Assembly: GCF_947305105.1 (NCBI RefSeq)
Contig: NZ_CAMZCS010000006.1
Span: 1-64,000, forward strand
DNA length: 64,000 bases
Direction: 5' to 3'
From: an uncultured Fibrobacter sp.
Lineage (GTDB): Bacteria > Fibrobacterota > Fibrobacteria > Fibrobacterales > Fibrobacteraceae
The translations under genes and the position numbers were made by a program. The notes beneath the pieces are model-generated. The model was not told the origin of the DNA. It searched no databases and worked only from the letters and a program-made list of their open reading frames with translations. Shown here piece by piece: positions 1-64,000 of this stretch. The stretch's first letter is position 1; every line of letters starts with the position of its first letter.

Positions 1-262
1 GTTCGGCAACGGCGTTGGCGTTTGCACCCGGAGTGTTGAACACGCAGATGCCCTTCGCGGAGGCCTTGTCGATGGTGATGTTGTTCACGCCAGCACCGGC
101 GCGGGCGACGGCGAGAAGGCCGTCAAAGTTATCCGTATCGACCTGAGCGGAACGCACCAAGATGGCATCCGGATTTTCGACGGAGTCGGAAACCTGATAG
201 AACGAGCCAAACAGGCTCAAGCCTTTCTTGGAAATGTTGTTCATCGTCTTAATAGTTGCCAT
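1..262 (-). CDS. serA: D-3-phosphoglycerate dehydrogenase, N-terminal part (cut by window edge)
   Basis: The first 87 residues of a protein that continues past the left edge. It reads MATIKTMNNISKKG, then VRSAQVD and a stretch with ARAGAGVNNI and NTPGANANAVAE, which are the substrate-domain and hinge motifs of 2-hydroxyacid dehydrogenases of the SerA type. The expected reaction is oxidation of 3-phosphoglycerate with NAD as the first step of serine synthesis. An AGGA ribosome site lies about 8 nt before the ATG. The catalytic and NAD-binding half is not visible, so the exact 2-hydroxyacid specificity rests on the N-terminus only. A GTAGGAA heptad array lies just upstream, in the presumed promoter region. 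Confidence 0.85.
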   Translation of the reverse strand, partial: MATIKTMNNISKKGLSLFGSFYQVSDSVENPDAILVRSAQVDTDNFDGLLAVARAGAGVNNITIDKASAKGICVFNTPGANANAVAE

Positions 263-289
263 TGTATTATCCTTTGTTTAAGTTAAAAA

Positions 290-366
290 GTAGGAAGTAG
301 GAAGTAGGAAGTAGGAAGTAGGAAGGACTTTTGCTAACACTGTCTACTTCCTACTGTCTACTGTCT
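290..366. repeat. GTAGGAA heptad array with facing complementary heptads
   Basis: Five perfect head-to-tail copies of GTAGGAA (290-324) are followed, after about 17 nt, by complementary-sense heptads (CTACTTC, CTACTGT) up to about 366. The two halves can pair as a long imperfect hairpin. The array fills the gap between serA (start at 262) and the end of ispG. The same unit recurs at 7584-7611 and, mixed with related heptads, near 17660. Confidence 0.9.
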
Positions 367-372
367 ACTAAA

Positions 373-2112
373 TCAAGGTTCCACCCAGCGACCTCTTTCT
401 TTTATCAAGTTCACCAGTTCTTCGATGGCGTCCTCTTCGGGGATGTTCTTCTTGACCGCGGTCTTGCCTTCGAACAGGGTAATGCGGCCGGGGCCACCGC
501 CCACGTAGCCGAAGTCGGCGTCCGCCATCTCGCCCGGGCCGTTCACGATGCAGCCCATGATGCCGATGGAGATGTCCGAAAGGTGGCCGAAGCGGGCCTT
601 GATCTTGCCCATGACCTGCTGGATGTCGTACAAGGTACGTCCGCAGCTCGGGCAGCTGATAAAGTTCGTCTTGCTGCGGCGGCAGTAGGCGGCCTGCAGG
701 ATGTCGAACGCAAGCAGGACGCTTTCCTTCGCGCCCTTGTAGCCGTCGATAACGACGGCATCGCCAAGACCGTCGGTCACGAGGCTTCCGATGTCGGCGG
801 AAACGCGGAGCGTTTCGGTTTCGTTGTCATTAATCTTCGCGTAGAGCAAAATCGGGTCTTGGCGACCTGCAGCGGCGAGCGCTGCAGCAAGGGCGCGCAC
901 GCCGGAAACCATCTCCGGGCCGGTGTAGCAGAACACGGAACCTGCGGGAACGGCGGAAGGATTCTGGGCGAAGCCCGCGATATCCATCGCGTCCTTGAAT
1001 TCCACAATCGGCTTCTCGTTCAAGCTCGGGAGCGCGAATTCCGCGTTGCGGCGTTCGCCGGTGAGCGCAATCGCGTCGGCCTTCACGCCGACCTTCACCG
1101 GGCTATTGCCACCAATCTCCACGCCGGAAACCTTCACGGCCTCGGTAGCGCGGCGTTCGTAATGGTACGGGTCCTTCTCGAAGACCGGCACGTTGTAAGC
1201 AGTCGGAGCAGCGGGAAGCGCACAGGCCTTGATGAGTTCCTGCGCCACCGGGACTTCGGCCACCGGATCCTCGGTAAGCGAAACGCGAATCGTATCGGCA
1301 AGGCCATCGAGCAAAAGCGCACCGATGCCCGCCGCAGACTTGAGTCGCCCGTCGGCACCGGCTCCGGCCTCGGTCACGCCCACGTGGAACGGATACGGCT
1401 TGAAGCCTTCCTGCTTGATGCGGGCGGCGAGCATGCGGTAGGCGGCAATCGCCACGCGCGGGTTGCTGCTCTTCAAACTTAAAACAACTTGGTCAAAATG
1501 CTCGGCTTCGCACACGGCCAGGTATTCCATGGCGCTTTCCACCATGCCTTCCACCGTGTCGCCGTAGCGGTAGATCATGCGGGCCGAGAGCGAGCCGTGG
1601 TTCACGCCGATGCGGATGGCGCGTCCCAGGCGCTTGGCCTCCTGCACGAACGGCGTGAAAGCTTCGGCGACCTTCTCCTTGCCTTCGTCGAACATCTTGT
1701 CCGTCTGGTTCTCGAGCGTGAGGATGCCCGTATCCACGAAGTTACCCGGATTGATGCGGACCTTCTCGACCCACTTGAGCGCCTCGAACGCGGCCTTCGG
1801 CTGGAAGTGGATGTCGGCGGAAACCGGCACCTTGCAACCCGCGGCGCGGACCTGCTTCATCACTTCTTCGAGACCCTGCGCATCGGCAAAAGTCGGAGCG
1901 GTAATGCGAACCAGGCCACAGCCCACCTTGGCGAGCGCCAAAGTCTCGGCCACCGTCTTCTCGACGTCCTTCGGCTTGGTGGTGGTCATGGACTGAACTA
2001 AAATGGGGGCGTTGCCCCCTATCAAAGCCTCGCCAACGCGGACTTGTACAGTTTCCCTGCGGACCGCATTGAAGCGGTCGGCTACATACGGGAATTCGCT
2101 AAACTTCGTCAT
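373..2112 (-). CDS. ispG: 4-hydroxy-3-methylbut-2-enyl-diphosphate synthase, long three-domain form
   Basis: IspG (GcpE) converts methylerythritol cyclodiphosphate to HMBPP in the MEP isoprenoid pathway, using a [4Fe-4S] cluster. The N-terminal TIM barrel has the hallmark ILVQSMTTT and VRITAP motifs. The C-terminal cluster domain has CPSCGRT and GCIVNGPGE, which supply the three cluster cysteines. At 579 residues it is the long form with an extra central domain (roughly residues 300-450), as known in plants, Chlamydia and Bacteroidota, not the ~370-residue E. coli type. A TAAATTTG box ends 5 nt before the ATG, so the mRNA may be leaderless. I see no clear ribosome site. Confidence 0.96.
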   Translation of the reverse strand: MTKFSEFPYVADRFNAVRRETVQVRVGEALIGGNAPILVQSMTTTKPKDVEKTVAETLALAKVGCGLVRITAPTFADAQGLEEVMKQVRAAGCKVPVSADIHFQPKAAFEALKWVEKVRINPGNFVDTGILTLENQTDKMFDEGKEKVAEAFTPFVQEAKRLGRAIRIGVNHGSLSARMIYRYGDTVEGMVESAMEYLAVCEAEHFDQVVLSLKSSNPRVAIAAYRMLAARIKQEGFKPYPFHVGVTEAGAGADGRLKSAAGIGALLLDGLADTIRVSLTEDPVAEVPVAQELIKACALPAAPTAYNVPVFEKDPYHYERRATEAVKVSGVEIGGNSPVKVGVKADAIALTGERRNAEFALPSLNEKPIVEFKDAMDIAGFAQNPSAVPAGSVFCYTGPEMVSGVRALAAALAAAGRQDPILLYAKINDNETETLRVSADIGSLVTDGLGDAVVIDGYKGAKESVLLAFDILQAAYCRRSKTNFISCPSCGRTLYDIQQVMGKIKARFGHLSDISIGIMGCIVNGPGEMADADFGYVGGGPGRITLFEGKTAVKKNIPEEDAIEELVNLIKERGRWVEP

Positions 2113-2117
2113 GGTGC

Positions 2118-2125
2118 CAAATTTA
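2118..2125 (-). promoter_or_regulatory. TAnnTTTG -7 box of ispG
   Basis: TAAATTTG on the minus strand, separated from the ispG ATG by exactly 5 nt. A TTTG lies about 20 nt upstream, which fits a -33 element. The expected transcription start falls at or next to the start codon. Confidence 0.6.
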
Positions 2126-2193
2126 GAAAAAAAGCACTAAACGAGCAAATTGCAGCGTCTGAAAAATCAATTATTCAAAAATAGGTGGACAAA

Positions 2194-2226
2194 AATTCCA
2201 TTTAGAACGTCATTTAAAAACGTTTC
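2194..2226. repeat. Dispersed 33-bp repeat, copy 1
   Basis: It is identical except for one base to 37434-37466 and partly repeated at 38369-38393. The flanking GGACAAAAATTCC is shared with the third copy. This copy supplies the last codons and TAA stop of the lipoprotein gene that starts at 3005. Confidence 0.85.
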
Positions 2227-3005
2227 CCGAGGGATTCCTCGTACTCCCGGAGTTTCTTGTAGCCGGGGCTTTCGAGCGGGAGGATGGACGGGTCAAGTTT
2301 CAGGGGCTTGTAGCCCCAGCCCGGATTGTTCTGAACGGTAATCGAATAAACAGGAACATCAAGCGGGAAAACAAGCTCGTAGGCATATTCAGGGCAGCCA
2401 TTTTCCCTATCGTAATCGGGATTGATACTTCTACGTATATATTCTGCACAAATAGAGCTTTTTTCTTCATCGTTCAGTTTTCTATGAACAAAATTTGAAT
2501 CTTGTACTGTACTGATTCTATCACCGATATAATATGCGTGGAATTGTCCGTCAACGATGTTTGTCATGAAAGTACGTCGGAAGGCATACCGAAAAAATGC
2601 TTCCATACTTTCAAAATCATCCTGACGTAAAGATCTCATTTCGTAAAGGCACTCCCCATTCAATGACGATTTGCCTTCGTTTGAATTAAAAATCCGCTCT
2701 CCAATCAAGGCTCCATATACACCATATTTCGGACAAAAATGAGACAGCGCAAGAGAGTCGGAAACTTCATTGTTGATAGCTTTCACAACTGATTCGGAAA
2801 ACTTATTCGGCTTGTAAATCTGCAATCTATCTCCTAGAAGTTGCACTTCTCCTAACTCCCAATAAACATTCAACGTAGTCCTTTCTGGATCAATAAGATT
2901 CTCTCTAGAACCATTGAAAATACACACATCTACTGGAGCAAAGAAACTTGTTCCCCAAAAACATCCTTGCAACAGAACCGTAATCATCAGGAATAGCTTT
3001 TTCAT
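2214..3005 (-). CDS. Putative lipoprotein of unknown function
   Basis: A 263-residue protein I do not recognise. It starts MKKLFLMITVLLQGC, a short type II signal peptide with a lipobox ending in Cys15, so it is probably membrane-anchored in the periplasm or on the outer membrane. I chose the ATG at 3005 over the one at 3011 because it overlaps the upstream stop as ATGA, the usual translational-coupling arrangement. It is the last of three overlapping genes that look AT-richer than the ispG and pnp genes on either side. Its final codons and stop lie inside a dispersed repeat, so the original C-terminus may have been replaced. Confidence 0.7.
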   Translation of the reverse strand: MKKLFLMITVLLQGCFWGTSFFAPVDVCIFNGSRENLIDPERTTLNVYWELGEVQLLGDRLQIYKPNKFSESVVKAINNEVSDSLALSHFCPKYGVYGALIGERIFNSNEGKSSLNGECLYEMRSLRQDDFESMEAFFRYAFRRTFMTNIVDGQFHAYYIGDRISTVQDSNFVHRKLNDEEKSSICAEYIRRSINPDYDRENGCPEYAYELVFPLDVPVYSITVQNNPGWGYKPLKLDPSILPLESPGYKKLREYEESLGKRF

Positions 3006-3646
3006 TTGCATCCCTCCAGCTCTACAGTGAACGGGTATTGTTCCAGTTTTTCAAAGATTGCGACAAATTTATTCAAGGGATACTGTAATTCAACTCCTTC
3101 TTGCCGGAAATCCGTAAAACGGAAATACCTTGATTGGCCTTCACGTTTTACGTAGCCACAATAGAAGGTCTTATTGTATGAAGGAACATATTTATAGCTA
3201 TAAATCCAATACAAATTTTGTAATTTTTCCCTCGCCATTGGATAACCATCTAGATCTATCGAAAGGAGTTCATCGCCTAACGATTTTTCAATTCCAATTT
3301 TTTTCTGACACAGACCCTTTTTAAAAGTATTTTTTAGATTCTGCATTTGTTCCATATATCCCGAGGGATTTATCCAACGAGGAACGCTTGCGAACGGTAT
3401 TTGATATAGTTCGACACTGTCTACATCAAGAAAAATAAAGAGACGAGATATTTCATCCATGTCAACAAACAAGTAAAGACTGCCGCTACTCCAGTCAATC
3501 TTGTTATCAAAAAATCTATTCATTCGATTCTTTTGTACGACAACATCTAAGGAATCTGTATTGGAAGTTTGCATTTCAAATACAGATTCGGGATTTGCAC
3601 AAACGAGTTCAAACACAAAAAGAATAAACAAGAAGAATAATTTCAC
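3002..3646 (-). CDS. Secreted protein of unknown function
   Basis: A 214-residue protein with a strongly hydrophobic start (MKLFFLFILFVFELVCANP) that looks like a signal peptide. The cleavage site could be after CAN, or Cys16 could be lipidated. No recognisable domain. It overlaps both neighbours by 4 nt (ATGA junctions), so the three genes are almost certainly one operon read leftward. Cysteines at mid and C-terminal positions (GLCQKK, FYCGYV, LEGCK) may form disulfides, which fits a periplasmic location. Confidence 0.7.
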   Translation of the reverse strand: MKLFFLFILFVFELVCANPESVFEMQTSNTDSLDVVVQKNRMNRFFDNKIDWSSGSLYLFVDMDEISRLFIFLDVDSVELYQIPFASVPRWINPSGYMEQMQNLKNTFKKGLCQKKIGIEKSLGDELLSIDLDGYPMAREKLQNLYWIYSYKYVPSYNKTFYCGYVKREGQSRYFRFTDFRQEGVELQYPLNKFVAIFEKLEQYPFTVELEGCK

Positions 3647-4497
3647 CGAGCATCCTCCATCACCTGCCTAAGGATATTCTGATCAAAAAAAACGCAACCC
3701 GACCATTCTTTGCATTCCGTCATCAGTTCACCGGCATTTCCAAGATTGCTCCAGCGACATTCCTCGAAACCCGTCATTATGAGTTTACTAAGTCCCTCAT
3801 ACAATTCGATGTATTCCGTCACGAAATTCTTTGGTTCAAAATGATCAAGAAACTTTGCCGGAGGAAGCATTTTAAAAAGAGTTTTTTCGCCCGATGTATC
3901 AACATATAAAATTTGAAGACCTTCTTCACTTGTGCTTCCCATGCCATCATACATAGACATTCGCTTTTCTTTTATAAAAGTCTGCATCTGTTGATATAAA
4001 TTATGAGGAACAATACGTGTATCTACACATCGCTGTTTTACAATATTTCCATGTTTTTGAGCAATGCGATAATTACACGCTAGCCATTCGACGTCTGAAG
4101 CGCCGGCACTGATAGGAAAATCCGGTATGCGGTATATCTGTATTTTATCCGATTCAAAAGGTATAAAGGCATAAAAGAAATCATTATCATATCCCCATCC
4201 ACGTTTTTGAGATTCCTGTTTTTGCATAAAAATATGGAATCCAGCCGTGTCTAGTTCTATCGACCTTCCATAAACGCCTTCATACTGTCCCATAATGTAT
4301 AAATCGTTCGCAATTTTCCCATCAGACGGGGCAAAAGACACTTCAAGACCAAGAATATTCCTTGCAAAAGGGGTAATAACAAGGAATAGCAAAAAAAATA
4401 TTATGTGTTTACTTATAGCCACGGTTGAGATATCCCCACCAATCCAAATTGAATTGGTTGATTTTTTAGCAGTTGTTTGAAGCATAGGCATGTTCAT
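3643..4497 (-). CDS. Membrane-anchored or secreted protein of unknown function
   Basis: First gene of the three-gene islet operon, 284 residues. A hydrophobic segment (HIIFFLLFLVITPFA, about residues 31-45) follows a long polar N-terminus, so it is either a single-pass anchor or an unusually long signal peptide. Several ATGs (4497, 4491, 4485) are possible starts and no convincing ribosome site separates them. The C-terminal part has Cys pairs (EECRW, TECKEWSGC). No homology is evident by eye. Upstream lie a TATATATTA stretch and then an IS3 remnant. Confidence 0.65.
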   Translation of the reverse strand: MNMPMLQTTAKKSTNSIWIGGDISTVAISKHIIFFLLFLVITPFARNILGLEVSFAPSDGKIANDLYIMGQYEGVYGRSIELDTAGFHIFMQKQESQKRGWGYDNDFFYAFIPFESDKIQIYRIPDFPISAGASDVEWLACNYRIAQKHGNIVKQRCVDTRIVPHNLYQQMQTFIKEKRMSMYDGMGSTSEEGLQILYVDTSGEKTLFKMLPPAKFLDHFEPKNFVTEYIELYEGLSKLIMTGFEECRWSNLGNAGELMTECKEWSGCVFFDQNILRQVMEDAR

Positions 4498-4564
4498 TGC
4501 TGGTTTATGTTAATATATACTTTTTTCCAAACGGGATATTCCCATATACCGGAAAACACCCGTT

Positions 4565-4780
4565 TTATGCCGCCTGGTGCCGCAGTCGGTATGTGACCGG
4601 ACACTCATATCCCAGTGCTCCGTGCAACCTCTTACGGTTATAGAACATTTCAATGTACTCGAATATATCGGTTTCAACTTTCTCCATCGTGGAATATTTT
4701 TCCTATAGATTAGTTCCTTTTTCAGCTGACGATTTCTTCGCTCCAGCTCCTTCGTTTTGGCCAGAACCCCACTTATGTAA
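4565..4780 (-). pseudogene. IS3-family transposase remnant
   Basis: The minus strand at 4565-4700 encodes DIFEYIEMFYNRKRLHGALG followed by a YECPVTYR stretch and a stop. This is the conserved C-terminus of IS3-family OrfB integrases. An in-frame stop cuts it off upstream. In another frame, about 4700-4780 encodes LAKTKELERRNRQLKKEL, which resembles the coiled-coil end of OrfA. The catalytic core (DDE) is missing, so a large internal deletion has occurred. This is a dead insertion sequence at the edge of the islet. Confidence 0.75.
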
Positions 4781-4810
4781 ATTCATACCAGTCCACTTAA
4801 TGTTATACAA

Positions 4811-4848
4811 AAACCCCTCACCGACACATTGTCGATGAGGGATTTTTA
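4811..4848 (-). terminator. Rho-independent terminator of pnp
   Basis: A 12-bp stem (4815-4826 with 4830-4841, one mismatch), with a T-run on the minus strand after the stem, 27 nt beyond the pnp stop. Confidence 0.85.
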
Positions 4849-4874
4849 AGCTTTTTAGATTAGTTTATCTAAAA

Positions 4875-7154
4875 CTAGCCTTCGACCGGGGCTTCCGGAG
4901 CAGCTTCTGCAGCAGGCGCTTCAGCAGCGGGAGCAGCTTCAGCAGCGGCCGGAGCCTCAGCGGCAGCCGGGGCGGCCTTCGGAGGGAGCAGAGCCTTCAT
5001 GGAAAGCTTCACCTTGCCCTTCGGGTCAACACCGAGGCAGAGCACTTCGACTTCGTCACCGACGTGAACAACGTCTTCGACCTTCTCGACGCGGTGGTCG
5101 GCAAGTTCGGAGATGTGCACGAGACCGTCACGGCCCGGGAGGATTTCGACGAAGGCGCCAAACGGCTGGATCGTCTTGACCTTGCCCTTGTACTTGCGGC
5201 CCGGTTCGGGTTCGGCAGTGAGTTCTTCGATCATGCGGCGGCAAACTGCAGCGGCCTTGCCACTCGGGGCGGCAATGTCGATGTTGCCATCGTCGTCGAT
5301 GTTGATGGTGCAACCCGTCTGAGACTGCATACCCTTGATCACGGAGCCACCGGAACCGATGACGTCGCGGATCTTGTTGGTCGGGATGCGCATCTTGATC
5401 ATGGTCGGAGCCTTCTCGGAGACCTTCGGACGCGGAGCGGCGAGGCCGAGTTCAGCCATCTTGCCGAGGATGTGCAGACGGCCTTGGCGTGCCTGTTCCA
5501 GAGCTTCACGCATGAGTTCCGGCGTAATGCCGCGGATCTTGATATCCATCTGGAAGGCCGTGATGCCTTCGGCAGTACCTGTCACCTTGAAGTCCATATC
5601 GCCGAGGTGGTCTTCCGTACCGGTGATGTCGGTCAAAATCTTGATCTTGCCGCCTTCCTTGACGGAACCCTTTTCGGAGATGAGGCCCATGGCGACACCT
5701 GCGACCGGAGCCTTGATAGGAACGCCAGCGTCCATCAAGCTGAGGCAGCCACCGCAAACAGAGGCCATGGAAGAAGAACCGTTGGATTCCTGAATTTCGG
5801 AAACCACGCGGATGGTGTACGGGAAGTCTTCCGGAAGCGGAAGAACGGCAGCGAGAGAACGTTCGGCGAGGTGGCCGTGACCGATTTCGCGGCGGCTCAT
5901 GCCGAGGCGCTTGCATTCACCCACGCAGTACGGCGGGAAGTTGTAATGCAGCATGTAGCTCTTGGAGCCTTCGCCCTGCAGGCTTTCGTAGCGCTGTTCG
6001 TCGGCCTTGGAGCCGAGCGTGCAAACCACGAGACCCTGGGTTTCGCCACGCTGGAAAATCGCAGAACCGTGGGCGCTCGGGAGAACGCCGAGTTCGATTT
6101 CGATCGGGCGGACTTCGGTAGTCAGACGGCCGTCGAGACGGACGTCTTCGTTCAGGATCATTTCGCGCATCGCAGTGCGTTCGTAATCGCTGAAGATTGC
6201 CTTCGCGTCGGCAACGAGAGCAGGATCCTGTTCTTCGTCCTTGCCAATGATGGCGAGGATGCGTTCGTCTTCGAGCATCTTCGCGCAGAGGTCTGCCATA
6301 GCCGGATAGAAGTCAGTCTTCACCATGTTGGAGTGGACGTCCTTGTTCAGTTCGTCCCACACGACTTCCTTCACCGTGGCGAGAAGCTTTTCGTGGGCTT
6401 CGCCAACGTGCTGCGGCTTGAGTTCCATCTTCGGCTTGGCACAGCGGTCCACCAGTTCCTGTTGGGCCTTGCACATGAGCTTGATGGCTTCGTGACCGGC
6501 GAGAATTGCATTAATCATCGTGTCTTCGGACACTTCGTAGGCACCGCCTTCCACCATGCAGACGGAATCTTCGGTACCGGCGACCACCAGGTCCAGATCG
6601 GCGCATGCCATCTGTTCGTAGGTGGGCATCACGATGTTCTGTCCATCGACCACAGCCACGCGTACGGCGGCAACCTGCTGTTCGAAAGGCAGCTCGGAAA
6701 GACCGATGGAAAGGGAGGCAGCCGAAACACCGAGCACGTCGGGTGCGAACTTGCGGTCAGCAGAGAGCACCTGGACAATCACCTGGACTTCGCGCGTGAA
6801 GTTCTCGGGGAACATCGGGCGAATCGGGCGGTCGATGATGCGGGCGGACAACGTCTCTTCGTCAGAGGGGCGTCCGGCTTCGCGCTTGTTGTAACCGCCC
6901 GGGAGGCGGCCGGCAGCATAGGCCTTTTCACGATATTCAACGGTCAGCGGGAAGAAGTCCCCTTCCTTTTCTTCGCCGTAGCAGACAGTAGAGAGCACGA
7001 ACGCGTCGCCCATCTTGGCGACGGCAGCTCCGCGTGCCTGCTTTGCGATACGGCCCGTTTCAAACGTGATGACACGGCCGTCCGGAAGCGTAACAGACAC
7101 TTCCTTGGGGTCGAGCATCTTGCCGTATTTTTGATGGTATGCGTCAATAGACAT
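4875..7154 (-). CDS. pnp: Polyribonucleotide nucleotidyltransferase (PNPase)
   Basis: PNPase degrades RNA 3' to 5' by phosphorolysis as a trimer in the degradosome. The 759-residue protein has two RNase PH-like cores (N-terminal FETGRIAKQARG, second core GSAIFQRGETQ and GHGHLAERS), a KH domain around 565-620 (IRDVIGSGGSVIKG) and an S1 domain around 630-705 (GKVKTIQPFGAFVEI, DGLVHISELA). The tail is about 50 residues of Ala/Pro/Glu, low-complexity and longer than usual. It lies 21 nt downstream of rpsO in the classic rpsO-pnp order and ends in a strong terminator. Confidence 0.97.
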   Translation of the reverse strand: MSIDAYHQKYGKMLDPKEVSVTLPDGRVITFETGRIAKQARGAAVAKMGDAFVLSTVCYGEEKEGDFFPLTVEYREKAYAAGRLPGGYNKREAGRPSDEETLSARIIDRPIRPMFPENFTREVQVIVQVLSADRKFAPDVLGVSAASLSIGLSELPFEQQVAAVRVAVVDGQNIVMPTYEQMACADLDLVVAGTEDSVCMVEGGAYEVSEDTMINAILAGHEAIKLMCKAQQELVDRCAKPKMELKPQHVGEAHEKLLATVKEVVWDELNKDVHSNMVKTDFYPAMADLCAKMLEDERILAIIGKDEEQDPALVADAKAIFSDYERTAMREMILNEDVRLDGRLTTEVRPIEIELGVLPSAHGSAIFQRGETQGLVVCTLGSKADEQRYESLQGEGSKSYMLHYNFPPYCVGECKRLGMSRREIGHGHLAERSLAAVLPLPEDFPYTIRVVSEIQESNGSSSMASVCGGCLSLMDAGVPIKAPVAGVAMGLISEKGSVKEGGKIKILTDITGTEDHLGDMDFKVTGTAEGITAFQMDIKIRGITPELMREALEQARQGRLHILGKMAELGLAAPRPKVSEKAPTMIKMRIPTNKIRDVIGSGGSVIKGMQSQTGCTINIDDDGNIDIAAPSGKAAAVCRRMIEELTAEPEPGRKYKGKVKTIQPFGAFVEILPGRDGLVHISELADHRVEKVEDVVHVGDEVEVLCLGVDPKGKVKLSMKALLPPKAAPAAAEAPAAAEAAPAAEAPAAEAAPEAPVEG

Positions 7155-7175
7155 AGATTTTCTCCAGTCCGCAGA

Positions 7176-7448
7176 TTATCCGCGGAGACCGAGTTCCTTG
7201 ATGAGAGCACGCTGAGCGAGGATGTCCTGTTCGGCGTAGTACTTGAGGAGGTTGCGGCGCTTGGCAACCATGGCAGACAGACCACGGAGGGAGTGGAAAT
7301 CCTTCTTGTGGCTCTTGATGTGTTCCGTCAGATTCTTGATCTTTTCCGTGAGGATAGCGATCTGGACACGGACGTTACCGGTATCCTTTTCGTTTGCACC
7401 AAACTTGGCGGTGAGTTCTGCAGCTTTTTCTTTAGTGATAGTAGCCAT
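7176..7448 (-). CDS. rpsO: 30S ribosomal protein S15
   Basis: A 90-residue S15 with the family motifs NVRVQIAILTEKI, HSLRGL and RRNLLKYY. S15 binds 16S rRNA helices in the central domain early in small-subunit assembly. I chose the ATG at 7448 because AAGGA lies about 10 nt upstream, whereas the ATG at 7457 is only 1 nt from that site. The open frame extends further upstream, but the extension does not match S15. It is followed by pnp. Confidence 0.97.
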   Translation of the reverse strand: MATITKEKAAELTAKFGANEKDTGNVRVQIAILTEKIKNLTEHIKSHKKDFHSLRGLSAMVAKRRNLLKYYAEQDILAQRALIKELGLRG

Positions 7449-7583
7449 TATAGCCATTCCTTTTTTTGATTGTTGTTTCATTACATGTTTTTGTCCGAGT
7501 TTCCCTGCTCTTGCACCAGTGGAATTGGCGAATCTGGTCACAGGACCCAGTCAAAAATGCAATTTGGCGGAAAATATAGGAAA

Positions 7584-7611
7584 GTAGGAAGTAGGAAGTA
7601 GGAAGTAGGAA
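7584..7611. repeat. GTAGGAA heptad array, four copies
   Basis: Four perfect tandem copies of GTAGGAA between the divergent genes rpsO (minus) and the membrane protein starting at 7672 (plus). It is the same unit as at 290-324. Confidence 0.9.
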
Positions 7612-7671
7612 GGGAAAAATGCCGAAAAAAGGGTGTTTTTGGGGTGATATTGCTATCTTTACGTCCTGAAA

Positions 7672-8466
7672 ATGCTCGAATCCCTGAACTTTCACTTTTC
7701 TTTCTACGACTGGCTCCTGATTTTCATGGTCACGGCCCTCGGAACGCTGAGCGCCTACCTGAAGGACCCCCAACTCAAGGCCGTCACGGCGACCATCCCC
7801 ATCCCCTGCGGGTTCGCCTACATCGCGGTCGGGCTCCCCATGGGCACCGCCAACGCCATCTCGGGATTCATGTGCCTGCTGTACGTGCATATTGTGCGCA
7901 TCCTGCATTACAAGGTGAAGATACCCATCGTCCCAAGCATTGTCGCGGGCCTTGCCTTCTTTGTCGCGCTGGGGACATTCCTCATGCCCCGCATCCCCGA
8001 AGGGGAAGTCTACTTTATCGCCGTATGCGTCTTCGACTTCGTCGTGGGAGTCATCCTCTTCCAGAAGCAGTCCTACAAGTCCGGGACACGCTACAAGACT
8101 CCCCTCCCCGTCTACATCAAGGCTCCGGCCATCGCGGGCGTCGTCGCGGGGCTCATGCTCATCAAGCGCCTCATGGGCGGATTTTGTACAAGCTTCCCGA
8201 TGATGAACTCCATCGTGAGCTACGAGAGCCGATTCTCGCTGGGCGACCAGTGCCGCCAACTCCCGCTGTTCCTCATCGCAGGGCCGTTCATGTTCGCCGA
8301 GATGCGCTACATCGAGATATTCCTGCACCTGAACCACTGGATTGTGCTACTGTGCGGTTACGTCCTGTTCGCCGCCATCTACTGGCCCCTGAACAAGGAA
8401 CTCAAACGCCGGAACGAGGAATCCGAGGCAAAATACAACCACACAGCGAACATATCCGTTAAATAA
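7672..8466 (+). CDS. Integral membrane protein of unknown function
   Basis: A 264-residue protein with about six hydrophobic helices (for example LLIFMVTALGTL, VPSIVAGLAFFVALGTFL, FIAVCVFDFVVGVILF, IVLLCGYVLFAAIYW). No conserved enzyme motif is recognised. It is read divergently from rpsO. TATCTTTA, resembling the TAnnTTTG box, ends 10 nt before the ATG, and no clear ribosome site is seen. The long open frame on the opposite strand across this region is a shadow, because the hydrophobic periodicity fits only the plus frame. Confidence 0.75.
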   Translation: MLESLNFHFSFYDWLLIFMVTALGTLSAYLKDPQLKAVTATIPIPCGFAYIAVGLPMGTANAISGFMCLLYVHIVRILHYKVKIPIVPSIVAGLAFFVALGTFLMPRIPEGEVYFIAVCVFDFVVGVILFQKQSYKSGTRYKTPLPVYIKAPAIAGVVAGLMLIKRLMGGFCTSFPMMNSIVSYESRFSLGDQCRQLPLFLIAGPFMFAEMRYIEIFLHLNHWIVLLCGYVLFAAIYWPLNKELKRRNEESEAKYNHTANISVK

Positions 8467-8533
8467 CTTTTACCGCATAGACCATCCCCCCATATTTGTA
8501 TATATTAGTCAAAAACAAAAAATAGAGGCCTAA

Positions 8534-9445
8534 ATGAAAAAGAGCGTTTCTCTCCTCCCCGCCATGGCGCTTTCCGTAGCATTCCTTGCTGCATGTTCCG
8601 ACGATTCCTCCAGCGGAAACAATCCGGCAGCAAGCAATCCGGGAATCTCTAGCGATTCGACTAATCCCCAGCAAACCAGCAGCGATGCGAACCAGATTAC
8701 TAGCAGCGACGGCACCCTGATTGCAAGCAGTTCCTCCGAAGATGTTTTCCAACCCATTGATCCGGCAGCCATCACGCTTGACGAAGACGGTTTTGCCGAC
8801 ATCAAGGACGTTTATCGAAGCTTGCAGGCCAACGAAAAAGCCGTATTCGTCATACGCCACGCCGAACGCGACATGTTTGTCACCAGGCAAGGCGACCTTT
8901 CCGAAGATGGTGAAATTCAGGCTCTGGATGTAGGAAAGAAACTGGTTGGTCCGGACGAATTCACCTACTCCCATACAGACTACGTAAGAACATACAAGAC
9001 CTGCCTAGGCATCGCCACCGGAAGGGGCCAGGCAACCTTCCCCAACGACACAAACGACATCTACACCGAAGGCTGGTATGTAAGTAACGACAGCCTTTTT
9101 GACGAATATTCCAAGAAACCGAGCGACACACACACGGTCACGTCAAGTTGGGCATACAACGGCGAATTTGCAGACGCATTCTTCGACTACACAGCAAAGA
9201 ATGAAGAAATGACCAATATGCTCGTGGGCGATTACGCCACGGCAAGCCGCGTGAGAGTGGTCTGCTCCCACGATAACTTCGTCGTCCCGTTAACCGTGTA
9301 CCTAACAAACAAGACCGTAAACCTCCGCGTATTTGAAAACAACAAAAAGTGGCTTAACTTCTTGGCCGGTGCCGCCATCATCACAAACGATGCCGGAGCT
9401 CGCCGTACATACGCGGTCAAGGGTCTGGAATCCGGAGTCCAGTAA
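8534..9445 (+). CDS. Lipoprotein with histidine phosphatase domain
   Basis: 303 residues. The signal peptide ends in the lipobox LAAC (Cys about 21) and is followed by a Ser/Asn-rich linker to about residue 75, a common Fibrobacter lipoprotein layout. The rest is a histidine phosphatase (phosphoglycerate mutase-like) fold: VIRHAER holds the RH catalytic motif and VVCSHDNFVV the second catalytic His. The substrate is unknown; an exported phosphatase acting on small phosphoesters is plausible. AGAGG lies 6 nt before the ATG. It converges with the next gene over a shared terminator. Confidence 0.85.
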   Translation: MKKSVSLLPAMALSVAFLAACSDDSSSGNNPAASNPGISSDSTNPQQTSSDANQITSSDGTLIASSSSEDVFQPIDPAAITLDEDGFADIKDVYRSLQANEKAVFVIRHAERDMFVTRQGDLSEDGEIQALDVGKKLVGPDEFTYSHTDYVRTYKTCLGIATGRGQATFPNDTNDIYTEGWYVSNDSLFDEYSKKPSDTHTVTSSWAYNGEFADAFFDYTAKNEEMTNMLVGDYATASRVRVVCSHDNFVVPLTVYLTNKTVNLRVFENNKKWLNFLAGAAIITNDAGARRTYAVKGLESGVQ

Positions 9446-9493
9446 TCAAAACTTTTATCTGCAAGAAACAGATTCCGTAAACCAATCTCTTCA

Positions 9494-9535
9494 AAAAAAA
9501 ATCCTCGCCACGGTCAATCGTAGCGAGGACTTTTT
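9494..9535. terminator. Bidirectional terminator between convergent genes
   Basis: TCCTCGC (9502-9508) pairs with GCGAGGA (9523-9529), with an A-run on the left and a T-run on the right. It can serve the phosphatase lipoprotein and the large surface protein on the other strand. Confidence 0.85.
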
Positions 9536-9550
9536 AGTTCACCCATTCAC

Positions 9551-12500
9551 TTATTTACCGGATTTTTTCCCACCCTTCCGGAAGACACCCGTCTTGATGG
9601 TTCTCATTTCCTTGTGACCATCTTCGAACTTGAAGCGTATTTTCCAAATATAGATGCCAGTACCGACTCTCCGGCCCTTGTCGGAACGTTGGTTCCAATG
9701 CAAGAAGCTCTGCTTGGTCCGGTCGTCGGATTTGCTGCGAATAGACTCTTCCATTTCTCCGTCATAGCCGAACTTCTGCGTGAAATTCGTGACATAGGTC
9801 GCGATTCCGTCAAAGATGTAGACTTCGGCCGTATACGGAGACAACGTCTTCACGCTAATGGCAGATACCGTATCGGGCAATTTTTCCCATTCATCGCCCT
9901 TAGGAGGAATCCACTTTGCCGTTTTGCCGAGGCCACTGACAGGTTGAACAGGCTTAACTTCGCCAAGGTAGAACGTGCCATCTTTTCCATCAACCTTGAC
10001 GCCGCCGCGACCAAGGGGATTGCCCACCAAATCCTCGTAATGAGCTTCAGGAGCCGTAGACAAGCAGTAACCCGCCTTGAGAGAATACCCGTCAAGAATA
10101 AGAGTCCACTGCCGGCCGTTCTCACGGATTTGCGGAGCCTGTTTCAATTCCAACGGATACGTGACAGTATCATCGCAGGATTCCGAGTAGCGGAACAGTT
10201 TCTTCCAAGCATTCTCGCTCCCGACATTCTTGATAGACTCAGACAAGGTGACAATGAGCGTATCGGGAGGATTTTCCGAATTCGGGTCCATGTAATTATC
10301 AAGATCAATCTTGCCTGGGCGCTTGGTCGCCTTCGCAGGAACAGCTCCCACCTTGTCCAAAAGCAAGACATTTTCCAGTTTGTCCGAGTGGATTGTCGTG
10401 AAACTCAGGAACGGCTTATGAACGGTGTCGGCCTTGGTCAAACCATACTTGTAAGGTTTGTTGATATAGGCTTCGACCCATTTTCCATCCTTACGGTTCA
10501 TCTCGATAGTACCGGCAGGCACATAGCGCCATTCACCACGGTTGGAATTCCAGAAGATGGAGTCAATGCTCGTGATGTTGTCTTCACGTTCTTCCTTGAA
10601 GTGGACTCGAACGAAATCGGCACGACCGTCAAGATCCTTGTCGTAAATCTCGGCAGTGTCCGCAATGAGCGAGTACTCAATGGAATCGCGCGGCGACGGT
10701 GCGATAGAATCCTCGGGAATCGAGTCCGTAACCAACGTATCCGTGTCAACAAAATGAATCCTGCAGGCTTCCGTGGAATGCGTTCCTTCCTTCGGGTCGC
10801 GAACATATGCGCCCCTTCCATCCATCACACGCAAATAGTAATTAATGCTAGAGTAGTCTCTCACATTCGCACGGAATTCAGTCATCCAGACGTCTTTCTC
10901 TGCGGAGTACGTAAGCCCAACTTCCTGGAAGATGATGGACTGCGCATCTCTGTAGAACAAAGTCACAGAGCCAATGCCATCGCTATCCTTGATGTTGAAG
11001 GAGAATGTCTTGATGTCGGTCGTAGAGTCTTCGCACGCAACAGAAACAGCTTCGACAACTGGAATATCGTTGTCGACAAAAATCGTGTAAGGCTGCACCG
11101 AGGGATTCTGGATTTTCGGAGACTTGCCCACCTGGCCAGCAGTGTCTATCGCGATGACATAGAAATCAAGGCCAGGAGCCATGACGAGGCTCGCAGGGAC
11201 TGTGAATTCCCAGAGGTTATCGCGCACATTCTGCAAGGCGTATGGCATGAACACACCATAAACAGTACCCGTTGTGCGCAAGTACACGCTAGCAGACTGG
11301 ATTTGCAGCGGGGTGTTTATGTACACACCGATCTTGAGCGTATTGTTCGACGCCTGCGGAGTTGCGATGAGGTCCCAGGTAGCATCGGTAAGCGCGATGG
11401 ACGGAGGCGTAGCGCTTTCGCTCCATGTGGAGGAATCACTCGTCGATATCTTATTGAACTTCGTACCAATGACAACGTTGTGCGTTTCCCCGTTCGCGAC
11501 CGTGTCCGGCGACTGGAAACAAACAACGTATTGCGAAAGGATATTGTCACGAATGCCTGCATATAGGCCCGCAAGTTCATTCGCATCGCTTGCAATCGAG
11601 AAAGTTCCGCCCGTACCGGAAGACAGGTTTTCCAACGGGTATCTCGACTCGCTCTCAAGTGCAATTGAATATATGGTCGTCTTCCTCGAGTTGGCCAGGT
11701 CTATGGTCCCTCTCAAATCAATAGAACCGCTGTTGTTATCCCCATCGGAGAACACGACCACGGCGGTCGTATTGGTTTCGTTCACAATTTGATTTATGCC
11801 AGCAATCGTTCCTGTAAAAATGTTCGTCGTTTTACTCACGGCAGCAATAGAATCTACAGCTTGGAGCAGCAGTGCCTTGTCCGAAGTCAGAGCACGATGA
11901 ACCACAGTGGAATCCCCCCCGCGGAAACCAACGATGGCAGTCCTGTCGTATGGCCCCATGGTGTTTATGAAGGAGCGGATCGCATCCTTCGCCTTATCCA
12001 CACGATGGTTGATACTCATCGAATTACTCTCATCGACAACAATGACAATCGAAACACCCGAAACATTATTGATGCTCGTCACCTCGGGCTTGATGGGCAC
12101 TCCGTCCTGAGTCAAAGTGAAATCTTCGGAAACAAGCCCATAGAAGGAGTGTCCTGAATTCTTGTCTGTAACGGAAACCTGGGCACAAATTTCGGGATAG
12201 CTGCCAATATCCAGTTTCGAGATGTTCAATAGCGGGTCCGCAGACTCGTCGTTAGTGAAGGTGGCCTTTACAGAACAAAGCGAATCGATCAAAGTAACGA
12301 CCGTCCTTGGCTGCTTCGGGGAGGAAATAGTCATATCCCCTTCGGTATTCACCCAAGACTTGAACTTGTAGCCACCATAGGGCCAAGCGGTCAAGATGGT
12401 CTCTTCACCCGGACTCGTGAACACTTTTCCAGACGGGTTGACCGCGCCTTCCTTGGCGGTCATGACATTCAACACATAAGGTGTAGAAATCCACGCCTTG

Positions 12501-14269
12501 AACGATGTGTTCGGGATGCCGCTCGTACTGTCTTGGAATGTCCAATACAGCGGAGTTCCTGGAGTCCCTTTGAAGGTGAAACTCGTCGTGCCACTGACGG
12601 CGTTTACGGATTCAACCTTCGCAAACGTCTTGTCCGTTCCGTAATCCTTGAGAATCGCCGCGACCGGGTCAACAGGTTCGAAACTAATCAAGTAAGTCGC
12701 GGTATCAGGAGGGGTCCAGGTGAACCGGATGACCGACCGAGTAGACTCGCCATAATAGTGCTTCTGAAAATTGAAGGTCTGCTTTGTCCTGGTAAGCGAA
12801 TGGACTGAGCTCTGCTTGAACCGGGCCTTCAGCTCGGTATTCGCAGTGATGGTCGCAAAAGTAAAGGGAGCCTCGCTGTCGTCGATGACTGGCGAACCCG
12901 ACACGATTTGCCAGTCAGAAAAACGGTAGCCGCTATTTGCCTCGGCGCCGATGGAATACTTCGTACCGGAGTACGCCGTTGCATAGCCGCCATTCGGGAC
13001 AACTTTTCCATTTCCGTCCTGGGAAAGCGTGAGGCTGAATGCCTGCGTGGCATAATTGATAAAGAACGAATTGGGCTTACTCGTCGTATTTGCAACAACA
13101 ATCGAGAGAGTCTGTCCTGCCGTGAGATTCAAAGACTCCGAGAAAGCCCCCAAGAACTTCTTTGAAACAGACTCCGATGCGTAGTCTGACGCTGTATATC
13201 GAATGTATTTCAATGAATCCTGAGTGTAATCGTTTGATATGACAATGGTATACGGACCGTCACTCGGAGCGGTAAAGGAGAAACGAACTCCAGCACTTCC
13301 ACTGGATACCTGCTTTGCATACAGATGATCGGTGAAGTTGTATTCGGTCGAAGTATTCGTAATTGTATAGACCTTTCCAGCGACGAATGTGGCTTTCACC
13401 TTGCAGTCGTTCATTACGTTCACAACTTTTGTCGTTTCACTTTTAATGTCCAAGATGGTGCAAGTACCCGACGCAACTTCCCAATGGTCAAAAATATTAT
13501 CCTTGTCCGGTGTAGCGTAAATCTTGGTGGTATCAGAATCTATGACTAGATTATTCACCTTGACTTTTGTGCCCGAAGAGTCAACATAAGCACTTCCATT
13601 CCCCGTCTGCAACGCTTCCAAAGAACGCATTTTTGTAACACGAACGGTCATAGAGTCCTTCATGTTGTGATTGGGATAGCGGCCAAGGTAGAGCAGGAAA
13701 TAATTCTTGATATTAGCAGGTGCCTCGAAAGTGCATTTTTTGCGTCCCTGCGTATAGTTAACACAGTTTTTGCCTCCGAGAAAAGATTCGGCAGGAAGGG
13801 CTTGAGTAAATGTCGCGTCATCGAGGAAATCGACAACACCAAGGACCTGGCTGCTTTCATATACTAACGCTAACGTCCCTCCTTCGTTAGTTTCAAAGAA
13901 CATCCGGACGCCGTATTCGTGGTTTCTGGGGACAATCGCACTATTCTTGTAAAAATTGAAAACCGTTTCCTTTTCAGATATTTCGTAAATGGGCAATGTC
14001 TGAACAACCATTCTTAAGACAACATCGCTCGATGACGGAATAAACGCAGAAGAATCCGCAGTCTCATCAATAAACGTTCCCGTTCCCGAAACAATTTCCC
14101 ACTTAACGAAGTTTTCACCGGGAGTGAGTTTTTGCCTAGATGTAATAGAAAGAGTATCGCCAATAGCGACTTGGTAAGTATTGGTATCCCTCTCGATAAC
14201 AACACTTGCATTTGCACCCGAAGCAAACACCAACGAACAAAGGAAAAGAACTAAAAAGACGATCAACAC
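9551..14269 (-). CDS. Very large secreted von Willebrand A-domain surface protein
   Basis: 1572 residues with an N-terminal signal peptide (LIVFLVLFLCSLVFASGANA). Three beta-repeat units like bacterial InlB/Flg_new repeats (NIFDHWEV, GYRFSDWQI, GYKFKSWV) lie between about residues 250 and 680. A von Willebrand A domain spans about 735-915 with an intact MIDAS (DESNS near 744, FSDGD near 840). Beta-sandwich regions follow, and the C-terminus (about 1480-1572, GTGIYIWKIRF) resembles FlgD-Ig/T9SS-type sorting domains. An adhesion or matrix role is likely. The start is GTG at 14269 or TTG at 14266; GAGAGG spacing favours the latter slightly. No partner genes are seen. Confidence 0.8.
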   Translation of the reverse strand: MLIVFLVLFLCSLVFASGANASVVIERDTNTYQVAIGDTLSITSRQKLTPGENFVKWEIVSGTGTFIDETADSSAFIPSSSDVVLRMVVQTLPIYEISEKETVFNFYKNSAIVPRNHEYGVRMFFETNEGGTLALVYESSQVLGVVDFLDDATFTQALPAESFLGGKNCVNYTQGRKKCTFEAPANIKNYFLLYLGRYPNHNMKDSMTVRVTKMRSLEALQTGNGSAYVDSSGTKVKVNNLVIDSDTTKIYATPDKDNIFDHWEVASGTCTILDIKSETTKVVNVMNDCKVKATFVAGKVYTITNTSTEYNFTDHLYAKQVSSGSAGVRFSFTAPSDGPYTIVISNDYTQDSLKYIRYTASDYASESVSKKFLGAFSESLNLTAGQTLSIVVANTTSKPNSFFINYATQAFSLTLSQDGNGKVVPNGGYATAYSGTKYSIGAEANSGYRFSDWQIVSGSPVIDDSEAPFTFATITANTELKARFKQSSVHSLTRTKQTFNFQKHYYGESTRSVIRFTWTPPDTATYLISFEPVDPVAAILKDYGTDKTFAKVESVNAVSGTTSFTFKGTPGTPLYWTFQDSTSGIPNTSFKAWISTPYVLNVMTAKEGAVNPSGKVFTSPGEETILTAWPYGGYKFKSWVNTEGDMTISSPKQPRTVVTLIDSLCSVKATFTNDESADPLLNISKLDIGSYPEICAQVSVTDKNSGHSFYGLVSEDFTLTQDGVPIKPEVTSINNVSGVSIVIVVDESNSMSINHRVDKAKDAIRSFINTMGPYDRTAIVGFRGGDSTVVHRALTSDKALLLQAVDSIAAVSKTTNIFTGTIAGINQIVNETNTTAVVVFSDGDNNSGSIDLRGTIDLANSRKTTIYSIALESESRYPLENLSSGTGGTFSIASDANELAGLYAGIRDNILSQYVVCFQSPDTVANGETHNVVIGTKFNKISTSDSSTWSESATPPSIALTDATWDLIATPQASNNTLKIGVYINTPLQIQSASVYLRTTGTVYGVFMPYALQNVRDNLWEFTVPASLVMAPGLDFYVIAIDTAGQVGKSPKIQNPSVQPYTIFVDNDIPVVEAVSVACEDSTTDIKTFSFNIKDSDGIGSVTLFYRDAQSIIFQEVGLTYSAEKDVWMTEFRANVRDYSSINYYLRVMDGRGAYVRDPKEGTHSTEACRIHFVDTDTLVTDSIPEDSIAPSPRDSIEYSLIADTAEIYDKDLDGRADFVRVHFKEEREDNITSIDSIFWNSNRGEWRYVPAGTIEMNRKDGKWVEAYINKPYKYGLTKADTVHKPFLSFTTIHSDKLENVLLLDKVGAVPAKATKRPGKIDLDNYMDPNSENPPDTLIVTLSESIKNVGSENAWKKLFRYSESCDDTVTYPLELKQAPQIRENGRQWTLILDGYSLKAGYCLSTAPEAHYEDLVGNPLGRGGVKVDGKDGTFYLGEVKPVQPVSGLGKTAKWIPPKGDEWEKLPDTVSAISVKTLSPYTAEVYIFDGIATYVTNFTQKFGYDGEMEESIRSKSDDRTKQSFLHWNQRSDKGRRVGTGIYIWKIRFKFEDGHKEMRTIKTGVFRKGGKKSGK

Positions 14270-14290
14270 GACCTCTCTCGAAAAAAGTTT

Positions 14291-14315
14291 AAATGCAAAG
14301 AATAAATTTGCATTT
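14291..14315. promoter_or_regulatory. 9-bp perfect inverted repeat upstream of the surface protein gene
   Basis: AAATGCAAA (14291-14299) and TTTGCATTT (14307-14315), followed on the minus strand by AAAC and six Ts, 22 nt before the gene at 14269. It could be an operator or a weak attenuator hairpin; the sequence alone does not decide. Confidence 0.4.
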
Positions 14316-14381
14316 TTCTATAAAATATACACTTATTTTAATCAGAAAATTGGTAAAGAATTATATAACCCGCGATATTTC

Positions 14382-14416
14382 AAAAAAAAAGAACGGACCC
14401 CCAAAAGGATCCGTCC
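14382..14416 (-). terminator. Terminator of the Cys/Trp-module protein gene
   Basis: On the minus strand ACGGATCC pairs with GGGTCCGT and is followed by a run of at least eight Ts. Confidence 0.85.
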
Positions 14417-14440
14417 CATTGCATTTGCAATTATCTGCGA

Positions 14441-15934
14441 TTAGCGAGCAGCGATGCGCTTCATAGCAACGAGCTTGTTGCCAGAGGTGATGCGAACCAG
14501 ACGAACGCCATTGCCAGCAAACTTAGCAAAGTCGACATCCTTGATAGCACCAGTGAAGGATTCGCTGTGGAGGAGCTTGCCGTTCATGTCGAACACGCGG
14601 AGCGTCTTGATGTCGGCAGTGGTAGCAACGACTTCGAGAGCCTTGCCAGCAGCAAACTTCGGTTCCGGCTTAGATTCCGGCTTCGGTTCAGACTTGAAGA
14701 CGGTATCAGCGCAGAGAGTTTCCTGCCACCAGTAGGTATCAAAGGCATTGCCATTGATGTACTGCTGGTTAGCAACCTGAGCATACCTGGCCGGCTTGAT
14801 TTCATAGCACTTGCCTTCTTCCATGCCGTTCAGGCCAGCATTGTAGCAGTTCGTGGTCCAGTTGCCAGCACCATGAACGTATTCGATGCAACCCTTGTCC
14901 TGGAGTTCGTAGGTATCCGGATCAGGAGGCGGAACAACTTCAACCTGGGCGCATTCGGTTTCCTGCCACCAGTACGGGTCAGTAGCGGTCGGGTTGATGT
15001 AGAGAGCGTTACCATACTGTTCAACCCTATCCGGATTCAGTTCATAGCACTTGCCTTCAGCCATGTTGTTCAGGCCAGCCTTGTAGCAGTTTTCGGCATA
15101 GTGGCCAGCACCATGGACGTAGGTGATGCACTTGTCAGTGTATTCAACAGAGCTGCTGGATTCTTCAGAGCTGCTGGATTCTTCGGAGCTGCTGGATTCT
15201 TCGGAGCTGCTGGATTCTTCGGAGCTGCTAGATTCTTCGGAGCTGCTAGATTCTTCGGAGCTGCTAGATTCTTCAGAGCTGCTGGAGGATTCTTCAGAGC
15301 TGCTGGAGGAGTCTTCGCAATTTTCAGCCAGTTCAGTGCCGCTGCAATCGGAGCTGCTAGAAACTTCGGAGCTGCTGGATTCTTCAGAGCTGCTAGAAAT
15401 ATCGGAGCTGCTGCTAGAAACGAGAACGGTGTCAGCGCATTCCGTTTCAACCCACCACCAAGTCTGGCTGGCAACGTTGTTGATCCACTGCGGAACCGGG
15501 CCACGTTCGGTGTTGTAGGTATAGCACTTGCCTTCAGCCATGTCGAGCAGGCCGCTAATGTAGCAGTGCTGATTGTAGTCACCCGTGCCGTTCACGAACG
15601 GAATACAACCCTTGTCTTCAAGAGTGTAGGTGCTCGGGTCACGCGGTTCAACCGGCGGGACTTCCGGAGCGGCAACGCATTCCGTTTCAACCCACCACCA
15701 AGTCTGGCTGGCAACGTTGTTAATCCACTGCGGAACCGGACCACGTTCGGTGTTGAACGTATAGCACTTACCATCAGCCATGTCAAGCAGGCCGCTATTG
15801 TAGCAGTTCTGGTTGTAATCACCAGTACCGTTCACAAAAGCAACGCAGCCCTTTTCGGCCCACGGAGTAGTTTGAGCGACTGCAAACGACGCGAGCATCG
15901 CTACAGCGAGAGATGAATAGATAAATTTCTTCAT
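14441..15934 (-). CDS. Secreted protein with four Cys/Trp-rich modules and a sorting domain
   Basis: 497 residues. A signal peptide (cleavage after FAVA) is followed by four homologous modules of about 62 residues: two N-terminal (about 25-87 and 104-167), a Ser/Glu linker of about 100 residues, then two more (about 268-330 and 345-405). Each module runs from DKGC/EKGC through a second and third Cys to WWWVETEC or YWWQETEC. Four conserved Cys and clustered aromatics suggest a disulfide-stabilised binding module, possibly for carbohydrate; I know no family name for it. The C-terminus (LRVFDMNGKLL to MKRIAAR) resembles T9SS-type sorting domains. No catalytic domain is present. Confidence 0.8.
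   Translation of the reverse strand: MKKFIYSSLAVAMLASFAVAQTTPWAEKGCVAFVNGTGDYNQNCYNSGLLDMADGKCYTFNTERGPVPQWINNVASQTWWWVETECVAAPEVPPVEPRDPSTYTLEDKGCIPFVNGTGDYNQHCYISGLLDMAEGKCYTYNTERGPVPQWINNVASQTWWWVETECADTVLVSSSSSDISSSSEESSSSEVSSSSDCSGTELAENCEDSSSSSEESSSSSEESSSSEESSSSEESSSSEESSSSEESSSSEESSSSEESSSSVEYTDKCITYVHGAGHYAENCYKAGLNNMAEGKCYELNPDRVEQYGNALYINPTATDPYWWQETECAQVEVVPPPDPDTYELQDKGCIEYVHGAGNWTTNCYNAGLNGMEEGKCYEIKPARYAQVANQQYINGNAFDTYWWQETLCADTVFKSEPKPESKPEPKFAAGKALEVVATTADIKTLRVFDMNGKLLHSESFTGAIKDVDFAKFAGNGVRLVRITSGNKLVAMKRIAAR
15147..15318. repeat. In-gene 18-bp tandem repeat encoding the Ser/Glu linker
   Basis: Near-perfect tandem copies of an 18-nt unit encode ESSSSE-type hexapeptides inside the four-module secreted protein. 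Copy number could vary by slippage without a frameshift. Confidence 0.85.
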
Positions 15935-16200
15935 ACTACCTTCTTTTGCCTTGGTTGTGAATTCTTATTTTACAAGGCAGAAACAATATAACAAATTTTT
16001 TCTGTCGTTAGGAACGAATAAAATATTTTGTTACTTTTATTGTAACTAAATTTATACTTATTTTTTTATATAAATATAAGGAAGTTTGTTTTAAGGCCAC
16101 GCCTCACAAGGGATTGCGTTCAATACAATGTAATACAAGCCATCAAAAAAAAAGTCCGCCTTCAGCCTATTTGTATAAAAAATTTTACAAAATTAATTCA

Positions 16201-16224
16201 AAAAAGAGCCCGTTTAGGCGGGTT
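16201..16224 (-). terminator. Terminator of folC
   Basis: A short GC stem on the minus strand (CCCG with CGGG, loop CCTAAA) followed by six Ts, directly after the folC stop. The 15935-16198 stretch beyond it is AT-rich leader and promoter DNA with nothing else recognisable. Confidence 0.6.
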
Positions 16225-17568
16225 TTAATGATTTTCATTAACGGATGGCGCCAGTTTTTTAAAAAAATTTAACCCATCAAAGTCATTTTTTAGGATTTGG
16301 ACAACCGAACCAATCAAGTAAAGACTTCCGGTAATCAGGAGCGGCCCCTCGGACGCATTTAAAGCGCCTTGTATGTAGGTTTCCGACATTTCACCTGCGC
16401 TTGCCACATGGCCCCCAAGAGATTCAATCTCCGTCTGCAAATCCGAAAGTTCCCGGAATCGCGTATATGGAGTTCTCGTGACATGCCACTGGCTCACATG
16501 GGGCATCATCAGCCGGAGCATTTCATGAAGGTCCTTGTCCTTGAGAGCCCCAAACAGGCAGTGGAATTTTTGCCCCGGGTAATATTCATCTAAAGTCTGC
16601 ACCAAACGCCGGACCGCATGGGAATTGTGCGCCCCGTCCAATATGACCCGCACGTTTCCATCCGGGCCTGTCAGTAACTGCATCCGGCCTGCCCACGAAC
16701 GCGTCTCAAGCGCTTTAACAGACAAGGCATCGTCGTAACGTTTCCCGGCACGATCCGGAGCATTCAAGAACAGTTCGGCAGCCTTGAGCGAAAGGCTTGC
16801 ATTTTCGACATAATGGCGTCCGAGATTCGGGAGTTTGACCTCGGTCCGGACCTCGGGTACAACAATGGAGGCTCCGAGAGCTGCAGCGTATTCACGCGCC
16901 TCCTCAAGCAAATCCGGCCCAAGCCCGCCAAGAACGAATGCCTTGCCCGCACCATCGCCGACAACGCCCGAAGCTTCGCCCGGCACCCCCAGCACCCCCA
17001 TTTTTTCGCGAAGAATCGCCGATTCCGTAGGCCCGAGAACCTCGGTATGTTCAAGCCCGATACCCGTCACGACAGCCATCCCGCCGCCGGCAACCGCAGT
17101 GCTGTCGAGACGCCCGCCCATGCCCGCTTCGAGCACGGCCACATCGACGCCCTTCTCTGCATAATAGAGGAACGCAGCAACGGTCAAAACCTCAAAAAAT
17201 GTGGGTTCCAGAGCGGGTTTGCCGAGCGCAGCCTGCGCCGACGACACGGATTCAGCCGCCTGTTTTACCTGCAACAAAAGCCGGTCAAGGTCCGCTTCTG
17301 AAATGGGTTCATCATCGACGCGGATGCGCTCTCGCAAGCTTACCAAATGCGGACTCGTATAAAGGCCCGCCTTAAGCCCATGAGCCTGCAAGATGCCAGC
17401 CAAATAAAAGCTCGTCGAGCCCTTGCCGTTCGTGCCCACGACATGGATAGACTTGAATTTTCGTTCCGGATTCCCGAGAGCATCGCAAATCATGCGCGTA
17501 GAATCCAGCCCGGGAACCATCCCGAACATCAAGCGAGTTTCAAGATATTTCATGCCATCGGATAACAT
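16225..17568 (-). CDS. folC: Bifunctional dihydrofolate / folylpolyglutamate synthase
   Basis: FolC joins glutamate to dihydropteroate and adds further glutamates to folates, using ATP. The 447-residue protein has the Mur-ligase-type P-loop VVGTNGKGST (about residues 43-52), the TSPHL motif of folate binding, and VLDGAHNSHAV (ILDGAHN) of the C-terminal domain. The start at 17568 (MLSDGMKYLETRL) is favoured by a TATATTTG box exactly 5 nt upstream, suggesting a leaderless transcript; the alternative ATG is five codons later. It is monocistronic. Confidence 0.95.
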   Translation of the reverse strand: MLSDGMKYLETRLMFGMVPGLDSTRMICDALGNPERKFKSIHVVGTNGKGSTSFYLAGILQAHGLKAGLYTSPHLVSLRERIRVDDEPISEADLDRLLLQVKQAAESVSSAQAALGKPALEPTFFEVLTVAAFLYYAEKGVDVAVLEAGMGGRLDSTAVAGGGMAVVTGIGLEHTEVLGPTESAILREKMGVLGVPGEASGVVGDGAGKAFVLGGLGPDLLEEAREYAAALGASIVVPEVRTEVKLPNLGRHYVENASLSLKAAELFLNAPDRAGKRYDDALSVKALETRSWAGRMQLLTGPDGNVRVILDGAHNSHAVRRLVQTLDEYYPGQKFHCLFGALKDKDLHEMLRLMMPHVSQWHVTRTPYTRFRELSDLQTEIESLGGHVASAGEMSETYIQGALNASEGPLLITGSLYLIGSVVQILKNDFDGLNFFKKLAPSVNENH

Positions 17569-17573
17569 GCGCG

Positions 17574-17581
17574 CAAATATA
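17574..17581 (-). promoter_or_regulatory. TAnnTTTG -7 box of folC
   Basis: TATATTTG on the minus strand, 5 nt before the folC start codon. The spacing is identical to ispG and to the FAD oxidoreductase at 34417. Confidence 0.6.
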
Positions 17582-17589
17582 GGAAAAGA

Positions 17590-17935
17590 GGTTATGAGCG
17601 ATGAGGTGTGAGGTCGGCACTTCGTGCCTTTGAGGGCGCTGCGCTGTGAGGTGTGAGGTAAGTAGGAAGTAGACAGTAGACAGTTGGAAGTAGGAAGTGA
17701 TTAGTGATTAGTGGTTAGTGGTTAGTGGTTGGTGGTTGGTGGTTAGTGGTTGGTGGTTAGGGGTTAGGGGTTAGGGGTTAGGATCTAGGGGCTAGGGAGA
17801 AATATCACGGCTTCGCCGTCTTATATTGACGCACGAAGTGCGTGATTCTTTTCACTAACCTCTAACCTCTAGTCTCTAGCCTCATCGCTCATTGCTCATT
17901 GCTCATTGCTCACCGCTCGCGCCTCGCACCTCGTG
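17590..17935. repeat. Gene-free heptad repeat region with telomere-like G-runs
   Basis: This 417-nt gap between folC and the endonuclease gene is mostly low-complexity DNA. It holds GTAGGAA/GTAGACA heptads (about 17657-17697), then about ten GTTAGTG/GGTTGGT-type heptads, then GGGGTTA repeats (17760-17782) and further GGGG/GGG runs to 17797. The right half (about 17853-17880) carries complementary CTAACCT-type heptads, and 17885-17912 has repeated GCTCATT units. No open frame with coding character is seen. Confidence 0.85.
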
Positions 17936-17985
17936 CCTAAAAAACATATATTTACTCTCAGACCACCCTCAAAGTACTTATTGTT

Positions 17986-18762
17986 ATGATTCTCGCCCCG
18001 TTTCAGCGCGTTTTAGCTGTATTTTCTGCCAAGGCATCTACCGTTCTTGCACTCGCATTCTTTGTCACCGTTTTCGCCCCCAACACCGAAGCCCGCGTTG
18101 ACCCCACGGCCGCTCCGCAGCATTACAACTACCGCGATGCAAGCAAACAGCTGCGCCGCGTATACTACGGGGACCTGCAAGAGACTCTCTACTGTGGCTG
18201 CAAATACGACGACAAGAAAAACGTCGACTTTTCAAGTTGCGACTTCAAGCCGCGCGAAAACCCGAACCGCAAAAGTTTCAAGCGCGCCGAAAAAATCGAA
18301 TGGGAACACATGGTCACGGCCCACAACATGGGGCACTTCCGCCCCTGCTGGAAGGACGGAGGCCGCAAGAACTGCAGCACCAACGACACGACGTTCAAGT
18401 TGATGGAAGGCGACATGCACAACCTCTACCCCGCCATCGGCGAGGTGAACGGTGACCGCAGCAACTTCATGTACAGCCAGTGGACTAACGATCCCGTTCC
18501 AATGTACGGTGGCTGCAAGACCATCGTCGACTTCAAAGACAAGAAAGTGCAGCCCCGCGAGGAGGCCCGCGGCATTGTCGCACGGGCGAGTTTCTACATG
18601 GAAAAGACATACGGAGTTAGTTTATCCAAACAGGACCGCAAGTTATTCGAGGCATGGGACAAGATGTACCCCGTCACCGAGAAGGAATGTGAGCGCGACC
18701 GACGCATTTTCAAGGTGCAAGGCGACCATAATCCGTTCGTTTACGAGAAATGCCCCAAATAA
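17986..18762 (+). CDS. Secreted endonuclease I family nuclease
   Basis: 258 residues of the EndA/Dns endonuclease I family, periplasmic or extracellular nucleases cutting double-stranded DNA (some also RNA). After a signal peptide (about residues 1-36, ending near NTEA) come the family motifs EWEHMVTAHNMG with the catalytic His, GGRKNC, the metal-site segment MEGDMHNLYPAIGEVNGDRS, and FYMEKTYG. Six or more Cys suggest disulfides. The gene stands alone; TATATTTA at 17947-17954 may be its -7 box. Likely role: use of extracellular DNA as a nutrient. Confidence 0.92.
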   Translation: MILAPFQRVLAVFSAKASTVLALAFFVTVFAPNTEARVDPTAAPQHYNYRDASKQLRRVYYGDLQETLYCGCKYDDKKNVDFSSCDFKPRENPNRKSFKRAEKIEWEHMVTAHNMGHFRPCWKDGGRKNCSTNDTTFKLMEGDMHNLYPAIGEVNGDRSNFMYSQWTNDPVPMYGGCKTIVDFKDKKVQPREEARGIVARASFYMEKTYGVSLSKQDRKLFEAWDKMYPVTEKECERDRRIFKVQGDHNPFVYEKCPK

Positions 18763-18870
18763 CGTACTTCTGAAAGGAATGAGGATAGCGGAATGTGTCC
18801 TTTTTCACAGGCAAGGGCATTTTTTGCTTTTTCTGCCTCATTTTAAACCACACGGCGAGAAATAATCATA

Positions 18871-18878
18871 TATATTTG
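18871..18878 (+). promoter_or_regulatory. TAnnTTTG -7 box before the beta-helix gene
   Basis: TATATTTG ends 4 nt before a long inverted repeat, so the transcript would begin with that hairpin. Confidence 0.5.
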
Positions 18879-18882
18879 TTAA

Positions 18883-18954
18883 GGCCACCTCTAAAAATTG
18901 CTTTGATAAAGAAAATTTGAGCGAGACCGAGTGCAGGCATTTTTAGAGGGGGCC
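18883..18954 (+). promoter_or_regulatory. Long 5' leader hairpin
   Basis: The 16-nt arms 18883-18898 and 18939-18954 are complementary at 15 of 16 positions, around a 40-nt loop. The hairpin lies between the -7 box and the start codon at 18984. It may protect the mRNA 5' end, or the whole 72 bp may be a dispersed palindromic element; no second copy is seen in this window. Confidence 0.6.
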
Positions 18955-18983
18955 GGAAGAATAGTTCATAATACGAGGTTTTT

Positions 18984-21900
18984 ATGCGTCGTGTCTTTTT
19001 GGCGTTTGTATTTTGCTTTTTTGGTGCTGCACTAGCGCAGGTGGAATTTCCTATTGGCTCCACCGTGGTGAACGTAACCAAGCCGCCCTACAAGGCTAAA
19101 GGCGACGGCAAGACCGACGATACGCAGGCCATCCAGCAAGCCCTGGACGACCACCCTAACGGCGACTACATTATCTACCTCCCCCACGGAATCTACAGGA
19201 TAACCGGGCGACTCGTCTGGCCGCAGGCCGACAAGCCCGCCGACTCCTACAACCGCACCATTCTCCAAGGGCAGAGCATGGGCGGTACCATTTTGCAGTT
19301 GGACAACCGCTGCGAAGGCTTTGACAATCCCGATGCCCCGCGCGCCATGATTTACACCGGCACGGGCCCCGAACTCAGGCGCCGCAACGCCATCCGCGAC
19401 ATGACCATCCGCACTGGAAAGGGAAACCCCGGCGCTATCGGTATTCGCTTCCTCGCCAACGAACAAGGCACCATCAAGAACGTGAAAGTCTATTCCAACG
19501 ACAGCTCGGGCGTGTACGGCATCGACATGGGCTATGCCGAAACGATGGGCCCACTCATGGTGAAAAACGTCGAAGTCCGCGGGTTCAACGTGGGTACTTA
19601 CATCGGGGGCAAAGTCAACGGCGTCACCCTCGAGCATCTGACTCTTGGCGGGCAGCGCAAATACGGCCTCGAGGTGGACAACCAATCCGTCGCCGCACGC
19701 GGGCTTAGATTCAGGGGATCCGTCCCTGCCGTTTACAGCCATGGCAAAGGCGCTTCGCTCACCCTCGTCGACGCGACTCTGGAATTCGTCAAGGAACGGA
19801 ATGCCAAACAGGCGACAGCCATCGTGAACGAGAGCCAGTTGTTCGCCCGTTCCGTCATGATCAGCAAGTTCCACACCAAGATTCGCAGTTCGCTTAAAGG
19901 CTACGGCGAAGGCATCATCGGTAGCGAGATTATCGAATTCTTTACGCAGCCCATCAAGAAACTTTGCTCCAGCCCGAGCCAGTCTATGCGCATCCCGGTA
20001 GCAGAAACTCCGGATTACGCCGAACAGAAGGCCGACTCCTGGATAACCATTGCCGGTGACTACGGCGGAAAGATGAACAGCGGTTCCGACGACGCCAAGG
20101 CCATTCAGGAGGCCATCGACGATGGCGCAGAAACCATCTACTTCCCGCCCGGAGGCCGCTGGACCATCAACCGCGACATTTACATCCGCAAGCGCGTCCG
20201 CCGCATTCTCGGTACAGAGGCCCGCATCGACGGTCGAGGCAAGTTCATCATCGAAGATGGCGCATTCAACGAAATTACTATCGAAAGATTCTCCGAGTTC
20301 GGCAGTGGCATCATCCACAAGAGCAAGCGCGCGGTACTGCTCAAGGATATCACGCTCAAGTCTTACGAATCCGCCGAAACTGGAGCCGGCGAAGTGTTCA
20401 TGGAAGACGTATCCATCGGGACCATCCAGCTGAATTACCAGAAACTGTGGGGCCGCCAGGTGACCATGACTGGCGACACGAAGGGCCCCAAGATTCAGAA
20501 CAATGGTGGAACCATCTGGATTCTCGGCCTGACCGCGAAGGATGGAAACACCGTACTGCAAAACTTCAACAAGGCATCGGCTGAACTCGCCGGCGTACAC
20601 GTCATTGCAAGCGACAAGGCGAAAAACCGCCCGATGTTCATCAACGACAACTCGAACCTTTCTATCGAAGGGCTCCGCGAAACACTCGTCAAGGGCAACC
20701 CCTACCTGAAGATTGTAGAAGAGTCCAGGCAAGGTTCAGCCATCTACTCGCTCGAGGGCAAAGAACTCCAACACAACCCGACCGGTGGCGTGATGCTCCC
20801 GCTGTATGTCGGCTATGCGCCCAAGAGCGGAGCGAACGAAAAGCCCAAAGTCAAGGTTGAAAAAGAAATCATCCTGTTGCAACAGAACCAAATCCGCATG
20901 AAAGGCTCCGTCGAAGACGACGGACGCGGTGACGGACTTTGCAAAATCCCCGCAGTCTGGCGCAAGGCGACCGGCCCAGGCAGGGCCACCTTCTCCGACA
21001 GCACGGAATACGAGACCGACCTCTCGTTCACGGCAAGCGGACGCTACAACGTAATCTTCACGGCAAACGACGGCTACCAGGACGGAGCCGACACCAGCCG
21101 CATCTACGTGTTCGACAGGAAGTACACTACGCTCGACAACAGCGGCGACGGAATCCCGAGCGGGCGTGGCCAGGATGCCTGGATTTCGGAATTCGACAAC
21201 TACAGCCCGCATAACTACGATACGACTCTTTGCGCCTCCACCCTCCCGGGCAAGGCCGGCAAGATTTACCTCAAGTTCGACCTCTCCGCGTTGCCCGGCC
21301 CGCTGTTCGACGCAGGCCTCAAACTGGACTACATCGCAGACTCCATCAAGAAGCCCATCTCGTTCAACATTTTCGGCCTCAAGGAAACATCCAAAGACAT
21401 GGATTTCGGCGAGAGCAAGTTGAGCGTGGACTGGAGCGAAGCAGACATCACGTGGGACAACGCCCCGGCCAACGACCCCAAGAAGGCAGGCGGCCAGTTC
21501 AACATCCGCAAGAATTCCGGCGGTGGCGTGGACACCAAGTATGCAGACTACCTGGGCACCATCACCATCAACCCGAAGTCCCCGCTGGGAGCGTTCCTCC
21601 GCACCCCGAACTTCACGGAATTCTTCAAGCGCAAGCACGCCTCTGGGCTTTATACAATCATCCTTACAAGCGTCGATGCCGGAGAATACTTCATCAAGTC
21701 GAAGTCGGCCGGCAAGAACGCCGCTCCGGCCCTTTACGTGAGCTACTTTGACAACACGCGCTCTATCGGCGGTGACGCAATGGACGGCGGCTACCAGCTT
21801 TCCAAGGTGAATATCGACATCTATAACCTGGACTGCGATTTCGACCTGACCGTAGGTTATCCTCAATTCGTGCAGATTGAAATTCTCAACGAATTCGGCA

Positions 21901-22052
21901 AGAGGATGCTCACTGTTGCAGCGCGCGAACTCGCTGGCGAAAAGAAGACAAACTTCAAGTTCAAGGCCAAGGCATTCCCCACCGGGCGCTACACGCTCAA
22001 GGTTATCGGAGAAGCATTCACCGCCGAACAAAAATTTTACATCCTGAACTAA
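18984..22052 (+). CDS. Secreted double beta-helix (pectate-lyase-3-like) protein
   Basis: 1022 residues with a signal peptide (FFGAALA). Two tandem right-handed beta-helix domains each begin with the Pectate_lyase_3/GH55-type signature: GDGKTDDTQAIQQAL (about residue 40) and GSDDAKAIQEAIDDG (about 365). An Ig-like segment (about 620-710) follows, then a DNRLRE-type beta-sandwich (about 715-925, YLKFDLSALPG) and a C-terminal beta domain (GRYTLKVIGE...KFYILN) resembling sorting domains. It probably binds or cleaves a plant cell-wall polysaccharide; the exact activity cannot be told. GAGG lies just before the ATG. It is followed 10 nt later by a lipoprotein gene. Confidence 0.82.
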   Translation: MRRVFLAFVFCFFGAALAQVEFPIGSTVVNVTKPPYKAKGDGKTDDTQAIQQALDDHPNGDYIIYLPHGIYRITGRLVWPQADKPADSYNRTILQGQSMGGTILQLDNRCEGFDNPDAPRAMIYTGTGPELRRRNAIRDMTIRTGKGNPGAIGIRFLANEQGTIKNVKVYSNDSSGVYGIDMGYAETMGPLMVKNVEVRGFNVGTYIGGKVNGVTLEHLTLGGQRKYGLEVDNQSVAARGLRFRGSVPAVYSHGKGASLTLVDATLEFVKERNAKQATAIVNESQLFARSVMISKFHTKIRSSLKGYGEGIIGSEIIEFFTQPIKKLCSSPSQSMRIPVAETPDYAEQKADSWITIAGDYGGKMNSGSDDAKAIQEAIDDGAETIYFPPGGRWTINRDIYIRKRVRRILGTEARIDGRGKFIIEDGAFNEITIERFSEFGSGIIHKSKRAVLLKDITLKSYESAETGAGEVFMEDVSIGTIQLNYQKLWGRQVTMTGDTKGPKIQNNGGTIWILGLTAKDGNTVLQNFNKASAELAGVHVIASDKAKNRPMFINDNSNLSIEGLRETLVKGNPYLKIVEESRQGSAIYSLEGKELQHNPTGGVMLPLYVGYAPKSGANEKPKVKVEKEIILLQQNQIRMKGSVEDDGRGDGLCKIPAVWRKATGPGRATFSDSTEYETDLSFTASGRYNVIFTANDGYQDGADTSRIYVFDRKYTTLDNSGDGIPSGRGQDAWISEFDNYSPHNYDTTLCASTLPGKAGKIYLKFDLSALPGPLFDAGLKLDYIADSIKKPISFNIFGLKETSKDMDFGESKLSVDWSEADITWDNAPANDPKKAGGQFNIRKNSGGGVDTKYADYLGTITINPKSPLGAFLRTPNFTEFFKRKHASGLYTIILTSVDAGEYFIKSKSAGKNAAPALYVSYFDNTRSIGGDAMDGGYQLSKVNIDIYNLDCDFDLTVGYPQFVQIEILNEFGKRMLTVAARELAGEKKTNFKFKAKAFPTGRYTLKVIGEAFTAEQKFYILN

Positions 22053-22062
22053 GGAAGATAAT

Positions 22063-23736
22063 ATGAAACTCTACAAGATTCTATTTGCCCTTTCCTTTGC
22101 CGCATTCTGTGCTGGTTGCGGCGACGACGACAGTTCTTCGGCATCCTCGGAAGAAGAAAGCAGTTCGTCCAGGATTGCCTCCTACAAGTCAAGTTCCTCG
22201 CTGAGCAACCGCGCGGACATCGCTTATAACGACACGCTGGAACTCGGCGATACCGTTGCGCTGGATTTCGAAATCCCGAAAAGCAAGAAGGACATTGACG
22301 AAGAGAGCGGCTACATCTACATCACCGATACGACAAAGTCCATCAGGCTGTTCCTCGGCGAGTTCGTCAAGGGGACACGTATCAATGTCCACATTGTGTC
22401 ATCGGGCATGAGCAAGGACACCATAAGAATCCAAAACGAAATCGGAGACGAGTTGAATACACTCAAACCCGTATGGAACGAATCCAAGAAAGATTCCGTT
22501 TTTGGCAACTACATGATTCCTGGTCACGATGGCAAGATGCAAGAAAATTCCTTTGTCGCATTCAGTGACGGTTTCTACTACATGGACGTGAAAGCCAAAT
22601 TCGAAAAGTCCTCGAGAATCCGCGCTTACGTCGGCATTGATTCAGCCTACTTTGTCTACACCGGCGAAGAAGACAGCATCCACATGGACCTGACAGACAC
22701 GATCCGCGGCATATTCACCATAGGCGAAGGGCCGAGCTCCGTGAAAGTTCTCTTCTCGGGCAACGAAGGTGTCAGCATCGCCCTAAATGCAGAAGGAAAA
22801 TCTATCGGCAAGTTCGAACTTTACGAACAGGACACGAGCCTCATCAGCAAGAACGATTCGACAATCGACGCCTTGCTGCTGCCCCGCGACACTACCGACT
22901 GGTCCATCAAGATTGTCCCGACCAAAGTCATCAGTTATCTCACCGGCCCTTACGCGACGTTCGAAATCGAATCCATCAGCCGTCCGCTCGATAAAGGCGA
23001 ATACTTCAGAAACCCCGATTCTATCAGTGTTCCGGGCGACACGCTTACCGTGGTGCGCCCGCGCAACGACCAGGCCAAGTACTACCTGTACCAAGAGCAA
23101 TACATCTGGCTTGCCGACCTCAATCCAGGGGATTCTATCGACGTGTTCCACTTTATGGAAGGTTACTGCGACAATCAGGTCACTTGCCCCGCAAGTTGCG
23201 AAATTCTGGACAGCAAGCGCAAGTCCGTCCAAGAAATCAGTTGCCTCTACGGGGGTAGTCTCAAGGTAACGAGCAAGATGACGAAGGGCGCCTACTACCT
23301 GCACTACGTCCGTACCGGCGACATCTACCCCACCGACGAAAGTCAGGTTCTCACACTCAAGACCTACATCCAGCAGCCGGGCCTCTTCAAGGAATTCAAA
23401 TTCTTCGACGAAGAAGAAGACGAAGTCTATGGAGAAAAAGCCTTACGTGCCAAAGTGGGCGACACACTCCGCTTCGAAAATTTCAAGTTCAGGACAATGC
23501 CCAAGGTGGCAAGCACCAACGTGCGCTGGTTCCTCTCCTGTGAAGACGTCCCCTACCTCGGGACATCTGCCTATATTGCCACGTTGAACAACTGCGAAGA
23601 CGAACTGGAAATCTACTCCAGCAGCTACCTCGTTGTCCAGGACAGCGCCTTCGGAAAGACCCCGCACATCATCGCGCAGAGCCTCGCCGACCCGACCGCC
23701 CGCGACACCCTGAGCCTCTCCATCAGCGAGAAATAG
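22063..23736 (+). CDS. Lipoprotein of unknown function, operon partner of the beta-helix protein
   Basis: 557 residues. The signal peptide ends in the lipobox FCAGC (Cys about 19) and is followed by a DDDSSSASSEEESSSS linker. The rest is beta-rich with repeated segments of bacterial pre-peptidase-like style (LELGDTVALDFEIP, DTLTVVRPRNDQAKYYLY, VGDTLRFENFKF). No enzyme motif is recognised. AAGGAAG precedes the ATG, and it starts 10 nt after the beta-helix gene and ends at a good terminator, so the two are co-expressed and may act together at the cell surface. Confidence 0.75.
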   Translation: MKLYKILFALSFAAFCAGCGDDDSSSASSEEESSSSRIASYKSSSSLSNRADIAYNDTLELGDTVALDFEIPKSKKDIDEESGYIYITDTTKSIRLFLGEFVKGTRINVHIVSSGMSKDTIRIQNEIGDELNTLKPVWNESKKDSVFGNYMIPGHDGKMQENSFVAFSDGFYYMDVKAKFEKSSRIRAYVGIDSAYFVYTGEEDSIHMDLTDTIRGIFTIGEGPSSVKVLFSGNEGVSIALNAEGKSIGKFELYEQDTSLISKNDSTIDALLLPRDTTDWSIKIVPTKVISYLTGPYATFEIESISRPLDKGEYFRNPDSISVPGDTLTVVRPRNDQAKYYLYQEQYIWLADLNPGDSIDVFHFMEGYCDNQVTCPASCEILDSKRKSVQEISCLYGGSLKVTSKMTKGAYYLHYVRTGDIYPTDESQVLTLKTYIQQPGLFKEFKFFDEEEDEVYGEKALRAKVGDTLRFENFKFRTMPKVASTNVRWFLSCEDVPYLGTSAYIATLNNCEDELEIYSSSYLVVQDSAFGKTPHIIAQSLADPTARDTLSLSISEK

Positions 23737-23770
23737 CCCAGGCAGCAAAAAAAAAACAGGAATTACCCCC

Positions 23771-23793
23771 AAAGGCGCCCCCGCGCCTTTTTT
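23771..23793 (+). terminator. Terminator of the beta-helix/lipoprotein operon
   Basis: AAAGGCGC, loop CCCC, GCGCCTTT, then further Ts. Confidence 0.9.
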
Positions 23794-23899
23794 CATTACC
23801 CCGAGCTGGGTCCCCATTCCCACAAATAAAAAGGATAAACAGCCCAGCATTCCTTACACATAGCGAGATATTCGTTAAGGTATAATGAAAAAGGGATAA

Positions 23900-24061
23900 C
23901 GTCACGAGAAAGGAGCGTCGGCCACAACCTTTTAAGGTGAGAGCCGCAGCCATACTTGTATGGCTATGGCCGAACCGTAAAGGTTGGCGTTTGCGCTGGG
24001 AAGGGGAGGGTGCAGGGAGGGGACCGTGCGGCCTTCGCCACTCCGAACAGGGTCCCCTCCC
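23900..24061. other. Structured gene-free segment of unknown nature
   Basis: The 500-nt gap before rpsD holds three nested or adjacent inverted repeats: AACCTTT (about 23928) with AAAGGTT (about 23981), an internal GCCATAC/GTATGGC hairpin (about 23950-23965), and a perfect 11-bp GC-rich pair at 24015-24025 and 24051-24061. None has a T-run right after the stem. It could be a small RNA or a dispersed palindromic element. No open frame is convincing. Confidence 0.4.
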
Positions 24062-24135
24062 GCATAAAATCAACAACGAATTAAGTTAAATAAGCGGATT
24101 TTCGCTAAATTGCGTCATCTCATCCCAGAAAAACA

Positions 24136-24165
24136 TTGAAATCCTAAAAAAATATGCTATCTTTG
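24136..24165 (+). promoter_or_regulatory. Promoter of rpsD
   Basis: TTG at 24136-24138, 19 nt, then TATCTTTG at 24158-24165. This matches the Bacteroidota primary-sigma consensus in both boxes and spacing. The start of transcription is expected near 24170. Confidence 0.7.
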
Positions 24166-24174
24166 TGGCCTAAT

Positions 24175-24236
24175 CTTGCAAGTCGTGCCAAGCTCTACCA
24201 ACTTGCAAGCAAAACCAAAGAGCTTCCTCTAAGAGG
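24175..24236 (+). promoter_or_regulatory. Candidate S4 autoregulatory pseudoknot leader of rpsD
   Basis: CTTGCAAG occurs at 24175-24182 and 24202-24209 and, being self-complementary, the copies can pair. AAGCTCT (24190-24196), inside that loop, is complementary to AGAGCTT (24219-24225), outside it, giving an H-type pseudoknot. Next to it CCTC-TAA-GAGG (24226-24236) pairs the Shine-Dalgarno GAGG, 5 nt before the ATG. Confidence 0.6.
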
Positions 24237-24241
24237 TATAT

Positions 24242-24847
24242 ATGTCCTCCTTCCGTGGACCAAAAGGTAAAGTAGCACGCTCTCTCGGCGTTGCCGTTTC
24301 TCAGAAGACTCAAAAGGCTCTCGACCGCCGCAACTTCGCTCCTGGCCAGCATGGTCAGAACCGCAAGAAGTCCGCTTCCGTGTACAAGCAGCAGCTCGTC
24401 GAAAAGCAGCGTCTTCGCTTCACCTACAACATTTCCGAAGCTCAGCTGGCCAAGGCTTACAAGGAAGCCAACCGCCGCGAAGGTTCTGCCGGTGATAACC
24501 TGATGATCCTGCTCGAAACCCGTCTGGACGCCCTCGTCTACCGCATGGGTTTTGCCCGCACGATTTTCGCTGCCCGTCAGTACGTCGCACACGGCCACTT
24601 CGCCGTGAACGGTGTCCGCAGCTTCTCCCCCAGCCGCCTCGTCAAGGCCGGCGACGTCATCAGCTTGCGCGAACGTTCCAAGGAACACGTGCAGATCAAG
24701 GAAGCCTTCGCGAACGCTCCCGAAGCTCCTGAATACCTGACCGTCGACAAGACCAAGATGGAAGGCACGCTCGTGAAGCTCCCGCTCCGCGAACAGATTC
24801 CGGTCAAGCTCGAAGAACAGCTCGTCGTGGAATACTACTCCAGGTAA
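24242..24847 (+). CDS. rpsD: 30S ribosomal protein S4
   Basis: 201 residues. S4 nucleates 16S rRNA folding in the small subunit and in several bacteria represses its own mRNA. Family motifs include NFAPGQHGQNRKK, an S4 RNA-binding domain (LETRLDALVYRMGFA, VNGVRSFSPSRLVKAGD) and the C-terminal REQIPVKLEEQLVVEYYSR. The zinc-type Cys motif is absent (C-minus form). It stands alone, away from the rpsM-rpsK-rpoA cluster where it is usually found, with its own promoter, structured leader and terminator. Confidence 0.97.
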   Translation: MSSFRGPKGKVARSLGVAVSQKTQKALDRRNFAPGQHGQNRKKSASVYKQQLVEKQRLRFTYNISEAQLAKAYKEANRREGSAGDNLMILLETRLDALVYRMGFARTIFAARQYVAHGHFAVNGVRSFSPSRLVKAGDVISLRERSKEHVQIKEAFANAPEAPEYLTVDKTKMEGTLVKLPLREQIPVKLEEQLVVEYYSR

Positions 24848-24868
24848 GCAATTCTTTAAAGTTTGTAG

Positions 24869-24896
24869 AAAGCGGAGCATCTTTGCTCCGCTTTTT
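24869..24896 (+). terminator. Terminator of rpsD
   Basis: An 11-bp stem AAAGCGGAGCA / TGCTCCGCTTT with a 4-nt loop, followed by Ts. Confidence 0.93.
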
Positions 24897-24914
24897 CTAT
24901 TTCCAATTTAGCCA

Positions 24915-24941
24915 ACGAAAAACCCACCTGCATTGCAGGTG
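24915..24941 (-). terminator. Terminator of the DUF4398-OmpA-Phd operon
   Basis: CACCTGC / GCAGGTG hairpin on the minus strand followed by GGTTTTT, downstream of the Phd-like gene. Confidence 0.75.
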
Positions 24942-24994
24942 AGTCGATTTTTAAGTTCGATTACGAGATGGCCGTAAAACAAGCCAGACGGGCG

Positions 24995-25198
24995 CTAGCG
25001 GTCTTCCCAAATGGCGTTGGGTAACTTGCCTATGTCGCGGAAGTCCAGACGGCCCGCGGAGGGGGCGTTTACGCCAACGACGCGGGCGAGCGGCTTGCCC
25101 GCGCGCTCAATGACGATTTCTTCGTCACGGAGCGCGACCTGGTTCAACAGGGAACCGAAGTTCTGCCGGGCTTCCATCGCCGTCACGACTTTAGCCAT
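24995..25198 (-). CDS. Phd/YefM-family antitoxin-like protein without an adjacent toxin
   Basis: 67 residues beginning MAKVVTAMEARQNFGSLLNQ, with EEIVIERAGKPLARVVG, the typical Phd/YefM DNA-binding N-terminal fold. These proteins usually repress their own operon and neutralise a Doc, YoeB or PIN toxin encoded downstream. No toxin frame follows; the next feature is a terminator. It starts 2 nt after the OmpA-family stop, and AGGAA for its ATG lies within the end of that gene, so it is translated from the OmpA transcript. It may be an orphan antitoxin or a recruited regulator. Confidence 0.85.
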   Translation of the reverse strand: MAKVVTAMEARQNFGSLLNQVALRDEEIVIERAGKPLARVVGVNAPSAGRLDFRDIGKLPNAIWEDR

Positions 25199-25200
25199 AG

Positions 25201-26202
25201 TTATTCCTTGGCCCCTTCGGCCTTGCCCTGGAGAGCCTTGTCCTGGATGACGAGGTCCACGCGGCGGTTCTTCTGGCGGCCTTCCTTGGTGCTGTTGTCG
25301 GCAATCGGCATAGTCATGCCAAGGCCCTTCGCCGTAAGGCGATTAGCATCGATACCCTGTTCTACGAGGAAGTTCATTACGTTGTCTGCACGCTGCTGGG
25401 AGAGTTTCATGTTGAACTCTTCGGAACCGGTGTTGTCGGTGTTACCTTCGATAGACACGTTGAACTGCTGGTACACAGAAAGGATACCCGCAACCTTGGC
25501 AAGGCTCGTCTTGAGGTCGGCCTTGAGGGTCGCCTGGTTCACATCGAACAAGATGTCGCTCATGGAGAGGATAATACCACGGGCATCCTTGGACACCTGG
25601 ATGAGCTTGGACTGGAGTTCGTTCAGTTTGTTCATAGCGTCCTTCTGGCGCTGTTCGGCCTTGGCGCGTTCTTCGGCAAGAGCCTTCTGCAAATCGGCCT
25701 CGCGTTCGCCAGCAGCCTTGAGGGCGGCTTCGTTGGCGGCAGCTTCAGCAGCGAACTTTTCCTGATTCTGCAACATTTCGGCCTGGAGCTTTGCCTCATG
25801 ATCCTTGAGGTCGCTCACCTTGCCAGTGTGAATCTGGTGCTGGATAGATTCAATGTCGCGAGCAGTAGCAGCGCGCTTGGCCCAGTTCTCGTCGATATGG
25901 TTACGGATAGCCTGCGTTTCGCCCTGGACCTTGACGATGTTCACGTAGAGCGAGCAAGCAGCAGAGAGCTGAAACGTCTTTTCGGAAGTGGCGTCATCTT
26001 CTTCGGCAGACTTGAGCGCCTTGGAAACACCCATCGCCTCGGCGAGGGAAATCTTGGCAGAAGTCGCATTTGCCGGAAGGCTTGCCTTGACAGAATTCAG
26101 GGCTGCATCGCAAACACTGGAAAGAGAAGTGCCCGTATCTTCGGCAGCAACGGACAGGCCAAACGAAAGGGCGATAGCGGAGAAAAACTTAAGAGATTTC
26201 AT
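25201..26202 (-). CDS. OmpA-family outer-membrane/peptidoglycan-binding protein
   Basis: 333 residues: signal peptide (LSFGLSVAA), an alpha-helical, probably coiled-coil middle (Ala/Glu/Lys-rich, about 100-215), and a C-terminal OmpA peptidoglycan-binding domain (about 220-320) with LFDVNQATLK, GNTDNTGSEEFNMKLSQQRA and KNRRVDLVI. The NTDNTG and R residues are those that grip diaminopimelate. It probably tethers envelope layers. Its ATG overlaps the stop of the upstream lipoprotein by 1 nt (TAATG), so the two are coupled. Confidence 0.92.
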   Translation of the reverse strand: MKSLKFFSAIALSFGLSVAAEDTGTSLSSVCDAALNSVKASLPANATSAKISLAEAMGVSKALKSAEEDDATSEKTFQLSAACSLYVNIVKVQGETQAIRNHIDENWAKRAATARDIESIQHQIHTGKVSDLKDHEAKLQAEMLQNQEKFAAEAAANEAALKAAGEREADLQKALAEERAKAEQRQKDAMNKLNELQSKLIQVSKDARGIILSMSDILFDVNQATLKADLKTSLAKVAGILSVYQQFNVSIEGNTDNTGSEEFNMKLSQQRADNVMNFLVEQGIDANRLTAKGLGMTMPIADNSTKEGRQKNRRVDLVIQDKALQGKAEGAKE

Positions 26203-26588
26203 TACTGCTTTCCTCCCTTGACTTCGTTATTCAAAATAGTCTGGTACTTGGCCTTGCGTTCGTTATCTTCGCGAAGTTCCTTTTCAAGAGCTTCGTCCTT
26301 CTTCTTCATTTCGTCGCGTTCGGCGGCATAAATGGCGAGTTTGTATTCAAGAGTACTCATATCGGCCATCACGACCGCTTCTTCTTCGTCGCCATTCGCA
26401 GCGAGAGTCTGGGCGGAATCAAGGTCGGCCTTTGCCTTTGCAACAGATGCAGCATTGACATTCGATTCAGCAGCAACAGCCTGGGTCATTTCGGCCTGGC
26501 CCAAAGAACGATCAACAGCTTGCTGATTGGAGGCGCAGCCGAACAAAACTAGTGCGGCAACCCCCATAGCGAGAGTACGAATATTCAT
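26202..26588 (-). CDS. DUF4398-type small lipoprotein
   Basis: 128 residues with the lipobox VLFGC (Cys18) and a helical body (about 45-115) with the Ala/Lys-rich pattern KAKADLDSAQTLAANGDEEEA, which fits the DUF4398 family. Such lipoproteins are commonly encoded just before an OmpA-domain protein, as here, and are thought to work with it in the envelope. First gene of a three-gene operon (DUF4398, OmpA, Phd-like) with 1-nt and 2-nt junctions. Confidence 0.8.
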   Translation of the reverse strand: MNIRTLAMGVAALVLFGCASNQQAVDRSLGQAEMTQAVAAESNVNAASVAKAKADLDSAQTLAANGDEEEAVVMADMSTLEYKLAIYAAERDEMKKKDEALEKELREDNERKAKYQTILNNEVKGGKQ

Positions 26589-26682
26589 AAGTGTCTCCTA
26601 TTGGTGATTTTCGTCACTTAAAATAGCTATTATTAGATGGAATAGCCCACCTAATCAAAGCAAAATTTTTTTTAAAAGCACC

Positions 26683-27981
26683 ATGAATCCGGAAAACCGT
26701 TCCTACTCCGTAAAACAGTACATGACCGCCCTCAAGCAGAAGGTGGAATCCACACCCGCAGTGTGGGTACACGGTGTTATTACGCAAATTTCCGAAAAGC
26801 CGAAAGTCGTCTACATGAGCATCGCGGACTTCGAGGAGGGAAGCGTCATCCCGCAGGCGACCGTTTCCCTTTCCTGCTTCGCTGCAAAATTTGCGGCCAT
26901 CAAGGCAAAGATTGCGAGTTTCGACAACCCCTTTGAAATCAAGCCTCAAATCAAGGTGCAACTACTCATCCGAGCGGAAGTCTACGTCCCCTACGGAAAG
27001 TTGCAAGCGCAAATCCTCGACATCGATCCGGTGTACACGCTGGGAGAACTTGCGCTGACCAAAAGCGCCATTCTGAAAAAGCTCGCCATGGAAGGCCTGC
27101 TCGACAGGAACAAGTCCGTCCCGTTAGCAGAAATGCCGCTGCGCGTCGGCCTCATCACCGGCGAAGGGACCGCTGCCTACCGGGATTTTTCCACCAAGCT
27201 TGCCGAATCGCCGTTCGCTTTCCACATCGTCCCCGCTTTTGCAAAGATGCAGGGCAACGAGACGGAATCGAGCGTCATCGAAGCATTGGAAACACTTCGC
27301 AACGACCCTGAACTGGACGTGGTTTGCATCGTACGCGGAGGCGGCTCCAAGACAGACCTCACCTTCTTCGACAGCGAAGCCCTTTGCCGCGCCGTAGCGA
27401 ACTACCCCATCCCCGTATTCACGGGCATCGGCCACGAAATCGACAGGAGCCTCCTCGACGAGGTGGCCTACCAAGCCTGCATCACCCCCACCGACTGCGC
27501 AAAACACCTCATTGAACGGGCAATCGAAAGCTGGGAGGCACTCATCCGTGCCACCAGAAATATCGCAGAAGGGGCAAGGAACTACCTCGGGGAATACAAG
27601 AACGAACTCACAACAACAGGCCACCAGTTGCAGCAAATTCTCGGCAGGCGGTTCACGCAAGAAAAGACGACCCTCGCCCAAATTGCGGTTTCGCTAAAAA
27701 AAGACATGCACTTCCTGTTCCAGTCCGAAAGCGGACGCATTCAGCGCAACGAAGAAGGGCTCCGGCAAGGGACGCGAAAGATTATCGAATTCGAGAAGGC
27801 CAAGTTCGAGCTGAACGAACAGAAGGTCAAGGCTGCCGACCCCAAGCAAGTCCTTGCAAAGGGTTATACGCTGACTCTTGGAGCCAACGGAAAATTTATC
27901 CGTAACGCAAGCGAACTCAAGCCAGGGGATCGCATCACCACGCGCTTCCGCGGTGGCGACGTCACCTCGCAAGTTCTCTAA
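26683..27981 (+). CDS. xseA: Exodeoxyribonuclease VII large subunit
   Basis: 432 residues. XseA with XseB forms ExoVII, which degrades single-stranded DNA from both ends and acts in repair. An N-terminal OB fold (VWVHGVITQISE) is followed by the conserved catalytic region with GLITGEGTAAYRDF, VCIVRGGGSKTDLTFFDSEAL, VFTGIGHEIDRSLLDEVAY and PTDCAKHL, then a coiled-coil C-terminal part and a final GYTLTLGANGK motif. No xseB frame follows; the next gene is convergent. Upstream is a short AT-rich gap shared with the divergent DUF4398 operon. Confidence 0.94.
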   Translation: MNPENRSYSVKQYMTALKQKVESTPAVWVHGVITQISEKPKVVYMSIADFEEGSVIPQATVSLSCFAAKFAAIKAKIASFDNPFEIKPQIKVQLLIRAEVYVPYGKLQAQILDIDPVYTLGELALTKSAILKKLAMEGLLDRNKSVPLAEMPLRVGLITGEGTAAYRDFSTKLAESPFAFHIVPAFAKMQGNETESSVIEALETLRNDPELDVVCIVRGGGSKTDLTFFDSEALCRAVANYPIPVFTGIGHEIDRSLLDEVAYQACITPTDCAKHLIERAIESWEALIRATRNIAEGARNYLGEYKNELTTTGHQLQQILGRRFTQEKTTLAQIAVSLKKDMHFLFQSESGRIQRNEEGLRQGTRKIIEFEKAKFELNEQKVKAADPKQVLAKGYTLTLGANGKFIRNASELKPGDRITTRFRGGDVTSQVL

Positions 27982-29271
27982 TTACTTTGACTGGGGCTTG
28001 ATCATCAGCACCTTTTCCATGCGGGTGCCGTCCATCTTGAGCACGCGGAACTTGTATCCGTCGATTTCCACCTCGGCACCCGGCGACGGGATAATGCCGA
28101 GAGTCGCCTGGATAAGGCCCGACAGCGTTTCCACGTGAGAATTTTCCGGAGCTTCCAGTTCTACACCCAATTCGTCTTCCATGTCGGAAAGCGTCATGAG
28201 CGGGTCTAGGATATAGCGACCGTCCTTAAGCTTTTGCACGTCAGCTTCGTCCTCGTCGTCTTCGTCGCGGATTTCACCGACAATTTCTTCGAGAATATCT
28301 TCCAGAGTCACAAGCCCGGCCGTTCCGCCGTACTCGTCGACGACGATGGCGAGCTGGTTGCCATTCTTGCGCAACTCGGTCAGCAGGTCATCAATCTTCT
28401 TATGGTAGGGCACGAACACCGGAGGCATCACGATTTTCATGAGGTCGAACGGTTCGTCGCGATGCTCGGTATACCATTCGAGGAAATCGCGGTTCGAGAG
28501 CACGCCCACGATATTGTCGATGGTGTCCTTGTACACCGGCAAACGGGAATGGCGCTCGTTATTGAGCACTTGCACAAGTTCTTCGAGCTTGGTATCTACA
28601 TCGATAGCGCACATGTCCACACGGGGAGTCATGATTTCGCGCACGGGGGTCTCGACAAAATCGAAGATGTTCAGAATCATCTGGCGTTCTTCTTTCTCAA
28701 GCCCTTCGCCCTCGCCCGCCTTCAAATCGGACAAGTCGGCCTGGACTGCGTCACGGCGTTCTTCGGGCAAAAAACTCAACTTTGCATCGTAGCCGAACAG
28801 CTGGAGCAACTTCACGAAAAGCCAATGGCAGAACATCGCCGCCGGAGCAAACGGAATCCGGATAATCCGGAACAGAGGAATCAGCACGATAGCAATCGTA
28901 TCGGGCTTGAGGCTCCCGAGCAGGTTAGCGCAGAACACCGTGAGCATGTAGATGCCGGCACAAGCGACAATCAGGTAGGCCGCACTGCCTAGCGCCCAGT
29001 AATCCTTGATCCACGCATACGGCAAAGACTGGAACAGGTAGTAGCCCAGCAGGCCACTCCCGATATTGCAGAAGATTCGCCCGATGGAGATGGTCTCGTT
29101 GAAACCGCCCCACTCCACAAGACCGGCAATAACCTCTTCCCGGTCCTCCCTATCCTTGGCATCGCGTTTGGCATAAATGCCGCTGAACACCGCTTTAATC
29201 AGCGAGAACGAGAACGAAACAAACAAGAAAATTATCAAAAAAGCGAAAACCCAACTGTCGGAGTTTTCCAT
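27982..29271 (-). CDS. CNNM/CorC-family membrane protein with CBS domains
   Basis: 429 residues. About four N-terminal membrane helices (DUF21/CNNM, about 8-150) are followed by two CBS domains (about 210-330: VREIMTPRVDM, RLPVYKDTIDNIVGV, AIVVDEYGGTAGLVTLEDILEEIVG) and a C-terminal CorC_HlyC domain (to the end). The family is linked to magnesium or cobalt efflux and was once annotated as haemolysin C. Its ATG overlaps the ybeY stop by 1 nt (TGATG), so it is coupled to ybeY, a common neighbour order. Confidence 0.9.
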   Translation of the reverse strand: MENSDSWVFAFLIIFLFVSFSFSLIKAVFSGIYAKRDAKDREDREEVIAGLVEWGGFNETISIGRIFCNIGSGLLGYYLFQSLPYAWIKDYWALGSAAYLIVACAGIYMLTVFCANLLGSLKPDTIAIVLIPLFRIIRIPFAPAAMFCHWLFVKLLQLFGYDAKLSFLPEERRDAVQADLSDLKAGEGEGLEKEERQMILNIFDFVETPVREIMTPRVDMCAIDVDTKLEELVQVLNNERHSRLPVYKDTIDNIVGVLSNRDFLEWYTEHRDEPFDLMKIVMPPVFVPYHKKIDDLLTELRKNGNQLAIVVDEYGGTAGLVTLEDILEEIVGEIRDEDDEDEADVQKLKDGRYILDPLMTLSDMEDELGVELEAPENSHVETLSGLIQATLGIIPSPGAEVEIDGYKFRVLKMDGTRMEKVLMIKPQSK

Positions 29272-29732
29272 CAGTCTTTCTCCTTGTAGGGGTCAAGCCC
29301 CAAAAATTCACATTCGCGGGCGCGCATGACCTTGCGGTCGGCAGCCTTGATGTGGTCGTAACCGGAAAGATGCAAAAGCCCATGCACAATGACCCTTTTC
29401 ATCTCGGCATAGAAGGTATTCCCGTATTCCGGGGCCTGGCGTTTCACCTGGTCGCGAGCGATATAGATTTCGCCAAGGAACGCCTCGTCGTGCCATTCGT
29501 ACGAGAGCACATCGGTCACCTTGTCGAGCCCACGGTAGTCACGGTTCATCTCGCGCACGAAATCGTCGGTGCAGAGAACGATGTTCACGTTCTTCTCGCA
29601 GCCTTCCTCCCGGAGGAGCTTGCGGGCCATGGTTTCAAACCGGTCCTTCCACGGGAAGGCCTCGATATTCCCCTCGCATAGGAATTCTATGTCGTATTTA
29701 ACCGATTTCTTTTTACTGGCAGGGTCAGGCAT
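29271..29732 (-). CDS. ybeY: Endoribonuclease YbeY, rRNA maturation factor
   Basis: 153 residues. YbeY is a zinc-dependent RNase in 16S rRNA 3'-end maturation and ribosome quality control. The HxxxHxxxxxH zinc motif is present as HGLLHLSGYDH, preceded by LGEIYIARD and TDVLSYEW. I chose the ATG at 29732 because it overlaps the upstream stop as TAATG; an extension to 29747 would add five non-conserved residues. Confidence 0.94.
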   Translation of the reverse strand: MPDPASKKKSVKYDIEFLCEGNIEAFPWKDRFETMARKLLREEGCEKNVNIVLCTDDFVREMNRDYRGLDKVTDVLSYEWHDEAFLGEIYIARDQVKRQAPEYGNTFYAEMKRVIVHGLLHLSGYDHIKAADRKVMRARECEFLGLDPYKEKD

Positions 29733-30022
29733 TAGATATTGTACCACTTTTTAAGAGTCGCAATAATGGCTTCGGCCTGGGCTTTCCCGCTAATATTGAA
29801 CTTGCTGCGGGCCTTGAACGCACCCTGGACCTTCTGGTAACGGCGGAGCGACACCTTCGGTTCGCCGAACTCACCCGTTTTCGCATCGCGGTCCTGGTAC
29901 AGGAACATCATGCTCTGCCAGGCACCCTTTGTCAAAACTTCCTTGTCCAGTTGCTTGAGAATCGGCATTCCGGTTTCCGTATCGCAAACTTCAATGGTCA
30001 ATTCATCGGCATCCACGCTCAT
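29732..30022 (-). CDS. Small conserved-looking protein of unknown function
   Basis: 96 residues, soluble, with PKVSLRRYQKVQGAFKARSKFNIS as its most distinctive basic stretch (residues about 55-78) and a helical C-terminus. The start at 30022 (MSVDADELT) is supported by AGAGG 8 nt upstream; the frame runs further up into a hydrophobic stretch that looks non-coding. First gene of an operon with ybeY and the CorC-like gene (TAATG and TGATG junctions), which hints at an RNA- or ribosome-linked role, but that is only context. Confidence 0.75.
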   Translation of the reverse strand: MSVDADELTIEVCDTETGMPILKQLDKEVLTKGAWQSMMFLYQDRDAKTGEFGEPKVSLRRYQKVQGAFKARSKFNISGKAQAEAIIATLKKWYNI

Positions 30023-30136
30023 TTTAGAACCTCTGCGTTCAGTGTGATAAAAATAACTAATTGATGCAATCCACGTGCAAAACATAATAATAATACATAT
30101 ATTTAATAAAGTTAACAACAGGGAGAGGTAAGCAAC

Positions 30137-32026
30137 ATGTCTTTTTCGCGATATTTCAGGTTTTTTGTCATATTTACGGCATTGCTCCTAGCGATGCCGG
30201 CCATTGCAGCCAAGCCTACGAGCGGAAAAGTCCGTTCCGTTTTGGGCGATGTATCCCGCCAAAAAGCAAATAAGACCAACTGGGCCGCTTTACGTGTCGG
30301 AGCGACTGTTGAACAGGCCGACAAAATCCGCACCGAAATTGAATCGCAAGCCATTATCAACCTCCCCGACGGCAGCACCATTTCCATAGAAGAAAAGACC
30401 CTTGTCGTTTTCGAAGAACTCCTCTCGCTCGAAGGGAACCAGCAAATCACGGCCGACGTGCAGAAAGGCAAGGTCCGCTTTGACGTTCAAAAACAGAAAG
30501 GCAAGGAAAGTTCGTTCAAGTTCCGCACCGGGACTGCAACCGCAGCAATCCGTGGAACAGCGGGCGTCATAGGCCAGACCAGCCGTGGCAAGCCCATCGC
30601 CGCCCTCCGCGAAGGCAAACTCGAAATCACGACCGGCAGCGGAACCGTAGGCATCAACGGCGGCGAGACAGCAATCCCGAATGACGATTCGTTCGTAGTC
30701 CTCGAACTGGCCTCCTCGGGCGACCTTGACTTCCTCAACAAGATCGACTCCCTCCTGAGCGATACGACAAAATCGCTTGACGACCTCAAGAAAACCATCC
30801 TGGCACTCGATTCTGTCTATGCCGCCAACCTGAAACATTCGGTCGATAGCTTGGGTTGCGCTTTTGAATCTATCCCGGACTCGGTGACTACCCCGTTCCT
30901 CACAGTACACGGCACATGCAAACCGGGCATATTCGTCGAGATTGGCGCCGAACGCATCGAGACGACCGATGAACCTTTCCAGTTCACGCCGACCTGGGAC
31001 GCAAGCGCCTACGGAGCAAAGAAGTTCCCCGTTTCGTGCTTTGTCGGGAAAATAAGCCTCCCCTGCGGCTACATCACCACCAACTACGTGAAGCCGGCAA
31101 AACCTGTAAAGAAGGTCGAGAAACAGGAACCCAAGGTAGAAAAGGTTCCCTTCAAGCTCACGACCCCCTCTCCGGCCAATGTCTGCAAGACAGGCACCGT
31201 CACTCTGGAAGGTACATTCGATACCACGGCCACCAACGCGACTCTGTTCGTGAAGTTGGGCAACTACACCTCCCCGAACCTGGTCCCGCTTAGCCAAGGC
31301 AGCAAGTTCAGCCACACTATCGCCGTGAGCGACCGTATCGGCAACTGGGAAGAAAAGAAAGCTTACGCCGAATTCCACACCGCCGAAGGCGTACAGACCG
31401 AAAGCGTCGATCTGCAAATCGACAAGTCTTGCGTCGCAATAAACCAGGTAAAGCCAGTTATCAATTTCCAGCGCTACGACTCCACCCGCTGCGAGGCAAG
31501 CATCTCCGTCTCGAACATCAAGGGCGACGTCGTCTTGCTCTCCACTTTGATTGACGGAGCGCTTTCCAAAGAAACCAGCCTCAACAAGGACATCTTCTCC
31601 ACCTTCAAGCTCAAGGCCGGTTCGCACAAGTACACCTTCAAGGCCGAAGACCGGGCAGGCAACAAGTCCGAACTCACCAAGACGCTCGGCTGCTTCCCGA
31701 AGGTCAACACGAGCCTTGCCGTACAAGGAGGCAACTACGAACTTATCCGAGCTCCGCTCTCCCCGAAGGGAGCCCAAACGGGAATTTCAAGGAACATAAA
31801 ATTCAAAATAGCCAACGTTCCGCAGCAAGATCCGGAGCAAATCAAGCGAATTACCATCAAACAGAACGGCAAAAACGTCGTTCAACTACAAAATAAGCAG
31901 ATTACAGACCTCAATTTCGACATTCCCGTAGAATTGGCACGCGACAAAAAGACTATCATTAAAATAGAAGTGGTCATGAAAAATGGCCGCATTTTGAACG
32001 CTTCCAAAACTTACGAGGTCCGCTGA
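30137..32026 (+). CDS. FecR-domain periplasmic protein
   Basis: 629 residues. After a signal peptide (LLLAMPAIAA) a FecR domain spans about 30-180 (SGKVRSVLGDVSRQK, VEQADKIRTEIESQAIINLPDGS, KFRTGTATAAIRGTAGVIG). Beta-sandwich repeats and a Lys/Pro/Glu hinge near 330 follow. Here FecR is not next to a sigma factor or a TonB receptor; it is translationally coupled (TGATG, 1-nt overlap) to an outer-membrane barrel gene. This fits FecR proteins that act as structural periplasmic modules and not as anti-sigma factors. AGAGG precedes the ATG, and TATATTTA lies at 30098-30105. Confidence 0.82.
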   Translation: MSFSRYFRFFVIFTALLLAMPAIAAKPTSGKVRSVLGDVSRQKANKTNWAALRVGATVEQADKIRTEIESQAIINLPDGSTISIEEKTLVVFEELLSLEGNQQITADVQKGKVRFDVQKQKGKESSFKFRTGTATAAIRGTAGVIGQTSRGKPIAALREGKLEITTGSGTVGINGGETAIPNDDSFVVLELASSGDLDFLNKIDSLLSDTTKSLDDLKKTILALDSVYAANLKHSVDSLGCAFESIPDSVTTPFLTVHGTCKPGIFVEIGAERIETTDEPFQFTPTWDASAYGAKKFPVSCFVGKISLPCGYITTNYVKPAKPVKKVEKQEPKVEKVPFKLTTPSPANVCKTGTVTLEGTFDTTATNATLFVKLGNYTSPNLVPLSQGSKFSHTIAVSDRIGNWEEKKAYAEFHTAEGVQTESVDLQIDKSCVAINQVKPVINFQRYDSTRCEASISVSNIKGDVVLLSTLIDGALSKETSLNKDIFSTFKLKAGSHKYTFKAEDRAGNKSELTKTLGCFPKVNTSLAVQGGNYELIRAPLSPKGAQTGISRNIKFKIANVPQQDPEQIKRITIKQNGKNVVQLQNKQITDLNFDIPVELARDKKTIIKIEVVMKNGRILNASKTYEVR

Positions 32027-34380
32027 TGGGGTTTCCGAACCAGATTGCAATCTGGACGCTGGCAGTTGCATCGACAGTTTCCGTCGCACAGACGGATTCC
32101 GCCGCGGTTGACTCCGCGGCGTTTGCCGTTGTTGTTCCACCCAGCGATTCGGCAAAAACTTGGGATGTTACAGGCAACGTCACCTACCGTGGCGCCTACC
32201 ACTACGTCCGTACCCGCACGAACCATGGCGACACATTTGTCTCGGGGCAAGATTCCATTGAGCACGGCAAGCGTTACCGCAACTATTTCCAAGTTCCCGG
32301 ATTCATGACCGAAGGCCGCGCTTACGTACGCGCAAAATCCCCGGAAGGCCGCATTTTCGAGTTCGATGCCGATGTCACCAGCGACAACTGGAACAAGTTC
32401 TACCCGAACCCGGTGACATTGAGTTACACCGACAACTATAACCGCGCCATCCTGGGCGATTTTACAAAATCAGAAGGAGAACTCTACCTAGGTGGGCTCC
32501 CGCTGTTCGGCGTGGATTATACACTTTCCATTTTGAAGGACGAAACCGGCACGGCCATGTGGCAAGTCAACGGATTCTTCGGCGAGGCACAACGCCCGCT
32601 CCTCCCGGGGAAACGCCACCCTTACCTTTATCACGATTGGATTGACGAAGGGGAAGCGGCAGCACAGCGCCTGGTTTACGGTGGATCGCTCAAATTCTCC
32701 CCAGCCCAGCCCTACAGCATTGCCGTGGGAGCCCTTTACGCAAACGACGAAATCGAGGACCCGCTACTTAGGGACGGGGCAAGCGCAAATACAATCACCG
32801 CCGACCCGATGCAGGAATCGTTCACGCTGTTTGCAGACATGAAATATGCCCCCTCCACCAACGACGACATGCTCAACTTCCAGGCTGCAGTCGGCCGCGC
32901 CGACACCGCAGACGTTCTCCGCGAAAGGGCTGTCAACCAAGTATTTTCTAGAGCGGGGATAAACACGTCGAGCTACGGCACCATCCGCAAGCTAATGCGC
33001 AGCGAAAGCAGCATCAAGACGCTTTCCAAAGCGGAACTCGAAGAAATCTTCGGCGATAACACCACCTTGACTAAAGGGCAAATGCAAGATTCCCTGCTCG
33101 CCTTGATCAAGAAAGCCAAGGACGTGCAAAAAAATTACGAAAGGGCACGCGACGACGACCGTGCACTTGGAATGAGTTGGAGAAACCAGAACTTCGCATT
33201 CGGCCTCTCCGGAAGTTGGAGCTACAAAGCGACAACCATTCGGGGGCACGCCAAGTACACCGGCGAAGACTTCTACAGCGCAGGCTCCCCCGACCAGTTT
33301 GCAGACACACGCGAATACGGCATCGAGTTGGATCAAGGATTCTTTGACGTGTGGGATTTGAGCCTTAGCTACAACGTCCTTGTAGAAAATGCGGCAAAGG
33401 GTGGCAAAATGAACATCCTCGGTTTCGGCGAAGGGACCGAACACGGGCTCGCTCCCGATATGGATTCCCAGTGGTTCAAGGAACACGAACTCGACATGGA
33501 CCGTACGCGCTATACCCACAACGCAGACATCGCCAACACGATCCGCATTGCAAACAACCTAAACCTCCGTGCAGGATACGGTTTTGAATACAAGAATCAA
33601 TACCGTCCGTTCCAGTTGCACGCCGTTTACACCGAAGATTCCAAGGTCTACACCGATGACTGGTTTGCACCGCGCCACGGCAAAGCCACCACAAAATACG
33701 ACACTGGCGATTCGACCATCGAAATTGACAAGGAACGCTGGAGCGCCTACAGTGCCCTCGACGGTGAAGACAACATCGCATCGAAATTCGAGGAACGCCT
33801 CTTCAAGCACACATGGAATGCTGGGGTAACACTCCGTAAGGGACCCACCACGGTCAACGTGGATGCAAAATTCGCTTTGAGACTGGACGATTCCAAGTTC
33901 CACAACGATGAACTCGTCAAGGATTTTGACTTCAGCGACGAAACCTGGGGAAAACTGGGATACTACTACGGCGGCACAGACTATTTCGAACATAAATATC
34001 CCATCGTCGCAACGACTGCGTTCGAGCCCTTCCAGAACCGCTTCTCCCTCACGCCCCGCTTCAAGACATATAACCGCGACGACATGGAAGAAGCCGAACT
34101 CACCGTCAGCGATGAACTTGAAATTCCCTTCTTGCGCAACTACCTCGTATTCGGCATCAACGGGGAATTCCGTTACATGGCTACAACCTGGGAAGAAGAC
34201 CGCAAGGATTACAGCGAAACAGAAACCGACTTTATCGGCAACATGAGCCTCCGCATCAACCATTCGGAGCACTTCTATAGCGAATGGGTGGTGGGCACAG
34301 GCATATACTATCGTCCGGACTATCTGAGCAACGAATACAAGGACATTTACGGCGGATTAAACCTGAGCTATACATTCTAG
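32026..34380 (+). CDS. Outer-membrane beta-barrel protein
   Basis: 784 residues with a signal peptide (ASTVSVA) and many amphipathic, aromatic-ended strands (for example LSLSYNVLVENAAKG, FYSEWVVGTGIYYR). The last strand ends DIYGGLNLSYTF with a terminal Phe, the usual signal for outer-membrane barrel insertion. No TonB plug is visible. It is coupled to the FecR-domain gene. A periplasmic FecR module presenting to a barrel is a plausible pairing; the substrate is unknown. Confidence 0.8.
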   Translation: MGFPNQIAIWTLAVASTVSVAQTDSAAVDSAAFAVVVPPSDSAKTWDVTGNVTYRGAYHYVRTRTNHGDTFVSGQDSIEHGKRYRNYFQVPGFMTEGRAYVRAKSPEGRIFEFDADVTSDNWNKFYPNPVTLSYTDNYNRAILGDFTKSEGELYLGGLPLFGVDYTLSILKDETGTAMWQVNGFFGEAQRPLLPGKRHPYLYHDWIDEGEAAAQRLVYGGSLKFSPAQPYSIAVGALYANDEIEDPLLRDGASANTITADPMQESFTLFADMKYAPSTNDDMLNFQAAVGRADTADVLRERAVNQVFSRAGINTSSYGTIRKLMRSESSIKTLSKAELEEIFGDNTTLTKGQMQDSLLALIKKAKDVQKNYERARDDDRALGMSWRNQNFAFGLSGSWSYKATTIRGHAKYTGEDFYSAGSPDQFADTREYGIELDQGFFDVWDLSLSYNVLVENAAKGGKMNILGFGEGTEHGLAPDMDSQWFKEHELDMDRTRYTHNADIANTIRIANNLNLRAGYGFEYKNQYRPFQLHAVYTEDSKVYTDDWFAPRHGKATTKYDTGDSTIEIDKERWSAYSALDGEDNIASKFEERLFKHTWNAGVTLRKGPTTVNVDAKFALRLDDSKFHNDELVKDFDFSDETWGKLGYYYGGTDYFEHKYPIVATTAFEPFQNRFSLTPRFKTYNRDDMEEAELTVSDELEIPFLRNYLVFGINGEFRYMATTWEEDRKDYSETETDFIGNMSLRINHSEHFYSEWVVGTGIYYRPDYLSNEYKDIYGGLNLSYTF

Positions 34381-34403
34381 CCACAGACAAGCCTCGCCTT
34401 TTC

Positions 34404-34411
34404 TAAATTTG
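34404..34411 (+). promoter_or_regulatory. TAnnTTTG -7 box of the FAD oxidoreductase gene
   Basis: TAAATTTG, 5 nt before the ATG at 34417; predicted leaderless or near-leaderless transcript. Confidence 0.6.
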
Positions 34412-34416
34412 CGCTG

Positions 34417-36027
34417 ATGTTTACCTACCGCTTCAGAGAATTGCCTGTCGCCCTGAACAAGAAGGGCGAAGTCCGGGCTGCACTCGCAAAACAAATCCGC
34501 GTACATCCGGAAGAAATTTTCAACCTCGAAGTCGAAAGGTTCTCATTGGACAGCCGCCGGAAAGGCGACCCGCACTGGTCTTACAACGTCGTTTTCGATG
34601 TGGCATCGCCGCTGCGCACGACAGGCAACAACGCCCGAGGACTTATCGAAGCAAAACGGGAAAGGCAGGGCATAGAGTCGGAGCCCCAGAAAGACTCCGT
34701 GCAGATGCCAAGCCACATAGACATCGTCGGAGCGGGACCGAGCGGGCTGTGGGCCGCCCTGCACCTGTTGCGCAAAGGGTTTACGGTCAACCTCTACGAG
34801 CAGGGGAAAAACGTCGAAGAGAGGTTCCGCGACATCCGGCGATTCATCGTCGACAGGAAATTCAACGCGCACAGCAACGTGCTCTTTGGCGAAGGCGGCG
34901 CGGGAGCCTTCAGCGACGGGAAGCTGAACACGCGGAGCCGCAACGCCTTTAGCGAAGCGGTCCTCAAGGACATGGTCGGCTTCGGCGTCGACGAAAGTGT
35001 CGTCACCTTCGCAAAGCCGCACATCGGCACAGACAGGCTCGTGCTGATGTTGCGGGAAGTCCGTGCCGAAATTGCAAAACTCGGCGGACGCATCCATTTC
35101 AACACGGTCCTCGAAGATATCGAAATCAAGGCCGGGCGCATCTGCGCCATCCAACTGAGGGATGTGAGCGGGCACGAGGCTCGGGATGTTTCGTTGCCGT
35201 TCTGGAAACCTTGCGAGGCGCTAGTGCTCGCCGTCGGGCATTCTGCCCGCAGCGTCTACACGCTGCTGCACGCCCGTGGCGTCGCCCTCGAAAGCAAGGC
35301 TTTCGCCATGGGCGTGCGCGTCGAGCACCCGCAAATGCTCATCAACCTGCGGCAACTCGGCAAGGGCGTAGACACGCGCCTCACCGGAGCCGCAGAATAC
35401 TTCCTCGCCACGCCGACACTGGGCAAGACAAGCAGCGCTTACAGCTTTTGCATGTGCCCCGGTGGCATCCTGGTGCCCTGCGCCTCAGAACCCGGAACTC
35501 TCGCGACGAACGGCATGAGCTACAGCCGCCGCAACGGCCCCTTCGCCAACGGTGCCATCGCCGTCCCCATTGCCGCAAGCGAAAAACTGTTCGGCGGCCT
35601 TGAACTCCAGCGCCAAATAGAAAGCGACGCCTACCGCGTCGGCGGCAACAACTACGCCGCCCCCGCACAGACAATCAAGTCGTTCCTCGCACACAAAGAA
35701 GATGCGGCTCTCCCCAAATCCACCTATCCCTGCGGACTCGTGCAGAGCAATCTCTGGGACTGGATGGACAAAACCATTTGCAAGAGCCTCGCAGAAGGCT
35801 TCCAGAACTTTGACCGGAAAATCCCCGGATTCATTGACGAAGGGCTGATTGTCGCGCCGGAAACGCGCACCAGTTCGCCCATCCGCATCACGCGCAACAA
35901 CGACACGCTCGAAAGCGTGAACACGCGCGGGCTTTACGTACTCGGCGAAGGCGCCGGATATGCCGGCGGAATCGTCACCAGCGCAGCCGACGGTGCCCGC
36001 CTCGCCCACCACGCAAAAAAAGCGTAG
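34417..36027 (+). CDS. FAD-dependent oxidoreductase (COG2509-like)
   Basis: 536 residues. The dinucleotide fold begins at VGAGPSGLWAALHLL (about residue 110), after an N-terminal domain typical of this uncharacterised family. Further family signatures are FGEGGAGAFSDGKLNTRSR, AVGHSARSVYTLL, MGVRVEHPQ and the C-terminal GEGAGYAGGIVTSAADG. Cys in FCMCPGG may be functional. The substrate is unknown. No ribosome site is seen; the -7 box spacing suggests leaderless translation. Confidence 0.88.
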   Translation: MFTYRFRELPVALNKKGEVRAALAKQIRVHPEEIFNLEVERFSLDSRRKGDPHWSYNVVFDVASPLRTTGNNARGLIEAKRERQGIESEPQKDSVQMPSHIDIVGAGPSGLWAALHLLRKGFTVNLYEQGKNVEERFRDIRRFIVDRKFNAHSNVLFGEGGAGAFSDGKLNTRSRNAFSEAVLKDMVGFGVDESVVTFAKPHIGTDRLVLMLREVRAEIAKLGGRIHFNTVLEDIEIKAGRICAIQLRDVSGHEARDVSLPFWKPCEALVLAVGHSARSVYTLLHARGVALESKAFAMGVRVEHPQMLINLRQLGKGVDTRLTGAAEYFLATPTLGKTSSAYSFCMCPGGILVPCASEPGTLATNGMSYSRRNGPFANGAIAVPIAASEKLFGGLELQRQIESDAYRVGGNNYAAPAQTIKSFLAHKEDAALPKSTYPCGLVQSNLWDWMDKTICKSLAEGFQNFDRKIPGFIDEGLIVAPETRTSSPIRITRNNDTLESVNTRGLYVLGEGAGYAGGIVTSAADGARLAHHAKKA

Positions 36028-36029
36028 AC

Positions 36030-36518
36030 CTACCGCCACTTACTCCGAAGCCATTCTTGCAATTCAAGAACTACCGGATAAAAGTCATTGTCTATTCTGT
36101 GCGTTGGAATAATACGAACCGTTTTACTTCTCTTAATCCTAGATTTACTTGGCATAAGCCACGAAACGCTCTTCAAATCTTTCATGAACACTTTTGACTT
36201 TTCTTTCCCATCTTCTTCCCTAAAAGCAGTCCATTGCACTCGGATTCTTCCAGATGTTGAATCCAATGACTTTTGCAATCTTAAAAAAGTTTGAACATCC
36301 GTATCATGGAGTGTGTCGGCAAAAACTTCAGCTTCATTCCTCCACACTTTCGTATACATCACAGTCGAATCTTGGCATAAAGACGCTTGATACAGCACCG
36401 AGTCCGTTTTTTGGATAACCTCGACTATTTTTACAAAATCACTCCGAGGCGGCGTGTATGGCACGCCACCCACCGTTGTATAATACGCCGAAGCCATTAT
36501 CAAAAGCCAGGAAAGCAT
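36030..36518 (-). CDS. Secreted protein of unknown function
   Basis: 162 residues with a short hydrophobic start (MLSWLLIMASAYY) that could be a signal peptide. No family recognised. Its ATG directly abuts the TAA of the upstream lipoprotein gene, so the two form an operon. It looks AT-richer than the neighbouring FAD gene and is part of the 36-38 kb accessory islet. Confidence 0.65.
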   Translation of the reverse strand: MLSWLLIMASAYYTTVGGVPYTPPRSDFVKIVEVIQKTDSVLYQASLCQDSTVMYTKVWRNEAEVFADTLHDTDVQTFLRLQKSLDSTSGRIRVQWTAFREEDGKEKSKVFMKDLKSVSWLMPSKSRIKRSKTVRIIPTHRIDNDFYPVVLELQEWLRSKWR

Positions 36519-37136
36519 TTATTTACCCAACCCCATCAACTCTTCATACTTGGAAAACAAATCTAGCACCACCTTGTATGACTGTCCGTACACCTCTTTT
36601 TCCACGTCTGTTTTTTTGTAAAGCGAAATTTCCTTACATTCCGATTCAGACATAATAAAAAATGCGCGAGAATCGTACAATTCTCCTGGACGACGGTGTT
36701 TCCATGACATCAGCGGGAAACTACCTTCTAGATTCAACAATTCGCGATATAGCGATTTATAAGCATCCGTTCCGCCGAGAACAACACTATCAAGCAGTAC
36801 CTCAGTTTCGACAAAAGAAGTATCTCTGACATCATCTTTAAGGTGTGTCCGCTCCATATATATTCTTAGAGAATCCCCGACAGGCGTAATAATTCGAACG
36901 AGTTCAAAACCTTCTACAGGGCCTTCCCCATACAAATGCCAGTTAGAAGAATCCCGCTCCATCCCAACCATAACAATAGAATTGGGGATGCAATAACTTG
37001 ATTCCATTTCCAATTCAACAGCCAAATATTCCTGACCTGAGTATATCTGCGATATTTTCTCATTATGACAGCCAAACAAAAAAAAGACCATCAGGGTCAA
37101 CAACTGAATCCGCATTCCTTTTATCAAACACTTCAT
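36519..37136 (-). CDS. Putative lipoprotein of unknown function
   Basis: 205 residues from the ATG at 37136. MRIQLLTLMVFFLFGC gives a lipobox with Cys at about residue 23. The open frame continues upstream, but that extension is not signal-like. The rest holds no motif I know. Operon partner of the 36030-36518 gene. Like the trio at 2.2-4.5 kb it encodes an exported protein and sits beside the same dispersed repeat. Confidence 0.65.
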   Translation of the reverse strand: MKCLIKGMRIQLLTLMVFFLFGCHNEKISQIYSGQEYLAVELEMESSYCIPNSIVMVGMERDSSNWHLYGEGPVEGFELVRIITPVGDSLRIYMERTHLKDDVRDTSFVETEVLLDSVVLGGTDAYKSLYRELLNLEGSFPLMSWKHRRPGELYDSRAFFIMSESECKEISLYKKTDVEKEVYGQSYKVVLDLFSKYEELMGLGK

Positions 37137-37223
37137 GAGCACCGGTCTACGCGGGAATCTGTAACATCTTGTCATAAATATATACAAAATCGTTTGAAAG
37201 CATACATTTGTATGCATTAAGAG

Positions 37224-37440
37224 CTACAGTTTGGCAATCTCTTTCATGGAAAGGCCGGATATTGCAGCAATCTTTTCAACAGGATCACCGTAATCACGCA
37301 TAGCCTTCGCCATTTCGCGTTCACGTTCGACATGGCGTTATGATCCCATTCCTTGTGGTACATTTTCTGGTATGCCTCGAATTCTTCTTTGCTGAAATTA
37401 GATACTTTCGAACTCTCTGTCAAATGTTCGAACAATTCCG
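37224..37440 (-). pseudogene. Decayed Rpn/PD-(D/E)XK transposase-type nuclease, C-terminal fragment
   Basis: One frame reads FEHLTESSKVSNFSKEEFEA and then YQKMYHKEWDHNAMSN. After a frameshift near 37340 a second frame reads EREMAKAMRDYGDPVEKIAA, ending ISGLSMKEIAKL and a stop. This matches the conserved C-terminus of Rpn-type nucleases (PDDEXK_2 transposase-like). The catalytic N-terminus is missing, so it is a remnant. Confidence 0.75.
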
Positions 37441-37466
37441 TTTAGAACGTCATTTAAAAACGTTTC
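37434..37466. repeat. Dispersed 33-bp repeat, copy 2
   Basis: One base different from 2194-2226. In one minus-strand frame it reads ETFLNDVLNGI, a plausible Rpn-type segment, so the repeat may derive from such genes. Confidence 0.8.
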
Positions 37467-37474
37467 TAGGAAAA

Positions 37475-38086
37475 CTATTTGATGTCAATTAAGTCAAAAT
37501 ACATCAAACGGGTGTGCAATGGTTTACTTGCCAGCAATTTTATGTTAACGCCTAGAGCTCTTGCCTCATTGATTTCTGAGCTATACAGAAACTTGAATTG
37601 ATTCTTCTGATAGTAATGGATGACACCGGGCTCATTAATTGCATCGACAATGATAAAACGGCATCCAGTCTTGTTTTCATCGCTACGGAACCAAGCTTTT
37701 ATAAAATCCATTACCGCAGAGCCAATGCCCTGCTTTGCAAAATCAGCATTCGTTCCCAATCGTCCAACTAAAACACCTGGGTAACGTCGAAGATTCTTTT
37801 CGCCATTTTCCGTGACGTATTCTATTTTGGCTTTGTCTTCCGGAGCGAGCTGCTTTATTCGAATGGAGTCATTTGAAATTGTAAAAGCCGCAACAATGCA
37901 ATCCGGTTTATCTTTTAGGCGAAAAACATAGGTTTTGCCGAGAAGTTTTTTGCCATATAAAAGAAAATCCTCGGTAAAGAATTCATCGAGATCCGAATTA
38001 CCGCATTTGAATGGTTTGCAGCTTTGTAAGAGTTCAGGCGTGAGCCTCGCGAACGAGCCGCGATTTAAAAAATAGGCAAGATTCAT
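37475..38086 (-). CDS. GNAT-family acetyltransferase, probable toxin of a toxin-antitoxin pair
   Basis: 203 residues. The acetyl-CoA loop reads VLVGRLGTNADFAKQGIGSAVM (residues about 103-124), the classic RLGVxxxxQGxGxG of GNAT enzymes. Closest in layout are TacT/AtaT-like toxins that acetylate charged tRNA: N-terminal FKCGNSDLDEFF and C-terminal HYYQKNQFKFL are typical of that group. A 51-residue gene ends 2 nt before its ATG and is the likely antitoxin. It lies in the accessory islet. Confidence 0.85.
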   Translation of the reverse strand: MNLAYFLNRGSFARLTPELLQSCKPFKCGNSDLDEFFTEDFLLYGKKLLGKTYVFRLKDKPDCIVAAFTISNDSIRIKQLAPEDKAKIEYVTENGEKNLRRYPGVLVGRLGTNADFAKQGIGSAVMDFIKAWFRSDENKTGCRFIIVDAINEPGVIHYYQKNQFKFLYSSEINEARALGVNIKLLASKPLHTRLMYFDLIDIK

Positions 38087-38088
38087 GC

Positions 38089-38244
38089 CTAGAAACCTTG
38101 CTCACGAAGGAAATTCCTGACCAACAGAATTTTTTCGCCATAATCCTGTTTTTGGTCGTTTTTCTCAGCAAAATCAGCCTCCTTGAGAAAACGCTCAGCG
38201 TCTTCCCCCTGAAGGGTCGGTATAGATCTTATTGCTACGGCCAT
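38089..38244 (-). CDS. Small antitoxin-like protein paired with the GNAT gene
   Basis: 51 residues, starting MAVAIRSIPTLQGEDAERFL, acidic in the middle (KEADFAEKNDQKQD) and ending NFLREQGF. AGGAA lies about 7 nt before the ATG. The stop is 2 nt before the acetyltransferase start. The antitoxin-first order, size and tight spacing are those of GNAT toxin-antitoxin modules, although it lacks an obvious ribbon-helix-helix signature. I know no family name for certain. Confidence 0.72.
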   Translation of the reverse strand: MAVAIRSIPTLQGEDAERFLKEADFAEKNDQKQDYGEKILLVRNFLREQGF

Positions 38245-38368
38245 AGAATTGTTCCTCTATTTACAAAATACGTTTTTGAGTTGCTGTTGTCAATCAATAT
38301 TTCAAACACGGACAATATAAACCGGCAAAAAGCGCAAGTCAAGACAAAATAATTTTGCAAAAAAAGAT

Positions 38369-38393
38369 GGACAAAAATTCCGTTTTGAACGTC
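38369..38393. repeat. Dispersed repeat, truncated copy 3
   Basis: Shares GGACAAAAATTCC and part of the following core with 2187-2226, then diverges. It marks the right edge of the islet. The remainder of 38245-38586 is AT-rich promoter DNA with nothing else recognised, apart from TATATTTG at 38551-38558, a candidate -7 box for the next gene. Confidence 0.65.
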
Positions 38394-38586
38394 TAAAAAA
38401 GCAAGGAATGAGGAAAAAACACAGCCTTAAAAATTCATCCATACACCTTGAATGCCTGACGACGCGGCTTTTACTCTTCTTTCCCCCAAATAAGCATGAT
38501 CCCCATCATGCGATAATGCACGTCCTATTTGAACATCTCCCCGCAATTTCTATATTTGTCCGACAAATCTCCCCCAGCCGGAACAG

Positions 38587-39666
38587 ATGATTACAAGACT
38601 TATCGACCGTAACTTTGCCAACATGAGGTTGGACCGTTTCCTTCGCAAGGCCTTCCCGGAGGAATCCCTTTCTGTATTTTTCGCCGTCATCCGTAAAAAG
38701 AAAGTCCGTGTCAACGGGGTTATCGGCAAGGCAAACCAGATGCTCTCCGAAGGGGACGTCGTCTGCATTTATGAAAATTTCAAATCGGTGAATAGTTCAG
38801 ACGAGAAACAAGGCTCGGGGCTCGAGGCTTCAAGCACCAAGTCCGAGGCTCAAGATTCGGACAACAAGTGGGGTGCATCGAAAACGGGGTTTGCAAAAAG
38901 CAAGTCCACCTGGGGCAAGGACTCCTCCGTCGGAAAACAAGCACGATGGGGCGCACGCGAGCTCGATATCGTCATCCAGACCGAAGACTATGTCATCGTG
39001 AACAAGCCCTCGGGACTCGCGAGCCAACCCGGCAGCGGCACCCGCCCGGGCGAAAGCCTCGTAGAATATCTTTGGGAATGGGGTAAAAGCGAAGGCCTCG
39101 ACTTCAAGCCCACCATCGCACACCGTCTGGACCAGGAAACGTCCGGCATGCTCATCGCAGCCCTCCACGGCGACACGCTCCGCGACTTCACGCGCATGAT
39201 TCGCGAACACGAAGTGGAAAAGTTCTACTTCGCGCTCGTCAAAGGCAACCTGAAAAAAGAAAAAGGCACCATTGACGAAAGCCTCACCCGCACCGACGCG
39301 GCCAAGGGATCCAAGATGAAGGTCGGCGAGACCGGCAAAGACGCGCAGAAGGCCATCACGCACTACCGTGTCAAGCAGCACTACGAAGGCTACGACCTCG
39401 TAAAAATCAAGCTCGAGACCGGACGCATGCACCAAATCCGCGCCCACTTCGCAAGCATCGGCCACCCGCTCCTGGGCGACACCCGCTACGGCGATTTCGC
39501 GCTCAACCGCGAGGCAAAGAAAACGCTCGGGCTGCACAGGCTCTTCTTGCACAGTTGCCGCCTAGAATTCGTGTGGCAGGGCGAGCGCAAGGTCTTCGAC
39601 TGCCCGCTCCCGAAGGAATTGCAAAGTGTCATCAAGCAACTGAAGCCCATCAAGATGGATCGGTAA
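38587..39666 (+). CDS. RluA-family 23S rRNA/tRNA pseudouridine synthase with an extended linker
   Basis: 359 residues. An N-terminal S4-type RNA-binding domain (MRLDRFLRKAFPEESLS, VRVNGVIGKANQML) is joined to the catalytic domain, with the active-site Asp at about residue 182 in HRLDQETSG and the later GRMHQIRAHFASIGHPLLGD. The two domains are separated by an unusual 55-residue Ser/Lys/Glu-rich, low-complexity linker (about 65-120). Which uridines it modifies (RluC or RluD type) cannot be told. A TATATTTG box lies 28 nt before the ATG. Confidence 0.9.
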   Translation: MITRLIDRNFANMRLDRFLRKAFPEESLSVFFAVIRKKKVRVNGVIGKANQMLSEGDVVCIYENFKSVNSSDEKQGSGLEASSTKSEAQDSDNKWGASKTGFAKSKSTWGKDSSVGKQARWGARELDIVIQTEDYVIVNKPSGLASQPGSGTRPGESLVEYLWEWGKSEGLDFKPTIAHRLDQETSGMLIAALHGDTLRDFTRMIREHEVEKFYFALVKGNLKKEKGTIDESLTRTDAAKGSKMKVGETGKDAQKAITHYRVKQHYEGYDLVKIKLETGRMHQIRAHFASIGHPLLGDTRYGDFALNREAKKTLGLHRLFLHSCRLEFVWQGERKVFDCPLPKELQSVIKQLKPIKMDR

Positions 39667-39670
39667 AAAG

Positions 39671-42353
39671 ATGACCTTGAAAAAATTCATCGTCTTTTTC
39701 GCCCATCGAAGAAAGGCCAGGAATGATTCGCGTTCCGGCATCGGACACCAAAGTCAATCTTGCCGAAAAGATGGATATCACGCTAACCTACGAATTCCTT
39801 ATCGGGATTCACGAGGTCACCTGCGGAGAATACGGGGACCTGAGCTGCGCTGGCGACAGCCTCCCCGTCGCCAACATCACCTTCTTTGATGCGGTCCTGT
39901 TCGCAAACGCAAAAAGCAAAGCTGAATCGCTGGACACGGTCTACACCTACACCAAGGCCACCTTCGATTCCCAAAATCACTGCACCTACCTTGAAAATTT
40001 CGCGACGAACTACGACAAACTGGGCTACCGCCTGCCGACAGAAGCCGAATGGGTCAAGGCGGCCGCCTCGGACTGGGATGCAGCAAACAGCTGGAACAGC
40101 GGGAACTCAGGGAACGTCCCTCACAACGTATGCTTTCTCAAAGCAGACAACTCGAAATTCTGCGATTTCGCGGGGAACGTGATGGAATGGGAGAACGACT
40201 GGCTCGGCCCCACAGCAGAGACCCCTTACAGCAACTTTATCGGAGCGGCCCAGCCGAACGGCATCGGTGAGAGGATTGTCAAGGGAGGCAGCTTCGCAAA
40301 CGACATTCAGTCCATCAACCTGTATTCGCGCGGAGATGTCTACACAGTCACCTCATCGACCCGAGCAGACTATGTCGGATTCCGCCTCGCACTTGGAATT
40401 ATTCCGAACCCACAGACCATCAGCAATTCGGCCCAGCAGGGCGGGCAAACCATAACCAATCTCGCCAATTCAGACATCATCCGCAACATCACCGGCACTT
40501 ACGCAGCCAAGCTTGCCTTCCGCAACGACATTTCGGGCAACCTTGTTTTCATCAACTATTCCGACATTACCTTGTCCATGGTCGAAATCTAGGACACGCT
40601 GAATGTGTACCGCCCGGACATTTCCCCCGACGGGAAATGGGTCGCCTTCTGCACAGGCATGGAGGGCGTGGGTGGAACCTCTTCCCTATACGTGCGCAAG
40701 CTCGATGCCACCGGCAGCGGTCTTGTCAAACTCAATGTCGAAAGTGCGACCATCCCCCGCTGGAGTGTCACCGCAAGCGGGGACACCGTCATCACCTATG
40801 TAACCGATGCCGGGAACAACAAGGAAACGGCCGACTGGCAACAATCAAGCACTTGGCAAGTAGCCTTTGCAGGCGGGGCCTTCGGCATACCCCAAAAATT
40901 ATTTGACGGTTCTTACCACGGCGGCATCAGCGCAGACGGAAGCATCGCTGTATCGGGTTCCAAACTCCTCCGCGCACGCACCGCCGCACCATCAAGCAAC
41001 GTCTACGCCGCAGACGCGACGGACAACATCTGGTACAACGGAGAACAAGCCTGCAACGTTTCCCTCGTCAACGACAGCACGAATCGCGTTGCATTCCTCG
41101 ACTTTGGCGGGAACACGGGTAAGGAATTTGTCGGGACACCCTATGCCACACACCAGCGCATCCTCATTGCCAACAAGAGCGGGCAACTCATCCAGTCGAT
41201 AGGCTCTCCCGCCGGTTACACGTTCGACCACACCGAATGGGCAACCGACGGCATAACGTCGAACATCGTGGCAACGCTTACAAACGTGGACGGAGAACAC
41301 CAGAAAATCGTTCTCGTGAACGTCGCAAATTCGAGCATTACCGAACTCATCCAGGGCGAAGAAATTTGGCACCCCTGCCTATGGGTAAGCCCCGCCACAA
41401 TCAAGCCACCCCACCCCGACTCCACCAAGTTCCCCATCGTCCTCGATCCCGACAGTGCGGGAGTCTACTTCGTCGCAGGCGGCACCGAGATTGCCGTAAA
41501 ATGGCGCTACAAGATGGAACTCCTGTGGAAATACCGCGACACTTCAAATACGGTGATACTCGGTTCCTCGCGAGCCCTGCACGGAGTCATTCCCAACCAA
41601 CTGACAGACGTGACCAAGGCTCCCAACCAGGCCAATGTGACCATGGCCCTCAACCTGGCCAATTCCAACAACACGCTGTTCTGCACGAAATTCATCCTGA
41701 ACAACTACATCTTGCCGCACATGAAGAACCTAAAATACATCATCATGTCGATTGACATAGACCGCGGATTCAACACAGCGGCACAGAGTTTCTTTGAAGT
41801 TCTCAGGAACACCATTCCCGGCTACGTCTACGACGAGAACCACAATTTCTGGAAAGACGGTGTTCCTGAACAACTCCCCCAGCTGACATACGCATCCTTA
41901 GGCTACTACAAGTTCGAATCTTACAGGGAAACGCTCGGTTTCGAACCCCTAGAATCTAATGGCTGGGGCGAAGCCAAGGTCTGGACCGACAGCATGTGGG
42001 TATCCAAGAGGCGCGACCTCTACGACGCAAATCTCGTTCTGCTGAAAGAAATCCTGGCCGAGACCCAGAAGCACGACATCCGCGTCATAGGGATTATCTT
42101 CCCGCAGAATCCCCTGTATGCATCCACGGGATCGTTCTCGTTCCACGGGATCCAACGCAGCATTGCCCCCACCCTCATCCAGGAACTTGCGGACCTGAGC
42201 AAGACCTACCCGAACTTCACTTTGATGGACGAAAACAAGATGGGCGATCACGATTACACGGACGGCATGGCCTACGACAACAACCACCTTTCGGTTGATG
42301 GAGCCATCCAGATGACACTCCGCATCAGATCAGTTCTCGCATCAATGCCCTAA
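39671..42353 (+). pseudogene. TIGR02171-type Fibrobacter paralogous surface protein, broken
   Basis: The frame from 39723 encodes an SUMF1/formylglycine-generating-enzyme-like domain (GYRLPTEAEWVKAA, FAGNVMEWENDW, IVKGGSFAND, VGFRLAL). It stops at an in-frame TAG (40590-40592), and the same frame continues at once with DTLNVYRPDISPDGKWVAFC and about 570 more residues: propeller-like repeats and a C-terminal SGNH-like part (VILGSSRALHG). The N-terminus is also damaged: MTLKKFIVFFA, the start of a signal peptide, is in another frame, and the rest of the signal is missing. Order and combined length (about 900 residues) match the F. succinogenes paralogous family TIGR02171 as I recall it. Function unknown. 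Confidence 0.8.
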
Positions 42354-42501
42354 AATAGGCCCGGCACTTCATTTACGATTTTTGTAAAACACTTTTCTAT
42401 TCTGGAAAGAAAATGTAAAAGAATTGCCTTTTTTGGCTAAAATTACCCAAAAAATTTCAAATTTTACCTCTTCCCAAGAGCCTTTTCAATTATTAAATTT
42501 T

Positions 42502-42668
42502 GGTTCCGATGAGAATATCGGAATCCATTAAGGCCCCCATAAGCGCAGCCGTTGCAACCCTCCAGCAACGGGACATGGCGACTCTCCACGGGCATCTGAT
42601 TTTCGGTTCTGTCTTTAAATTTTTCAATCGTTTGGCAAAAGCTTCTGGCTTTTGCCTTTATTTTTATT
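42502..42668 (+). promoter_or_regulatory. Structured leader with intrinsic terminator before carA
   Basis: Two hairpins, GGTTCCGAT/ATCGGAATCC (42502-42526) and CCGTTGC/GCAACGG (42549-42571, CCCTCC in the loop), precede a 9-bp GGCAAAAGC/GCTTTTGCC stem (42634-42656) followed by TTTATTTTTATT. The terminator ends 28 nt before the carA ATG, which fits transcription attenuation. The rest of the 343-nt gap is AT-rich without further signal. Confidence 0.6.
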
Positions 42669-42696
42669 CGGATTTTCATTACATAGCGAGCAAAAC

Positions 42697-45505
<2,809 letters not shown>

Positions 45506-45524
45506 CAGAAAAACAACCAAACAG

Positions 45525-45556
45525 AAAAAGTCCTGGCTCTCCCGCCGGGACTTTTT
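45525..45556. terminator. Bidirectional terminator between pyrG and feoB
   Basis: AAAAAGTCCTGGC (45525-45537) pairs with GCCGGGACTTTTT (45544-45556), 13 bp with one G-U. The T-runs on both sides serve both convergent operons. Confidence 0.92.
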
Positions 45557-45573
45557 AAATATGCAGAAAAAAC

Positions 45574-47901
45574 TTAATCGAACACTTTCTTTTTGCGCTG
45601 GTCACGGCCAATCAGCACGAGGCTCACGACCACGCCGGCGAGGAGAGCAACCGAAGTCACGATCCATGCAGTAGAATGCCCGCAAGTCACCTGGAAGAAC
45701 AGCACCGAAAGGCTCCAGCCGATGATTGTCTGGAACACCATCATGAGCGTTCCGTAAAAACGCCCGAGTTCGCGGAAGGCAGTCCCCATGGCGGCAAGGC
45801 ACGGCACATAAAGCAATATGAACAGCAGGTAGGCCAGCACCTGGAAGTTTCCAAGGTTGAAATGAGCCTGCATCGTCTTGTATGCGCCTTCGTTTCCAGC
45901 ACCTTCGCTTTCTTTAATCGCCTTTTTGACACCCAACGGATTCGCGATGGACGTAAAGACTTCCACCAAGTTCGCCGGGACACTCACAAGGGCTTCCTTC
46001 ACCGTCGATTTGAGGCTAAATGACGACTCAGGTCCCTGAGCCTGCCGAAGGGCCTCGTTCTCGGCTGGAGCTGCGTCGACCTCCCCCTCGCCGCCCGTGC
46101 CCTCAATGGCGTACAGCGAATTAAGCGTACCGACAATTGCCTCCTTTGCAAATAGCCCCGTAAAGAGCGCCACCGAAGCAGGCCAGTTATCACGTTCGAC
46201 ACCGAAGGGTTCGAACACCGGCGTAATCACCGTACCCACGGCACTCAACACCGACTTTTCGTTGTTGTCGTTACCGAAGCTCCCGTCAATGCCGACGGAG
46301 CCCATAAAGCCAAGCACAGTCACCATGATGAGCACGACCTTGCCCGCACGGAAAACGAATTCCTTGAGGCGGAGCCATGCGTGACGGAAAAGATTGCGCA
46401 CTTTGGGCAAATGGTAAGGTGGCAGCTCCATGATGAATGTCGATTCCTTGCCCATGAAAATCGTATGGCGCAAGAGCAGGCCGTAAATCAACGCAATCAC
46501 GATACCTGTCAGATAAATCCCGAACACAAGCGTCCCTGCACTTTCGCCGAAAAACGCCGCGCCAAACAGCGCATACACCGGAAGGCGTGCGCCACAGCTC
46601 ATGAACGGGACCAAGAACAAGGTCAAAAAGCGTTCGCGTTTGTTTTCGAGCGTGCGCGTGCCCATGAGCGCCGGCACCGAGCAGCCAAAGCCCACAATCA
46701 TCGGCACAAAGGCCTTACCTGGGAGCCCAAGAAATCGCATAAAGCGATCCGCCACAAACGCTGCACGCGACATGTAGCCGGAATCTTCGAGGAACGAAAG
46801 GCAAAGGAACATGAAGAAGATGACCGGAATGAACGTCGACACCGTCTGGATACCCGTACCGATGCCGTTCGCCAACAGCGCCACGACAACGCCCGGCGCG
46901 CCAATCTTCGTCAGAAGTTCCGTCATGCCGTCCACGAAAATTCCGCCGAACAGAATGTCGAAGAAATCGATGAACGCGCTGCCGACCTTCACCGCAAACC
47001 AGAACACCAGATACATGGCGATAAGGAATAGCGGTATTCCCAAGATACGGTTCAGGAAGAGCTTGTCGAGTTTGTCGGTTCGCGTGCGCTTGTTGGTGTT
47101 GTCGCGAATCACCGCCTTTGCGATGTCGCGGGCGTAGGAGTAGCGGGAATCGGCTAACGCAAATTCCACCTCTTCGCCCAAGTCTTCCTCAATCTTGTCG
47201 TGTGGAATTTCGACACCGAGTTCGTCGGCAAGTTCCAGCACTCGACCGCTATGTTCCAGGTACTGCACCGCCGTCCAGCGCGGGCTTGCGCCGAGCTTGT
47301 CGGCCACGGGCTTGAGCGGCACCGAGATCTCTTCAATCAGCTTTTCAAGGACTTCGGAATGCTTGACCGCCTTCGGGAGCGGCAATTCGCGGCTATTGTG
47401 CAGCAACTTATGCAAGTCGTTCACGAAGCCTTCGCAACTCTTGGGCGACACCGCCGTGAGGCCAATCGCCGTCACGCCGAGGATTTCTTCGAGCTTATGC
47501 AGGTCCACATGGATACCGCGACTCGCCGCAATGTCCATCATGTTCACCGCCAAGACCATCGGCACGCCCTTTTCCATCAGCTGGCTCGTGAGGAACAAGT
47601 TGCGTTCCAGATTCGTCGCATCCAAAATGTTCACGACTAGGTCCGCCTCGCCCTTGAGCAGGTAATCGAGAGCGGCGCGTTCATCTTCGGAGTTCGCGAA
47701 AAGCGCATAGATGCCTGGCAAGTCCACCACGCGAATCGTGTGGTTGTCGAGTTTGAACTGGCCTTCTTTCTTTTCAACAGTTACGCCCGGCCAGTTGCCC
47801 ACAATCTGGTTCGAGCCGGTGAGCGAGTTGAACAACGCAGTCTTACCGCAGTTCGGGTTGCCCGCAATCGCAATCGTGAAAATCTCTTTCTCGATTGGCA
47901 T
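45574..47901 (-). CDS. feoB: Ferrous iron transporter FeoB
   Basis: 775 residues. FeoB imports Fe(II) across the inner membrane. The N-terminal G domain has GNPNCGKT (residues 15-22), NWPGVTVEKKEG, DLPGIYAL and VNMMD. About eight to ten membrane helices follow, with the Gate motifs FVPMIVGFGCSVPALMGTRT and FMSCGARLPVYALF. A REP-like palindrome is translated in frame at about residues 616-623 (LRQAQGP) in a variable loop. The ATG overlaps the feoA stop (TGATG). It is the last gene of dtxR-feoA-feoB. Confidence 0.97.
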   Translation of the reverse strand: MPIEKEIFTIAIAGNPNCGKTALFNSLTGSNQIVGNWPGVTVEKKEGQFKLDNHTIRVVDLPGIYALFANSEDERAALDYLLKGEADLVVNILDATNLERNLFLTSQLMEKGVPMVLAVNMMDIAASRGIHVDLHKLEEILGVTAIGLTAVSPKSCEGFVNDLHKLLHNSRELPLPKAVKHSEVLEKLIEEISVPLKPVADKLGASPRWTAVQYLEHSGRVLELADELGVEIPHDKIEEDLGEEVEFALADSRYSYARDIAKAVIRDNTNKRTRTDKLDKLFLNRILGIPLFLIAMYLVFWFAVKVGSAFIDFFDILFGGIFVDGMTELLTKIGAPGVVVALLANGIGTGIQTVSTFIPVIFFMFLCLSFLEDSGYMSRAAFVADRFMRFLGLPGKAFVPMIVGFGCSVPALMGTRTLENKRERFLTLFLVPFMSCGARLPVYALFGAAFFGESAGTLVFGIYLTGIVIALIYGLLLRHTIFMGKESTFIMELPPYHLPKVRNLFRHAWLRLKEFVFRAGKVVLIMVTVLGFMGSVGIDGSFGNDNNEKSVLSAVGTVITPVFEPFGVERDNWPASVALFTGLFAKEAIVGTLNSLYAIEGTGGEGEVDAAPAENEALRQAQGPESSFSLKSTVKEALVSVPANLVEVFTSIANPLGVKKAIKESEGAGNEGAYKTMQAHFNLGNFQVLAYLLFILLYVPCLAAMGTAFRELGRFYGTLMMVFQTIIGWSLSVLFFQVTCGHSTAWIVTSVALLAGVVVSLVLIGRDQRKKKVFD
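46031..46054. repeat. REP-like palindrome, type A, inside feoB
   Basis: 24-nt element starting GGTCCCTGAG and ending GAAGGGCC. Closely related copies lie at 53473-53496 and 61552-61575 (opposite strand). It encodes LRQAQGP in FeoB. Confidence 0.88.
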
Positions 47902-48140
47902 CAGACTCTCCTCAGCTTAAGCACATTGGCTTCTTGTTTGCGGAGCGAAAGCCTATACGAAAGCACGCTGACCTCAACCGGGTCGCCGAGCGGGGCCACC
48001 TGCAAAACCTGCAACACCACACCACGCACAAGCCCCATCGACAAAAGTTTGGACTTGTACTGAGAATCACCCGTGTTGTATCCAATAATTTCGGCCTTGT
48101 CGCCTTTTTTAAGTTCCGAAAACTTCGGTTCGATATTCAT
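47901..48140 (-). CDS. feoA: FeoA, SH3-like partner of FeoB
   Basis: 79 residues, with LKKGDKAEIIGYNTGD, LLSMGLVRGVVLQVLQVAPLGDP and SLRKQEANVL, the FeoA SH3-like domain that supports FeoB-dependent Fe(II) uptake at the cytoplasmic face. It is coupled to feoB by a 1-nt overlap and sits 11 nt after dtxR. Confidence 0.95.
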   Translation of the reverse strand: MNIEPKFSELKKGDKAEIIGYNTGDSQYKSKLLSMGLVRGVVLQVLQVAPLGDPVEVSVLSYRLSLRKQEANVLKLRRV

Positions 48141-48151
48141 ACACCAACGAT

Positions 48152-48577
48152 TTATTTTTTCGTAGATTTAGCGGTCTTCGACTTTTTCGCAGACGTTCCC
48201 ACTTCTGCAGGATTCACAAATTCTTCGATTTTTTCAAGCGTCTCCGCCGAAAGAATGTGCTCCATGCAGCAGGCGTCCTTGTCGGCAATCGCCTCGGACA
48301 CACCGAGCTTGATCAGGAACCCCTTCAACAGAATATGACGGTTCAGAATCTGAGATGCGACGAGCGCACCTTCCGAAGTGAGTTCGACACCACTGTAAGG
48401 CTCCTGCGTCACAAGGCCCAGTTTCTTGAGTTCAATCACCGCCTTGGCAACCGACGGCATCTTGACCTTGAGCGCAGCCGCAATGTCGCGGACACGGGCA
48501 ATCCCGTTCGCAAGGCGCAGCATGTGCACCATTTCCAAGTAGTCTTCGAGGCTCTGGCTTAACTTTACTTGTTCCAT
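48152..48577 (-). CDS. DtxR/MntR-family metal-dependent transcriptional regulator
   Basis: 141 residues from the ATG at 48577 (MEQVKLSQSLEDYLEMVHML), chosen because GGAG lies about 8 nt upstream; the longer frame does not match the family. A winged helix (VRDIAAALKVKMPSVAKAVIELKKLGLV) is followed by the dimerisation/metal domain with HILLKGFLIKLGV and CCMEHILSAET, whose Cys, Glu and His are typical metal ligands. A short Lys-rich tail replaces the SH3 domain of longer DtxR proteins. Heading feoA-feoB, it is most likely the Fe(II)-dependent repressor of this operon. Confidence 0.92.
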   Translation of the reverse strand: MEQVKLSQSLEDYLEMVHMLRLANGIARVRDIAAALKVKMPSVAKAVIELKKLGLVTQEPYSGVELTSEGALVASQILNRHILLKGFLIKLGVSEAIADKDACCMEHILSAETLEKIEEFVNPAEVGTSAKKSKTAKSTKK

Positions 48578-48615
48578 AGGACGGCTCCGATTAGTCGAAA
48601 AACACACCTTGTTTA

Positions 48616-48663
48616 TTAGTCATAGCTAAATTTAGAAAGCCTTGGCTAATTAGTAAAGGCTAA
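48616..48663. promoter_or_regulatory. Predicted DtxR operator pair around the dtxR-feoAB promoter
   Basis: TTAG-N6-CTAA occurs at 48616-48629 and again at 48650-48663. Between them lies the minus-strand -7-like box TAAATTTA (48627-48634) and a TTAG-N10-CTAA pair (48632-48649). One palindrome overlaps the -7 box and the other the expected -33 position, a layout suited to repression. Confidence 0.65.
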
Positions 48664-48680
48664 ACCTTGAAAAGAACACC

Positions 48681-48714
48681 AAAAAAGCCACCCCACTTTC
48701 GCAGGATGGCCTTC
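48681..48714 (-). terminator. Terminator of the TonB receptor-lipoprotein operon
   Basis: On the minus strand GCCA-CC pairs with GG-TGGC around a TGCGAAAGT loop and is followed by six Ts, just downstream of the lipoprotein gene at 48734. Confidence 0.75.
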
Positions 48715-48733
48715 TGTCTGAGGTTGGAGTGAG

Positions 48734-49993
48734 TTAGTCTGCAATCGGGACGATATAATAAGCCGTTCCGGTGGTCACGCCCATTTCCTTGGAGACCTTG
48801 CCGCTAGCGATGTCGTAGCGGTAGATAGCGCCGCCCTTCTTGTCGGCATGGCCCAGGAGCACGCTCTTGCCGTCGGCATCCAGGTGAATAGACGGGGCAA
48901 ACCACGGGATGGTCGGAGAAAGGTCCACTTTTTCGACAGTCTTCTTGTAAACATCGACAACCACAAACTGCCATTCATAATTGTTGAAGTTGCTCGGGTC
49001 GGCAAAGCTGCCGAAGAATCCCATGAACTTGCCGTTACCCATGTAGGTGCCGCCCACCATCAGGTTGTTTTCATTCGTTTTCTTGCCATCGTATTCAGCA
49101 TCGTGCATGCGGAAAACCCAGTCCTTGTCAAAGTCGGTTTTACCCTTCTTGATTCGGATCCAGCCTTCCTTGTAGCCTTCAACGTAGCAGTAAGAGGCAT
49201 TGGAATAGAAGTAGATATCGCCCTTTTCATCGACAAAGGACATGGTGTTGTTCATGTCGTCCATGCCGCCAACGGCTGCGACCTTGTCACTAAAAATGGC
49301 CTTTTCGACCTTGTCTGTTTTCACATCGATAACCACCACGGAGGCGCGCGGGCCCGCGATGAAATTGTTGAAGTCGACGAACTGGCTCAAGGTCAGGAAC
49401 ATCTTGCCGTCACGGATTACGGCGGAGCCCGGAACCGATGTCAAGGCACCGCTTTCTTCATCAATGTACTCGGAAAGATCGATGGTTGCCGTGGTCTTGA
49501 GCGTCGTGGGGTCAAGGGCGGTAATGGCGTCGCCCATGGACTGTTCCACGTACATCTTGTTTTCGTCAACGAACTTCATCATGATGGCGCGGGTGCCCTG
49601 GAACTTGGCCGTGGCAGAGGCCTTCTCGGGCATATTGCCGTCTTTGTCCAACTCATAGCGAGAAAGGGTGCTGTTCATGGCGTCGTCAGTAGCGAGCACG
49701 TAAACGGAGCCGTTGAAGTAAGCGACGCCACCTGCGTTCGGGGCTTCGATAAAGTCTTCGACAACCTTGGACTGATCATCGGAAAGAGAGGCTGTTCCGA
49801 CAAATTGAGAGGCGTCCATCATAAAGGAGAGCAGGTACTTGTCCCCCGAAGAAGAGCCGTTGTCGCCAGCGGAACTGGAACTGGAGTCATCGCCACAGGC
49901 TGCGAGCATTCCGGCCAAGGTTAAAGTAACTAGAGATTGCTTCGCTACGCTCGCAATGACATTGCGTGATATTGTATTTTTGAAGAGGTTCAT
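48734..49993 (-). CDS. Surface lipoprotein with propeller-like repeats, partner of the TonB receptor
   Basis: 419 residues from the ATG at 49993 (AAGGA 8 nt upstream, 16 nt after the receptor stop). The lipobox is MLAAC (Cys about 34), followed by a Ser/Gly linker. The body has repeats typical of beta-propellers (GSVYVLATDD, GDIYFYSNASYCYVEG, FMGFFGSFADP, GGAIYRYDIASGKV). Layout and neighbour recall DUF4374 lipoproteins such as Bacteroides XusB, which captures siderophores for its TonB receptor; the family assignment needs a profile search. Residues 11-20 of the signal peptide are encoded by a REP-like palindrome. Confidence 0.78.
   Translation of the reverse strand: MNLFKNTISRNVIASVAKQSLVTLTLAGMLAACGDDSSSSSAGDNGSSSGDKYLLSFMMDASQFVGTASLSDDQSKVVEDFIEAPNAGGVAYFNGSVYVLATDDAMNSTLSRYELDKDGNMPEKASATAKFQGTRAIMMKFVDENKMYVEQSMGDAITALDPTTLKTTATIDLSEYIDEESGALTSVPGSAVIRDGKMFLTLSQFVDFNNFIAGPRASVVVIDVKTDKVEKAIFSDKVAAVGGMDDMNNTMSFVDEKGDIYFYSNASYCYVEGYKEGWIRIKKGKTDFDKDWVFRMHDAEYDGKKTNENNLMVGGTYMGNGKFMGFFGSFADPSNFNNYEWQFVVVDVYKKTVEKVDLSPTIPWFAPSIHLDADGKSVLLGHADKKGGAIYRYDIASGKVSKEMGVTTGTAYYIVPIAD
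49934..49961. repeat. REP-like palindrome, type B, inside a signal peptide
   Basis: 28-nt element starting AGATTGCTTCGC and ending TCGCAATGACA. It is related to 62371-62398, 63079-63112 and the fragment at 61521-61534. It encodes VIASVAKQS in the lipoprotein signal peptide. Confidence 0.88.
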
Positions 49994-50009
49994 TTGTTTT
50001 TCCTTTTGT

Positions 50010-52274
50010 TTATAGTGTAAACTTGATTTTGGTAGCAAAGGCACGACCGGGTTTGGATTCGCCATACTTGTCGTAAACGAGTTTATCCATAAAGTTGCGC
50101 ACTTCGAAATTCCACGAGAGCTTATTTGCAAGAATCGAATATTCTACACCTAAATCTTGCGAGAAGGAACTTGGAATAGTTCGGTCCTGTTTTTTGGATA
50201 CTTTCCAGGAGTAGTAATATTCATCGGTGTAGTTTGCAAGCCAATAAAGTTTGAAGAAGTCATCGCGGAAAAGCAAGTCGCCAATATGGAATTCTGCACC
50301 GAAGTTCATATAGAATGTGGGAATATTCGGTACCGTCAGTCCCTCTGCAATCCCATAAGCCAAGTCCGCCTCGCGGCTTTCAGCATCTTGCTTGGTGAGA
50401 TTGTAAGAAAGCGAAATGTATTCGTTCACATCGATTGCGGCATCGATTTCAAAGCCAGTTGTCTTTGTTCCCACACTATTATAATACGGGCGCGGAACGG
50501 CGGCATAATTATTCCAATAAATACGGTCGTCCATAAGCATGTAGAACCAGTTGAATTCCAAATGCAGTTTCAAGAGCAATGGAATCTGTCGCAAGTCAAG
50601 TTCAGTACCCGCTGTAAAGTTATCGGATTTTTCAGGTTTCAGGTTCGGAGCGCACTGTACGTACATTCCGTCGCCAAAGATTTCTTCGCGAGTCGGGAAC
50701 CGCAAGCTGTGCTGATAACCGCCCTTGACAGCAAACTGTTCGACAACCGACAAATCGTCAATCATTTTAATGCGCAAATTTTCACTGTAACCGAAATCCT
50801 TGTTTTCGGCATAGTCATCTGTCAGCTGCTGTATACGTTTTTCGCCGTCGTCGTCAGCCTTGATGGAGTAGTAATATCCCTTGACACCCGCCACATTCTG
50901 GATTCGTTCATTCCAGAAGTTGTTTTCGAGAGAAAGCCCCGTTACAACGGAATGGCTGTGCCCGGGGAATCCAGCGCTATTGAGCGTCTGGCCTTTAGCG
51001 GCGCGCTTGTCTTCCGGATCTTGCGATTCGTAGCGGTAAAGGCCGCTCCAGGTGAGAATGTGATTTTGCGTGAACGTGTAGTCAAAATTCCAGGGAGCTA
51101 CAATCGTCTGGTTTTCGCGTTCGATATGCGACGCCCCACCCATAGAAATTTCGCCAAAAGCGGTATTCGCTTCGCGAACATTCTCTTTGTCCCAGCCGTA
51201 GTAATAAGTATGGCTCGTATCGATGACAGCCTCTTTACCGAAGGCGTAGCTGAACGAAAGCGCGGCCGAAAGCCCCTTGACAAACAAATTCGCCTTTTCG
51301 AGAGAAAGGTTCACGCCGTACGATTGCGCGTTGGCGTTCGCCTCTTCGATGCGGTGGGAATTCGACTGAATTTCTTTATCCATTACGTTGTAAATTACGC
51401 CAAGGGTCATGCGGTCAAAAAAGAACCTTTCGAACGAGACATACGGCAGCACATTGTAACTGTAATAGCGATCATGATCACGCGTTACGGTCGTATCCAT
51501 GTAGGGCGTGGTGAATTCGTAATCATTGTCGGAGTAATTGAAGTAGGCCGAAATACCCGTGGCTACGGAACGGTTCTTGAGCGAATCGACCACCCATACA
51601 TACTTTGCGTCGAGCGAGGCCTTATGCGTGTTGAAACTCCCGAAGCTGTAAGAGCCCGTAATGGAACTCTTGGGCAAGTCATGCGTCACGATATTGATGA
51701 CGCCGCCCATGCCGTCTGTCGCGAAACGCTCAGGCACATAACTCTTGTAAATCTCAATGCGGTCGATTTTATCAATCGGAATATCGTTGACAGAGAAATT
51801 CCCGTTGCCGTTATCGACAGGCACACCATCGACAAGTACCTTCACGTTCTTGCCTTCCATGCCACGGATGTTGATCTTGCTTTCGCTGCCCATGCCGCCC
51901 GACTGGCGGATTTTCACGCCAGAAGAACGATTTGTGGCGTCTGCGATTGTGGCGCTGGATCCCTGCAGTTCCGTAGCGTCCATCACCTTGACCGATTCGG
52001 CCTTCGTTTTCTTGTCAACAGGAGCCGCTTCGTTGATTCCTTCACCTTCAACGCCCATTTCATCAAGAACGGTTACGTCCGCATTCTTCGTCGGTGAATT
52101 TTTCACCGGAGCGCTTTCGTCAGCAGTAGGTTCCTCGGCAAAAACATCATCAAAATTTGTAATCTCTTCGTCGGAATTAACCCCTGCCGATTCCTGCGCT
52201 CGCGTTGCAACCGCCGCGATAGCAATCAAAACAAAGACAATGGTTATCAGTTTGTATATAAAAAAGCGTTTCAT
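50010..52274 (-). CDS. TonB-dependent outer-membrane receptor
   Basis: 754 residues. After a signal peptide (IAAVATRA) and an acidic N-terminal extension, the plug domain spans about 95-215 (SGVKIRQSGGMGSESKINIR, VLVDGVPVDNG, FATDGMGGVINIVTHDLP). A 22-strand barrel follows to the terminal FATKIKFTL. Such receptors import chelated iron, cobalamin or glycans using TonB energy. The ATG at 52274 lies 6 nt after an ATTTG -7-like element, so the mRNA may be leaderless. It shares an operator with the divergent ABC pair and is followed by a surface lipoprotein. Confidence 0.93.
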   Translation of the reverse strand: MKRFFIYKLITIVFVLIAIAAVATRAQESAGVNSDEEITNFDDVFAEEPTADESAPVKNSPTKNADVTVLDEMGVEGEGINEAAPVDKKTKAESVKVMDATELQGSSATIADATNRSSGVKIRQSGGMGSESKINIRGMEGKNVKVLVDGVPVDNGNGNFSVNDIPIDKIDRIEIYKSYVPERFATDGMGGVINIVTHDLPKSSITGSYSFGSFNTHKASLDAKYVWVVDSLKNRSVATGISAYFNYSDNDYEFTTPYMDTTVTRDHDRYYSYNVLPYVSFERFFFDRMTLGVIYNVMDKEIQSNSHRIEEANANAQSYGVNLSLEKANLFVKGLSAALSFSYAFGKEAVIDTSHTYYYGWDKENVREANTAFGEISMGGASHIERENQTIVAPWNFDYTFTQNHILTWSGLYRYESQDPEDKRAAKGQTLNSAGFPGHSHSVVTGLSLENNFWNERIQNVAGVKGYYYSIKADDDGEKRIQQLTDDYAENKDFGYSENLRIKMIDDLSVVEQFAVKGGYQHSLRFPTREEIFGDGMYVQCAPNLKPEKSDNFTAGTELDLRQIPLLLKLHLEFNWFYMLMDDRIYWNNYAAVPRPYYNSVGTKTTGFEIDAAIDVNEYISLSYNLTKQDAESREADLAYGIAEGLTVPNIPTFYMNFGAEFHIGDLLFRDDFFKLYWLANYTDEYYYSWKVSKKQDRTIPSSFSQDLGVEYSILANKLSWNFEVRNFMDKLVYDKYGESKPGRAFATKIKFTL

Positions 52275-52280
52275 CGGCCC

Positions 52281-52374
52281 CAAATTGAGAAAATGGGGAA
52301 AAAAACATCTACTCCAAAAGGTTTAATGGAAATCCGTTTGGAGTAGAAAAAAAAGTTGATTTTTCCAAAATTTG
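52281..52374. promoter_or_regulatory. Shared divergent operator of the receptor and ABC operons
   Basis: A perfect 11-bp inverted repeat, TCTACTCCAAA (52308-52318) and TTTGGAGTAGA (52337-52347), sits between the two genes. In each direction GGAGTAGA is followed by exactly 22 nt and then ATTTG (52285-52281 leftward, 52370-52374 rightward). Confidence 0.75.
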
Positions 52375-52400
52375 GTTTAGCCCATTTTGGGAGGAAAATA

Positions 52401-54215
52401 ATGAAAAAGAAATCTCTGCTCTCTTGGATTTTCCTGTTTGCCAAAAACAAGAAAAAATATTACTTCGCAAGCATTTTCTTTGCGCTTTTGCGCGTTGCTT
52501 GCGGAATTGCCCCTTACATCATTATCGCAAACATCGTGCGCGAACTGCTTTCGGGCGTGCGCGACTGGGATGTTTACCTTAAAGAATGCCTGATTATTGC
52601 GGCATTCTGGTTCGGGAATGTCCTGTTCCACAGCATTTCGACGACGCTTTCGCACGTAGCGACGTTCAACGTTCTCGGTAACATCCGCAAGGACCTTTGC
52701 GACAAGCTATCGCGTGTGCCGCTGGGTTCTGTTCTCGACATGCCCTCGGGCGCGCTCAAGAACATCCTGGTAGAACGCATCGACAGCATGGAAACGACGC
52801 TTGCGCACGTGGTTCCGGAATTTACCTCGAACCTGATTCTCCCTGTGCTCATGTTCGTCTACCTTTTCCATATCGATTGGCGCATGGGGCTTACCTCACT
52901 TGGAACGCTCCCGATCGGTATGGTCGCCATGGCCGTCATGTTTGCCGGAGCGCAAAAGTGGTTCGACAATTCTATCCAGAAAACGAAGGCGTTGAACGAC
53001 ACCGCGGTTGAATACATTAACGGCATCGAAGTCATCAAGGCGTTTGGCAAGTCAAAGTCTTCTTATGACAAGTTTGTAGTAGCCGCAAAAGAAGGGAGCG
53101 ACTGTTTTGTCGAATGGATGCGCAATTGCATTTGGCCGCACGCCCTTGCCATTACGGTCGCTCCTGCCACGCTATTGACGGTGTTGCCGTTTGGCGGTTA
53201 CTTCTATTACAACGGTTCCATTACGGCAGTGGATTTTATCACCGTCATCATCATCTCGGTAAGTATCATGATGCCGCTCCTCACCATCATGAGTTACAGC
53301 GACGACATCAGCAAGGCGGGCGTCATTTTCGGCGAAGTCGGCTCTGTGCTCGAAATGAAGGAACTTGCACGCCCCGCGACGGACAAGCGTAAACCCGCCG
53401 ACAATTCCATCACGTTGAAAGACGTGCGCTTTAGCTACCATGCTTCGACTTCGCTCAGCACAGGCAAGGACAAGGTCCCTGAGCTTGCCGAAGGGCCTAG
53501 CAATGAAAAAAGCAAGGAGATTCTCCACGGCATCAACATGGTTCTCCCCGAAGGGAGCTTTACCGCATTCGTGGGCCCGAGTGGCTCGGGCAAATCGACA
53601 ATCGCCCGCCTTATTGCCTCACTTTGGGACGTTGACAGCGGCGATATCGAAATCGGCGGCATAAACATCAGAGACCTTTCACTCGAAGAATACAACCGCC
53701 GTGTCGCCTACGTTTCGCAGGATAACTTCCTGTTCGACATGTCTGTCCGCGAAAACATTCGGCTCGGGCGGCCTTCGGCATCGGATGCCGAAGTCGAAGA
53801 GGTGGCGCGCCAAAGCGGCTGCTACGAATTTATCATGAGTCTCGAAAACGGGTTCGACACGGTTGTCGGCGGCTCGGGCGCCCACCTCTCCGGTGGCGAG
53901 CGCCAGCGCATCGCCATCGCCCGCGCCATGATGAAAAACGCCCCCATCGTCATTCTCGACGAAGCGACCGCCTATACCGACCCCGAAAACGAAGCCATTA
54001 TCCAGAAATCCGTAGCAAAACTCGTGCAAGGCAAGACGCTCATCGTGATTGCCCACCGTCTTTCTACCGTCAAGGACGCCGACAAGCTCTACGTCATCAA
54101 GGACGGCAACATCGACAGCTGCGGCACACACCAGGAACTGCTCGAAAAGGGCGGTCTATACAAGTCCATGTGGCAAGCCCACATCAGTGCCAAGGATTCC
54201 GAGGAGGATGCATAA
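52401..54215 (+). CDS. ABC half-transporter (exporter fold), subunit 1
   Basis: 604 residues from the ATG at 52401, with GGAGG upstream. Six membrane helices (about 15-310) are followed by a nucleotide-binding domain: A-loop FSYHAS (about 345), Walker A GPSGSGKST (about 391), signature LSGGERQR (about 496), Walker B IVILDEAT and H-loop AHR. A REP-like palindrome adds about 20 residues (TSLSTGKDKVPELAEGP) between the A-loop and the next strand. With the next gene it would form a heterodimer like mycobacterial IrtAB or Yersinia YbtPQ, exporter-fold ABC proteins that import siderophores; ordinary export is the alternative. Confidence 0.9.
   Translation: MKKKSLLSWIFLFAKNKKKYYFASIFFALLRVACGIAPYIIIANIVRELLSGVRDWDVYLKECLIIAAFWFGNVLFHSISTTLSHVATFNVLGNIRKDLCDKLSRVPLGSVLDMPSGALKNILVERIDSMETTLAHVVPEFTSNLILPVLMFVYLFHIDWRMGLTSLGTLPIGMVAMAVMFAGAQKWFDNSIQKTKALNDTAVEYINGIEVIKAFGKSKSSYDKFVVAAKEGSDCFVEWMRNCIWPHALAITVAPATLLTVLPFGGYFYYNGSITAVDFITVIIISVSIMMPLLTIMSYSDDISKAGVIFGEVGSVLEMKELARPATDKRKPADNSITLKDVRFSYHASTSLSTGKDKVPELAEGPSNEKSKEILHGINMVLPEGSFTAFVGPSGSGKSTIARLIASLWDVDSGDIEIGGINIRDLSLEEYNRRVAYVSQDNFLFDMSVRENIRLGRPSASDAEVEEVARQSGCYEFIMSLENGFDTVVGGSGAHLSGGERQRIAIARAMMKNAPIVILDEATAYTDPENEAIIQKSVAKLVQGKTLIVIAHRLSTVKDADKLYVIKDGNIDSCGTHQELLEKGGLYKSMWQAHISAKDSEEDA
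53442..53496. repeat. REP-like palindrome, type A with extended arm, inside the ABC gene
   Basis: The type A core (53473-53496) is preceded by CTTCGACTTCGCTCAGCACA, a frequent companion of such elements. All of it is translated in frame. Confidence 0.85.
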
Positions 54216-55964
54216 ATGTTCGATACACTCATTAAATTCTTCAATTTCTGCAACGCGGAAAACCGCCACAAATTCTACGGCTCTATCGTTGTGGGGATTT
54301 TCAATTCCTTCTTCATGGCACTCCGCATCGGTGCCATGGCCGTCATGCTGCAGGGCGTCATTCGCCATGTGCAGGGAATCGCGCCGTTTACCATGGACAC
54401 CGTCTGGCTTTCGCTTGGAATCATGGTAGCAAGCCTTATCGGAGCAACCGTCACCAAGCGCATCATGAGCATGTGGCAAACCGAGGGCGGTTACCGCACT
54501 TGCGCCTCCAAGCGCATCGAAATCGCCGAACACCTGCGTTACCTGCCCATGGGCTACTTCAACAAGAACAGCCTCGGCTACATCACCTCCGTCACCACCA
54601 ACACCATGGAACAGCTTGGCGATGTGGCTACCCGCGTTGTCATGATGGTCACGCAGGGCATTCTCGACACCGTCCTCATCATCGTGATGATCGCCTTCTT
54701 CGATTGGCGAATTGCGATTGTCGCAACCATCGGCTTTGCGATTTTCCAGTTCATCAACACGCTCATGCGCATGAACGTCCGCGCCGTTTCTCACGAAAAA
54801 GTGGAATCCGACAGCAAGGTAGTCGAAAAGGTTCTCGAATACATCCAAGGAATTGCAGAAGTCAAGGCCTACAACATGACCGGCAAGCGTTCCAAGGAAC
54901 TGAACGAAATCATTGACAGGAACACCAGCGCCAATATCGGCATGGAACTCAAATGCGTCCCGCTTTCGAACTTGCAGACTTTTGTCGCCAAGCTCACGGG
55001 CGTTGCCATCATGATGTTCTCGATTCATTTCTACCTGAACGGCACCATGGAACTTGCCAACTGCGCCGTCATGCTAGTGTGCTCCTTTATGCTCTTTGCG
55101 GCCCTGGAACTGGGCGGTAGCTACGCGGCACTCCTCCGTGCCGTCGACATTTCGGTCAACCGCGCAAACGATATCTTGAACAAGCCCACCATGGACATCG
55201 ATGGCGAAGAAATTGCCCCCGCCAATCACGACATCAAGGCAAGCGGAGTCGATTTCGCCTATGAAAAGCGCAGAATTATCGACAACGTGACACTCCACAT
55301 TCCCGAAAAAACAACTACAGCCATTGTGGGCCCGAGCGGTTCGGGAAAAACGACGCTCTGCCATTTGCTCTCTCGTTTCTGGGATGTCAACTTCGGTGTC
55401 GTGACTTTGGGAGGCCGCTGCGTGCAAGATTACAGCATGGACAGCCTCATGAAGAATTTCAGTTTCGTATTCCAGAACGTGTATCTGTTCCGCGATACGA
55501 TAGAAAACAACATCAAGTTCGGGAATCCGAGCGCCACGCACGAGCAAGTCGTAGAAGCCGCCAAGAAGGCCTGCTGCCACGACTTTATTGAAAAGCTCCC
55601 CGACGGTTATAATACGGTCATCGGCGAAGGCGGCGCAAGCCTCAGCGGCGGTGAACGCCAGCGCATCTCGATTGCACGCGCCATCATGAAGGATTCCCCG
55701 GTCATCATTCTGGACGAAGCGACCGCGAACGTGGACCCCGAAAACGAGCGCGACTTGATGCTTGCTATTCAGGAACTCACCAAGGAAAAGACGGTCATCA
55801 TGATTGCACACCGCCTCAAGACCGTGCGCCACGCCGACCAGATTGTCGTCTTGGACAAGGGCCGCATCGTGGAGCAAGGCAAGCACGAAGAACTCGTGAA
55901 GAACGGCGGAATCTACGCCCGATTCATTGATTCCCGCCGCGAAGCCGTCAGCTGGAAGCTGTAA
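54216..55964 (+). CDS. ABC half-transporter (exporter fold), subunit 2
   Basis: 582 residues. Six membrane helices, then Walker A GPSGSGKTT (about 371), signature LSGGERQR (about 472), Walker B VIILDEAT and IAHRLKT. It starts directly after the TAA of subunit 1 and its own stop overlaps the MATE start (TAATG). Intact catalytic motifs in both subunits suggest two working ATP sites. No REP insertion is seen here, in contrast to subunit 1. Confidence 0.92.
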   Translation: MFDTLIKFFNFCNAENRHKFYGSIVVGIFNSFFMALRIGAMAVMLQGVIRHVQGIAPFTMDTVWLSLGIMVASLIGATVTKRIMSMWQTEGGYRTCASKRIEIAEHLRYLPMGYFNKNSLGYITSVTTNTMEQLGDVATRVVMMVTQGILDTVLIIVMIAFFDWRIAIVATIGFAIFQFINTLMRMNVRAVSHEKVESDSKVVEKVLEYIQGIAEVKAYNMTGKRSKELNEIIDRNTSANIGMELKCVPLSNLQTFVAKLTGVAIMMFSIHFYLNGTMELANCAVMLVCSFMLFAALELGGSYAALLRAVDISVNRANDILNKPTMDIDGEEIAPANHDIKASGVDFAYEKRRIIDNVTLHIPEKTTTAIVGPSGSGKTTLCHLLSRFWDVNFGVVTLGGRCVQDYSMDSLMKNFSFVFQNVYLFRDTIENNIKFGNPSATHEQVVEAAKKACCHDFIEKLPDGYNTVIGEGGASLSGGERQRISIARAIMKDSPVIILDEATANVDPENERDLMLAIQELTKEKTVIMIAHRLKTVRHADQIVVLDKGRIVEQGKHEELVKNGGIYARFIDSRREAVSWKL

Positions 55965-57295
55965 TGCAGATTCAACTTTCGGACCACTTCACTTACGGGA
56001 GGCTTCTTCGCTTCGTCTTTCCGTCTATCTTGACAATGTTTTTCACCACCATCTACAGCATTGTCGATGCCGCATTTGTCTCGAACTTTGTCGGAAAGAC
56101 TTCTTTTGCTGCCGTAAACCTCGTCATGCCGGTCCTTATGCTTATTGCCGCTCCCGGCGTGATGATGGGGGCAGGCGGCAGCGCACTGGTCGCAAAATTC
56201 CTCGGCGAGGGCGATAACGAAAAAGCGAACAAGGCGTTTTCAACAATCGTGTATGCGACAATCGCTTACGGAATTACCGCAAGTATCACGGCATCCTATT
56301 TTATGGAAGGATTAGCCGCATTTCTGGGTGCCGACGGCGAGTTCCTTTCGCAGGCGACCCGTTACGGGCGCATTGCTGCCCTTGGCGGAATCGCCTTCGT
56401 GTTGCAGCATCTCTTTTACTGTTTCATGATTGTAGCAGAAAAGCCTAAGCTGGGTTTTGCGCTTACTGTTTTAGCGGGCATCACAAACATTGTTCTGGAT
56501 CTGTTGTTCATTGTCGTTTTGGAATGGGGCATTTCCGGAGCGGCCTTGGCGACCGTTATCGGTCAGTCCGTCGGAGGATTCACCCCATTCGTATTTTTCC
56601 TATTGCGAAACAAGACTCCTCTCCGAATCGTAAAACCCGTTTTCGATGGCCGCACGTTGTCAAAAGCCATGTCGAACGGAGTTTCCGAGCTAGTCACAAA
56701 CATCGCCATGTCCATCGTAAGCATGCTCTACAATTTCCAGCTCATCAGAATTGCCGGAGATACGGGCGTTGCCGCATACGGGGCTATCATGTATGTAAGC
56801 TACATTTTTTCGACATTCTTTACGGGCTATTCGTTTGGACGTGCTCCCATCATAAGCTACCATTACGGAGCCCGCAACACAAGCGAACTCAAAAATCTAT
56901 TCCGTATGGATTGCGTGATTGTTGCGGTTGCGGGTATCGTGCTCACGGCCTCGTCAGAAGCGTTGGCATTACCTTTGGCAAAAATTTTTGGCGGCTACGA
57001 TCCAAATTTATTCGAAATGATTCGCCACGGCATCGTCATCTATTCATTCGCCTACTTGCTGATGGGCGCGAACTACGCAGGTTCCTCTTTCTTTACGGCC
57101 CTGAACAACGGCCTGGTTTCGGCTCTCATATCGTTCTTGCGGACATTCGTTTTCGAAATCATCGCCGTGCTTGCGCTCCCCATTTTCTTCGGGCTTGACG
57201 GCATCTGGAGTGCGTGCGCTGTCGCCGAAATCGCCTCGTTTGCGGTTACTGCAATCTGCGTCGTGGCCTTCCGTAAAAAATATGGCTACTGTTGA
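55964..57295 (+). CDS. MATE-family efflux transporter
   Basis: 443 residues with 12 predicted helices and the pseudo-repeat layout of MATE proteins (LVMPVLMLIAAPGVMMGAGG, GVMMGAGGSALVAKFLGEGD, FFTGYSFGRAPIISYHYGA). MATE proteins expel cationic or aromatic compounds using Na+ or H+. It is translationally coupled to the ABC pair, so it may remove a toxic product or a stripped ligand delivered by that system. Confidence 0.92.
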   Translation: MQIQLSDHFTYGRLLRFVFPSILTMFFTTIYSIVDAAFVSNFVGKTSFAAVNLVMPVLMLIAAPGVMMGAGGSALVAKFLGEGDNEKANKAFSTIVYATIAYGITASITASYFMEGLAAFLGADGEFLSQATRYGRIAALGGIAFVLQHLFYCFMIVAEKPKLGFALTVLAGITNIVLDLLFIVVLEWGISGAALATVIGQSVGGFTPFVFFLLRNKTPLRIVKPVFDGRTLSKAMSNGVSELVTNIAMSIVSMLYNFQLIRIAGDTGVAAYGAIMYVSYIFSTFFTGYSFGRAPIISYHYGARNTSELKNLFRMDCVIVAVAGIVLTASSEALALPLAKIFGGYDPNLFEMIRHGIVIYSFAYLLMGANYAGSSFFTALNNGLVSALISFLRTFVFEIIAVLALPIFFGLDGIWSACAVAEIASFAVTAICVVAFRKKYGYC

Positions 57296-57328
57296 TTTAA
57301 TATTCATGCAAAATTCTACATTTAAATC

Positions 57329-58213
57329 ATGGACAAGAATGTCATTGCGATTGGTTACGCGATAGCGGCGGCCGCATTTTATGCACTGAATGTTCCCTGC
57401 TCCAAAATGCTGCTGGCCCACATTTCGCCCGTATTCATGGCTGGGCTACTCTATATTGGAGCGGGGCTCGGCATTGGCTTCCTCTACCTGTTCCATGTTA
57501 GGCGCGAGTCCCAATCGGAACGGCTCTGCAAAAAAGATTTTCCCTACACGCTTGGCATGGTCCTGCTCGACATTGTCGCCCCCATACTGCTCATGTTCGG
57601 CGTCAAGTACGGAACATCCAGTAATGCATCGCTGCTCGGGAACTTCGAAATCGTCGCGACAACGTTGATTGCGCTATTCATCTTTAGAGAAAAGGTGTCT
57701 ACGCGTTTGTGGATTGCGATTTTATTCATAACGACATCCAGTTTCATCCTCTCGTTCGAAAATGCCGACGGATTCAACTTTTCGATCGGCTCCATCTTCG
57801 TTCTCGGAGCGACCATCTGCTGGGGGCTAGAAAACAACTGCACCCGCAAAATTTCGGACAAAAGCACATACCAGATTGTGACCATAAAAGGCCTCTGTTC
57901 CGGAATCGGTTCCATCGTCGTTTCGATTACCACAGGCGAAATGCATTTTGCCGTAAAATACATCCCGCTCGCCCTGCTGCTCGGCTTTGTGGCTTACGGC
58001 CTAAGCATTTTCACCTACATCCGCGCGCAAAAATACCTGGGAGCCGCAAAGACCAGCGCCTTTTACGCATTCGCGCCCTTTATCGGCGTCCTGTTTTCTG
58101 TCGTGCTCCTGAACGAAAAAATCACGCTACAGAACACCATAGCATTCCTAGTCATGATTATCGGAACGATATTCGTCGTTTACGATACACTTGACCGTTC
58201 GCACTTTATGTAA
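57329..58213 (+). CDS. EamA (DMT) family transporter
   Basis: 294 residues with ten helices in two EamA repeats (ALNVPCSKMLLAHISPVFMA, ATTLIALFIFREKVSTRLW; AKTSAFYAFAPFIGVLFSVV). DMT transporters export small metabolites; the substrate is unknown. TACATTTA ends 4 nt before the ATG, so it may have its own near-leaderless promoter 34 nt past the MATE stop and not depend on the upstream operon. Confidence 0.9.
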   Translation: MDKNVIAIGYAIAAAAFYALNVPCSKMLLAHISPVFMAGLLYIGAGLGIGFLYLFHVRRESQSERLCKKDFPYTLGMVLLDIVAPILLMFGVKYGTSSNASLLGNFEIVATTLIALFIFREKVSTRLWIAILFITTSSFILSFENADGFNFSIGSIFVLGATICWGLENNCTRKISDKSTYQIVTIKGLCSGIGSIVVSITTGEMHFAVKYIPLALLLGFVAYGLSIFTYIRAQKYLGAAKTSAFYAFAPFIGVLFSVVLLNEKITLQNTIAFLVMIIGTIFVVYDTLDRSHFM

Positions 58214-58237
58214 ATTATGAAAAAAGGTAAAATAAAT

Positions 58238-58996
58238 ATGCAGAAACATAAAATACTATTCGCCTGCGCCATGCTGTTCCTTGCCGCTTGTGGCGACGAA
58301 TCTTCTAGCGCAAGCAACGAAGATACAGAAAAGGTCTTCAATTCGAGCTCTTCAGATTCCGACGATGAAATATCGTCAAGCAGCCTTAAGGAATCGTGTC
58401 CCAACAAGATTCTCTCGTCTTCTAGCGGAGCTCAAATAGATCCGACGACACTTTTCGAGACACGCGTCCCGCAAAAAGCCGTCCATTTATGTACATCGCA
58501 AGACGGTCTTAGCACTGAACATTATTATGATCAACATGACTGGATTTGTTCTTTCCTCTACGCCGACAAAAGCGGCTTTGTCTATGTGCAGGGTTCTCCT
58601 ACAGATTGCGAAGGTATTTGGTGGCCAAACCCGGTCATTACAGCGGATACTGCTATCTTATACGTCAACAAAAAGTACATCCCTTTAACCGACTTGACAT
58701 ACGAATGGGGCGGGAATCATCATAGCGACCGATTCCGCTTTACATACGACGGAAAGGTCTACGAATATCACCATTCTTCCATTGGAGCTGCATATCGCCC
58801 CTGTCAAGAAATGGACTGCATGCGGGTTTATAAGTCGGATGGCGAGACACTTATCGAAGATGGATGTGGCACAGATGAAGAAGACGTCTGCAAGATAAGG
58901 ACATTGCCCGTCGTTTGCCGCTTTGCCGATGAAAATGGTGAATTTGGTGACTTCACCGACACATTTAAACCATGTGGCGGTGACAACCGAGAATTT
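58238..58996 (+). CDS. Lipoprotein of unknown function
   Basis: 252 residues from the ATG at 58238, chosen because AAAGG lies about 10 nt upstream; an earlier ATG at 58217 has no ribosome site. The stop codon is TAA at 58997-58999. The lipobox FLAAC is followed by a long Ser/Glu/Asp linker. The body has eight or more Cys, likely disulfides, and WWPNP and YEWGGNHH motifs of no known family. Its end overlaps that of the convergent methyltransferase gene. Confidence 0.75.
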
Positions 58997-59595
58997 TAAT
59001 TTTTAATGCACTCCACATAGACCAAATCTATTCGGCCTTCGATAACGCGGTCCATCTTGATGGACCAGCCGTTAGATTCCAAGAAGGCCTTAAATTCATT
59101 CGCAGTCCATTCGTGCGCAAAGCGGATGCCTATAAGGTTCAGTATTTTTTTCCACAAGTTTTTCATGCCACTTACATTTAATAAGTAATTCGGGGCAATC
59201 AGCAATCCATCATCCTTTAAAACACGGCGGATTTCCGCCAGCGCCTTTTCTGGATTCGGGATAATATGAAGCGCATTTGCGATGACTACGACATCGAAAG
59301 AATTGTCCTCGAACCGTAACGAAGTCGCATCAGCCACCTCAAAGCTCAAATTTTCGGGATTCTTCGCCTTGAGTGCCGTTTCGATCATCTTAGGGGCCAA
59401 ATCAGTCGCCACTACAGACTTTGCAGCAGGCGCAATATGCCGGGCAATCATTCCAGGGCCGGTCGCAAGTTCAAGCACTACCTTCCCCTTGGCAACTTCA
59501 CCGATACGCTCGTACAGATAACTGTAGATATTCTTCTGCACGCGCATGGAAAATTCGTAAACAGGCGCGAAAAAGTTCCAAATATTCTTACTCAT
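58996..59595 (-). CDS. Class I SAM-dependent methyltransferase
   Basis: 199 residues. The SAM-binding motif I is VVLELATGPGMIARHIAP, motif II VVATDLAPKMI, and the post-motif FEVADATSLRFEDNSFDVVV is typical of UbiE/Methyltransf_11 enzymes. The substrate is unknown. AGAGG lies 6 nt before the ATG. It starts 8 nt after the hydrolase stop, so the two form an operon, perhaps acting on a ligand brought in by the adjacent ECF transporter; such methyltransferases are found beside transporters of this type, which is context, not proof. Confidence 0.9.
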   Translation of the reverse strand: MSKNIWNFFAPVYEFSMRVQKNIYSYLYERIGEVAKGKVVLELATGPGMIARHIAPAAKSVVATDLAPKMIETALKAKNPENLSFEVADATSLRFEDNSFDVVVIANALHIIPNPEKALAEIRRVLKDDGLLIAPNYLLNVSGMKNLWKKILNLIGIRFAHEWTANEFKAFLESNGWSIKMDRVIEGRIDLVYVECIKN

Positions 59596-59603
59596 AGCAA
59601 CCT

Positions 59604-60803
59604 CTACTGAGGCGCAATATAGTAATACGCAACTACAACATTTTTGCGTGCTACGGCATTATCAAGGAATTCGAACATTGTGCGGTAAGCGTAATCGCGA
59701 ACATCCTTACGAGAAAGGAATAAATCGTGCATTCCGTCTTCAACAGTCACCGTTCTGACATCGGGTCCTAACTTGGGAGCCCATTTTTCAAGAAGATTCA
59801 CATCCAACATGCAGTCACAACGCATGTAGTCATCATCCCACTTGACTTTATCAATAGTGCAGCCGCTACGCATCATAAGGACGGGTGCCTTTATCTGCAT
59901 TCCCGCATGGATCCACTTGATTCCCCTTTCTGTTGCACGGAGGTAACCGAAGTACTGCTGCGGCCATTCGTCGCTCTTTAATTCCGTATTGAATTCCCAT
60001 TCACCTTTTTCTGTTTTCAAAAGAGACATATTGTACTTGGGAGATTCCTGTTTCGGTGCAGGCATATCGGGCATCAGGAGCGCAATATCCGAAAAAACTG
60101 GATAAGCTATATTGCGGACGAACCAGCTGTTTTTATAATCAAGGAAGGGACTATTCAAAACGAGCGCCGCAAAATCCTCGCTATTGCGCTCGTTCAGGTA
60201 ATTCGGCATAATTAAGCCACCCTGGGAATGTCCGATAATAACAAATGGCAGCGTATTCGTCGATCCTGAATTATCTGCAGCAATTTTTTTGCTAAGCGCC
60301 ACGGCAGCATCTAATTCGGCATAATATTCCTTGACGCTTCGCATATCGGAACGCGGGTCACCTTCGCGATACGAGCGACCATTATAATGTAAGTCAATCG
60401 CAAAGAACGCAAATCCCGCCGAATCCGATTTTTCAGCAAGCTCTTCTTGGAAGAAATAATCGTTATATCCATGCACGTACAGGATAATTCCACGTGGGCT
60501 GACAGCCTGATTTATTGAACGCGGAGAACTCCCGAAGGGGTATTCAATCAACGTCGAACGGAATACCTTGTCGTAAGGATTTACCTCTATCGGATAAATC
60601 TGATAAGGTGCGCCAAGTTCTGGGTCCACCGCCATCTGTGGCAAAGTTTTGTCAATGATTACTTGCAGCGTGGCCGCCGAAAGCGGTTTGCTGTACGCCT
60701 CATCGCGTTTCTTTTCTTTGCATGCAGCAAGGCAAGCAGTGGCTGAAGTGGCAGAAATTAATACGGCCAAAGCCGTGGCAGCGATTATTTTTAATTTGTT
60801 CAT
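59604..60803 (-). CDS. Alpha/beta hydrolase, probably exported lipoprotein
   Basis: 399 residues. The N-terminus (ALAVLISATSATACLAAC) is a signal peptide with a likely lipobox LAAC. An alpha/beta hydrolase (lysophospholipase-like) fold follows: oxyanion motif LYVHGYNDY, nucleophile elbow GHSQGG (Ser about 192), and a late His in VEDGMHDLF. It could be an esterase acting in the periplasm, for example on ester-linked chelators, but the substrate is not known. Upstream lies a copy of the shared box, and the ECF ATPase gene ends 60 nt away. Confidence 0.85.
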   Translation of the reverse strand: MNKLKIIAATALAVLISATSATACLAACKEKKRDEAYSKPLSAATLQVIIDKTLPQMAVDPELGAPYQIYPIEVNPYDKVFRSTLIEYPFGSSPRSINQAVSPRGIILYVHGYNDYFFQEELAEKSDSAGFAFFAIDLHYNGRSYREGDPRSDMRSVKEYYAELDAAVALSKKIAADNSGSTNTLPFVIIGHSQGGLIMPNYLNERNSEDFAALVLNSPFLDYKNSWFVRNIAYPVFSDIALLMPDMPAPKQESPKYNMSLLKTEKGEWEFNTELKSDEWPQQYFGYLRATERGIKWIHAGMQIKAPVLMMRSGCTIDKVKWDDDYMRCDCMLDVNLLEKWAPKLGPDVRTVTVEDGMHDLFLSRKDVRDYAYRTMFEFLDNAVARKNVVVAYYYIAPQ

Positions 60804-60810
60804 GCCAGAA

Positions 60811-60853
60811 CAATAATAAAGCAGGCAAATTCGTTCTACTCCAAATAGGCCAA
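60811..60853 (-). promoter_or_regulatory. Copy of the shared box before the hydrolase gene
   Basis: TTTGGAGTAGA on the minus strand (60845-60835). Upstream of it GAAATCCG is conserved at the same distance as in the 52.3-kb operator. Downstream, TATTATTG (60818-60811) is a -7-like element, but 3 nt closer than at the other three promoters. Confidence 0.5.
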
Positions 60854-60863
60854 ACGAAATCCG

Positions 60864-62336
60864 TTACGCATTCACCATCGTATCAATTAATTTTTCCCGA
60901 TTGCCTTGCAACGTATACTGTTCAGCGATTTTTCCGTGTTCCAAGCGAATGATATTGCTACAGCAATTCAAGATGAATTCGGGATCATGTGTAATCACAA
61001 GAAGCGTTTTTCCGCTGGCAGCAAGTTTCTGGAGAGGTGCCGACACGGCTAGCATTTGCCTGTAGTCAAGACCGCTAGTGGGTTCATCGAACACGACAAT
61101 ATCGCGACCGCTAGAAACGCCACTGCCAATAGCGACACGCTGTTTTTGCCCACCCGAAAGAGCCATCGGATGTTCGTACGCATACTGTTCCAGGTTCAAT
61201 CCAGCTAGAATTTCGAGAGCCGCTTTTTCATTTGGCGGGTCCATGCCCAGCAGGACTTCTTCGAGAACACTTTCGGTAAAAAGCTGGTGATTCACATCCT
61301 GCATAATCAAGTATGCGCCGTACTTGCGGACCTTGCGTTTTTGCCGCCATGCTCCACACAAACCGCACAGCACCTGCGCAAGTGTCGACTTCCCTGCCCC
61401 GTTATGGCCGATAAGGGCTGTAATTTGCCCCCGAGGGAGCGTAAGCGTCGGGATATCCAAAATGGGGAACTTGCGATTGTAGGCAAAATGCAAATCATAG
61501 AAGACGAGCAATTCTGAGGGAGATTGCTTCGCTGGATCCTTCGAACCTTCCGGCCCTTCGGCAAGCTCAGGGGCCTTATTCTTAAGTTGTTTCAAGTTCA
61601 TGCAGCGCAATCCGAGGCTTGCCGCATATTCCGGGCCTTTCGCTTCGAGTTCCGCAGGAGTCCATTCGTGCGCAATACAGCCATCTTTTACATAGCAAAT
61701 CCGATCTGCGATTTCGCGCAGGTAATGGATGCGGTGCTCTACGACAACTACGGTCTTTCCAGCTTTTTTCCAGCGGGCCACAATTTCAGCCAAATCCGCA
61801 ACGCTTTTGAGGTCAAGATTTGCCGAGGGTTCGTCAAGTACGAAAATTTCGGGATCGGTCGCAGAGACCGAGGCGCAGGCGATTTTTTGCTTTTCTCCGC
61901 CAGAAAGGTGGAAGATATTTCGGCCCGCCAAATGTTCTATGTGGAATTCCTTCACGACGCGATTCACGCGTTCCCGGATATCTTCCGGATCCATTCCCAA
62001 GTTTTCGCAGCCAAAGGCGATTTCACTGTCGGTATCGATGTTGAAAAACTGCGAACGCGGATTTTGGAAAACGGAACCCACATATCGTGAAATTTCGGCG
62101 AGTGTCATATCGGCGGTATTCTTGTCGCCGAGCAATACGTCGCCCGCCATCGTTCCCGATTGATAAAGCGGAATAAGCCCGTTAATCAGCTTAGAAATTG
62201 TCGTCTTTCCGCAACCCGACTCCCCCGCCAATATCACACACTCCCCCGAACGGATTTCAAGGTTCAAATCCTTGATGACTGCATCGTACAAGGAATCAGT
62301 GTAGGAGAAGGAAACGTTTTTTAAGGAGATGTTCAT
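60864..62336 (-). CDS. ECF transporter energizing ATPases A1 and A2, fused
   Basis: 490 residues with two ABC ATPase domains. Domain 1: Walker A GESGCGKTT (about 35), Q-loop, signature HLSGGEKQK, Walker B FVLDEPSANLD. Domain 2: GHNGAGKST (about 305), signature ALSGGQKQR, VVFDEPTSGLD. Energy-coupling factor systems use such ATPases with a T component and an S component to import vitamins or metals. The inter-domain linker (about 250-275, APELAEGPEGSK and AKQSPSE) is built from REP-like sequence. The ATG at 62336 is 1 nt past the T-component stop. Confidence 0.92.
   Translation of the reverse strand: MNISLKNVSFSYTDSLYDAVIKDLNLEIRSGECVILAGESGCGKTTISKLINGLIPLYQSGTMAGDVLLGDKNTADMTLAEISRYVGSVFQNPRSQFFNIDTDSEIAFGCENLGMDPEDIRERVNRVVKEFHIEHLAGRNIFHLSGGEKQKIACASVSATDPEIFVLDEPSANLDLKSVADLAEIVARWKKAGKTVVVVEHRIHYLREIADRICYVKDGCIAHEWTPAELEAKGPEYAASLGLRCMNLKQLKNKAPELAEGPEGSKDPAKQSPSELLVFYDLHFAYNRKFPILDIPTLTLPRGQITALIGHNGAGKSTLAQVLCGLCGAWRQKRKVRKYGAYLIMQDVNHQLFTESVLEEVLLGMDPPNEKAALEILAGLNLEQYAYEHPMALSGGQKQRVAIGSGVSSGRDIVVFDEPTSGLDYRQMLAVSAPLQKLAASGKTLLVITHDPEFILNCCSNIIRLEHGKIAEQYTLQGNREKLIDTMVNA
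61521..61575. repeat. REP-like elements A and partial B in the EcfA linker
   Basis: A type A palindrome (61552-61575, GGCCCTTCGG to CAGGGGCC) is next to a type B fragment (AGATTGCTTCGCTG, 61521-61534). Together they encode the linker between the two ATPase domains. Confidence 0.82.
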
Positions 62337-62337
62337 T

Positions 62338-63066
62338 TTATGAGAAAAGAGCACTTATAATGTCTATAATGGATTGTTTCGCTCTGCTCGCAATGACAAA
62401 GCAGGTCGCAACAAAAATGCAATACACGAAGACAATCAAATCCTGCACATGGAAACCAATCGTCGCGACACAGGTGCGCTTTGTTTCGGGCGAAAGGCCG
62501 CGGGTCACCGCCGCAATCGAAAGTTCATCGGCGATTTTTGTAAGCGAGACAAGCAACGGAACCAAACGATATTCCAGAATCGAGAACGGGTTCGTTAGCG
62601 TACGCAAACTGAACAGCCGGATTCCACGCATCTGCATGGCATGCCCGATATCGCGAGCCTCGTCAAACAATGTCGGGAAAAAGCGAATCATCACCGTAAG
62701 GGGTATCGTCAATTTATTCGGCACATGCATCCGGGCCATTGCCACCAAGAACTCGTTTACCTTGGTCGTCTGCATGACATAGTAAAGCACAATGCCGATG
62801 GGCATCATGCGCGAAACAATCATCATCGTCGAAACACCCAAAGTGCCCACCCTCCCGACATCCATCGTCTTCAGGTGTTCAAATCCAAGTGCCGCCGTCA
62901 AATATACCGAAAAGAAAATAAGAACGAATCTCCACTTTCTTTCGAACAAAAGTAAAACCGCCGGAACGGCAAACATCAACGAACTATAAGCAATTGGAGC
63001 CGAAAGGATTACGCTATTCGCCACCACGGCTAAAAATAATTTTGTCCGCGGATCTAACGTAAACAT
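62338..63066 (-). CDS. ECF transporter transmembrane component T
   Basis: 242 residues from the ATG at 63066 (MFTLDPRTKLFLAV), the usual EcfT start, with AGGG upstream; a longer frame would translate a REP element. Five or six helices, and the ECF T signature helix region with ARMHVPNKLTIPLTVMIRFFP and IGHAMQMRGIR (Ala-Arg-Gly type coupling motif). The C-terminal 20 residues (VIASRAKQSIIDII) are encoded by a REP-like palindrome, so the native C-terminus appears altered. Confidence 0.9.
   Translation of the reverse strand: MFTLDPRTKLFLAVVANSVILSAPIAYSSLMFAVPAVLLLFERKWRFVLIFFSVYLTAALGFEHLKTMDVGRVGTLGVSTMMIVSRMMPIGIVLYYVMQTTKVNEFLVAMARMHVPNKLTIPLTVMIRFFPTLFDEARDIGHAMQMRGIRLFSLRTLTNPFSILEYRLVPLLVSLTKIADELSIAAVTRGLSPETKRTCVATIGFHVQDLIVFVYCIFVATCFVIASRAKQSIIDIISALFS
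62371..62398. repeat. REP-like palindrome, type B, at the 3' end of ecfT
   Basis: GGATTGTTTCGC to TCGCAATGACA. Translated as VIASRAKQS near the EcfT C-terminus. Confidence 0.85.
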
Positions 63067-63078
63067 AAATTCAGCCCT

Positions 63079-63112
63079 AGATTGCTTCGTCACTTCGTTC
63101 CTCGCAATGACA
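63079..63112. repeat. REP-like palindrome, type B, between ecfS and ecfT
   Basis: A 34-nt variant with a longer middle (CGTCACTTCGTTCC), occupying most of the 49-nt gap between the S- and T-component genes. Confidence 0.88.
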
Positions 63113-63115
63113 ATT

Positions 63116-63727
63116 CTATGCAAGTCCGATGCGTTCAAAATGCTTTTTCATTACGCGGCGAGCCACAAGCCCACCCACGATTGCACCCAAAATGCCAAAG
63201 GCATAAATCGCAACCAGAGGCCATGGGCTTTGAGAAAGTTCCGCCAATTTTGCCACATAACCCGCATCGCACATAGTGCGCGTATATTCCAGGTATTCTT
63301 CGGTTGATGTCCAAAGAGGAAGCATCATCGAAGAAGACATGAAGCTCATCACGATATTTGCAGAGAACAGTCCCGCAAAAGATTTACCTATAAACTTGAT
63401 GCATGAACCTGCAAGCAAACCGACAAGCAAGCTAATGGCAAGCATCAAAATGCCCTGTCCCATAACAAACATGGCCGTGCCGAAAAATCCGCAGAATATA
63501 AGACCGCAAAGAATAGAGCGTTCCACCTTCGAAAAGAACAGGAACAACGGAATACTTGTTACAAGAGCTATGCTACCTGTCGAAAAGACAATCAGCGCTG
63601 GAATGTAACCAATGCTCGAAGACAAGAACGAAAGTACAATGTATAGAGCAGCAAAAATGCCCACGTTCACCAGGTCGCGGACCAACGTATTCGAAGATTT
63701 CTTTCCCGTCGTTCTGATATTACTCAT
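63116..63727 (-). CDS. ECF transporter substrate-binding component (MptD/Trep_Strep family)
   Basis: 203 residues from the ATG at 63727, with GGAG 8 nt upstream. Five or six helices (VGIFAALYIVLSFLSSSIG, ALVTSIPLFLFFSKV, GILMLAISLLVGLLAGSC, GILGAIVGGLVARRVMKKHF) and overall pattern fit the Trep_Strep (TIGR02185) S-component family, whose ligands are not settled. It is the first gene of an S-T-A1A2 operon. The promoter carries the shared GGAGTAGA box. Confidence 0.85.
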   Translation of the reverse strand: MSNIRTTGKKSSNTLVRDLVNVGIFAALYIVLSFLSSSIGYIPALIVFSTGSIALVTSIPLFLFFSKVERSILCGLIFCGFFGTAMFVMGQGILMLAISLLVGLLAGSCIKFIGKSFAGLFSANIVMSFMSSSMMLPLWTSTEEYLEYTRTMCDAGYVAKLAELSQSPWPLVAIYAFGILGAIVGGLVARRVMKKHFERIGLA

Positions 63728-63766
63728 AAAAAACTCCAATTAAATTTACAGGGTTACAGAGCGTAA

Positions 63767-63803
63767 CAAATAGAGTTTTTAAAGCAAATTTTTTCTACTC
63801 CAA
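63767..63803 (-). promoter_or_regulatory. Shared box and -7-like element of the ECF operon
   Basis: TTGGAGTAGA (63803-63794 on the minus strand), then exactly 22 nt, then ATTTG (63771-63767; octamer TCTATTTG). Same geometry as both promoters at 52.3 kb. Confidence 0.7.
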
Positions 63804-63811
63804 TTAGACAG

Positions 63812-63841
63812 AAAAAAGGACCGCAGCTTTCGCCACAGTCC
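63812..63841 (-). terminator. Terminator of the right-edge outer-membrane protein gene
   Basis: On the minus strand GGAC...GC, loop GAAA, GC...GTCC, then six Ts. Confidence 0.85.
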
Positions 63842-63865
63842 CCTTCTGAGCACTTTATGAGATGA

Positions 63866-64000
63866 TTAGAAACTAAACACAGATTCAACACCGAACTTGA
63901 GACCTGCATCATCGCCAGCGTCATCCCCAACCGGGATATCCACCATGGCAAAGCCAGTAACTTCAAGCCCTTCCACCGGAGTGAAGTACGCACGGACACC
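63866..64000 (-). CDS. C-terminus of an outer-membrane beta-barrel protein (cut by window edge)
   Basis: The last 44 residues of a protein entering from the right edge: two amphipathic strands, GVRAYFTPVEGLEVTGFAMV and AGLKFGVESVFSF, with a Gly/Asp-rich turn between them and a terminal Phe. This is typical of a porin-like barrel end. A terminator follows. An overlapping 81-residue open frame in another phase on the same strand is a shadow. Confidence 0.75.
   Translation of the reverse strand, partial: GVRAYFTPVEGLEVTGFAMVDIPVGDDAGDDAGLKFGVESVFSF

Follow-up and report, generated by a model that had tools for sequence, protein, structure and literature searches.

The window, by which we mean the whole 64,000-nucleotide stretch that was analysed, is the beginning of contig C6 of an uncultured rumen Fibrobacter sp. 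At about 52.3 kb it holds two divergent genes: a TonB-dependent receptor (receptor 1; 50010-52274, minus strand), whose nearest NCBIfam model is MxcH, below cut-off, and an ABC transporter half with membrane and ATPase parts (52401-54215, plus strand). The latter is the first gene of a rightward operon that continues on the same strand with a second ABC gene (54216-55964), a MatE gene (55964-57295) and an EamA gene (57329-58213). Between the divergent genes lies an inverted repeat (52308-52347), whose perfect 11-bp arms, TCTACTCCAAA at 52308-52318 and TTTGGAGTAGA at 52337-52347, are separated by an 18-nt spacer; an ATTTG is found 22 nt from either arm (52370-52374 on the plus strand, 52285-52281 on the minus strand). 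The initial annotation had reported these arms, the gap and both distances, and all of them are read correctly from the sequence. The ATTTG that it used as a landmark is, however, the tail of a predicted -10 (TCAATTTG, AAAATTTG). These hexamers, AAAATT for the rightward promoter (52367-52372, plus) and TCAATT for the leftward one (52283-52288, minus), are each placed 19 bp past the operator described below, and the proposed pair of divergent promoters with identical geometry is in agreement with this prediction.

On chance alone one such repeat is only mildly unusual: the window contains seven perfect 11-bp short-loop inverted repeats against 0.3 in shuffles, and three of the seven lie within one tandem repeat. 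The weight comes from recurrence of the motif. A short tandem/inverted repeat, GTAGGAAGTAG, was also noticed near the window start (304-360).

Genome-wide counts were obtained by pattern and model searches. TTCTACTCCAAW occurs in seven copies in the 3.57-Mb genome, every one on contig C6, and its reversed control does not occur; among 80 congeneric genomes, the 17-base pattern GGNTT-N9-CY-N-TTTGGAGTAGA has 80-odd exact matches distributed over 32 of them, with no control matches. When the copies are read toward the neighbouring gene start, they compose an asymmetric operator of about 34 bp: CC-N4-GG(A/T)TTT, 20 bp from core to core, CC-N-TTTGGAGTAGA, 19 bp, and a -10 hexamer (e.g. TCAATT, TAAAAT, TATTTT, AAAATT). 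The half-sites are direct repeats of CC-N4-GG cores 20 bp apart, that is, two helical turns, and the proximal one, CCNTTTGGAGTAGA, lies over the -35 position. A consensus -35 was not seen, the best TTGACA match at a fitting spacing reaching 3-4 of 6 bases; because the proximal half-site occupies the -35 position, the layout is that of a class II promoter of an AraC-type activator.

In 80 distinct exact-core sites, collected from the own genome and its relatives, T....T is present at offset 19 in 85%, and the runner-up among offsets 5-39 reaches 40%; the -10 played no part in collecting most of these sites. The distal half was partly used for site collection, both in a pattern with GAAATCCG (at most two mismatches) and in the model R1, which spans the distal half and the -10, so the conservation of both these parts is somewhat inflated. 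Own-genome copies found by the proximal core alone all have a -10 at 19 bp, except for one chance match at 127 kb; the distal half is present as well at 74.05 and 75.59 kb and weak at 63.8 and 81.6 kb.

Searching with R1, which uses sequence alone, gives eight operators for the own genome. All lie at 52-88 kb of contig C6, and each faces a gene start. The genes that they head are transport-related and encode TonB receptors 1 and 2, ABC pair 1 (with MatE and EamA behind it), a hydrolase, an ECF transporter, a putative lipoprotein and two MMPL exporters. One of them is a single operator on the minus strand at 60835-60868, with a -10 TATTGT at 60815-60810, upstream of an alpha/beta hydrolase gene (59604-60803, minus). 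It contains an arm (60835-60845), N10 and GAAATCCG (60856-60863), after which the stop of the EcfA ORF follows at 60864. The recurrence proposed for 60.85 kb is real in that the arm and a partial copy are there, but the second arm has not decayed into the stop region; the site is a regular operator of the single type, directed at the leftward hydrolase gene. A weaker operator, ATTGGAGTAGA (63794-63827, minus; -10 TCTATT at 63774-63769), precedes the S-T-A genes of the ECF transporter (60864-63727, minus), which encode an S component of the MptD/Trep_Strep family, a T component and a double ATPase.

For both TonB receptors the myxochelin receptor MxcH is the closest NCBIfam model, well under that model's cut-off, and it is the linked MxcH-like receptors and ABC inner-membrane transporter pairs that bear the operator; FeoAB and DtxR genes lie near the cluster. 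The regulon would most naturally be read as one of iron/siderophore-type uptake and export. Siderophore synthesis genes were not recognised near the own-genome cluster. In one relative (L132, G085:C16 52407-56999, minus), a 1530-aa ORF, NRPS/adenylation-like by eye, adjoins a box-controlled receptor and lipoprotein and is a possible siderophore synthesis gene. An identity as XusB/DUF4374 was considered for the lipoproteins beside the TonB receptors and set aside as a guess without Pfam support. Three feoB genes were counted within about 42 kb of contig C6 (45574-48607, 65229-68812 and 85557-87605), two of them with a DtxR gene of their own.

At 52308-52347 two such operators are superimposed head to head. 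By motif alignment, the rightward one (52314-52347, plus) has its distal half at 52314-52327 (CCAAAAGGTTTAAT) and its proximal half at 52334-52347 (CCGTTTGGAGTAGA), and the leftward one (52308-52341, minus) has its distal half at 52341-52328 (CCAAACGGATTTCC) and its proximal half at 52321-52308 (CCTTTTGGAGTAGA). The CC-N4-GG core is itself a dyad, and hence both cores are common to the two operators, the proximal half of one being the distal half of the other; the symmetry of the repeat results from this head-to-head overlap. Of the 80 distinct exact-core sites, 59 lack a second arm; these are asymmetric, face a gene and have a -10 at 19 bp. Their distal half is CCATTCGG, whereas that of double sites is CCAAANGG since the same bases form the other arm; at position -19, 19 of 21 double sites have A and 50 of 59 single sites have T. 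What the initial annotation took for a symmetric site of a dimeric regulator is therefore a putative regulator site, and the class of the candidate regulator does dimerise, but the unit is not a symmetric palindrome. A fully superimposed operator pair is an uncommon form of the known AraC-type class II kind.

Relatives that keep the receptor/ABC gene order (G000, G008, G020, G046, G065, G067, G071 and G083) also keep the double site with its arms and 18-bp gap, which favours a function and answers the check on conservation that had been suggested. Opposed R1 matches are found at the same place in G081, G086 and G089 as well, and the 18-bp gap is constant across all double sites. An equivalent 40-bp double site lies between feoB and tonB-exbB-exbD in G049. 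The perfect arms and the invariant gap would also suit a true palindromic operator, on which one dimer would hold both 11-bp arms symmetrically. AraC-family proteins are able to use inverted sites, e.g. ToxT at acfA/acfD (PMC3089052), and in G006, G013 and G085, which share one double site, both arms persist despite the loss of the divergent receptor gene, and the receptor-side -10 is shifted by 2 bp. Nevertheless, we consider a palindrome unlikely, because most sites of the family are single-armed and still have both a distal half and a -10. Moreover, a single arm drifts alone in G083, where it has two changes and the other arm is uncompensated, and in G001, where an unrelated gene takes the place of the ABC genes, the right arm is lost and the remaining receptor-facing operator has a distal half of the typical single type.

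The initial annotation placed the regulator outside the window, and the best candidate is indeed there: an AraC-family protein of 278 aa encoded at C6:75821-76657, 11.8 kb past the window end and amid the operator cluster, with the lipoprotein operator on one side and ABC pair 2 on the other. Its C-terminal part is a two-HTH DNA-binding domain (HTH_18 66.5 bits and HTH_AraC 32.8 bits, both over cut-off; matches to the DNA-binding domains of MarA, SoxS and AraC). The N-terminal domain is beta-rich, and Foldseek with the predicted structure (mean pLDDT 83.5) retrieves the AraC dimerisation domain (1xja/2arc) and full-length ToxT and Rns, with modest TM-scores. When it was compared with the siderophore-responsive AraC group (YbtA/PchR/AlcR), every NCBIfam match of the protein was far under cut-off and mostly to the DNA-binding domain, RhrA and Btr appearing only weakly, and its N-terminal domain does not assign it to the YbtA/PchR group. 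The gene has a TTGACA and a TAGATT-like -10 upstream, and no R1 match facing it was found in that upstream region. The genome encodes two HTH_18 proteins, this candidate among them. The second one (C15:23369) was rejected as the regulator, having no group match in the box-bearing G020, G071 and G049 and matches in the box-less G018 and G053. Relatives of the AraC candidate were also seen on contigs of rumen MAGs labelled Methanobrevibacter/Methanobacteriaceae (L174, L175), which are possibly mis-binned bacterial contigs.

Across the 80 congeneric genomes, with AraC homologs called at E<1e-25 and box matches at E<=0.01, the box is present in 38 of 38 genomes with an AraC homolog and in 7 of 42 without, some of the seven weakly (Fisher p 5e-16, kinship ignored). 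The MMPL gene ortholog is absent from the AraC-less genomes. AraC and its putative targets are gained and lost jointly, and in many species they have been lost together; for this reason co-occurrence alone cannot tell a regulator from a target block. More specific is the association of a variant box, TTTAGAGTAGA, with a diverged AraC subtype of about 30% identity: it occurs in 13 of the 17 genomes with this subtype and in none of the other 63, a comparison that ignores shared ancestry. The 13 genomes are G004, G045, G070, G073, G074, G076, G019, G078, G085, G086, G088, G001 and G090, and in 11 of them the variant box is on the contig of the diverged AraC gene, no more than about 38 kb from it. 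Both AraC types and both box types coexist in G086, whose variant box is about 7 kb from the diverged AraC gene. Of all the observations, this covariation argues most strongly for recognition of the box by the AraC-family protein.

Boxes without a close AraC protein, in G071 and G072, speak against this regulator. In G071, reported as 100% complete, three strong boxes are present and HTH_18 proteins are lacking, and the block that would hold AraC is missing from an otherwise collinear region; G072 likewise has boxes and no close AraC. The box promoters of both hardly differ from the ones in relatives that have AraC, the leftward box promoter of G071 being one base apart from that of G065, and a recent loss of AraC in these two genomes is therefore plausible.

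Other kinds of element could in principle occupy such a position. The iron-transport context, with two DtxR paralogs beside feoAB (48152-48607 in the window and 68390-68812 on the contig), might suggest the site of a metal-dependent repressor of the DtxR/IdeR type, but DtxR homologs are present in 40 of 40 good genomes and the box in just 28 of these, and the fixed 19-bp spacing to the -10, the missing -35 and the 20-bp direct repeat are activator-like; we regard a repressor site as extremely unlikely. ECF/FecI-like sigma factors often control TonB receptors, and TTTGGAGTAGA could be the -35 element of such an alternative sigma factor, with the -10-like element at a fixed distance from it. Between GGAGTAG and the -10, however, the distance exceeds the usual spacing of ECF promoters, conservation is also strong in the distal half-site, a separate element 20 bp upstream, the core variant tracks the AraC subtype, and inspection of the operator cluster by eye revealed no sigma gene, all of which makes this reading very improbable. 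As for an RNA hairpin acting as bidirectional terminator or attenuator, the 40 nt are predicted to be stable on both strands (-17.3 kcal/mol, z about -4.6 to -5.0); the repeat is nonetheless upstream of both predicted -10s and would not be transcribed from these promoters, the single-arm copy does not fold, the arm changes in G083 are uncompensated, and an Rfam scan gave no match. The probability that we attach to a hairpin is close to nil.

Two superimposed, opposed copies of an asymmetric operator for an AraC-family activator, placed between divergent promoters, are thus very probably what the repeat represents, with the protein at 75821-76657 as the likely activator of a regulon of iron/siderophore-type uptake and export. 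Motif, orientation, spacing, clustering, phyletic association and covariation with the regulator subtype are read from the sequence, and from these we infer binding of the AraC-family protein to the operator, activation and an inducer of the iron-chelate type. An activator on either operator would switch on the divergent uptake genes in opposite directions; in each operator it would meet two direct-repeat half-sites, the proximal one over the -35 and the -10 following after 19 bp, in the class II manner, and the same two cores would serve both operators. As the same two cores are required in either orientation, the operators might be used one at a time: a bound activator dimer would serve either the receptor or the transporter promoter and so fix the ratio of outer- to inner-membrane uptake parts. 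We advance this switch tentatively, as a possibility that we think rather less probable than its opposite, together with the idea that the layout arose more than once, between TonB receptor and ABC genes in many species and between feoB and tonB in another.

Known class II activators of the AraC family include AraC at araI1-I2, MelR and RhaS. The present operator resembles theirs in its direct-repeat half-sites about two turns apart, with the proximal one over the -35 and no good -35 hexamer, and the candidate resembles these proteins in being a two-HTH protein whose modelled N-terminal domain is similar to the AraC dimerisation domain. It differs from them in that here there are two operators, opposed, with both half-site cores in common. 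ToxT activates the divergent acfA and acfD genes through inverted 13-bp toxboxes in their shared intergenic region, in a class I position upstream of the -35 (PMC3089052). An AraC-like candidate, two divergent genes and an inverted site pair are common to both cases, and over its full length the predicted structure of the candidate matches ToxT and Rns best; unlike the single inverted toxboxes, each direction here would have a class II direct-repeat operator of its own. YbtA, the AraC-type regulator of the yersiniabactin island, is reported to act on the promoters of psn, ybtA and irp6/ybtPQ, among which is a divergent region under regulation (PMC11225919, PMC3672683). As in that system, an AraC-type regulator would lie near a TonB siderophore receptor and an ABC half-transporter pair (PMC11225919, PMC3672683); in contrast to it, no siderophore synthesis genes were recognised nearby, and the likeness is one of arrangement and not of a base-by-base operator comparison. 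Among the published systems compared, YbtA would be the closest in biology and ToxT at acfA/acfD the closest in arrangement.

A search of one paper library yielded neither a study of this regulon nor a described iron regulator for Fibrobacter. One inverted repeat would in this way lead to a predicted regulon of metal/siderophore-type uptake in this genus and to a candidate regulator that can be named. The variant box paired with a diverged AraC subtype would offer a system for studying operator-regulator specificity, and the double operator would be a clean test case of an asymmetric activator serving two divergent promoters through shared half-sites.

A further observation concerns the starts of the predicted transcripts. 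The predicted -10 ends only 6-10 nt before the ATG at TonB receptor 1 (52274-52288), the hydrolase (60803-60815), TonB receptor 2 (C6 about 74018-74032) and their orthologs, and the gap is exactly 8 nt in nearly all orthologs of TonB receptors 1 and 2. Given so short a gap, leaderless mRNAs are predicted for the receptors, for tonB in relatives and for the hydrolase; leaders are predicted for the ABC, lipoprotein and MMPL genes.
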